A stretch of 32,325 nt of DNA from Marmoricola sp. Leaf446. GTDB taxonomy: Bacteria; Actinomycetota; Actinomycetes; Propionibacteriales; Nocardioidaceae. The stretch is taken from NCBI RefSeq assembly GCF_001424755.1, contig NZ_LMRF01000002.1, forward strand, positions 275,523 through 307,847. Reading direction: 5' to 3'. Positions within the stretch are counted from its first letter, which is position 1. Every line of letters begins with the position of its first letter. The position numbers and the translations under genes are program-made. The notes beneath the pieces are model-generated. The model saw only the letters and a list, made by a program, of their open reading frames with translations. It did no database searches and was not told the DNA's origin. Positions 1 through 32,325 of the stretch are shown here, piece by piece.

Positions 1-886
1 TCTCGGAGTCGTGCGCGACCCCGTCGATGTCGCGGTAGCCGACGTACTGGCCCCGGACGACGTCGGTGGGCTCGATCGGGAGCATCGAGCGGAACACCTT
101 GTTCTTCTCCTCCGAGATCGCGAACGGCTCCAGGGCCGTGGGCGGCTCCATGGCGGTGAAGGCCATCACCTGGAAGAGGTGGGTGACGACCATGTCGCGG
201 TAGGCGCCCGTCGACTCGTAGAAGTCCGCCCGCTGCGCGAGGCCGAGCTCCTCGGGCACGTCGATCTGGACGTGGTCGATGTTGTTGCGGTGCCAGATCG
301 GCTCGAACAGACCGTTGGCGAAGCGGAAGGCCAGGATGTTCTGGGCCGCCTCCTTGCCCAGGAAGTGGTCGATGCGGAAGATCTGGTCCTCGTCGAAGAC
401 CTCGTGCAGCGAGCTGTTGAGCTTCTTGGCCGACTCCAGGTCGGTGCCGAAGGGCTTCTCCATCACGATGCGGCTGCGCTCGACCAGGCCGGCGTCCTTG
501 AGCTGGTGCACGACCGGCAGCGCGGCCTTCGGCGGCACGCTGAGGTAGTGCAGCCGGCGGGGAGCCGCGTCGGCCGGGAAGTGTGACTCCGCCTCGGCGA
601 CCACCTCGGCGAGCCGAGCAGGGCCCCCGGCGCCCGCGGCCCAGTGCAGTCGCTTCGCGAACTCCTCCCAGCCCGGCGGGTCGGCCCCCTCACCGCCGTA
701 CTCCGCGATCGCCATCCGCGTGAAGTCGACGAAGGAGTCGCGGTCGTGGTCGTCCAACGACGTGCCGACGACCTGGACCTCGGTGAGCAGCCCCGACTGG
801 AACAGGTGGAGCAGCCCGGGCAGCAGCTTGCGCTGCGCGAGGTCTCCGGTGGCACCGAAGAGGACGACGGTCGTGGGGGTCGGCAT
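1..886 (-). CDS. zwf: Glucose-6-phosphate 1-dehydrogenase, N-terminal part (cut by window edge)
   Basis: Oxidises glucose-6-phosphate to 6-phosphogluconolactone with NADP+, the entry step of the oxidative pentose phosphate pathway, in the cytoplasm. Translating the minus strand from the ATG at 886 gives 295 residues open to the window edge. The Rossmann dinucleotide motif GATGDLAQRKLLPG is at residues 11-24, EKPFGTD at 143-149, and the substrate/catalytic signature RIDHFLGKE at 171-179. The family's general-base histidine is expected at H236 in GAYRDMVVTHLFQ. Family members are about 460-510 residues, so roughly 40% is missing beyond base 1. The gene is divergent from dnaK, and the 256-bp gap carries the dnaK operator. 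No good Shine-Dalgarno was seen before this ATG. The family call is very secure; which zwf paralogue it is cannot be told. Confidence 0.95.
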   Translation of the reverse strand, partial: MPTPTTVVLFGATGDLAQRKLLPGLLHLFQSGLLTEVQVVGTSLDDHDRDSFVDFTRMAIAEYGGEGADPPGWEEFAKRLHWAAGAGGPARLAEVVAEAESHFPADAAPRRLHYLSVPPKAALPVVHQLKDAGLVERSRIVMEKPFGTDLESAKKLNSSLHEVFDEDQIFRIDHFLGKEAAQNILAFRFANGLFEPIWHRNNIDHVQIDVPEELGLAQRADFYESTGAYRDMVVTHLFQVMAFTAMEPPTALEPFAISEEKNKVFRSMLPIEPTDVVRGQYVGYRDIDGVAHDSE

Positions 887-1029
887 GCGCCCAGCATTCT
901 CCGCCGCGCCCCGGATGCAAAGCGCGCGCACCGAACGGGCGGGTGGCGGGTGTCACCGCGGCGCAGGGGGGAGGTCCGGCCCCGTCGGGAACAAGACCCG
1001 GTGGCGCGCCGTTGGGACCAGTGTCTAGA

Positions 1030-1050
1030 GTTGAGCGAGCAGGACTCAAC
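1030..1050. promoter_or_regulatory. HAIR operator (HspR binding site) upstream of dnaK
   Basis: The sequence reads GTTGAGC-N7-ACTCAAC, an inverted repeat matching the known HspR-associated inverted repeat consensus CTTGAGT-N7-ACTCAAG in spacing and in most positions. It lies 93 bp before the dnaK ATG, and hspR is the last gene of this operon, so negative autoregulation is expected. The left half may double as a -35 (TTGAGC, 1031-1036); I see no convincing -10. The 887-1142 gap otherwise holds only the leader hairpin and the AGGAGC ribosome-binding site at 1131-1136. Confidence 0.9.
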
Positions 1051-1090
1051 TTGTCTGACACGGCACCGGCAGCGAGATCGTCGGAGAGCC

Positions 1091-1111
1091 GCCGGGCCCA
1101 CGGGGCCCGGC
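1091..1111 (+). promoter_or_regulatory. Perfect 9-bp hairpin in the dnaK 5' leader
   Basis: GCCGGGCCC (1091-1099), loop ACG, GGGCCCGGC (1103-1111). It lies after the HAIR site and 20 nt before the ribosome-binding site, so it should be in the untranslated leader. A similar stem occurs in the clpB leader. A role in mRNA stability or translation is inference; it could also be an early attenuator. Confidence 0.6.
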
Positions 1112-1142
1112 CCCCGAACCCCCACACGCAAGGAGCACCAAC

Positions 1143-2998
<1,856 letters not shown>

Positions 2999-3002
<4 letters not shown>

Positions 3003-3712
3003 CCTCTTCCGACGACCGTCCGCTGGACGACGTCGGGACCCCGGCCGGGGAGCAGCCCGCTGCTCCCCGGCCCGGGGCCGGTCCTCCGGCCGACGACCCG
3101 ACGACGGGCTCGCCCGCCGACTGGGCGGCCGACCCCGCCGCGGGGCCGGTGGCCGACGCCGAGGGGCTCGACCAGCCGGCGACCGGCGACCCCGTGGAGT
3201 CGCGCGACCCCAGCGAGGCCCAGCCTGGGGACCAGCCCGACGGGCCGTCCGGCGACCCGTCCGACCTGGCGGCCTCCGACGAGCTGGTGCTCGCGCAGAC
3301 CGCCCTGGCCGAGCGCACCCTCGACCTGCAGCGCCTGCAGGCGGAGTTCCTCAACTACAAGCGACGCGTCGAGCGCGACCGCGACCTGGTCCGCGAGAAC
3401 GCCGTCTTCACGGTGCTCAGCGGGCTGCTGCCCGTGCTCGACGACATCGACCGGGCGCGTGAGCACGGCGAGGTCGAGGGCGGCTTCAAGGCGGTGGCCG
3501 ACTCGCTCGACCGCACCGTCAGCGGCCTGGGGCTGACCAAGTTCGGCGCCAAGGGCGACGAGTTCGACCCGACGCTGCACGAGGCGCTGATGCACGGTTC
3601 CAGCCCCGAGGTCGACACGACCCGGGTCGACGTGGTGGCCCAGGCGGGCTACCGCATCGGCGAGCGGGTGGTGCGCGCCGCCAAGGTGACGGTGCTCGGG
3701 CCCGAGGGCTGA
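2999..3712 (+). CDS. grpE: Nucleotide exchange factor GrpE
   Basis: Homodimeric nucleotide exchange factor that releases ADP from DnaK. The protein has 237 residues. The first 95 or so are a low-complexity Pro/Asp/Ala/Gly tail, longer than in the E. coli protein. A coiled-coil helix follows ([18 protein letters not shown], near 112-130), then the four-helix bundle and the C-terminal beta domain with the family-typical LHEALMHG and [16 protein letters not shown]. The GTG start shares GTGA with the dnaK stop, indicating translational coupling. No separate promoter is visible, so it is expected to be co-transcribed from the HspR-controlled dnaK promoter. Confidence 0.97.
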
Positions 3713-3761
3713 TCCACCGCACGACCCGCACGACCGCGACCGACGAGAGGAGGGGTGACCC

Positions 3762-4943
3762 GTGGCGAACCACGCCGACTGGGCGAGCAAGGACTTCTAC
3801 CAGGTCCTGGGGGTGCCCAAGGACGCCGACCAGGCGACCGTGAAGAAGGCCTACCGCAAGCTGGCCCGGGAGAACCACCCCGATTCCAAGCCGGGCGACA
3901 AGGCCGCGGAGGACCGCTTCAAGCAGGTCGCGGAGGCCTACGACGTCGTCGGTGACGCCGAGCGCCGCAAGGAGTACGACGAGCTCCGCGCCGCCGTGGG
4001 CTCGGGCGGCTTCGGCGGCGGGTTCCCCGGGGGCTTCCCGGGCGGCTTCGGTGGCGGCCGCACCGGCGGCGCCGGTGGCCCCGGTGGTCAGGGCTTCGAC
4101 GTCTCCGACCTCTTCGGCGACCTGTTCCGGCAGGGAGGCGGGGGCGGCGGCTTCGGTGGCGGCGCCCGGCAGACGAGCCGGGCCCGCCGCGGCAACGACG
4201 TCGAGACCGAGACGGCGATCGACTTCGCCGACGCCGTCGAGGGCACCACCATCACGATGCGGCTGCGCTCGGACGCCCCCTGCTCGACCTGCTCGGGCAC
4301 CGGTGGCAAGCCCGGCACCCGGCCCCACGTCTGCGGCACCTGCGAGGGCGCCGGGGTCGTGGTCAACAGCGTCGGCGGGGCGTTCTCGATGAACGAGACC
4401 TGCCCCGAGTGCCACGGCCGCCAGCTCGTCTACGACGAGCCCTGCCCCACCTGTCTCGGCTCGGGCCGCGGCATGTCCGACCGCACCGTCTCCGCGCGCA
4501 TCCCCGCCGGGGTCAAGGACGGCCAGAAGATCCGGCTCAAGGGCAAGGGCGCCGCGGGCGAGCAGGGCGGCCCAGCCGGCGACCTGCTGGTCGTGGTCAA
4601 GGTCCGTCCCCACCCGCTGTTCGGCCGCAAGGGCGACAACCTCACGCTCACCGCGCCCGTCGCCTTCGACGAGGCCGTGCTCGGTGCCGAGATCAAGGTG
4701 CCGACGCTGGGCGGGTCGCCGGTGACGCTCCGGCTGCCGCCGGGCACCCCCAACGGCCGGGTGTTCCGGGTCCGCGGCCGGGGGACGGCCCGCAAGGACG
4801 GCGCCCGGGGCGACCTGCTGGTCACCGTCGAGGTGGAGGTGCCCGGCGACCTCGACGAGGCCGGGCGCGCCGCCGTGGCGGCGTACCGCGAGGCCCGCGG
4901 TGGCCACGACCCCCGCGCCTCGCTCGAGCAGGGGAGGGCGTGA
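3762..4943 (+). CDS. dnaJ: Chaperone DnaJ (Hsp40)
   Basis: J-domain co-chaperone that delivers substrates to DnaK and stimulates its ATPase. The 393 residues contain the J domain with HPD at 39-41, a Gly/Phe-rich stretch (about 87-147), a cysteine-rich zinc region (174-235) with four CXXC motifs, and two C-terminal substrate-binding domains. Three zinc repeats read CXXCXGXG (CSTCSGTG, CGTCEGAG, CPTCLGSG); the third reads CPECHGRQ, so it lacks the last glycine but keeps all ligands. The GTG start is 6 nt after GAGGAGGGG (3747-3755) and 49 nt after grpE. Its position between grpE and hspR suggests the DnaJ1-type member dedicated to this operon; a second dnaJ near hrcA is common in actinobacteria but is not in this window. 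Confidence 0.97.
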   Translation: MANHADWASKDFYQVLGVPKDADQATVKKAYRKLARENHPDSKPGDKAAEDRFKQVAEAYDVVGDAERRKEYDELRAAVGSGGFGGGFPGGFPGGFGGGRTGGAGGPGGQGFDVSDLFGDLFRQGGGGGGFGGGARQTSRARRGNDVETETAIDFADAVEGTTITMRLRSDAPCSTCSGTGGKPGTRPHVCGTCEGAGVVVNSVGGAFSMNETCPECHGRQLVYDEPCPTCLGSGRGMSDRTVSARIPAGVKDGQKIRLKGKGAAGEQGGPAGDLLVVVKVRPHPLFGRKGDNLTLTAPVAFDEAVLGAEIKVPTLGGSPVTLRLPPGTPNGRVFRVRGRGTARKDGARGDLLVTVEVEVPGDLDEAGRAAVAAYREARGGHDPRASLEQGRA

Positions 4944-4944
4944 C

Positions 4945-5358
4945 GTGCCCGCCCGCCCCCGTCGCACGCAGGTGCCCGGTCCGACCGTGCCCGTCTACGT
5001 CATCAGCGTCGCGGCCGAGCTGACCGGGCTGCACCCGCAGACGCTGCGGCAGTACGACCGCGCCGGCCTGGTCTCGCCGGGCCGCACCGGCGGCGGCGGC
5101 CGCCGCTACTCGCTGCGCGACATCGAGCTGCTCCGCGAGGTGGCCGAGCTGACCGCCTCGGGCATCGGCCTCGAGGGCGTACGCCGCATCCTCGAGCTCG
5201 AGCACCAGGTGGCGGCCCTGCGCGCCCGCAACGCCGAGCTGCGCGGCCAGGTCGGGGAGCTGCAGTCCGCGCTCCAGACCACCCTCGACACGCTGCGCGG
5301 GCACCGGCCCAACCTGCCGGCGCTGCGGCCCCCCGGCACCATCACGCCCTGGCGCTAG
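4945..5358 (+). CDS. hspR: Heat-shock repressor HspR (MerR-type)
   Basis: DNA-binding repressor of the dnaK and clpB transcription units in actinobacteria; DnaK is known to act as its co-repressor in Streptomyces. The protein has 137 residues. A MerR-type winged helix spans 17-80 (VAAELTGLHPQTLRQYDRAG at 22-41, then a GRRYS wing), a leucine-rich coiled coil spans about 84-118, and a hydrophobic Pro-rich tail ends in ITPWR. I chose GTG 4945 because it follows GGGGAGGG with 6-nt spacing and lies 1 nt after the dnaJ stop; an in-frame ATG at 4900 would overlap dnaJ by 44 nt. The two HAIR elements at 1030 and 7715 are its expected targets, making the operon autoregulated. Confidence 0.95.
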   Translation: MPARPRRTQVPGPTVPVYVISVAAELTGLHPQTLRQYDRAGLVSPGRTGGGGRRYSLRDIELLREVAELTASGIGLEGVRRILELEHQVAALRARNAELRGQVGELQSALQTTLDTLRGHRPNLPALRPPGTITPWR

Positions 5359-5361
5359 GGC

Positions 5362-5375
5362 CCCGTCGCGACGGG
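5362..5375. terminator. Perfect 14-bp palindrome just after hspR, possible terminator
   Basis: CCCGTCG-CGACGGG starts 3 nt after the hspR stop and could fold as a CCCGT/ACGGG stem with a CGCG loop. It has no T-run, and the stem is short. It may equally be an operator for the DUF445 gene that starts at 5472. Confidence 0.3.
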
Positions 5376-5471
5376 CTTGGGCGTCCCGGTGACCTGGCTG
5401 CCTACCAGTCGTTAACCTCGGCGACACACGACGTGCCCGCCGGGTCCGTCCGCAGCGGCGAGGAGTCCCCG

Positions 5472-6776
5472 GTGGAGATCGACTGGTTCTTCCAGCGGGC
5501 CGACTGGGTCCACGTGCTGACCGTCCCGGTGTTCACCGGCGTCATCGGCTTCCTGATCAACTGGTCGGGTCTGTGGATGCTGTTCTCGCCCGTGGCCTTC
5601 CGCGGGATCACCGTGCCCGGCATGCGACAGCTCTCCCGGGTGCTGCCCCGCAAGGTGCAGGAGGTCCCCGGGATCCTGCAGGGCGGGGTGGGCTGGCAGG
5701 GGATCGTGCCGGCGCGCGCGGCCAAGATGGGCAGCATCGCCGTGGACAAGGCGATCGCCAAGCTGGGCACGCCCGCGGAGTTCTACCAGCAGCTCGAGCC
5801 CGACCAGATCGCCGAGCACATCGTCACCGTCTTCGAGCCCGACCTGCCGCAGATGATCGACCAGATCATGCGACGCGAGCACCCCGCGCTGTGGCGCGAC
5901 CTGCCCCGCCCGGCGCGCGAGGCCGTCGTACGCCGCGTCCAGGCGCAGCTGCCCGGCGTGGTGCACACCGTGACCGACGAGATCGGCGAGCACATCGACC
6001 AGCTGCTCGACCCCAAGATCATGGTGATCAACCACTTCCAGCGGAACCCCGCGCTGGTGGTCCGCATCTTCCGCGACTTCGGCCAGCGCGAGCTCAACCT
6101 GATGGTGGCCTTCGGGTTCGTCTTCGGCTTCGCGCTCGGGGTGCCGGTCGCGGTGCTCGACCACTGGTTCGCGCAGTGGTGGCTGCTGCCCGTCCTCGGC
6201 GTCCTGGTCGGCTGGATCACCAACGCGCTCGGGATGTGGCTGATCTTCGAGCCGCCGGAGCCCCGTCGGATCCTCGGCATCAAGGTGCACGGGCTGTTCC
6301 TGCGCCGCCAGGACCAGGCGGCCGAGGTGTACGCCCGGATCATCGCCGACGACGTCATCACCCTGGAGAACATCGGCGACTTCCTCCTCGACGGCCCCCG
6401 CGGCGACCGGACCCGGCAGATGCTCGCCTCCGCGATGCGGCCCGCGATCGACAACGCCGCCGGCCCGGTCCGCGGGGCGGTGCGCGTCGCGGTCGGTCCC
6501 CGGCAGTTCGACAACATCCGTGACGCGATGGCGCTGGAGGCCGTGGACCGCACGATCAAGCCGTTCAAGGACCCGGAGTTCAGCCGTCGCCAGGCCGACA
6601 AGATCAACGCGCTGATCGCGCAGCGCACCAAGGAGCTGCCGCCTCGGGACTTCGTGGAGATGATGCGCTCGGCGATCAAGGAGGACGAGTGGATGCTGTA
6701 CGCCCACGGAGCGATCATGGGGTTCGCCGGTGGCCTGCTCCACCTCGCGCTGTTCGGGGTCGGGGGGCCGAAGTGA
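5472..6776 (+). CDS. DUF445 family membrane protein
   Basis: No enzymatic function is established for this family (relatives include the YheB/UPF0754 proteins); it is membrane-anchored. The 434 residues show a membrane segment near 10-33 ending in FLINWSGLWMLFSP and a second copy of the same signature near 235-258 (GWITNALGMWLIFEPPEP); the duplicated G-W-TN-x-x-x-x-x-LF-P motif is typical of DUF445. Another membrane segment lies near 209-228 and one at the C terminus (about 410-430). The parts between are Arg/Asp-rich amphipathic helices. GTG 5472 is preferred over GTG 5433 because AGGAG (5461-5465) sits 6 nt before it. It overlaps the next gene by 4 nt, so the two are probably an operon. Confidence 0.85.
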   Translation: MEIDWFFQRADWVHVLTVPVFTGVIGFLINWSGLWMLFSPVAFRGITVPGMRQLSRVLPRKVQEVPGILQGGVGWQGIVPARAAKMGSIAVDKAIAKLGTPAEFYQQLEPDQIAEHIVTVFEPDLPQMIDQIMRREHPALWRDLPRPAREAVVRRVQAQLPGVVHTVTDEIGEHIDQLLDPKIMVINHFQRNPALVVRIFRDFGQRELNLMVAFGFVFGFALGVPVAVLDHWFAQWWLLPVLGVLVGWITNALGMWLIFEPPEPRRILGIKVHGLFLRRQDQAAEVYARIIADDVITLENIGDFLLDGPRGDRTRQMLASAMRPAIDNAAGPVRGAVRVAVGPRQFDNIRDAMALEAVDRTIKPFKDPEFSRRQADKINALIAQRTKELPPRDFVEMMRSAIKEDEWMLYAHGAIMGFAGGLLHLALFGVGGPK

Positions 6777-7669
6777 GCACCTCGATGGGCGGCCCCCGCG
6801 ACCCGCGCCGCGGCTCGCGGCAGCCGGTGCTGCGCGAAGCGACCGAGGCGCTGCCCGGGGTGGCCCGGATCGCGGCCACGGCGGCCGCGCGCTCGACCGT
6901 GTGGTCGATCGGCGCCGGGCTGCGCTCGGGTCGGCTGCTGGTGCGGGCGGTCACCGACCCCGACACCGCCGGCGAGCTGGTGCAGGGCGTGGCCCACGAC
7001 GTCGCCGAGGCCTCGCGCACGGTCAGCGACGTCGCCCGGGCGGTGTCCTCCGGCGTGCCGGTGACCAAGGCGCTGCGTGACGCCACCGCCTCGCTGGCCG
7101 AGGTGGTGATGGCCGACATCACCCCGCAGGAGCGCGAGCCCGAGCGGGAGCGGACGCTGCGCGAGCGGGGCGAGGACCTGCTCGAGCGGTCGCGCGACGT
7201 GTGGGGCAGCGAGGAGGTGCACCCGGCGTACGGCCGGATCCTGGAGGAGCTCGCTCCCGACGAGGCGCGCATCCTGCTGCTGCTCCTGCGCGGCGGTCCC
7301 CAGCCCTCCGTCGACGTCCGCACCGGCGGCCCGGTCGGCATGGTGAGCAGCGCGCTGGTGGCGCCCGGGATGTCGATGATCGGCGCCCGGGCGGGGGCCC
7401 GCTACCCCGACGAGGTGCCGGCGTACCTCAACAACCTGTTCCGGCTCGGCCTGATCTGGTTCAGCCGCGAGCAGCTCGAGGACCCGATGGAGTACCAGGT
7501 CGTCGAGGCGCAGCCCGACGTGCTGGCCGCGATGCACTCGGTGCGGTTCCCCAAGGTGGTGCGCCGCAGCATCCACCTGACCCCCTTCGGCACCGGGTTC
7601 TGCACCGCCTGCCTCGTCGACCCCACCGAGCAGGCCTCGCTGCCGACCCACGGGATCCCGCAGGACTGA
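6773..7669 (+). CDS. Abi-alpha / DUF4393-like protein
   Basis: Protein of 298 residues. The N-terminal part has alanine-rich helices (about 25-110) of amphipathic type rather than clear membrane spans. The C-terminal part resembles the Abi-alpha/DUF4393 family: ILEELAPDEARILLLLLRGG near 155-175, a central AYLNNLFRLGLIWFS, and ITLTPFG-type ending HLTPFGTGFCTACL. Some family members have been linked to abortive infection, but the domain is also found in housekeeping contexts and no activity is established. The GTG start shares GTGA with the DUF445 stop, so it is translationally coupled to that membrane protein, and a GAAA-capped hairpin follows its stop. Its place between hspR and clpB suggests envelope or stress function more than phage defence; that is inference. 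Confidence 0.7.
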   Translation: MSTSMGGPRDPRRGSRQPVLREATEALPGVARIAATAAARSTVWSIGAGLRSGRLLVRAVTDPDTAGELVQGVAHDVAEASRTVSDVARAVSSGVPVTKALRDATASLAEVVMADITPQEREPERERTLRERGEDLLERSRDVWGSEEVHPAYGRILEELAPDEARILLLLLRGGPQPSVDVRTGGPVGMVSSALVAPGMSMIGARAGARYPDEVPAYLNNLFRLGLIWFSREQLEDPMEYQVVEAQPDVLAAMHSVRFPKVVRRSIHLTPFGTGFCTACLVDPTEQASLPTHGIPQD

Positions 7670-7672
7670 GCC

Positions 7673-7686
7673 GGGTCGAAAGACCC
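7673..7686 (+). terminator. GNRA-capped hairpin after the DUF4393 gene
   Basis: GGGTC-GAAA-GACCC starts 3 nt after the stop codon. A GAAA tetraloop makes a short stem unusually stable. There is no T-run, as often in GC-rich actinobacteria. It would separate the DUF445-DUF4393 unit from the HAIR-controlled clpB promoter 29 bp downstream. Confidence 0.5.
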
Positions 7687-7714
7687 TGGACAGGGCGCCA
7701 CGACGACCCTCAAA

Positions 7715-7735
7715 GTTGAGGGGAACAGACTCAAC
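7715..7735. promoter_or_regulatory. HAIR operator (HspR binding site) upstream of clpB
   Basis: GTTGAGG-N7-ACTCAAC, nearly identical in both arms to the dnaK site and with the same 7-nt spacer. It lies 69 bp before the clpB start. HspR control of clpB through such a site is established in Streptomyces; the sequence supports the same here. Confidence 0.9.
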
Positions 7736-7758
7736 TCTGGTGTCGTTGCACCGGTGTC

Positions 7759-7780
7759 GCCCCACCGGCACGGGTGGGGC
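7759..7780 (+). promoter_or_regulatory. 8-bp hairpin in the clpB 5' leader
   Basis: GCCCCACC (7759-7766), 6-nt loop, GGTGGGGC (7773-7780). It sits between the HAIR site and the ribosome-binding site GAGGGAG (7791-7797), the same order as in the dnaK leader. Function is unknown; leader stability or thermal control of translation is possible. Confidence 0.5.
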
Positions 7781-7803
7781 CCGGACCTGTGAGGGAGAAC
7801 CAA

Positions 7804-10395
7804 GTGGACGCGTCGAAGCTGACCTCGCGGAGCGTGGAGGTCGTCAACGCCGCCGGCACGCTGGCGGTCACCGAGGGGCACCCGCAGATCGAGCCGACCC
7901 ACCTCGCCGCCGCGCTGCTGCGGCAGGACAAGGGGATCGTGCCCTCGCTGCTGGGCAAGGCGGGCGTGGACGCCGTGGCCGTCGGTCGCGCCGTCGACCA
8001 GGCGCTGGCCGGGCTGCCGCGCGCCTCCGGGTCGACGGTGTCGAACCCCGCGCCCTCGGCCGGACTGACGCGCGTGCTCGCCAAGGCGCTGGAGCTGAGC
8101 ACCGGCATGGGCGACGACTACGTCGCCACCGAGCACCTGCTGCTCGCCCTGGTCGTCGTCGACACCCCCGTGCGCGGCGTGCTGCAGGGCGCGGGCGTGA
8201 CCGAGGACGGGCTGCGCACGGCGATCACCGCGGTGCGCGGCGGCCGGCGGGTCACGAGCCCGGAGGCCGAGGCGACGTACGAGGCGCTGGAGAAGTACGC
8301 CGTGGACCTCACCGCCCGCGCGGAGGAGGGCCGGCTCGACCCGGTGATCGGCCGCGACGCCGAGATCCGTCGCGTCGTGCAGGTGCTGTCGCGACGCACG
8401 AAGAACAACCCGGTGCTCATCGGCGAGCCCGGCGTCGGCAAGACCGCCGTCGTCGAGGGGCTGGCCCAGCGCGTGGTCGCGGGCGACGTGCCCGACTCGC
8501 TCAAGGGCCGCCGGGTGCTCTCGCTCGACCTGGCCGCGATGGTGGCCGGCGCGAAGTACCGCGGCGAGTTCGAGGAGCGCCTCAAGGCGGTGCTCGAGGA
8601 GATCAAGTCCTCCGACGGCCAGGTGATCACCTTCATCGACGAGCTGCACACCGTGGTCGGGGCGGGCGCGAGCGGTGACTCCGCCATGGACGCCGGCAAC
8701 ATGCTCAAGCCGATGCTGGCCCGCGGCGAGCTGCGGCTGATCGGCGCGACGACGCTCGACGAGTACCGCGAGCGGATCGAGAAGGACCCCGCCCTCGAGC
8801 GCCGCTTCCAGCAGGTGTTCGTGGGCGAGCCCAGCGTCGAGGACACCGTGGCGATCCTGCGCGGGCTGCAGGAGAAGTACGAGGCGCACCACGGCGTCAA
8901 GATCACCGACGCCGCGCTCGTGGCGGCCGCGGTGCTCTCGGACCGCTACATCAGCGGCCGGCAGCTGCCCGACAAGGCGATCGACCTCGTCGACGAGTCG
9001 GCCTCGCGGCTGCGGATGGAGATCGAGAGCTCGCCCGTCGAGATCGACCAGCTCCGCCGTGCCGTCGACCGGATGCGGATGGAGGAGCTCGCGCTCGACC
9101 GCGAGACCGACGACGCCTCCCGCGACCGGCTGGAGCGGCTGCGCGCCGACCTCGCCGACCGCCAGGAGGAGCTGCGCGGGCTGGAGACCCGCTGGGAGGC
9201 CGAGAAGGCGGCGCTGGAGGGCTCCGGCGAGCTGCGCAAGCAGATCGACGAGCTCCGCGTCGAGGCCGAGCGGCTGCAGCGTGCCGGTGACCTGGGGGCG
9301 GCCTCGGAGGTCCTCTACGGCCGGATCCCGGTGCTGGAGAAGCAGATCGAGGAGGCCGACCGTGCCGAGGTGCCGGCCGGTGAGCGGATGGTCAACGAGG
9401 AGGTCGGGCCGCAGGAGGTGGCCGACGTCGTCGAGGCCTGGACCGGCATCCCGACCGGACGGCTGCTCGAGGGCGAGACCGCCAAGCTGCTGCGGATGGA
9501 GGACATCGTCGGCGAGCGGCTGGTCGGCCAGCGCGCCGCGGTGACGGCCGTGTCCGACGCCGTACGACGCAGCCGGGCCGGCATCGCCGACCCCGACCGC
9601 CCCACCGGGTCCTTCCTGTTCCTCGGCCCCACCGGCGTCGGCAAGACCGAGCTGGCCAAGTCGCTCGCGGACTTCCTCTTCGACGACGAGCGCGCGATCG
9701 TGCGCATCGACATGAGCGAGTACTCCGAGAAGCACTCGGTCTCGCGGCTGGTCGGCGCCCCTCCGGGCTACGTCGGCTACGACGAGGGCGGCCAGCTGAC
9801 CGAGGCGGTGCGCCGTCGGCCCTACTCCGTGGTGCTGCTCGACGAGGTCGAGAAGGCCCACCCGGAGGTCTTCGACATCCTGCTGCAGGTGCTCGACGAC
9901 GGCCGGCTCACCGACGGTCAGGGCCGCACGGTCGACTTCCGCAACACGCTGCTGATCCTGACCAGCAACCTCGGCTCGACCTACCTGGTGGACCCGACCC
10001 TGGAGGAGGAGAAGAAGCGCGACGCGGTGATGGCCGTGGTGCGGCAGGCCTTCAAGCCGGAGTTCCTCAACCGGCTCGACGAGGTCGTGCTGTTCGACGC
10101 GCTGGGCCGCGAGGAGCTGGCCCACATCGTCGACCTCCAGCTGAAGGCGTTCGACGCCCGGCTCGCGCCGCGTCGGATCACCGTCGGCGTCACCGAGGCG
10201 GCCCGGGCCTGGCTCACCGAGCACGGCTACGACCCGGCGTACGGCGCCCGGCCGCTGCGCCGGCTCGTCCAGACCGCCATCGGCGACCCGCTCGCCCGCC
10301 TGCTCATCAGCGGCGAGGTCGTCGACGGCCAGCACGTGGTGGTCGACACCGGCGACTCCGGCGACACCGACGGTCTGGCGCTCACGGTCGGCTGA
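7804..10395 (+). CDS. clpB: Disaggregase ClpB (Hsp100)
   Basis: Hexameric AAA+ disaggregase that extracts polypeptides from aggregates together with DnaK/DnaJ/GrpE. It is 863 residues, the normal size. It has an N-terminal Clp repeat domain (about 1-145), a first AAA+ module with Walker [10 protein letters not shown] (207-215) and Walker [11 protein letters not shown], a Glu/Arg/Leu-rich middle coiled coil (about 405-530), and a second AAA+ module with Walker [10 protein letters not shown] (608-616), Walker [12 protein letters not shown] and the C-terminal GARPLRR sensor-2 region. The middle domain distinguishes it from ClpC and ClpA. GTG 7804 is chosen because GAGGGAG lies 6 nt upstream and the protein begins MDASKLT as in other ClpB; a GTG at 7774 would lie within the leader hairpin. 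HspR control is expected. Confidence 0.98.
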
Positions 10396-10434
10396 GCGGC
10401 GGCGGGGTCGCGCGGCCGGCCCGTACGCCGCCGC
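10396..10434. terminator. GC-rich stem between convergent clpB and yidC-like genes
   Basis: GCGGCGGCG (10396-10404) pairs perfectly with CGCCGCCGC (10426-10434), directly after the clpB stop. A direct repeat of CGTACGCCGCC follows (ending 10432 and 10456). The 76-bp gap between convergent genes is a natural place for a shared terminator, but such GC-rich stems arise easily here and there is no T-run. Confidence 0.4.
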
Positions 10435-10471
10435 GCGCCCCCGGCCGTACGCCGCCCAGCCGGTCGGCGGG

Positions 10472-11296
10472 TCAGGCCGCCCGGACGTGGCGGGCGGCGG
10501 CGGGGGTGCCGGGGGTGGGCCACCAGCGCCAGACGGCGGCCGACCAGGCGAGGGTCCAGGCCTGGCTGCAGACCCAGTAGACGAGCAGCGCGACGGGGAC
10601 GACGCCGCCGGCGAGCAGCAGCCCGCCGGCGGAGACCAGCGGCATCACCCGCTGGGTCGTGCCCATCGCCTCGGCCAGCTCCGAGCGGGTGCCCTCGGGC
10701 GTCACCAGGGGCGGGGTGTTCTGCCGCACGAAGACCCGCTGGGTGACGTAGGACAGCAGCGCGGCCGTGCCCGCGAGCCCGGCGACGACGGCCAGGTGGC
10801 CGGCGCCCTCGCCGAGGTAGCCCGTCGAGGCGAGCGACACCCCGGCCAGCGTCGCGTCCCGGAAGGAGGAGACGAGCGGGGCGTCCAGCAGCCCCGTCGG
10901 CACGCCGCCGGCGGCGTCGCGCACCACGTGGTAGAGCCCGATCCAGACCGGCACCTGCAGCAGCAGCGGCAGGCAGCCCATCCGGGACACGCCGTGCTCG
11001 GCGCCGATCCGGCGCCGCTCGGCCATCTGCTCGCGCAGGCTGTCGGGGTCGGTGCGGCCCTTGAAGCGCTGGGCCAGCTCCTGCAGGTGCGGGCGGGCCC
11101 GGGCGTTGGCGTGCGCGAGCCGGACGCCGTGGACGGCGAGCGGCAGCACGCACAGGCGCACCACCACCACGACCACGGCGAGGCAGAGGACCCACGTGGG
11201 TCCCGAGGTGGGGTCGGCGCCGAGGGCGCGGAGCCCGGCGTGGGCACCGGCCAGGACGGCGGCGACGGCGTGCGTGAACGGGTCGAGCAGGGACAT
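10472..11296 (-). CDS. YidC/Oxa1/Alb3 family membrane protein insertase (paralogue)
   Basis: Inner-membrane insertase family protein that helps insert or fold membrane proteins. The 274 residues include a membrane helix near 35-55 (VLCLAVVVVVVRLCVLPL), a charged cytoplasmic hairpin with LQELAQRFKGRTDPDSLREQ, the family core GCLPLLLQVPVWIGLYHVV (about 127-145) and later segments near 172-190 and 235-262. It lacks the large periplasmic domain of proteobacterial YidC. It is not beside rnpA/rpmH at the origin, where the main copy usually lies, so it is likely a second, accessory insertase. The ATG at 11296 is preceded by GGAGGAG with 7-nt spacing. It lies 64 nt after a small membrane-protein gene on the same strand, forming a two-gene unit. 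Confidence 0.88.
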   Translation of the reverse strand: MSLLDPFTHAVAAVLAGAHAGLRALGADPTSGPTWVLCLAVVVVVVRLCVLPLAVHGVRLAHANARARPHLQELAQRFKGRTDPDSLREQMAERRRIGAEHGVSRMGCLPLLLQVPVWIGLYHVVRDAAGGVPTGLLDAPLVSSFRDATLAGVSLASTGYLGEGAGHLAVVAGLAGTAALLSYVTQRVFVRQNTPPLVTPEGTRSELAEAMGTTQRVMPLVSAGGLLLAGGVVPVALLVYWVCSQAWTLAWSAAVWRWWPTPGTPAAARHVRAA

Positions 11297-11360
11297 GCGG
11301 GGGCTCCTCCGAGCGGTGGGGACGGGACCGGCGTCCTCGCACCCGGGAGGGGCGCGAGGG

Positions 11361-11651
11361 TCAGCCGACCCCGGGCGCGCGCGGGCGGCGGGGGTGGTGC
11401 ACGGGGTCGTGCACCCGGCCGCGCGTCGTGGCCCAGCCGTCGTGGGCCGTGCTCGGCGTGACGCTCCCGGCGAGCCTCACCGGGAGGAGCGAGCCCCGGC
11501 CGGCCAGCAGGCCGCCGAGGGCGAGGGCCAGGGCGGCGACCGCCGCGGGGGCCAGCTCGGAGGGCGTCGGCACGGCCAGCGCGAGTAGCAGGGCGAGCGA
11601 GGTCAGCAGCGCGACGACCACGCCGGCGACCCGTCCTCCTCGTTGCTGCAC
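11361..11651 (-). CDS. Small membrane protein, DUF6412-like, upstream of the YidC paralogue
   Basis: Protein of 96 residues with two hydrophobic segments (about 8-27 and 32-51) and a basic tail ending in RPRAPG. Small two-helix proteins with an RPRAPG-like end, named DUF6412, are commonly encoded immediately before YidC-family genes in actinobacteria; I recognise this arrangement, but the sequence itself is weakly conserved, so the family name is tentative. The GTG at 11651 is chosen because the next upstream in-frame sequence is antisense to the neighbouring gene and a TANNNT box (TACGCT) ends 6 nt before it, pointing to a leaderless transcript. It may be a partner or substrate of the insertase; function is unknown. 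Confidence 0.65.
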   Translation of the reverse strand: MQQRGGRVAGVVVALLTSLALLLALAVPTPSELAPAAVAALALALGGLLAGRGSLLPVRLAGSVTPSTAHDGWATTRGRVHDPVHHPRRPRAPGVG

Positions 11652-11657
11652 GGTCCG

Positions 11658-11663
11658 AGCGTA
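11658..11663 (-). promoter_or_regulatory. -10 box TACGCT, leaderless promoter of the DUF6412-like gene
   Basis: On the minus strand TACGCT ends 6 nt before the GTG start at 11651. The spacing places the transcription start at or next to the start codon. No clear -35 is seen. Confidence 0.45.
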
Positions 11664-11754
11664 CGACGTCCGCGGCCGTCCGTCCGGCCGTGACCCGGAC
11701 CCCCGGGGACGGGCGGACCGGCGACGACAGCCGCGCGCTTGGCAAGATGGCCCC

Positions 11755-13056
11755 ATGGCCGACTCCAGCACGCCCGCCCGACCCCGCCAGGTCACGACCG
11801 CGGCGGGGCTGGTGATCGGCGGGTCGCTGTTCCTGCTGGTCTCCGTCTTCGACAGCATCACGCGGCTGCGCTCGGTGGACACCCGTGACACCGTCACCGA
11901 GGCGCTGTCCTCGCCGGCCGGGGAGGGGCTGGGCCTGAGTGTGTCCCAGGCCCTGGAGCTGATGCGGGTCGGCCTCACCGTGGCGGCCGTGTGCGCGGCG
12001 GTGGCGCTGGTCGCCGGCGTCTTCGTGCTCCAGAAGCACCGCGGGGCCCGGGTCGCGCTCACCGTCGCTGCCGTGCCGCTGCTGCTCACCGCGCCGCTGA
12101 CCGGCGGCCTGCTGGGCGCGCTCGTGGTGGCGGCGACCGCGGTCATCTGGTCCGGCCCCGCGCGGGACTGGTACGCCGGCCGGCCGGTCCGCGAGTCGGC
12201 CTGGGGCGGCACCCCCGCGAAGCGTTCGGACGGGTCGTCGCGCACGCCCGGCTCGCAGGACGACCGCGACCGCTCCCGCTCGGTCGACCGCCCCGGCGCC
12301 ACCGGCGTCGGCGGCCCGGGGAACGGGCCGGAGTCGGTCTCGGGGTCCGGCTCCGGGTCCGGGTCGGGTGACGGCACCGGCTCGACCGCCGTCGCGACAC
12401 TGCCGCGGGTCGACCCCGACGGCGGCGGCACCAGCGGCGACCGGCCGCCGGCGACGCAGGGCTTCGGCGCCCCCCGCACCGAGCAGACCCCGCCCGCGTG
12501 GCTGCCCCAGGGCCAGGGCCGGGACGCGACCGGGACCACCCGCAAGGTGCCCGCCCCGCTGTCCATCGCCTGCCTGGTGACCTGGATCTTCTCCGGCATG
12601 ATCGCGGCGCTGTACACCGTCGTCACCGTGGTCGTGATCGCCTCGCCGGACGCCGTCCTCGACCCGTTGCGCGACTCACCGCAGTGGCAGCAGGCCCTGC
12701 GCGACGCCCAGCTCACCGCCGCCGACGTGGAGTCGCTGCTGCTGCCCTCGATGGTGGTCGTGCTGGTGCTCTCGATCCTCTGGGCGATCGGCGCCTGCGT
12801 GCTCGCCTACCTCGTGCGACGGGGCCACAACTGGGCCCGCTGGACGTTGATCGTCAGCGCCGGCGCGACCTTCCTGCTCGCCATCGCCGCCTTCCCGGTC
12901 GGGCTGGTCGTCCAGCTCGCCGCCGCGGTCGTCATCGGGCTGCTGCTCCACGCCGAGACCCGTGACTGGTTCGCCCGGCGCGGCCAGGCGGGCCAGACGG
13001 GCCCGGCGGGTCCGCCGCCGCCCCCGCCGGGACAGGGGCGCCCGGGCCCCTGGTGA
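11755..13056 (+). CDS. Membrane protein with an internal tandem duplication
   Basis: No known family was recognised. The 433-residue protein has two membrane domains of about 130-150 residues separated by a low-complexity Gly/Ser/Pro/Asp linker (about 150-260, with a run of GS repeats). Each half has a first hydrophobic helix, an amphipathic stretch, a second helix ending in a short basic turn (LQKHRGARV and LVRRGHNWARW), a pair of further helices, and the same closing motif: ARDWYAGRP near 136-144 and TRDWFARRG near the C terminus. The tail is Pro/Gly-rich and its TGA lies in the first unit of a 9-bp minisatellite. The ATG has no Shine-Dalgarno, but CAAGAT lies 6 nt before it, so it may be leaderless. 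A duplicated envelope protein is likely; the role is unknown. Confidence 0.8.
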   Translation: MADSSTPARPRQVTTAAGLVIGGSLFLLVSVFDSITRLRSVDTRDTVTEALSSPAGEGLGLSVSQALELMRVGLTVAAVCAAVALVAGVFVLQKHRGARVALTVAAVPLLLTAPLTGGLLGALVVAATAVIWSGPARDWYAGRPVRESAWGGTPAKRSDGSSRTPGSQDDRDRSRSVDRPGATGVGGPGNGPESVSGSGSGSGSGDGTGSTAVATLPRVDPDGGGTSGDRPPATQGFGAPRTEQTPPAWLPQGQGRDATGTTRKVPAPLSIACLVTWIFSGMIAALYTVVTVVVIASPDAVLDPLRDSPQWQQALRDAQLTAADVESLLLPSMVVVLVLSILWAIGACVLAYLVRRGHNWARWTLIVSAGATFLLAIAAFPVGLVVQLAAAVVIGLLLHAETRDWFARRGQAGQTGPAGPPPPPPGQGRPGPW

Positions 13057-13122
13057 GCCTGGTGAGCCTGGTGAGCCTGGTGAGCCTGGTGAGCCTGGTG
13101 AGCCTGGTGAGCTCGGTGAGGT
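13051..13122 (+). repeat. 9-bp tandem repeat (minisatellite) spanning a stop codon
   Basis: Six perfect units of TGGTGAGCC (13051-13104), then two degenerate units (13105-13122). The stop codon of the membrane-protein gene is the TGA at 13054-13056 in the first unit, and every further unit repeats TGA in the same frame. It fills most of the gap before the convergent aminotransferase gene. Copy number is likely to vary between strains. Confidence 0.95.
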
Positions 13123-13137
13123 TGCCGGGCCCGGGCC

Positions 13138-14361
13138 TCAGGCCTGCAGCCGCCCGGCCCGCAGTCGCCGCAGCCCCTCGTCGATGACGTCGCGCTCCTT
13201 GCAGAACGCCCACCGCACCAGGTGCCGCCCCTCCGCCGACCCCTTCTCGTAGAACGCCTGCGAGGGGATCGCCACCACACCGGCGCGCTCGGGGAGGGCC
13301 AGGCAGAACGCGGTCGCGTCCTCCCAGCCGAGCGAGGAGACGTCGGTCGTCGTGAAGTAGGTGCCCTGCGGCACGTGCACCTCCAGGCCGAGGTCGGCCA
13401 GCCCGGCGCAGAGGTGGTCGCGCTTGGCCGCGAGGTCGTCGCGCAGCGCCCGGTGGAAGTCCTCCTCGTGGTCCAGCGCGTGCGCCACGGCGGGCTGGAA
13501 CGGCGCCCCGGAGGAGTACGACAGCCAGTTCTTGGCCCCCTCGACGGCCGCGACCAGCGCGGCCGGTCCGGTGGCCCAGCCGATCTTCCAGCCGGTGAAG
13601 GAGAAGGTCTTGCCCGAGCTGGAGATCGACACCGTGCGCTCGGCCATGCCGGGCAGCGTGGCGATGGGCACGTGCCGGTGGTCGTCGAAGACCAGGTGCT
13701 CGTAGACCTCGTCGGTCACCACCAGCAGGTCGTGGCGACGGGCGACGTCGGCCACCGCCTCGAGCTCGGTCAGCGAGAGCACGTGCCCGGTCGGGTTGTG
13801 CGGGGTGTTGAGCAGCACGAGCTTGGTCCGCGGCGTGACGGCCGCCTCCAGCTCGGCCGCGTCGAGACGGTAGTCCGGCGCCCGCAGCGTCACCGGCCGT
13901 CGTACGCCGCCCGCGAACTGCACCATCGCGCGGTAGCTGTCGTAGTAGGGCTCGAGCACGACCACCTCGTCGCCCGGGTCGACCAGGCCCAGGACCGCCG
14001 CCGCGACCGCCTCGGTGGCGCCGGTGGTCACGACGACCTCCTCGGGCGCGAGCTCGATGCCGTAGTGACGCTGCTGGTGGCGCACGACCGCGGCGACGAG
14101 GTCGGGGGAGCCGTGGCCGGGCGGGTACTGGTTGCGGCCGGCGCGCATCGCGTCGTACGCCACCTCGACGGCGGCCGCGGGGCCCGAGGCGTCCGGGAAC
14201 CCCTGGCCCAGGTTGACCGAGCCGGTGCGCACGGCCAGCGCCGACATCTCGGCGAAGATCGTGGAGCCGACCCCGTCGAGGCGGCGGGCGGTCCGAGCCG
14301 AGAGCGAGGTCCGGAGGGGCGTCGAGGGCGGCGTCGGCGGCGGGGTGGGAGGCGGCGTCAC
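13138..14361 (-). CDS. PLP-dependent aminotransferase, class I/II (DapC-like)
   Basis: Fold-type I aminotransferase of 407 residues. Visible landmarks are NQYPPGHGSPDL (78-89), the glycine-rich TTGATEAVAAA (112-122), LLNTPHNPTG (183-192), the PLP-pyridine aspartate in TDEVYEHL (D217), the Schiff-base lysine K251 in SSGKTFSFTGWKIGW, and a C-terminal carboxylate-binding Arg in LVRWAFCKE. The closest actinobacterial relatives are annotated as N-succinyldiaminopimelate aminotransferase (DapC, lysine/peptidoglycan branch) or kynurenine/methionine aminotransferases; substrate cannot be fixed by eye. The first 18 residues are a Pro/Thr-rich extension. The GTG at 14361 is supported by a TAGGTT box 7 nt upstream, which predicts leaderless transcription. 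It is divergent from the sortase gene. Confidence 0.92.
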   Translation of the reverse strand: MTPPPTPPPTPPSTPLRTSLSARTARRLDGVGSTIFAEMSALAVRTGSVNLGQGFPDASGPAAAVEVAYDAMRAGRNQYPPGHGSPDLVAAVVRHQQRHYGIELAPEEVVVTTGATEAVAAAVLGLVDPGDEVVVLEPYYDSYRAMVQFAGGVRRPVTLRAPDYRLDAAELEAAVTPRTKLVLLNTPHNPTGHVLSLTELEAVADVARRHDLLVVTDEVYEHLVFDDHRHVPIATLPGMAERTVSISSSGKTFSFTGWKIGWATGPAALVAAVEGAKNWLSYSSGAPFQPAVAHALDHEEDFHRALRDDLAAKRDHLCAGLADLGLEVHVPQGTYFTTTDVSSLGWEDATAFCLALPERAGVVAIPSQAFYEKGSAEGRHLVRWAFCKERDVIDEGLRRLRAGRLQA

Positions 14362-14368
14362 CCGTCCG

Positions 14369-14374
14369 AACCTA
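14369..14374 (-). promoter_or_regulatory. -10 box TAGGTT, leaderless promoter of the aminotransferase gene
   Basis: On the minus strand TAGGTT is followed by exactly 7 nt and then the GTG start at 14361. This is the spacing of leaderless actinobacterial transcripts. Confidence 0.6.
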
Positions 14375-14376
14375 GC

Positions 14377-14391
14377 CCGGTCCCGGACCGG
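14377..14391. promoter_or_regulatory. Palindrome in the aminotransferase-sortase divergent promoter region
   Basis: CCGGTC-CCG-GACCGG, a perfect 6-3-6 inverted repeat, directly upstream of the TAGGTT box. Its position between divergent promoters fits an operator, but the regulator is unknown and GC-rich palindromes occur by chance here. Confidence 0.35.
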
Positions 14392-14440
14392 TTCGCGGGA
14401 TCGGGCGGGACGGGCTGGGCCGAGCCGTCATGATGGCCGC

Positions 14441-15169
14441 ATGTCGAAGGCCTCCCGGCGCACCTCCGAGCCCACCCCCGCGGGTCGTCGGGCCGGTCGG
14501 CCCAGCCTCGTGCGCCGCGTCACCACCTGGCTCGGCGTCGCGATGATGCTGGCCGGGGTGGTCCTGCTCGGCTACGTCGGCTGGCAGTTCTGGGGCACCA
14601 ACTGGACCTCCCAGCGGGCGCAGAAGGAGGTCACCTCGACCCTGCGCACGCAGTGGGAGGGCGGCGGAGAGAAGCTGCGGCCGGCGTACGTGCCGAAGGG
14701 GCGGGCCTCGGCGCTGATCCGGATCCCCAAGTTCGGCGACGACTACGTGGTGCCCGTGCTCGAGGGCACCAGCGACGCCGTCCTGGCCAAGGGCTTCGGT
14801 CACTTCGACGACACCGCCGACCCGGGCGAGAAGGGCAACTACGCCCTCGCCGCCCACCGGGTGACCCACGGCGAGCCGCTGCGCCGGATGCCCGAGCTGC
14901 GGCCCGGCGACCGCGTCGTGGTGGAGACCGTCGAGGCGACCTACACCTACCGTCTCGACACCGACCCGCGGGCGCTGGTGATCCCCTTCACCGGCGTCTG
15001 GGTCCTCGACGAGGTGCCCAAGAACCCCGAGGCCGGCGGGGCCCAGCCGAAGCAGCAGAAGGGCCAGCGGCTGATCACGCTGACCACCTGCTCGGAGCTG
15101 TTCCACACCGACGACCGGATGATCTCCTTCGGTCACCTCGTCAAGACCGAGCCCAAGACCGGCCTGTAA
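14441..15169 (+). CDS. Class E sortase
   Basis: Membrane-anchored cysteine transpeptidase that attaches LAXTG-type surface proteins to the cell wall. The 242-residue protein has a basic N terminus, one membrane anchor (about 31-50), and an extracytoplasmic sortase beta-barrel. The catalytic triad is visible: H139 in ALAAHRVTHGEPL, C217 in LITLTTCSEL, R226 in FHTDDRMISFGHL. Those motifs and the length fit class E (srtE), the type common in Streptomyces and Nocardioides. No candidate LPXTG/LAXTG substrate is encoded nearby, so it is probably the housekeeping enzyme acting on distant genes. The ATG lacks a Shine-Dalgarno; CATGAT lies 6 nt before it. Its stop codon forms part of the -10 box of pyrE. 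Confidence 0.92.
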   Translation: MSKASRRTSEPTPAGRRAGRPSLVRRVTTWLGVAMMLAGVVLLGYVGWQFWGTNWTSQRAQKEVTSTLRTQWEGGGEKLRPAYVPKGRASALIRIPKFGDDYVVPVLEGTSDAVLAKGFGHFDDTADPGEKGNYALAAHRVTHGEPLRRMPELRPGDRVVVETVEATYTYRLDTDPRALVIPFTGVWVLDEVPKNPEAGGAQPKQQKGQRLITLTTCSELFHTDDRMISFGHLVKTEPKTGL

Positions 15170-15172
15170 TCT
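15167..15172 (+). promoter_or_regulatory. -10 box TAATCT of pyrE, overlapping the sortase stop codon
   Basis: TAATCT includes the sortase TAA stop (15167-15169) and ends 8 nt before the pyrE ATG. No Shine-Dalgarno is present, so a leaderless pyrE transcript is predicted, in addition to any read-through from the sortase gene. Confidence 0.6.
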
Positions 15173-15180
15173 CTGGCCCC

Positions 15181-15720
15181 ATGCCCGTCGCCTCCCCGGA
15201 CCCCGACCTCGCCCGCGACGTCGACGCCGCCTGCCGACTGACGGGCGAGTTCACGCTCCGCTCCGGACAGGTCGCGACGGAGTACTTCGACAAGTACCTC
15301 TTCGAGGCCCAGCCCGCGCTGCTGGCCCGCGTCGTGGAGCAGATGCGTCCGCTGCTGCCCGAGGGCACCGAGCTGCTCGGCGGCCTCGAGCTCGGCGGCG
15401 TCCCGATCGCGACCGTGCTCTCCGCGCGCACCTCGCTCCCGGCGCTGTTCGTGCGCAAGGAGGCCAAGCGCTACGGCACCTGCAAGCTCGCCGAGGGGCC
15501 CGACGTGGCGGGGCGCCGCGTGACCCTGGTCGAGGACGTCATCACCACCGGCGGCGCCGTGCGCGACGCCACCCGTGCGCTGCGCGAGGCGGGCGCGATC
15601 GTCGAGACGGTCGTGTGCGCGATCGACCGCAGCCCCGAGGGCACCGACCCGCTGGCCGACGTCGGCCTCGAGGTGCGCCCGGTGCTGACCAAGGCTCAGC
15701 TCGACGCGGTCCACGGGTGA
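15181..15720 (+). CDS. pyrE: Orotate phosphoribosyltransferase
   Basis: Transfers the phosphoribosyl group of PRPP to orotate, giving OMP in de novo pyrimidine synthesis; cytoplasmic dimer. The 179 residues are normal for the actinobacterial short form. The PRPP-binding motif VTLVEDVITTGGAVRDA spans about 115-131, the mobile catalytic loop RKEAKRYGTCKLAEG lies near 89-103, and the N-terminal substrate region reads FTLRSGQVATEYFDKY. The ATG has no ribosome-binding site but lies 8 nt after a TAATCT box. The stop overlaps the next start (GTGA), coupling it to a DedA protein; the same pyrE-dedA-methyltransferase-fba order occurs in other actinobacteria. Confidence 0.97.
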   Translation: MPVASPDPDLARDVDAACRLTGEFTLRSGQVATEYFDKYLFEAQPALLARVVEQMRPLLPEGTELLGGLELGGVPIATVLSARTSLPALFVRKEAKRYGTCKLAEGPDVAGRRVTLVEDVITTGGAVRDATRALREAGAIVETVVCAIDRSPEGTDPLADVGLEVRPVLTKAQLDAVHG

Positions 15721-16400
15721 GCGCGCTCGGGCACGTGCTGCCCCTGGCCGCCAGCGGGTCCGAGGACCTCGGCGGGCTCGCGGGCTTCGCCGTCGACCTC
15801 ATGGAGAAGCTCGGCGGCCCCGGCGCGGGGCTGGCCGTGGCGCTGGAGAACCTCTTCCCGCCCATCCCCAGCGAGATCATCCTGCCGTTCGCGGGCTTCG
15901 CCGCGAGCCGCGGCGACTTCACGCTGTGGGGCGCGATCTTCTGGACCACGCTCGGCTCGCTGGTCGGCGCCTGGGCGATGTACGGCATCGGCGCCGGCCT
16001 CGGCCGCCGCCGGATGTACGCCGTGTGGGAGCGCGTGCCGCTCGTCAAGACCGAGGACCTCGAGAAGACCGAGGCGTGGTTCGCCCGCCACGGCGGCAAG
16101 GCGGTGTTCTTCGGCCGCATGGTGCCGATCTTCCGCAGCCTGATCTCGGTGCCGGCCGGCCTGGAGCGGATGTCCTTCGCCCTGTTCACGCTCTACACGC
16201 TGCTCGGCAGCCTGGTCTGGAACAGCGTGTTCGTGATGGCGGGCTACCTGCTGGGCGAGCAGTGGGACACCGTCGGCCCCTACGTCGGCACCTTCCAGAA
16301 CGTCGTGATCGCCCTCGTGGTCGCCGCCGTGGGCTTCTTCGTGGTGACCCGCGTGCGCAGCATCCGGGCCGAGAAGCGCGCGGGCGGCCCGGCGGCGTGA
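15717..16400 (+). CDS. DedA family membrane protein (VTT domain)
   Basis: Integral membrane protein of the DedA/VTT family, implicated in undecaprenyl phosphate or phospholipid flipping and in envelope homeostasis. The 227-residue protein has the family motifs ENLFPPIPSEIILPFAG (about 43-59), with the buried Glu/Pro core, and FFGRMVPIFRSLISVPAG (about 137-154), with the conserved Arg residues, flanked by membrane helices and a final helix near 193-215 with a basic tail. The GTG start shares GTGA with the pyrE stop, and its own stop overlaps the next start, so it is translated within one unit. The precise substrate is not assignable from sequence. Confidence 0.92.
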   Translation: MSALGHVLPLAASGSEDLGGLAGFAVDLMEKLGGPGAGLAVALENLFPPIPSEIILPFAGFAASRGDFTLWGAIFWTTLGSLVGAWAMYGIGAGLGRRRMYAVWERVPLVKTEDLEKTEAWFARHGGKAVFFGRMVPIFRSLISVPAGLERMSFALFTLYTLLGSLVWNSVFVMAGYLLGEQWDTVGPYVGTFQNVVIALVVAAVGFFVVTRVRSIRAEKRAGGPAA

Positions 16401-17089
16401 CCGAGCCCCCGCCGTCCCGGGCGTCGCCGGACGAGCCGCGGGCGCCGTACGACCCGGTGCCGCACGGTCCCGTCGAGGTCGGCGTGGGGCCGTGGGAGGG
16501 CCCCTGGCCCGAGGGGCCGCAGTGGGACCCCGAGCTGCTGCGCGAGGGCGACCGGCGCAACGTCGTCGACCGCTACCGCTACTGGCGGCTGGAGGCGGTC
16601 GTCGCCGACCTCGACACCCGCCGCCACGACTTCCACGTGGCCATCGAGAACTGGCAGCACGACTTCAACATCGGCACCGTGGTCCGCACCGCCAACGCGT
16701 TCCTGGCCCGCGAGGTGCACGTCGTGGGCAACCGGCGCTGGAACCGGCGCGGCGCCATGGTCACCGACCGCTACCAGCACGTGCGCCACCATGCGGACGT
16801 GCCGGCCCTGGCGGCGTACCTCCACGAGCGCGGGGTGGCGTTGATGGGCGTGGACAACCTGCCCGGCTCGCGCCACCTCGAGACCTGGGAGGTGCCGCGC
16901 GAGGTCTGCTTCCTCTTCGGCCAGGAGGGTCCCGGGCTCTCCGGAGGCGCCCGGGAGGCCTGCGACGGCACCTTCTCGATCGCCCAGTTCGGCTCCACGC
17001 GCTCGATCAACGCCTCGGCCGCGGCCGCGGTGGCGATGCACGCCTGGGTGGTGCGGCACGCCGACCTCGACGCGGCCTGGCGGGGCTGA
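16397..17089 (+). CDS. SpoU/TrmH family RNA 2'-O-methyltransferase
   Basis: SAM-dependent SPOUT-class methyltransferase predicted to 2'-O-methylate tRNA or rRNA. The 230-residue protein has a Pro-rich N terminus of about 50 residues and then a single SPOUT domain with the three diagnostic motifs: motif 1 NIGTVVRTANAF (with the catalytic Asn/Arg pair), motif 2 FLFGQEGPGLS, and motif 3 FGSTRSINASAAAAVAMH, which forms the trefoil knot and SAM site. The L30e-like substrate-binding domain of many TrmH proteins is absent. The GTG start overlaps the DedA stop by 4 nt. The modified position cannot be told from sequence. Confidence 0.92.
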   Translation: MTEPPPSRASPDEPRAPYDPVPHGPVEVGVGPWEGPWPEGPQWDPELLREGDRRNVVDRYRYWRLEAVVADLDTRRHDFHVAIENWQHDFNIGTVVRTANAFLAREVHVVGNRRWNRRGAMVTDRYQHVRHHADVPALAAYLHERGVALMGVDNLPGSRHLETWEVPREVCFLFGQEGPGLSGGAREACDGTFSIAQFGSTRSINASAAAAVAMHAWVVRHADLDAAWRG

Positions 17090-17092
17090 CCC

Positions 17093-18037
17093 GTGCCCGC
17101 TCCCTGGACGTGGCTGCCGCGCCGGATCGAGGCGCTCGACCCCGAGACGGAGTACGACGAGGTGATGCGGCTGCTCGCCGAGCACCAGCTCACCCTGCCG
17201 ATCGTCAACCTCACCCTGCTGGTCACCACCGCGCAGACGGCCGTGCCCCCGACCGCGGCGGCGACGCTGGTCGGCACCGGCAAGCTGCTGCACCGCGGTG
17301 AGCAGCGGTTCGCCGACGGGTCGGCCTACCTGCTGACGTGGTTCCGGCACGGCTCGTCGTCGGCGCAGACCCGGGCGTCGGTGGAGCGGCTCAACCGCTA
17401 CCACCTCGGGCTGGCGCGGCAGTTCCCCGGCGCGTTCGGCGACAACGACGAGTACGTCTACACGCTGTGCGCGATCGGGACCTTCCTGCCGCGGATGCGC
17501 GAGACCCTCGGGCTGCCGCCGCAGTCGCCCGTGCTCGACGTCGCCTGGCACCACTTCCTGCGCGACCTCGGCGCGCTGTTCCGCGGCGAGCACGGGCCGG
17601 TGACCGGCCTGCCCGACGACCTCGCCGGGATGCGGCGCTTCGCCGAGGAGTTCGAGGCGCGGCCGTGGCCGGCCACCGACGAGGGCCACGAGCTGGCCCG
17701 CGGCATGGTCCAGCAGTACGCCGACCGCTTCTTCCCGCCGCCGATGCACTGGTTCGCCCGCACCCAGGCGCTGCTGCTGATGCCGCCGCGGGTGCGCGAG
17801 CTGCACCGCACGGGCGAGCCCGGCCCGGTGGCCGGCGCCGTCGTCAGGGTCCTGATGCGCTGGGTGGTCCGGGCGCAGGAGAGCTGGTGGCCGAGCCGAC
17901 GACGGGCCTTCTCGGCGTACGTCGAGAGCCCGCGGGGCCGCGCCGCCCGACGTCGTCGCGAGGCCCGGATGGAGAAGGTCTACCGCCGGCGCCTGCGCCG
18001 CGGCGAGGTGGCCCCGCCGGTCCGCCTCCACGGCTGA
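17093..18037 (+). CDS. Oxygenase MpaB / DUF2236-like protein
   Basis: All-helical protein of 314 residues resembling the MpaB/DUF2236 family (relatives of the haem-containing rubber oxygenase Lcp and fungal MpaB). Supporting features are the SAYLLTWFRHG segment near 78-88, the RASVERLNRYHLGLARQF stretch with its histidine near 95-112, NDEYVYTLCAIGTF (about 119-132), and a second helical half with WHHFLRDLGALFRGEHG. Members are predicted haem or metal oxygenases, but few have been tested. The C-terminal 60 residues are Arg-rich. It starts 3 nt after the methyltransferase stop, so it is probably co-transcribed. The family assignment is by overall pattern and is less secure than for its neighbours; no signal peptide is present. 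Confidence 0.6.
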   Translation: MPAPWTWLPRRIEALDPETEYDEVMRLLAEHQLTLPIVNLTLLVTTAQTAVPPTAAATLVGTGKLLHRGEQRFADGSAYLLTWFRHGSSSAQTRASVERLNRYHLGLARQFPGAFGDNDEYVYTLCAIGTFLPRMRETLGLPPQSPVLDVAWHHFLRDLGALFRGEHGPVTGLPDDLAGMRRFAEEFEARPWPATDEGHELARGMVQQYADRFFPPPMHWFARTQALLLMPPRVRELHRTGEPGPVAGAVVRVLMRWVVRAQESWWPSRRRAFSAYVESPRGRAARRRREARMEKVYRRRLRRGEVAPPVRLHG

Positions 18038-18043
18038 GGGGGC

Positions 18044-18361
18044 TCAGCCCAGGAGCGCAGCGACCAGGGTCAGCAGGGCCATCAGCACCAGCGCCAGGGC
18101 CAGCCACGTCGCGGCGACGGCCAGGTGGTGCCACACGTCGCGGGCGGGTCCGCGGGCGGCGCCGCGGCCCACGACGAGCACCAGCACCGACAGCGCCAGC
18201 CCGATCACCGCGGCCAGCAGGTCGGGCTCGCCGACGAAGGGCAGCAGCGTCTCCAGCGAGCGGTAGATCGCGACGCCGAGGTTGGACAGGCCCGTCAGCA
18301 GCAGCGCCGCGGCGAGGACGAAGGCGACCAGCGCGCGGGACTCGCGCCCGAGGGGAGGCAT
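18044..18361 (-). CDS. Small three-helix membrane protein, unrecognised
   Basis: Protein of 105 residues with three hydrophobic segments (about 10-30, 45-65 and 80-104) separated by short polar loops, the second followed by RGAARGPARD. No family was recognised. I prefer ATG 18361 over an in-frame start at 18430 because TAGTCT lies 7 nt upstream of it on the minus strand, which predicts a leaderless transcript, and because the longer form would cross the fba promoter. It is convergent with the MpaB-like gene, 6 nt apart, and divergent from fba. Confidence 0.65.
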   Translation of the reverse strand: MPPLGRESRALVAFVLAAALLLTGLSNLGVAIYRSLETLLPFVGEPDLLAAVIGLALSVLVLVVGRGAARGPARDVWHHLAVAATWLALALVLMALLTLVAALLG

Positions 18362-18368
18362 GGCGGCG

Positions 18369-18374
18369 AGACTA
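18369..18374 (-). promoter_or_regulatory. -10 box TAGTCT, leaderless promoter of the small membrane protein
   Basis: On the minus strand TAGTCT is followed by 7 nt and then the ATG at 18361; there is no Shine-Dalgarno. Confidence 0.5.
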
Positions 18375-18393
18375 CGGCGTCGGACGGGTCCAC

Positions 18394-18399
18394 TAGGGT
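18394..18399 (+). promoter_or_regulatory. -10 box TAGGGT of fba
   Basis: TAGGGT is followed by a short A-run and a leader of roughly 55 nt that ends in the GAGGAG ribosome-binding site (18448-18453). The -35 is not recognisable. In contrast to many neighbours, fba has a conventional leader. Confidence 0.5.
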
Positions 18400-18460
18400 G
18401 GAAAAACCAGTCGTCACCCGCTGCACTCACCTGCCGTCACCGCTGCCGAGGAGCCCGCCG

Positions 18461-19492
18461 ATGCCCATCGCCACCCCCGAGAAGTACGCCGAGATGCTCG
18501 ACACCGCGAAGTCGCAGGAGTTCGCCTTCCCGGCCATCAACGTCTCCTCGTCGCAGACCCTCAACGCCGCGCTGGCGGGGTTCGCCGATGCCGGGGCCGA
18601 CGGCATCATCCAGATCTCGACCGGCGGCGCGGAGTACCTCTCCGGCCCGACCGTCAAGGACATGGTCACCGGCTCGGTCGCCTTCGCGGCGTACGCCCGT
18701 GAGGTGGCGAAGAAGTACCCCGTCAACATCGCGCTCCACACCGACCACTGCCCCCAGGACAAGCTCGACGGCTTCGTCCGGCCGCTGCTCGAGCTGAGCA
18801 AGGAGCGCGTCGGCCGCGGCGAGGACCCGCTGTTCCAGAGCCACATGTGGGACGGCTCCGCGGTCCCGCTCGAGGAGAACCTCCAGATCGCCCGAGAGCT
18901 CCACCAGGCCTGCCAGGACGCCCGCATCATCCTCGAGATCGAGGTCGGCGTCGTCGGCGGCGAGGAGGACGGCGTCGACAACGAGATCAACGACAAGCTC
19001 TACTCCACCCCCGAGGACGCCATCGCCACCGCGAAGGCGCTCGGCCACGGCGACCACGGCTACTTCATGACCGCGCTGACCTTCGGCAACGTGCACGGCG
19101 TCTACAAGCCCGGCAACGTCAAGCTGCGCCCCTCGGTCCTCAAGGACGCCCAGGACGCCGTGGTGCAGGAGTTCAGCCTCGACGCCGGCTCCAAGCCCTT
19201 CCACCTGGTCTTCCACGGCGGCTCCGGCTCGACGCCGGAGGAGATCGCCGAGGCGCTGTCCTACGGCGTGGTGAAGATGAACGTCGACACCGACACCCAG
19301 TACGCCTTCACCCGCCCCGTCGCCGGCCACATGCTCGCCAACTACGAGGGCGTGCTGAAGATCGACGGCGAGGTCGGCAACAAGAAGCAGTACGACCCCC
19401 GCGCCTGGGGCAAGGCCGCCGAGGCCGGCATGGCCGCCCGCGTCGTCGAGGCCTGCGAGCACCTCCGCGCCTCCGGTCGCTCCATCGGCTGA
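18461..19492 (+). CDS. fba: Fructose-bisphosphate aldolase, class II
   Basis: Zinc-dependent aldolase that cleaves fructose-1,6-bisphosphate to dihydroxyacetone phosphate and glyceraldehyde-3-phosphate (and the reverse in gluconeogenesis). The 343 residues include the catalytic Asp and first zinc histidine in ALHTDHCPQD (D95, H96), the acidic stretch EIEVGVVGGEEDGV, a further zinc histidine in FGNVHGVYKPG, the phosphate-binding FHGGSGST and NVDTDTQYAF. Length and insertions fit the class IIA form used by actinobacteria. The ATG follows GAGGAG with 7-nt spacing. In many actinobacteria the DUF3151 gene follows close by; here it is displaced to 23725 by a cassette and a two-component system. Confidence 0.98.
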   Translation: MPIATPEKYAEMLDTAKSQEFAFPAINVSSSQTLNAALAGFADAGADGIIQISTGGAEYLSGPTVKDMVTGSVAFAAYAREVAKKYPVNIALHTDHCPQDKLDGFVRPLLELSKERVGRGEDPLFQSHMWDGSAVPLEENLQIARELHQACQDARIILEIEVGVVGGEEDGVDNEINDKLYSTPEDAIATAKALGHGDHGYFMTALTFGNVHGVYKPGNVKLRPSVLKDAQDAVVQEFSLDAGSKPFHLVFHGGSGSTPEEIAEALSYGVVKMNVDTDTQYAFTRPVAGHMLANYEGVLKIDGEVGNKKQYDPRAWGKAAEAGMAARVVEACEHLRASGRSIG

Positions 19493-19500
19493 CGGGGGCG

Positions 19501-19516
19501 GCCGCCGACGGGCGGC
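19501..19516 (+). terminator. Short GC stem after fba, possible terminator
   Basis: GCCGCC (19501-19506), loop GACG, GGCGGC (19511-19516), 8 nt after the fba stop, followed by a low-complexity GGCGC-rich stretch up to 19551. The stem is short and there is no T-run. Confidence 0.35.
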
Positions 19517-19551
19517 GGGGCGGCGCGGCGCGGCGGCGCGGCGTGGCGCGG

Positions 19552-19619
19552 CGTACCCCATGTAACGCGGAGTTATTGATTCTGAACAAGGGGCGTACGC
19601 CGCACTCGGGCACCACAGC
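19552..19619 (+). repeat. Left 68-bp inverted repeat of the cassette
   Basis: Matches the reverse complement of 20784-20851 at 60 of 68 positions without gaps. The outer half is best conserved: 15 identical bases (ATGTAACGCGGAGTT), one difference, then 15 identical bases (TTGATTCTGAACAAG). The inner half ends CACTCGGGCAC-N-ACAGC. Weak similarity continues inward for about 20 more bases. It includes TTATT-N7-AACAA, an imperfect version of the palindrome in the right arm. Confidence 0.95.
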
Positions 19620-19730
19620 GACGCGGTAGATGACTGATCGGTCGTCGACCGCACGGCGGCGTACGCCCGTCGTCCACAGGCGCCGCCGACCCCGGTTGAG
19701 CCCCGCGCTCGTGCGTCCGAGGGTGGGCGC

Positions 19731-20765
19731 ATGCGTCCCGCACTCCGAGCCCTCGCCGCGCAGCAGGGCGGCGTCGTCAGCCGTCGTCAGTGCCTCGCGG
19801 TCGGCTACACCGAGGTCGAGCTGCGCGGGCTGACCGCCGTGCACGGGCCGTGGGTGACGGTGCGGCGCGGGGTGTACGCCGAGCGCGAGCTGTGGGAGGC
19901 CGCGACCGGGTACGACGAACGGGCTCGCCTCCACGACCGGGCCGTGCACCTGATGACCGAGACCGAGCACGTGATGAGCCACGACTCGGCGGCCCGCGCG
20001 CTGCGGCTACCACTGCTGCAGCCGCGGCACGAGCTGAGCCACCTGACGCGGCCCGGAGTCGGTGGCAGCCGCACCGAGCGCGGGGTCAAGCACCACCTGA
20101 CCCGGGTGCCGCTCGGTGACACCGAGGTGGTCGACGACGTCGAGGTCACCGGGCTCGCCCGCACCGGTGTCGACGTGGCGCGGGAGCACGGGCTCGCCGC
20201 CGGCGTGGTCGCGCTCGACGCCGTGCTCGCCCGCGGAGCGTCCCGCCGTGCGCTCGAGCTCGAGACGACGGTGATGTGGTGCTGGCCCGGCGTCCGGACG
20301 GCGCGCGAGGCGGTCGCGCTGGCGGACGGTGGTGCCGAGTCGCCGGGGGAGAGCCTGACGAGGCTGCTGCTGGTCGAGCTCGGGCTGGGCCCGGTGGACA
20401 CGCAGTTCCCGGTGAGCGTGGGCGGCCGCGTCTACTGGGTCGACCACCGGGTGGGGTGTCACCTGGTCGAGTTCGACGGGCAGCTCAAGGTCCGTGGGGT
20501 CGCCGACGGTGGCGTCGCGACGAGACCGGCCGAGGACGTCCTGTGGGACGAGCGGCGACGTCAGGTGGCGATCTGCGGCGAAGGACTCGGCATGTCGCGG
20601 GTCGAGTGGGCCGACCTGTTCGGCAGCCGGCGGGAGGCGACCGGCCGGCGCATCCTCGCCGAGCACGCCGTCACTCGGGAGCGGTTCGGCGACCGGCTTC
20701 CCGACCACCTGGCCGAGCGAGCCGCGCTGATCCGGCGTACGACACCGCGGCGCCGGAGTGCCTGA
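19731..20765 (+). CDS. AbiEi-type winged-helix fused to PD-(D/E)XK nuclease-like (DUF559/Vsr-like) domain
   Basis: Protein of 344 residues. Residues 1-50 (LRALAAQQGGVVSRRQ..., then VRRGVYA) match the N-terminal winged helix of type IV antitoxins of the AbiEi group. The middle (50-200) resembles the antitoxin-like body found in these proteins. Residues 204-300 form a DUF559/Vsr-like nuclease core: SPGESLTRLLL with E207, then VDHR with D238, then VEFDGQLKV with E247, D249 and K253, then a WDERRRQVA helix and GEGLGMSRVEWADLF. No cognate AbiEii toxin is adjacent. Such proteins are multi-copy in Nocardioides-like genomes and their function is unknown. The ATG has a modest GAGGG at 19719-19723. The gene is exactly enclosed by the inverted repeats; the right repeat begins 18 nt after its stop. 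Confidence 0.75.
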   Translation: MRPALRALAAQQGGVVSRRQCLAVGYTEVELRGLTAVHGPWVTVRRGVYAERELWEAATGYDERARLHDRAVHLMTETEHVMSHDSAARALRLPLLQPRHELSHLTRPGVGGSRTERGVKHHLTRVPLGDTEVVDDVEVTGLARTGVDVAREHGLAAGVVALDAVLARGASRRALELETTVMWCWPGVRTAREAVALADGGAESPGESLTRLLLVELGLGPVDTQFPVSVGGRVYWVDHRVGCHLVEFDGQLKVRGVADGGVATRPAEDVLWDERRRQVAICGEGLGMSRVEWADLFGSRREATGRRILAEHAVTRERFGDRLPDHLAERAALIRRTTPRRRSA

Positions 20766-20783
20766 CCTCCCATCTGGTGCGGT

Positions 20784-20851
20784 GCTGTCGTGCCCGAGTG
20801 CGTGGTGTGCCGCTTGTTCAGAATCAACAACTCCGCGTTACATGCGGTACG
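20784..20851 (-). repeat. Right 68-bp inverted repeat of the cassette
   Basis: Reverse-complement partner of 19552-19619 (8 mismatches, no gaps). It contains a clean palindrome TTGTT-N7-AACAA at 20814-20830, which could be a binding site for the winged-helix domain encoded between the arms. It ends 15 bp before the TTCAG repeats of the downstream response-regulator gene. Confidence 0.95.
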
Positions 20852-20866
20852 GCGCCCCGCCCCACC

Positions 20867-20882
20867 TTCAGCCGACGTTCAG
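20867..20882 (+). promoter_or_regulatory. TTCAG direct repeats upstream of the response regulator
   Basis: TTCAG at 20867-20871 and 20878-20882, one helical turn (11 bp) apart. OmpR/PhoB-type regulators bind such tandem half-sites. The same half-site recurs upstream of the PepSY-like gene at the end of this gene set, so autoregulation by the encoded regulator is likely. Confidence 0.6.
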
Positions 20883-20927
20883 GGGGAGCCGGGAGGATGG
20901 CGGCTCCCTGCCCCCTGGAGGTGCCCG

Positions 20928-21605
20928 ATGCGTGTGCTCGTCGTGGACGACGAGGTGCGGCTGGCGCGCTCGCTCAAGGTGGGGCTGGTGGCGGAGGGGT
21001 TCGCGGTCGACGTCGCCCACGACGGGACCGACGGGCTGTGGCTGGCGCGCGAGCACCCGTATGACGCCATCGTGCTCGACCTGATGCTGCCGGGCATCAA
21101 CGGCTACAAGGTCTGCGAGACGCTGCGCGCGGAGGAGAACTGGACGCCCGTGCTGATGCTGACGGCCAAGGACGGCGAGTGGGACCAGGTCGAGGGGCTC
21201 GACACCGGGGCCGACGACTACCTCACCAAGCCGTTCTCCTTCCCGGTCCTGGTCGCGCGGCTGCGCGCGGTGGCGCGGCGCGGCGCGCGCGAGCGGCCCA
21301 CGCTGCTCGAGGCCGGCGACCTGCGGCTCGACCCGGCGGCGCGGCGGGCCTGGCGTGGTGAGGTCGAGCTCGACCTCACCACCCGGGAGTTCTCGCTGCT
21401 CGCCTTCCTGATGCGCCACCCCGGCGACGTCGTGTCCAAGCGGCAGATCCTGGACGCGGTGTGGGACGACAACTTCGAGGGCGACCCCAACATCGTCGAG
21501 GTCTACGTGCGGCACCTGCGCAACAAGCTCGACCGGCCGTTCGGCCGCGAGGCGATCGGCACGCTGCGGGGCGCGGGCTACCGGTTGGCGAGCGACGGTG
21601 GCTGA
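20928..21605 (+). CDS. OmpR-family response regulator
   Basis: DNA-binding response regulator of 225 residues. The receiver domain (1-115) has the acidic pair D7/D8, the phospho-acceptor D51 in IVLDLMLPG, T79 and K101 in LTKPFSF. The C-terminal winged helix (about 128-220) has LTTREFSLLAFLMRHPGDVV, the recognition-helix region NIVEVYVRHLRNKLD and the closing GAGYRL. The ATG follows GGAGG (20917-20921) with 6-nt spacing. The gene overlaps the kinase start by 8 nt, so the two proteins are made together. The TTCAG repeats upstream of this gene and of the secreted PepSY-like gene are the best candidates for its targets. Confidence 0.95.
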   Translation: MRVLVVDDEVRLARSLKVGLVAEGFAVDVAHDGTDGLWLAREHPYDAIVLDLMLPGINGYKVCETLRAEENWTPVLMLTAKDGEWDQVEGLDTGADDYLTKPFSFPVLVARLRAVARRGARERPTLLEAGDLRLDPAARRAWRGEVELDLTTREFSLLAFLMRHPGDVVSKRQILDAVWDDNFEGDPNIVEVYVRHLRNKLDRPFGREAIGTLRGAGYRLASDGG

Positions 21606-22944
21606 GCGCGGGCCCCGCGGGCTGGGCCGCGCCTCCGTCCGGGTCCGTACGACGCTCGCGGCCGTCCTCGTCGTCGCGGTCGCCCTCCTGGCCGGTGGCG
21701 TCGCCCTGGTGGTGCTCGTGCGCGGCGCGCTCGTCGACGGGCTGGAGTCGTCGGCCGAGCAGCGCGCGGACACCCTGGCCGCCCAGGTCGGCTCGACCGA
21801 GACGCCCGGGAGCGGCGCGGGCGACGACGAGGGCGAGGTCGACGACCTCGAGGACGAGGTGTGGCAGGTCCAGGACGGCGAGGGCCGCGTGGTCGGCTCC
21901 TCGCAGCCGCTGTCCCGGCCGCTGCCGGCGCGCGACGCCGACGCGGTGCGGCTGCCCGGCGGCGACGCGGCGTACCTCGTGGTGACCGAGAGCGCCGGCG
22001 ACTACCGCGTCGTCGTGGCGGTCAGCCGCGAGGAGGTCGAGGACTCGGTCGCCGCGCTCGTGCCGCTGCTGCTGGTCGGGCTGCCGGCGCTGCTGCTGCT
22101 CGTGGGCGGCACCACCTGGGTGGTCGTGACCCGCGCGCTGCGTCCGGTGGAGCGGATCCGCCAGGAGGTCGAGCAGATCACCGGCGACCGGCTCGACCGA
22201 CGGGTGCCCGAGCCGCCGTCGCGTGACGAGGTGCACCGGCTCGCGCACACCATGAACGGCATGCTCGCGCGGCTGCAGGCCGCCCAGGAGCGGCAGCGCC
22301 AGTTCGTCGGCGACGCCTCCCACGAGCTCCGCTCACCGCTCGCCGGCATCCGGCAGACCGCCGAGGTCGCGCGGGCCCACCCGGGCGCCATGCCCGAGGG
22401 CGAGCTCGCCGACGCGGTGCTGGAGGAGTCGGTGCGGATGCAGCGGCTCGTCGAGCAGCTGCTGCTGCTCACGCGGGCCGACGAGGCCGCCGTCGCGGCG
22501 CAGCGGCGCGAGGTCGACCTCGACGACCTGGTGCTCACCGAGGCCAGGCGCGTACGCCGCACCGGCCTCGACGTCGACGGCTCCGGCATCGCCACCGCCC
22601 GGGTCCGCGGCGACGAGACCGCGCTGGCGCAGGTGGTGCGCAACCTCGTCGACAACGCCGCCCGCCACGCCACCTCCCGCATCGGTCTCGGCGTGCGCGA
22701 GGACGCCGGCACCGCGGAGGTCGTCGTCGACGACGACGGCGGCGGCATCGCCCCGGCCGACCGCGACCGGGTCTTCGAGCGCTTCGTGCGGCTCGACGAG
22801 TCCCGCGCCCGCGACGACGGCGGCAGCGGCCTCGGGCTGAGCATCGTGCGCGAGATCGTGCGCGTGCACGGCGGGACGGTCGAGATCGGCACCTCGCCCT
22901 GGGGCGGCGCCCGGTTCACCGTGCGCCTCCCGGCCGCCACCTGA
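21598..22944 (+). CDS. Membrane sensor histidine kinase
   Basis: Sensor kinase of 448 residues. It has a membrane segment near 18-42, an extracytoplasmic sensor region (about 43-150) rich in Asp and Glu around 72-90, a second membrane segment (about 153-178), a HAMP domain (180-232), a HisKA domain with the phospho-acceptor H242 in GDASHELRSPLAG, and an ATPase domain with N-box NLVDNAARHA (349-358), DDDGGGIAP (378-386) and the G2 box GGSGLGLS (408-415). The GTG start overlaps the regulator gene. The acidic sensor loop and the secreted acidic PepSY-like protein encoded next suggest sensing of cations, cationic peptides or envelope stress; that is inference. Confidence 0.95.
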   Translation: MAERGPRGLGRASVRVRTTLAAVLVVAVALLAGGVALVVLVRGALVDGLESSAEQRADTLAAQVGSTETPGSGAGDDEGEVDDLEDEVWQVQDGEGRVVGSSQPLSRPLPARDADAVRLPGGDAAYLVVTESAGDYRVVVAVSREEVEDSVAALVPLLLVGLPALLLLVGGTTWVVVTRALRPVERIRQEVEQITGDRLDRRVPEPPSRDEVHRLAHTMNGMLARLQAAQERQRQFVGDASHELRSPLAGIRQTAEVARAHPGAMPEGELADAVLEESVRMQRLVEQLLLLTRADEAAVAAQRREVDLDDLVLTEARRVRRTGLDVDGSGIATARVRGDETALAQVVRNLVDNAARHATSRIGLGVREDAGTAEVVVDDDGGGIAPADRDRVFERFVRLDESRARDDGGSGLGLSIVREIVRVHGGTVEIGTSPWGGARFTVRLPAAT

Positions 22945-22961
22945 CTGCCTGCGGGCGCTGC

Positions 22962-22998
22962 CTGAACGCACCTTCAGGCGCCTTCAGGGTGGGTTCAG
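22962..22998 (+). promoter_or_regulatory. Cluster of TTCAG sites upstream of the PepSY-like gene
   Basis: TTCAG occurs at 22973-22977, 22983-22987 and 22994-22998 (10- and 11-bp steps), and its reverse complement CTGAA at 22962-22966. The array lies between the kinase stop and the PepSY-like start and shares half-site and spacing with the sites before the response regulator. It is the best evidence that the PepSY-like gene has its own promoter under the same regulator. Confidence 0.65.
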
Positions 22999-23053
22999 CG
23001 ACGGTGTCGCACGGTGTACCCGTCACCCCGACACCCCAGCGAGAGGAACTCCC

Positions 23054-23644
23054 ATGAACACCCGCACCCTGCGCCGCAAGCGCGTCCTCGTCCCCGCCGT
23101 CGCCGTCGTGGCGCTCGGGGTGGGCGGCACCGTCTGGGCCGGCACCGCCAGCGCCGACCAGGTCGGCGGCAGCGAGCGGGACCGCGTCTCGGCCGCCGCG
23201 CTCCGCGTCGTCGGCGAGGGCCGCGTCACCAGCGTCGAGACCAGCGACGACCGCGGCGAGGCCTACGAGGTCGAGGTCACCCGCACCGACGGCACCGAGG
23301 TCGACGTCGCCCTCGACGACGCCCTCGCCGTGGTCGGCCGCGAGGACGACCGCACCGACGGCGACCGGGACGACCGGACCGACGACCGGAGCGACGACCG
23401 GGCCGGTGCCACCGACGACGACGGCACCACCGACCGGGACGACCGGGTGCTCGGCGCCTCCGAGCGCGACCGGGCCGCGGCGGCCGCGGAGAAGGCGGTC
23501 GGCGGCGGCACGGCGACCGACGTGGAGGCCAGCGACGACCGCGGCACGGCGTACGACGTGGAGGTCCGTGCGACCGACGGCACCGAGTGGGACGTCGACC
23601 TCGACGACGCCTTCGCCGTCGTGGACAAGCGCCAGGACCGCTGA
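23054..23644 (+). CDS. Secreted protein with two PepSY-like repeats
   Basis: Exported protein of 196 residues. The signal peptide has a basic start (RTLRRKR), a hydrophobic core and a TASA-DQ cleavage site near residue 34. Two ungapped 55-residue repeats follow (40-94 and 136-190), identical at about 38 positions. Each has SERDR, a helix, SDDRG-AY-VEV, TDGTE-DV and LDDA-AVV, the alpha-beta pattern of PepSY domains. They are joined by a linker (about 97-132) made almost only of Asp, Arg, Thr and Gly. The ATG follows GAGAGGA (23041-23047). PepSY proteins encoded beside two-component systems are thought to modulate sensors or proteases; here it is likely the output or feedback partner of the adjacent kinase. 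A strong hairpin ends the unit. Confidence 0.8.
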   Translation: MNTRTLRRKRVLVPAVAVVALGVGGTVWAGTASADQVGGSERDRVSAAALRVVGEGRVTSVETSDDRGEAYEVEVTRTDGTEVDVALDDALAVVGREDDRTDGDRDDRTDDRSDDRAGATDDDGTTDRDDRVLGASERDRAAAAAEKAVGGGTATDVEASDDRGTAYDVEVRATDGTEWDVDLDDAFAVVDKRQDR

Positions 23645-23663
23645 GCCGCCGCGAGCGGACCCT

Positions 23664-23705
23664 CGAGGAGGCCCACCCACCCTGCGGGGCGGGTGGGCCT
23701 CCTCG
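23664..23705 (+). terminator. Strong 15-bp hairpin terminator after the PepSY-like gene
   Basis: CGAGGAGGCCCACCC (23664-23678) pairs perfectly with GGGTGGGCCTCCTCG (23691-23705) around a 12-nt loop, starting 20 nt after the stop. There is no T-run, but the stem is the longest perfect one in the window. It insulates the two-component unit from the DUF3151 gene. Confidence 0.8.
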
Positions 23706-23724
23706 CGCGTGGGAGCATCGAGCC

Positions 23725-24141
23725 ATGACCCTTGGACGTGACCTGATGGCCGGACCCCCGCCCACCGAGCTGCCGCAGGACCCCGCGGCCACCGAGCTGG
23801 AGTCCGGCGCCCCGGCCGCCGAGGTCGTGCGCCGCCACCCCGAGTCGCCGCTGGCCTGGGCCACCCTGGCCGAGGCCGCGCTGGCCGACGGCGAGGTCGA
23901 CGACGTGACGGCCTACGCCTACGCCCGCGTCGGCTACCACCGCAGCCTGGACTCCCTGCGCCGCAACGGCTGGAAGGGCCACGGCCCGGTGCCGTGGTCG
24001 CACGAGCCCAACCGCGGCTTCCTGCGGGCCCTGGCCGCGCTCACCACCGCCGCCGGCCGCATCGGCGAGGACCACGAGCAGCAGCGCTGCGCCGACTTCC
24101 TGCGCGACTCCAGCCCCGAGGCCGCCGACCAGCTCCTCTGA
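23725..24141 (+). CDS. DUF3151 family protein
   Basis: Conserved actinobacterial protein of 138 residues with no assigned function. Recognisable conserved stretches are LGRDLMAGPPPTELP at the N terminus, SPLAWATLAEAAL (about 48-60), AYAYARVGYHRSLDSLRRNGW (split by the 20-residue limit here into AYAYARVGYHR and SLDSLRRNGWKGHGPVPW), PNRGFLRALAALTTAAG and the C-terminal CADFLRDSSPEA. The helical repeats look TPR-like. In Mycobacterium and many other actinobacteria the homologue lies close to fba and purA, so its position here marks where the conserved gene order resumes after the cassette and two-component system. No clear Shine-Dalgarno was seen. Confidence 0.9.
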   Translation: MTLGRDLMAGPPPTELPQDPAATELESGAPAAEVVRRHPESPLAWATLAEAALADGEVDDVTAYAYARVGYHRSLDSLRRNGWKGHGPVPWSHEPNRGFLRALAALTTAAGRIGEDHEQQRCADFLRDSSPEAADQLL

Positions 24142-24147
24142 GCGGGC

Positions 24148-25050
24148 TCAGGCGGGCGGCACGACCATGGAGTACGCCGCCCGCTCCAGGTGCCACGACC
24201 GGCGCCGCTCGGGCCCGTTGATCTCGCCGTCGGCCGAGAGGTAGAAGTCCTCGCCGCTGATGGTCACCTGCGTGGCCCGGGCGGTGAGCACGTCGTCGCG
24301 CTCCTGGTGCTTGCCCAGCACCAGCTCGCCGACGTAGGCGAACCGCTCCAGCGGCCCGGTCGCCAGCGAGACCATCACGTCGAGCCGGCCGTCCTCGGGG
24401 TCGGCGTCGGGCGTCAGCTCGGTGCCGCCGCCGACGCTGGCGCCGTTGCCGATGGCGACCATGAGGGTCGGCCGGTCGACGTCGACGAGGATCTCGCCGT
24501 CGACCTCGATCCGCAGCCGGACGTACGGCGGCCGGAACGCCGCCAACGCCGCCCCGACCGGGTAGCCGAGGATGCCGATCCCGAACGGCCCCAGCCGCTT
24601 CTTCCACCGGGCACCGCGCCGGCTGGCCTGGGCGCTGGCGCCGGCGTGCACGTTGTTGACCACCACGCCGCCGAGCTCGTCGACGACGAGGTCCATCGGC
24701 CGGACCTCGCCGGTGAGCACCGTGCGCGCCGCCTCCTGGGGGTCCAGGGGGATGCCGAGCGAGCGGGCGAAGTCGTTGCCGGTGCCGAGCGGCAGCAGGC
24801 CGATCGTCCGCTTGCCGAGCTCGTGGCGCTTGTAGAGCGCCTTCACGACCGCGTGCAGGCTGCCGTCGCCGCCGGCCACCACCAGGCGGCGGCACCCCGC
24901 GCGGTGCAGCACCCCGTCGAGCTCGCCGGGGTTGGACGTGCGGGCGACCTCGACGTCGGCCTCGGCCCGCAGGACCTCGAGGGCCGCCTGCAGGGCGTCG
25001 CGCTCGCCACCGCCGGCCTCGGCGTTGGCGATCACGAGAAGGGGGTCCAC
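24148..25050 (-). CDS. Diacylglycerol kinase / lipid kinase family protein
   Basis: Soluble lipid kinase of the DagK/YegS family that phosphorylates diacylglycerol or a related lipid with ATP, feeding phosphatidate back to phospholipid synthesis. The 300 residues contain the nucleotide-binding VVAGGDGSLHAVV (about 57-69, GGDGS at 60-64), the GTGNDFARSLGIP motif (89-101), the mid-domain VVVNNVHAG and MVAIGNGASVGGG, and the C-terminal GEDFYLSADGEI. Those are the DAGK catalytic-domain signatures; no membrane segment is present. The GTG start is supported by TAGGGT 6 nt upstream, suggesting a leaderless transcript. It is convergent with the DUF3151 gene (stops 6 nt apart) and divergent from purA. 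Confidence 0.92.
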   Translation of the reverse strand: MDPLLVIANAEAGGGERDALQAALEVLRAEADVEVARTSNPGELDGVLHRAGCRRLVVAGGDGSLHAVVKALYKRHELGKRTIGLLPLGTGNDFARSLGIPLDPQEAARTVLTGEVRPMDLVVDELGGVVVNNVHAGASAQASRRGARWKKRLGPFGIGILGYPVGAALAAFRPPYVRLRIEVDGEILVDVDRPTLMVAIGNGASVGGGTELTPDADPEDGRLDVMVSLATGPLERFAYVGELVLGKHQERDDVLTARATQVTISGEDFYLSADGEINGPERRRSWHLERAAYSMVVPPA

Positions 25051-25056
25051 GACCGA

Positions 25057-25062
25057 ACCCTA
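25057..25062 (-). promoter_or_regulatory. -10 box TAGGGT, leaderless promoter of the lipid kinase gene
   Basis: On the minus strand TAGGGT is followed by 6 nt and then the GTG at 25050. No ribosome-binding site exists between them. Confidence 0.55.
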
Positions 25063-25077
25063 GCCGTTGCCCGGTGG

Positions 25078-25083
25078 TAGCGT
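25078..25083 (+). promoter_or_regulatory. -10 box TAGCGT of purA
   Basis: TAGCGT lies 93 nt before the purA ATG and implies a leader of about 85-90 nt that begins just before the 10-bp hairpin at 25094. A -35 is not obvious. Confidence 0.45.
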
Positions 25084-25093
25084 GGCGCGCGCA

Positions 25094-25116
25094 GTGAGCC
25101 CGGTCGTGGACCGGGC
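25094..25116 (+). promoter_or_regulatory. Perfect 10-bp hairpin at the 5' end of the purA leader
   Basis: GAGCCCGGTC (25094-25103), loop GTG, GACCGGGCTC (25107-25116). Given the -10 box at 25078 it would sit at the extreme 5' end of the mRNA. It may protect the transcript or be an operator; it does not match a known purine riboswitch. Confidence 0.55.
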
Positions 25117-25161
25117 TCGATGCGTGCCAGGGCCCTCCCGGGGCCGGTCGACACCCGCTGA

Positions 25162-26460
<1,299 letters not shown>

Positions 26461-26531
26461 GCCGCGGGTCCGCTGACTAGTCCACCGACCACCCACCGGG
26501 CGGTGCGGGGGACAACCGCGCCCGTCGCGCC

Positions 26532-26537
26532 TAGGTT
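26532..26537 (+). promoter_or_regulatory. -10 box TAGGTT of the GH43 gene
   Basis: TAGGTT lies 26 nt before the GH43 ATG and gives a short leader with the AGGGAGG ribosome-binding site (26551-26557). The same hexamer precedes the M28 peptidase gene, also a secreted enzyme, in a similar GCGC context. Confidence 0.5.
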
Positions 26538-26563
26538 CTCTGCCGAGGGCAGGGAGGCGGACG

Positions 26564-28405
26564 ATGCGGTTCCGGGCCGGGGTGGGGTCCGCGCTGGGCG
26601 CGGCACTGGTGGCGTGCCTGCTGGCCGGTCTGCTGACGGTCGCCCCGGGGGTGCCCGCCCCCGCGCAGGCGGCCGGAGCGTCGTACACCAACCCGCTGCG
26701 GCCCACCGCCGGCACGCGGACGGTGACGAACTGCCCCGACCCCCACGTCTTCCGGGGCGCCGGCGGCCAGGCCCGGTCGTGGTTCATGGTCTGCACCTCC
26801 GACCCGATCGACGACCGCGACGCCGCCGCCACCCCGCGGGTCTCGCGGACGCTGCCGATGCTGCGCAGCGAGGACCTCGTGCACTGGAGGTACGTCGGTG
26901 CGGCCACCTCGGCGCGCCCGTCCTGGGCGGCACCCGGGGCGTCGCTGTGGGCCCCGGACGTCACCTGGTCGCCGACCCGCAGGCGCTACTACATGACCTT
27001 CGGCGTCACCGACGTCAAGGACCGGGTCAGCGGGCAGCCGGGCTGTGCCCGCGACCGGGCCATCGGGGTCGCGGTGGCCACCCGGCCGACCGGGCCCTGG
27101 ACGCCCAGCCCGACGCCGGTCGTCGCCCCGCGCCGGCTCGGCCCGGGCTGCGACTTCGCGGCGACGATCGACCCGCACCTGCTCGAGGCCGCGGGCACCA
27201 CCCCGCCGGTGCTCTACTTCGGCAGCTTCGCCGGGGGCGTCCTGGCCGCCCCGGCCGCGATGACCGCCACCGGCATGCGGCTCACCGCGCGGGCGCGAGC
27301 GGTGACGACGACGCGTCGCTTCGAGGCCCCCGACGTCGTGCGCCGCGACGGCTGGTACTACCTCACCGTCTCCACCGGCGACTGCTGCAACGGCGCCCTG
27401 TCCGGCTACGCGGTCGTCACCGCGCGCTCGCGCAGCCCCTACGGCCCGTTCCTGGACCGTGACGGCGTCTCGCTGCTGGACCGACGACCCGGGGGCACCC
27501 CCGTCCTGGCCTCCTCCGGCAACCGCTGGGTGGGCCCCGGCCACACCTCGACGTTCGTGGACCGCGGGGGGCAGTGGTGGACCGTCTACCACGCCGTGGA
27601 CGAGGCCCGTCCCTTCCTCAGCGGCGGGGCGATCACCCGGCGACCGCCGATGCTCGACCCCGTCGACTGGGTCGGCGGCTGGCCCGCGGTGCGTGCCGGG
27701 CGGGGAGCCTCGTCGACGCCCGTCCCGGTCCCGGCGGCGCAGGCGGGCCAGCGCTCGGCGTACCGACCCTCCCCGGTGCTCGCCGACCCGCCCCGGGTCC
27801 TCGACGCCGACCGCTCCGACGAGCTCGACGGCGACTCGTTGTCGGACCGGTGGACGTGGGTGCGCCCGCCCGCCCCCGAGGACGTGGTGGTGGCCGGTGG
27901 TGTGCTGCGGCTGCGCACCCACCTCGACAGCCTGTACGCCGGCCGCAACGACGCCCCGCTGCTGCTCCAGGACGCCCCCGAGGGCGACTACGTCGTCGAG
28001 ACCCGGGTCAGCCTGGAGCGGCCGGCCGGCGGTGCCCCGAGCGGCACCCAGGCGGGTCTCGTGGTCCACGCCGACGACGACCGCTACCTCAAGCTCGTCC
28101 ACGCCGTCGCGGGGGAGATCGAGCAGGTGGGCTTCGTGCGCGAGGCCAGCCCGACCCCCCGCCGGATCGGCATCACGACGGTGGGTCCGCCCGGCACGAC
28201 GACGTGGCTGCGTCTGGTGCACACCACCGTCGGGGCCGCGCAGCTCTACCGCGCCGACAGCAGCCGCGACGGGGTCACCTGGACCCGCGGTGCGACCTGG
28301 CGTGCCGACGACCTCGGCACGCCGCGCATCGGCCTGGTGGCCGGCGGGGGCGAGGGGTCGACGGCGACGTTCGACCACCTGCGGGTGTGGTCGCTGCGCC
28401 GGTAG
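26564..28405 (+). CDS. Secreted glycoside hydrolase family 43-like protein with C-terminal beta-sandwich
   Basis: Predicted extracellular glycosidase of 613 residues. A signal peptide covers about 1-37 (hydrophobic core LVACLLAGLLTV, cleavage near AQA-AG). A five-bladed GH43 domain spans about 41-365, starting NPLRPTAGTRTVTNCPDPHV. Likely catalytic residues are the general base D59 in CPDP, the pKa-modulating D203 in ATIDPHLLE and the general acid E254 in RFEAPDVV. The C-terminal 210 residues resemble the concanavalin-like sandwich of GH43 beta-xylosidases (LSDRWTWVRPP; DYVVETRVSLE; FDHLRVWSL). Arabinan- or xylan-derived substrates are typical, but specificity is not clear from sequence. It sits between purA and purD without metabolic link. 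Its TAG stop forms part of the purD -10 box. Confidence 0.85.
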   Translation: MRFRAGVGSALGAALVACLLAGLLTVAPGVPAPAQAAGASYTNPLRPTAGTRTVTNCPDPHVFRGAGGQARSWFMVCTSDPIDDRDAAATPRVSRTLPMLRSEDLVHWRYVGAATSARPSWAAPGASLWAPDVTWSPTRRRYYMTFGVTDVKDRVSGQPGCARDRAIGVAVATRPTGPWTPSPTPVVAPRRLGPGCDFAATIDPHLLEAAGTTPPVLYFGSFAGGVLAAPAAMTATGMRLTARARAVTTTRRFEAPDVVRRDGWYYLTVSTGDCCNGALSGYAVVTARSRSPYGPFLDRDGVSLLDRRPGGTPVLASSGNRWVGPGHTSTFVDRGGQWWTVYHAVDEARPFLSGGAITRRPPMLDPVDWVGGWPAVRAGRGASSTPVPVPAAQAGQRSAYRPSPVLADPPRVLDADRSDELDGDSLSDRWTWVRPPAPEDVVVAGGVLRLRTHLDSLYAGRNDAPLLLQDAPEGDYVVETRVSLERPAGGAPSGTQAGLVVHADDDRYLKLVHAVAGEIEQVGFVREASPTPRRIGITTVGPPGTTTWLRLVHTTVGAAQLYRADSSRDGVTWTRGATWRADDLGTPRIGLVAGGGEGSTATFDHLRVWSLRR

Positions 28406-28408
28406 GGT
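28403..28408 (+). promoter_or_regulatory. -10 box TAGGGT of purD, overlapping the GH43 stop codon
   Basis: TAGGGT includes the TAG stop of the GH43 gene (28403-28405) and ends 8 nt before the purD GTG. There is no Shine-Dalgarno, so a leaderless purD transcript is predicted. Confidence 0.6.
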
Positions 28409-28416
28409 GCTCCCAC

Positions 28417-29664
28417 GTGAAGACCCTCGTCATCGGCACCGGCGGACGTGAGCACGCGCTGGCCCTCGCGCTGTCGCGGGACCCCGGGGAGGTCGAGGTG
28501 CACGCCGCACCCGGCAACCCCGGCATCGCGGAGGTCGCGACGCTCCACGACGTCGATCCCCTGGACGGCACGGCCGTCGCCGACCTGGCCGCACGGCTGG
28601 GCGTCGACCTCGTCGTGGTCGGTCCCGAGGCGCCCCTGGTCGCCGGCGTCGCCGACGTCGTCCGCGAGCGCGGGATCGCGGTCTTCGGACCCTCCCGCGA
28701 GGCCGCCCGGATCGAGGGCTCGAAGGCGTTCGCCAAGGAGGTGATGGCCGCCGCCGACGTGCCGACCGCCCTGGCCCGGGTGTGCACCACCCCCGAGCAG
28801 GTCGCCGACGCGCTCGACGCCTTCGGGGCGCCCTACGTCGTCAAGGACGACGGCCTCGCCGCAGGCAAGGGCGTCGTGGTGACCGACGACCGCCAGGCCG
28901 CCCTCGACCACGCCGCGGGATGCGCGCAGGTGCTGGTCGAGGAGTTCCTCGACGGGCCCGAGGTCTCACTGTTCGCCCTCACCGACGGCACCACCGTCTA
29001 CCCGCTCCAGCCGGCCCAGGACTTCAAGCGCCTCGGCGACGGCGACGCCGGTCCCAACACCGGCGGCATGGGCGCCTACACCCCGCTGCCGTGGGCCCCC
29101 GACGACCTCGTCGAGGAGGTCCTGGCGCGGGTGCTGCAGCCCACGGTCGACCACCTCGCCGCGAGCGGCACGCCCTTCTCCGGCCTGCTGTACGCCGGTC
29201 TCGCGCTCACCTCCCGCGGCGTGCGCGTGGTGGAGTTCAACGCCCGCTTCGGCGACCCCGAGACCCAGGCGCTGCTGCGGCTGCTCGACTCCCCGCTCGG
29301 CCCCCTGCTCCGTGCGGCCGCCGAGGGCACCCTCGGCGACGTCGACCCGCCGCGCTGGCGGCCGGGCGCGGCCGTCGCCGTGGTGATGGCCAGCCGCGGC
29401 TACCCCGCCTCGTCGCACCGGGGAGACGTGATCACGGGAGCGGACGCGCTCGACGCCCGGGAGGACGTCGACGTGGTCCACGCCGGGACCGCCCTCGATG
29501 ACGACGGTCGACTGGTCACCGACGGTGGCCGCGTGCTCGCGGTGACGGCGGTCGGCGAGGACCTCGAGCAGGCGCGGGCACGGGCCTACGCAGGCGTGTC
29601 GTCCATCGACTTCCCCGGAGCCCAGTGGCGCACCGACATCGCTCGCGCCGCCGCCGAGGGCTGA
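28417..29664 (+). CDS. purD: Phosphoribosylamine-glycine ligase (GAR synthetase)
   Basis: ATP-grasp enzyme that joins phosphoribosylamine and glycine, the second step of purine synthesis. The 415 residues begin MKTLVIGTGGREHALALALS, the family's N-terminal nucleotide-like fold with GGREHAL, followed by APGNPGIA, VVVGPEAPLVAGVAD, the ATP-grasp core PYVVKDDGLAAGKGVVV, VEEFLDGPEVSLF, NTGGMGAYTP and the metal/ATP site VVEFNARFGDPETQ. The GTG start lies 11 nt after the GH43 stop; it has no ribosome-binding site but a TAGGGT box 8 nt upstream. A long hairpin follows its stop. Confidence 0.98.
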   Translation: MKTLVIGTGGREHALALALSRDPGEVEVHAAPGNPGIAEVATLHDVDPLDGTAVADLAARLGVDLVVVGPEAPLVAGVADVVRERGIAVFGPSREAARIEGSKAFAKEVMAAADVPTALARVCTTPEQVADALDAFGAPYVVKDDGLAAGKGVVVTDDRQAALDHAAGCAQVLVEEFLDGPEVSLFALTDGTTVYPLQPAQDFKRLGDGDAGPNTGGMGAYTPLPWAPDDLVEEVLARVLQPTVDHLAASGTPFSGLLYAGLALTSRGVRVVEFNARFGDPETQALLRLLDSPLGPLLRAAAEGTLGDVDPPRWRPGAAVAVVMASRGYPASSHRGDVITGADALDAREDVDVVHAGTALDDDGRLVTDGGRVLAVTAVGEDLEQARARAYAGVSSIDFPGAQWRTDIARAAAEG

Positions 29665-29688
29665 GCGGGGCGACCGCCTTCCCGAGGG

Positions 29689-29724
29689 CTCGGGAGACCG
29701 TGGCACCTGCCACCATCTCCCGAG
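29689..29724. terminator. Long imperfect palindrome after purD (terminator or palindromic repeat)
   Basis: Two 17-nt arms (29689-29705 and 29708-29724) pair at 15 positions with a 2-nt centre: CTCGGGAGA/TCTCCCGAG outside and GTGGCA/TGCCAC inside, interrupted by one 2-base mismatch. Pairing including wobbles can extend about 5 bp further out (29684-29688 with 29725-29729). It starts 24 nt after the purD stop. It can terminate transcription from either side; its unusual length and symmetry also fit a dispersed palindromic element. Confidence 0.65.
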
Positions 29725-29793
29725 TCCTTCGGAGGCTCCTCAGGGTCGACGGGTGGCCGAGACCGGTCGGACCGGACTGTCGGTGGCGCGGCC

Positions 29794-29799
29794 TAGCTT
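29794..29799 (+). promoter_or_regulatory. -10 box TAGCTT, leaderless promoter of the unrecognised gene
   Basis: TAGCTT is followed by 7 nt and then ATG 29807. The upstream in-frame start at 29753 would include this box, so the box helps choose the start. Confidence 0.5.
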
Positions 29800-29806
29800 C
29801 CGGTGC

Positions 29807-30388
29807 ATGCCGCCGCCGACGCTCGTCTCGACCCGCGAGGCGCTCGCGGTCCTCAGGTCGGCCGGCGTGGGGGCTCGGGCCGCCGACCGGGTGCTCGCGG
29901 GAGGTCTGGCGGGAGCAGGCGTGCGCACGAGGTCGGTGCTGCTCCACGACCTGGGCCGGGTGCGACAGCTCGCCGAGCGGCCCGTCCTGGCCGGCCGCAC
30001 CATCACCGAGCACTGCCCGCAGGGACTCTTCGTCGCCCGACGCGACCTGCCGCCCGAGCTGTCGCGAGCCGACCAGGAGCGGTGGTTCGCCGGCGGCTGG
30101 GGCGAGATCTCGGGATGGGTGAGGCTGCGTCTCCAGCTGGAGATCGAGCGCTGCGGGCCGCGGCCCTTCGCCGCGTGCACCGGCGGCTTCGTCACCTTCG
30201 GGGCCGAGATCACGCGGGTGAGAGTCGGTGACGGGCCGGTCGCCGCGTTCGACCTGGCGGCACCCGGGTCCTGGTTCGAGGTCTTCGACGGAGCGCGGTT
30301 GCGCACGGGGCCCGGACGACCCTGGGTCATCCACCCACCGACGCAGGTCGCGGCGGCGGCACCCGCGCGTGTGAGGATTGGGGGGTGA
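29807..30388 (+). CDS. Unrecognised protein between purD and purB, helix-turn-helix-like N terminus
   Basis: Protein of 193 residues (MPPPTLVSTREALAVLRSAG at the start). No family was recognised. Residues 6-60 look like a small DNA-binding fold: STREALAVLRSAGV, ADRVLAGGLAG, then VLLHDLGRVRQLAERPVL, the pattern seen in excisionase- or MerR-like helix-turn-helix domains. The rest (about 65-193) is a compact mixed domain with FVARRDLPPE, RWFAGGWGEISGWVRL, CGPRPFAACTGGFVTFG and PGSWFEVFDG; no catalytic motif stands out. ATG 29807 is chosen over 29753 because of the TAGCTT box. Its TGA overlaps the purB GTG by 4 nt, so purB translation may depend on it. It lies directly after a long palindrome, which could be its target. 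Confidence 0.7.
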   Translation: MPPPTLVSTREALAVLRSAGVGARAADRVLAGGLAGAGVRTRSVLLHDLGRVRQLAERPVLAGRTITEHCPQGLFVARRDLPPELSRADQERWFAGGWGEISGWVRLRLQLEIERCGPRPFAACTGGFVTFGAEITRVRVGDGPVAAFDLAAPGSWFEVFDGARLRTGPGRPWVIHPPTQVAAAAPARVRIGG

Positions 30389-31812
30389 GTCGCCCCGCCG
30401 TCCCCAACGTCCTGGCCACCCGCTACGCCGGGGCCGATCTCGCCGAGATCTGGTCGCCCGAGCACAAGGTGGTCCTCGAGCGACAGCTGTGGATCGCGGT
30501 GCTCCGCGCCCAGAAGGACCTCGGGGTCGAGGTGCCCGACGGCGTGGTCGAGGACTACGAGGCGGTTGTCGACCAGGTCGACCTCGCCAGCATCGCCGCG
30601 CGCGAGCGGGTCACGCGTCACGACGTCAAGGCGCGCATCGAGGAGTTCTGCGCGCTGGCCGGCCACGAGCACGTCCACAAGGGCATGACCTCGCGCGACC
30701 TGACCGAGAACGTCGAGCAGCTCCAGGTCCGCTCCAGCCTGCTGCTGGTGCGGCGTCGTGTCGTGGCCACCCTCGCGCGGCTCGGCCGTCTGGCCTCGGA
30801 GCACGCCACCCTCGTCGTGGCGGGGCGCTCGCACAACGTCGCCGCCCAGGCCACCACGCTGGGCAAGCGGTTCGCCACCGTCGCCGACGAGCTGCTCGTC
30901 GCCCTCGAGCGGCTCGACGACCTCCTCGGCCGCTACCCGCTGCGCGGGATCAAGGGCCCGATGGGCACCTCGCAGGACATGCTCGACCTGCTCGACGGGT
31001 CCACCGCCGACCTGGCCGACCTCGAGCGGCGGGTGGCCACCCACCTCGGCTTCGAGCGCACCCTGACCAGCGTCGGCCAGGTCTACCCCCGCTCGCTCGA
31101 CCTCGACGTCGTCAGCGCCCTGACCCAGCTGGTCTCCGGTCCCTCCAACCTCGCCACCACGATCCGGCTCATGGCCGGTCTCGAGCTGGTCACCGAGGGC
31201 TTCAAGGAGGGGCAGGTCGGCTCCTCGGCGATGCCGCACAAGATGAACAGCCGTTCCTGCGAGCGCGTCAACGGCCTCGCCGTCGTGCTCCGCGGCCACC
31301 TGTCGATGATCGGTGAGCTCGCGGGGGACCAGTGGAACGAGGGCGACGTCTCCGACTCCGTCGTACGACGGGTGGCGCTGCCCGACGCGTTCTTCGCCAC
31401 CGACGGCCTGTTCCAGACCTTCCTCACCGTGCTCGACGAGTTCGGCGTCTTCCCCGCCGTCGTGCAGCGCGAGCTCGACCGCTACCTGCCCTTCCTCACC
31501 ACCACCAAGGTGCTGATGGCCGCGGTCCGCGCCGGGGTGGGCCGCGAGGAGGCCCACGAGGCGATCAAGGAGCACGCCGTGGCGGTCGCGCTCGAGATGC
31601 GCCAGGGACTGGCGGCCAACGACCTCTTCGAGCGGCTGGGCGACGACCCCCGGCTCGGGCTCGACCACGCGCGCATCGCGGGTCTGGTGGCCGACCCGGT
31701 GGAGTTCACCGGCGCCGCGCGCGACCAGGTCGCCGAGGTGGTGCGCCGCGTCGAGGCCGTCGTGGCCACCGACCCCGACGCCGCGTCGTACGTCCCGGGC
31801 GCGATCCTCTGA
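30385..31812 (+). CDS. purB: Adenylosuccinate lyase
   Basis: Fumarase/aspartase-superfamily lyase that acts twice in purine synthesis: it releases fumarate from SAICAR and from adenylosuccinate, the product of PurA. The 475 residues show the superfamily signature GSSAMPHKMNSR with the catalytic serine loop, the substrate-binding EHVHKGMTSRDLTEN, GRSHNVAAQATTLGKR and KGPMGTSQDML, and a helical C-terminal domain. The GTG start overlaps the preceding gene's stop (GTGA). GAGG at 30373-30376 may serve as ribosome-binding site. The purB gene here is of the longer type with a GVEVPDGVVEDYE N-terminal region common in Nocardioides-like organisms. Confidence 0.97.
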   Translation: MSRPAVPNVLATRYAGADLAEIWSPEHKVVLERQLWIAVLRAQKDLGVEVPDGVVEDYEAVVDQVDLASIAARERVTRHDVKARIEEFCALAGHEHVHKGMTSRDLTENVEQLQVRSSLLLVRRRVVATLARLGRLASEHATLVVAGRSHNVAAQATTLGKRFATVADELLVALERLDDLLGRYPLRGIKGPMGTSQDMLDLLDGSTADLADLERRVATHLGFERTLTSVGQVYPRSLDLDVVSALTQLVSGPSNLATTIRLMAGLELVTEGFKEGQVGSSAMPHKMNSRSCERVNGLAVVLRGHLSMIGELAGDQWNEGDVSDSVVRRVALPDAFFATDGLFQTFLTVLDEFGVFPAVVQRELDRYLPFLTTTKVLMAAVRAGVGREEAHEAIKEHAVAVALEMRQGLAANDLFERLGDDPRLGLDHARIAGLVADPVEFTGAARDQVAEVVRRVEAVVATDPDAASYVPGAIL

Positions 31813-31839
31813 GGGCGTCTCCGTCCGGCTCCCGGCCAA

Positions 31840-31857
31840 GGTCACGATGGGGTCACG
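31840..31857 (+). promoter_or_regulatory. GGTCACG direct repeat upstream of the M28 peptidase gene
   Basis: GGTCACG at 31840-31846 and 31851-31857, 11 bp apart, located 41 bp before a TAGGTT box. One-turn direct repeats suit OmpR-type regulators. GTCAC-like half-sites are reported for MtrA-type regulators, but I cannot assign the regulator. Confidence 0.4.
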
Positions 31858-31897
31858 TCGCACCGTGCGGGTCTGGTGGTCCGCGCGACGACGCGCA

Positions 31898-31903
31898 TAG
31901 GTT
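31898..31903 (+). promoter_or_regulatory. -10 box TAGGTT of the M28 peptidase gene
   Basis: TAGGTT lies 59 nt before the ATG, giving a leader of roughly 50 nt with GAGGAG (31953-31958). The surrounding GCGC-TAGGTT resembles the GH43 promoter. Confidence 0.5.
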
Positions 31904-31962
31904 CACCGGGTTCTGTCCCGACGGGTGAGATCCACCCGACGAGGTGCATCTCGAGGAGAACC

Positions 31963-32325
31963 ATGAGGAAGTCCCGTACCGCGCGCGGCCTGGCCGCGGC
32001 GACCGCCGCCGTCACCACCGCGGCGCTCATCGCCACCAGCACCGCCGGTGTCGCCGAGGCCAAGCCCCAGCCGAAGACCAGCGCCAGCCAGGCCTCGAAG
32101 AAGTTCGAGAAGGCCGTCACCGTCAAGGGCGTGCAGCAGCACCTCCAGGCGCTCCAGAAGATCGCCGACGACAACGACGGCACCCGCGCCAGCGGCACCC
32201 CCGGCTACCAGGCCTCCCGCGACTACGTCGTGAAGAAGCTGCGTGCGGCGGGCTACAAGCCGACCGTCCAGCCCTTCGACTTCGCCTTCTTCCAGGAGAA
32301 CTCCCCGGGCGAGCTGTCGCGCACC
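31963..32325 (+). CDS. Secreted M28 family (Zn) aminopeptidase, N-terminal part (cut by window edge)
   Basis: The first 121 residues of a protein that continues beyond the window. A signal peptide is clear: basic RKSRTARG, a hydrophobic alanine-rich core and a VAEA-KP cleavage site near residue 33. The following region, VKGVQQHLQALQKIADDN, GTRASGTPGYQASRDYV and KLRAAGYKPTVQPFDF, is the conserved N-terminal segment of secreted M28 aminopeptidases (Streptomyces griseus aminopeptidase type), where the phrase G-R-x-x-GTPG-x-x-S precedes the metal-binding catalytic domain. The zinc ligands lie outside the window and could not be checked. The ATG follows GAGGAG with a 4-nt spacer, and a direct-repeat operator candidate and -10 box lie upstream. 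Confidence 0.85.
   Translation, partial: MRKSRTARGLAAATAAVTTAALIATSTAGVAEAKPQPKTSASQASKKFEKAVTVKGVQQHLQALQKIADDNDGTRASGTPGYQASRDYVVKKLRAAGYKPTVQPFDFAFFQENSPGELSRT

Follow-up and report, generated by a model that had tools for sequence, protein, structure and literature searches.

An AbiEi-type winged-helix gene with a putative nuclease core is paired with dispersed extragenic palindromes in the Nocardioidaceae: a candidate counterpart of REP/RAYT systems

The window analyzed here is a 32,325-nucleotide stretch of the Marmoricola sp. Leaf446 genome in which one gene is enclosed by two palindromic elements in inverted orientation. Their features, and those of the adjoining genes, are provided in Table 1. 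The sequence-only reading that drew attention to the locus had described a match between positions 19552-19619 and the reverse complement of 20784-20851. That match proved accurate, with 60 of 68 positions identical, against best matches of 40-44 of 68 in 20 triplet-block shuffles of positions 18501-22000. A repeat search of the region returned 19540-19632 with 20771-20863 as its longest inverted pair. The true unit, whose ends are set by copies elsewhere, is ∼74 bp in length, and 62 of its 74 positions match between the two arms. It reads CATGTAACGCGG...AGATG. The single gene reported between the arms is indeed the only one there; it begins 98 bp past the left element and ends 5 bp before the right one.

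Table 1. Features of the locus (positions in the window)
Feature	Position	Strand	Remarks
fba (fructose-bisphosphate aldolase), conserved left neighbor	18461..19492	+	name from the sequence-only reading and from reading of the sequence
Left palindromic element, 74 bp	19559..19632	+	conserved outer end faces fba; core GTAACGCGGAGTT at 19562
AbiEi-type winged helix with putative PD-(D/E)XK (Vsr-like) core, 344 aa	19731..20765	+	invariant E207, D238, E247, K253
Right palindromic element, 74 bp, inverted	20771..20844	-	outer end faces the response regulator; core GTAACGCGGAGTT, - strand, at 20829
Two-component response regulator, right neighbor	20934..21605	+	5' side, not 3' end, faces the right element; named by sequence reading

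The 74-bp palindromes are imperfect. The outer end is strongly conserved (CATGTAACGCGGAGTTATTGATTCTGAACAAGG), with a degenerate mirror copy of it at the inner end. By reading, the termini are CATG/CTTG-GTAAC, and in the more symmetrical copies (L010, L033, and L054) a terminal repeat of ∼20 bp is similar at both ends. Two sequences, one typical and one symmetrical, were folded. The symmetrical copy beats its shuffles (z of -4.49), and a typical copy of this genome is no better than its own (z of 0.92), so that a single-strand hairpin was rejected as a general feature. No Rfam model matched within positions 19000-21500.

The N-terminal region of the enclosed protein was assigned to AbiEi by PADLOC (5e-13). 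With Pfam, the AbiEi_4 model scored 23.4 bits on the window protein, just below its 25-bit cutoff, and no other model matched; 61 of 62 aligned relatives (alignment A1) match AbiEi_4 at E ≤ 1. Following the winged helix is a region in which E207, D238, E247, and K253 are each completely conserved (1.0) in 93 intact orthologs, L126 and L131 having been excluded for internal stops, and are likewise invariant in the 62 sequences of A1. Such an arrangement of E, D, E, and K is the layout of the PD-(D/E)XK nucleases. The Pfam DUF559 model does not match the window protein, no Pfam nuclease model matches the 62 aligned relatives, and a comparison with solved structures gave no meaningful match to the nuclease-like protein. 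In two distant relatives, weak, below-cutoff matches to PF18741 were observed (9.2e-5 and 0.016), a domain described as having the Vsr REase fold (PMC3710099). Given invariant residues without a direct Pfam nuclease match, and only these weak matches in distant relatives, a PD-(D/E)XK nuclease fold for the protein is considered probable. Of the original description as AbiEi joined to a DUF559/Vsr-like core, the AbiEi part is upheld, DUF559 is not, and the Vsr-type core is best called putative.

The H-hydrophobic-H (HUH) motif is absent from the window protein and occurs somewhere in five of the 93 orthologs. No transposase was seen among the predicted proteins of the window, as judged by their first residues alone, and the one enclosed protein has no transposase-like Pfam match. 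Likewise, an AbiEii-type partner was not present among the neighbors that were read, namely fba and the response regulator, both named by sequence reading.

Orthologs at E ≤ 1e-40 are present in 152 of 341 Nocardioidaceae genomes. With six candidates scored per genome, one match was recorded in 121 of these, two in 29, and three in two; the genome of the window (G000) contains one close copy. Ninety-five loci were examined, 35 from the ortholog searches and 60 taken in score order. Passed over were some second copies, matches on short contigs, and others (for example G247:C6, G284, G311, and G186:C62, and likewise G322, G288, G301, and G189), together with all those ranked below G157. An inverted repeat common to both flanks, scoring above every shuffle, surrounds 91 of the 95. 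With a stricter cut and full flanks (L152 and L216, with flanks under 450 bp, were dropped), a matched repeat pair brackets 90 of 93 orthologs, the exceptions being L157, L164, and L203. Of 170 control genes taken from the same stretches, three pass as well, all of them near the nuclease gene, in L212, L218, and L219. The expectation that orthologs elsewhere would carry matched arms is thereby borne out. Inverted orientation scored better than direct in 56 of the 95 loci, but near-perfect palindromes are so common among the elements that this comparison is uninformative. Twelve background paralogs proved unsuitable as a control, inasmuch as nine exceed their shuffles (L146 barely) and eight pass a cut of 22. 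Two relatives, L134 and L146, combine an EYDG..H form with an MTES_1575 match and have no clear brackets, their flanks showing either no repeat pair or one barely over shuffles (scores of 12.4 and 18.6); bracketed paralogs show EFDGxxKY.

Bracketing extends beyond the family. In a phylum sample of 396 genomes, 22 paralogs (E ≤ 1e-20) were found in 11 genomes, and 21 of them have matched flanking repeats at the cut of 22, with one doubtful (L276). Sixteen of the 22 are from outside the Nocardioidaceae, and 15 of these pass. The window genome itself has at least four other members of this wider gene family, and each of the four is bracketed. Among the matches listed, the elements of two of the four are dispersed (about 12 and 14 places), one is thin (two places), and one is doubtful (one weak match).

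The bracket sequences vary widely from species to species. In 67 of the 95 loci, each side of the gene carries a common GTAAC-N5-GT(T/C) core, as compared with 3 of 95 shuffled upstream flanks; the remaining 28 are without GTAAC-N5-GT on at least one side. The N5 is common to both brackets in 61 of the 67 loci, whereas random pairs of loci agree in 9.2%. When placed on the gene tree, 22 N5 types over 59 loci require at least 35 changes, fewer than the mean of 45 and minimum of 41 for shuffled labels, and N5 thus appears to turn over fast with some inheritance. These flank comparisons establish, at the level of sequence, that orthologs and paralogs possess their own palindromes. Note that G009 contains two copies of the gene (L119 and L135) with different brackets, the N5 being GCGGG in one and the other having a GTAAATCGGGGTT-type end.

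That the arms are multi-copy, as had been supposed, is clear from the 3.81-Mb genome of the window, in which the element pattern occurs at 11 places with three or fewer mismatches and at none when read backwards. Nine of the 11 lie away from the gene, as pairs around an echA-like (enoyl-CoA-hydratase-like) and a HAD-like gene and as five singles; these names and that of the GNAT-type gene below come from sequence reading. In 10 of the 11 window-family elements the outer end is within 66 bp of a stop codon, which one of these ten overlaps. A search of genome contigs for the pattern gave three stretches, of which two belong to a Marmoricola MAG; the third, in a Prevotella-labeled contig of 45% GC, has one exact core match (L065) that was set aside as probably due to chance.

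Dispersal was then surveyed in 20 genomes of the Nocardioidaceae. Twenty loci, one per genome, each contributed a bracket to a single joined query. All 20 genomes were matched, 6 to 28 times each with 17 candidates scored per genome, counts that include the brackets themselves and both strands of the palindromes. Among the matches listed, every piece matched was that of the genome's own gene bracket (20 genomes, by eye), and the bracket repeat was also present away from the gene in 17 of the 20; G133, G142, and G203 showed only the brackets themselves. For the window genome, 27 dispersed copies (28 entries, one a duplicate) were compared with the coding calls of a simple gene caller. None lies mainly in predicted coding sequence, and two overlap a gene end by 3 bp. 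Nine occupy convergent, 16 tandem, and two divergent gaps; divergent gaps account for 35% of the non-coding bases in the stretches examined. With the nuclease-gene brackets ignored, pairs of elements no more than ∼1.5 kb apart were found in G009 (four), G002 (four), and G000 (two), and all ten face outwards, eight of them independent because two positions are common to G000 and G009. The placement of these copies demonstrates dispersal of the same palindrome in non-coding sequence.

Repeats of the window's type were recognized by pattern in 18 of the 341 genomes, and 16 of the 18 contain the ortholog, as compared with 152 of 341 overall (hypergeometric P of 9e-5, a value that ignores genome kinship). 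Neither of the two exceptions, G017 and G260, has an intact close gene to go with its elements, and both may represent losses. In G017 the closest match (L133, G017:C118:5592) is a fragment, and three element places remain, a situation resembling RAYT loss.

Sites that can be compared across genomes provide a further link between gene and palindrome. In G002 and G003 the gene brackets have an N5 of GCTCC, and TGTAACGCTCCGTT is found in only these two of 24 genomes of the genus, at seven loci in each with the brackets included. At the 5' junction of echA, the N5 is GCGGA in G000, GCGGG in G009, and GCTCC in both G002 and G003, in all four cases that of the genome's own gene brackets. Two more shared sites have an N5 that follows the local gene (G009:3298251/G003:3669309 and G009:3624726/G003:3347998). 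Across these genomes of the genus, the repeat type at dispersed sites demonstrably switches along with that of the gene brackets. The coupling is not strict, for in G002 nine GCGG-type places persist although the brackets are GCTCC. A comparison of six orthologous elements of G000 and G009 revealed identities of 0.766 for the same site and 0.752 for different sites, whereas within-genome identities are higher, at 0.856 and 0.820. The 3' site of echA is an exception, with an identity of 0.88 between the two genomes.

Gain or loss of elements was likewise observed. At one site (s1), an element is present in G000 and absent from G009 and G003, and the echA 3' site, filled in G000 and G009, is devoid of such a core in G002 and G003. 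At the echA 5' junction, G006, G015, and G018, all of which lack an ortholog at 1e-40, have no recognizable element. By eye, other palindrome-like sequences are present at this junction in G008, G013, and G010 (L281, L282, and L283), and it may be a hot spot used by several families of repeats. No target duplication or exact insertion point could be defined, s1 included; divergence of the intergenic sequence precludes delimiting exact element ends or duplications.

Its neighbors indicate that the gene itself often stays where it is and is now and then inverted or relocated. An fba homolog lies upstream of 24 of the 95 orthologs, co-directional in 18 and opposite in six, which is a lower bound given that the loci carried 1.5-kb or 3-kb flanks. 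The 95 orthologs fall into 26 neighborhood clusters, 19 of them singletons. In G009, G002, and G003 the gene adjoins the same fba as in the window, with differing repeats. An empty fba-regulator junction, which the sequence-only reading had said would support its proposal if present in sister strains, was not found. Among gene-less genomes both sides were matched only in G013, ∼391 kb apart, and G006, G010, G015, and G018 were matched on the fba side only.

Taken together, it is almost certain that the gene and the palindrome family belong together. A role of the protein in cutting and driving these repeats is also probable, in view of the coupled repeat types, the concerted evolution of the elements, and the invariant catalytic residues. 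Indeed, action of the protein on its own repeats, as originally envisaged, is the best reading of the coupled types, although the cutting is inferred. We regard as likely, from sequence comparison, a two-part selfish partnership of the REP/RAYT kind, in which an unrelated nuclease cuts, spreads, and homogenizes its palindromes. Such a partnership would consist of a nuclease gene, usually single-copy, and a family of 70-100 bp extragenic palindromes recognized by its product. The AbiEi-type winged helix would bind GTAAC-N5-GTT half-sites, with N5 as the specificity determinant, and the PD-(D/E)XK core would nick or cut at the bound palindrome. Repair templated by another element would make the elements uniform in sequence, and from time to time a misplaced repair or an insertion would put a new copy into a permissive gap of non-coding DNA. 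The gene would seldom move, its brackets being the source copies. Independent insertion at hot spots could mimic such in-place conversion.

Several other explanations were weighed against this partnership. The sequence-only reading had favored a single mobile cassette, a transposon or homing unit in which the gene and arms move jointly, with the protein doing the cutting or with movement supplied in trans. The number of neighborhood clusters and singletons, the flips of orientation beside fba, and the two differently bracketed copies in G009 speak for such a unit, and to that extent the proposal survives. It is, nonetheless, unlikely. Other element pairs enclose nothing or a different gene (echA, one of HAD type, or one of GNAT type); the gene is missing from the nine other places in the window genome, where the copies flank unrelated genes or stand alone; and a single match was the rule (121 of 152 genomes, with six candidates scored in each), as for the one close copy here. 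The retention of the same fba site in G009, G002, and G003 with differing repeats also argues against it. Arms at gene-less sites, and a gene with differently typed arms in relatives, are observations that the sequence-only reading had itself named as contrary to its proposal, and they tell against it in part.

Somewhat less probable still is the possibility that the palindromes are host operators, terminators, or chromosome-organizing sites, with the protein as their regulator and the types co-evolving. A winged helix of the AbiEi type, the proximity of 10 of 11 elements to stop codons, and the coupling of N5 between the gene brackets and distant sites are all compatible with such a role, but an element type confined to 18 of 341 genomes is not readily so, and a regulator would leave unexplained the 74-bp identity, the invariant catalytic residues, and the within-genome likeness beyond the core. 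If the palindromes were instead miniature transposons moved in trans by an unrelated transposase, the gene would be a trapped passenger. That repeats of very different types should bracket a passenger in 90 of 93 cases, or that repeat type should be coupled to it, would not be expected, and this explanation is judged quite improbable in spite of the ∼20-bp terminal inverted repeats of some copies and the existence of sites without the element. Finally, the AbiEi-like domain might indicate a defense nuclease for which the dispersed palindromes mark self DNA. Eleven copies in 3.8 Mb seem too sparse for self-marking, the neighbors that were read include no AbiEii-type partner, and viral contigs contain no exact match to the element pattern; there is accordingly very little likelihood of such a function.

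The REP/RAYT-like partnership is best appreciated by comparison with known systems. RAYT transposases are HUH/Y1 enzymes related to IS200/IS605. REPs or REPINs together with RAYTs (REPtrons) show the same arrangement as here, namely a nuclease gene between cognate palindromes that are extragenic, species-specific, and found as inverted pairs, and they likewise include syntenic genes with differing repeats (orthoswitch) (PMC3116915, PMC3686654, PMC3733652). As with REPs, the gene is flanked by a dispersed palindrome and the repeats are extragenic. The outward-facing close pairs resemble REPINs as presented in PMC3116915, and the nine GCGG-type places left in G002 resemble the orthoswitch remnants of REPs described in PMC3686654. 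The differences reside in the protein, which is an AbiEi winged helix with a putative PD-(D/E)XK core and without the HUH motif, and in the elements, which are 70-100 bp rather than the 20-40 bp of REPs and, by reading, show no GTAG/GGAG tag at their ends. TIRtrons, as described in PMC3733652, are RAYT-like HUH genes flanked by unrelated terminal inverted repeats, some of which are genome-repeated; they share with the present system inverted repeats around a gene, but their enzymes are still HUH transposases.

The AbiE type IV toxin-antitoxin systems have a similar winged-helix N-terminus in AbiEi, whereas here no AbiEii is found among the neighbors that were read and a nuclease-like core is added. 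With the Vsr, DUF559, and MTES_1575-type endonucleases the protein shares the layout of its invariant E, D, E, and K; it differs in having no direct Pfam nuclease match, and the relatives that do match MTES_1575 are without a clear repeat pair. Unlike an insertion sequence or composite transposon, the repeats enclose no transposase, and no target duplication can be defined at s1. MITEs and mobile insertion cassettes are short inverted-repeat elements without a transposase, whereas the repeat families described here go together with a specific family of genes. No published equivalent of the gene-repeat pairing was recognized in the open-access PMC full text, and none of the repeat-spreading systems found there uses such an enzyme.

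The pairing provides a candidate function for a large, unexplained family of AbiEi-winged-helix/nuclease genes, of which this genome has at least five, and ties that family to repeat families not found named in the open-access literature. If the nuclease drives its repeats, the REP/RAYT arrangement has been built twice from unrelated enzymes, dozens of naturally occurring protein and DNA-site pairs whose specificity has switched would be at hand, and the spread and sequence likeness of short bacterial palindromes would have a testable model. There is perhaps an even chance that Actinobacteria independently evolved an equivalent of REP/RAYT in which copies of a PD-(D/E)XK nuclease convert their cognate palindromes by an intragenomic homing drive, with N5 switching fast. 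Such a drive, if real, would make sense of the large number of unexplained AbiEi/DUF559-like genes in each genome.

One further observation, made at G003:C1:3357234 (L355) and L106:6173, concerns the region to the right of the gene. In G003, the right flank of the gene matches window positions 23695-24148, and the response regulator/histidine kinase block that lies 3' of the gene in G000 is missing there. An old-type element is present at that spot in G002, which suggests that a deletion from element to element lies behind the missing block in G003.
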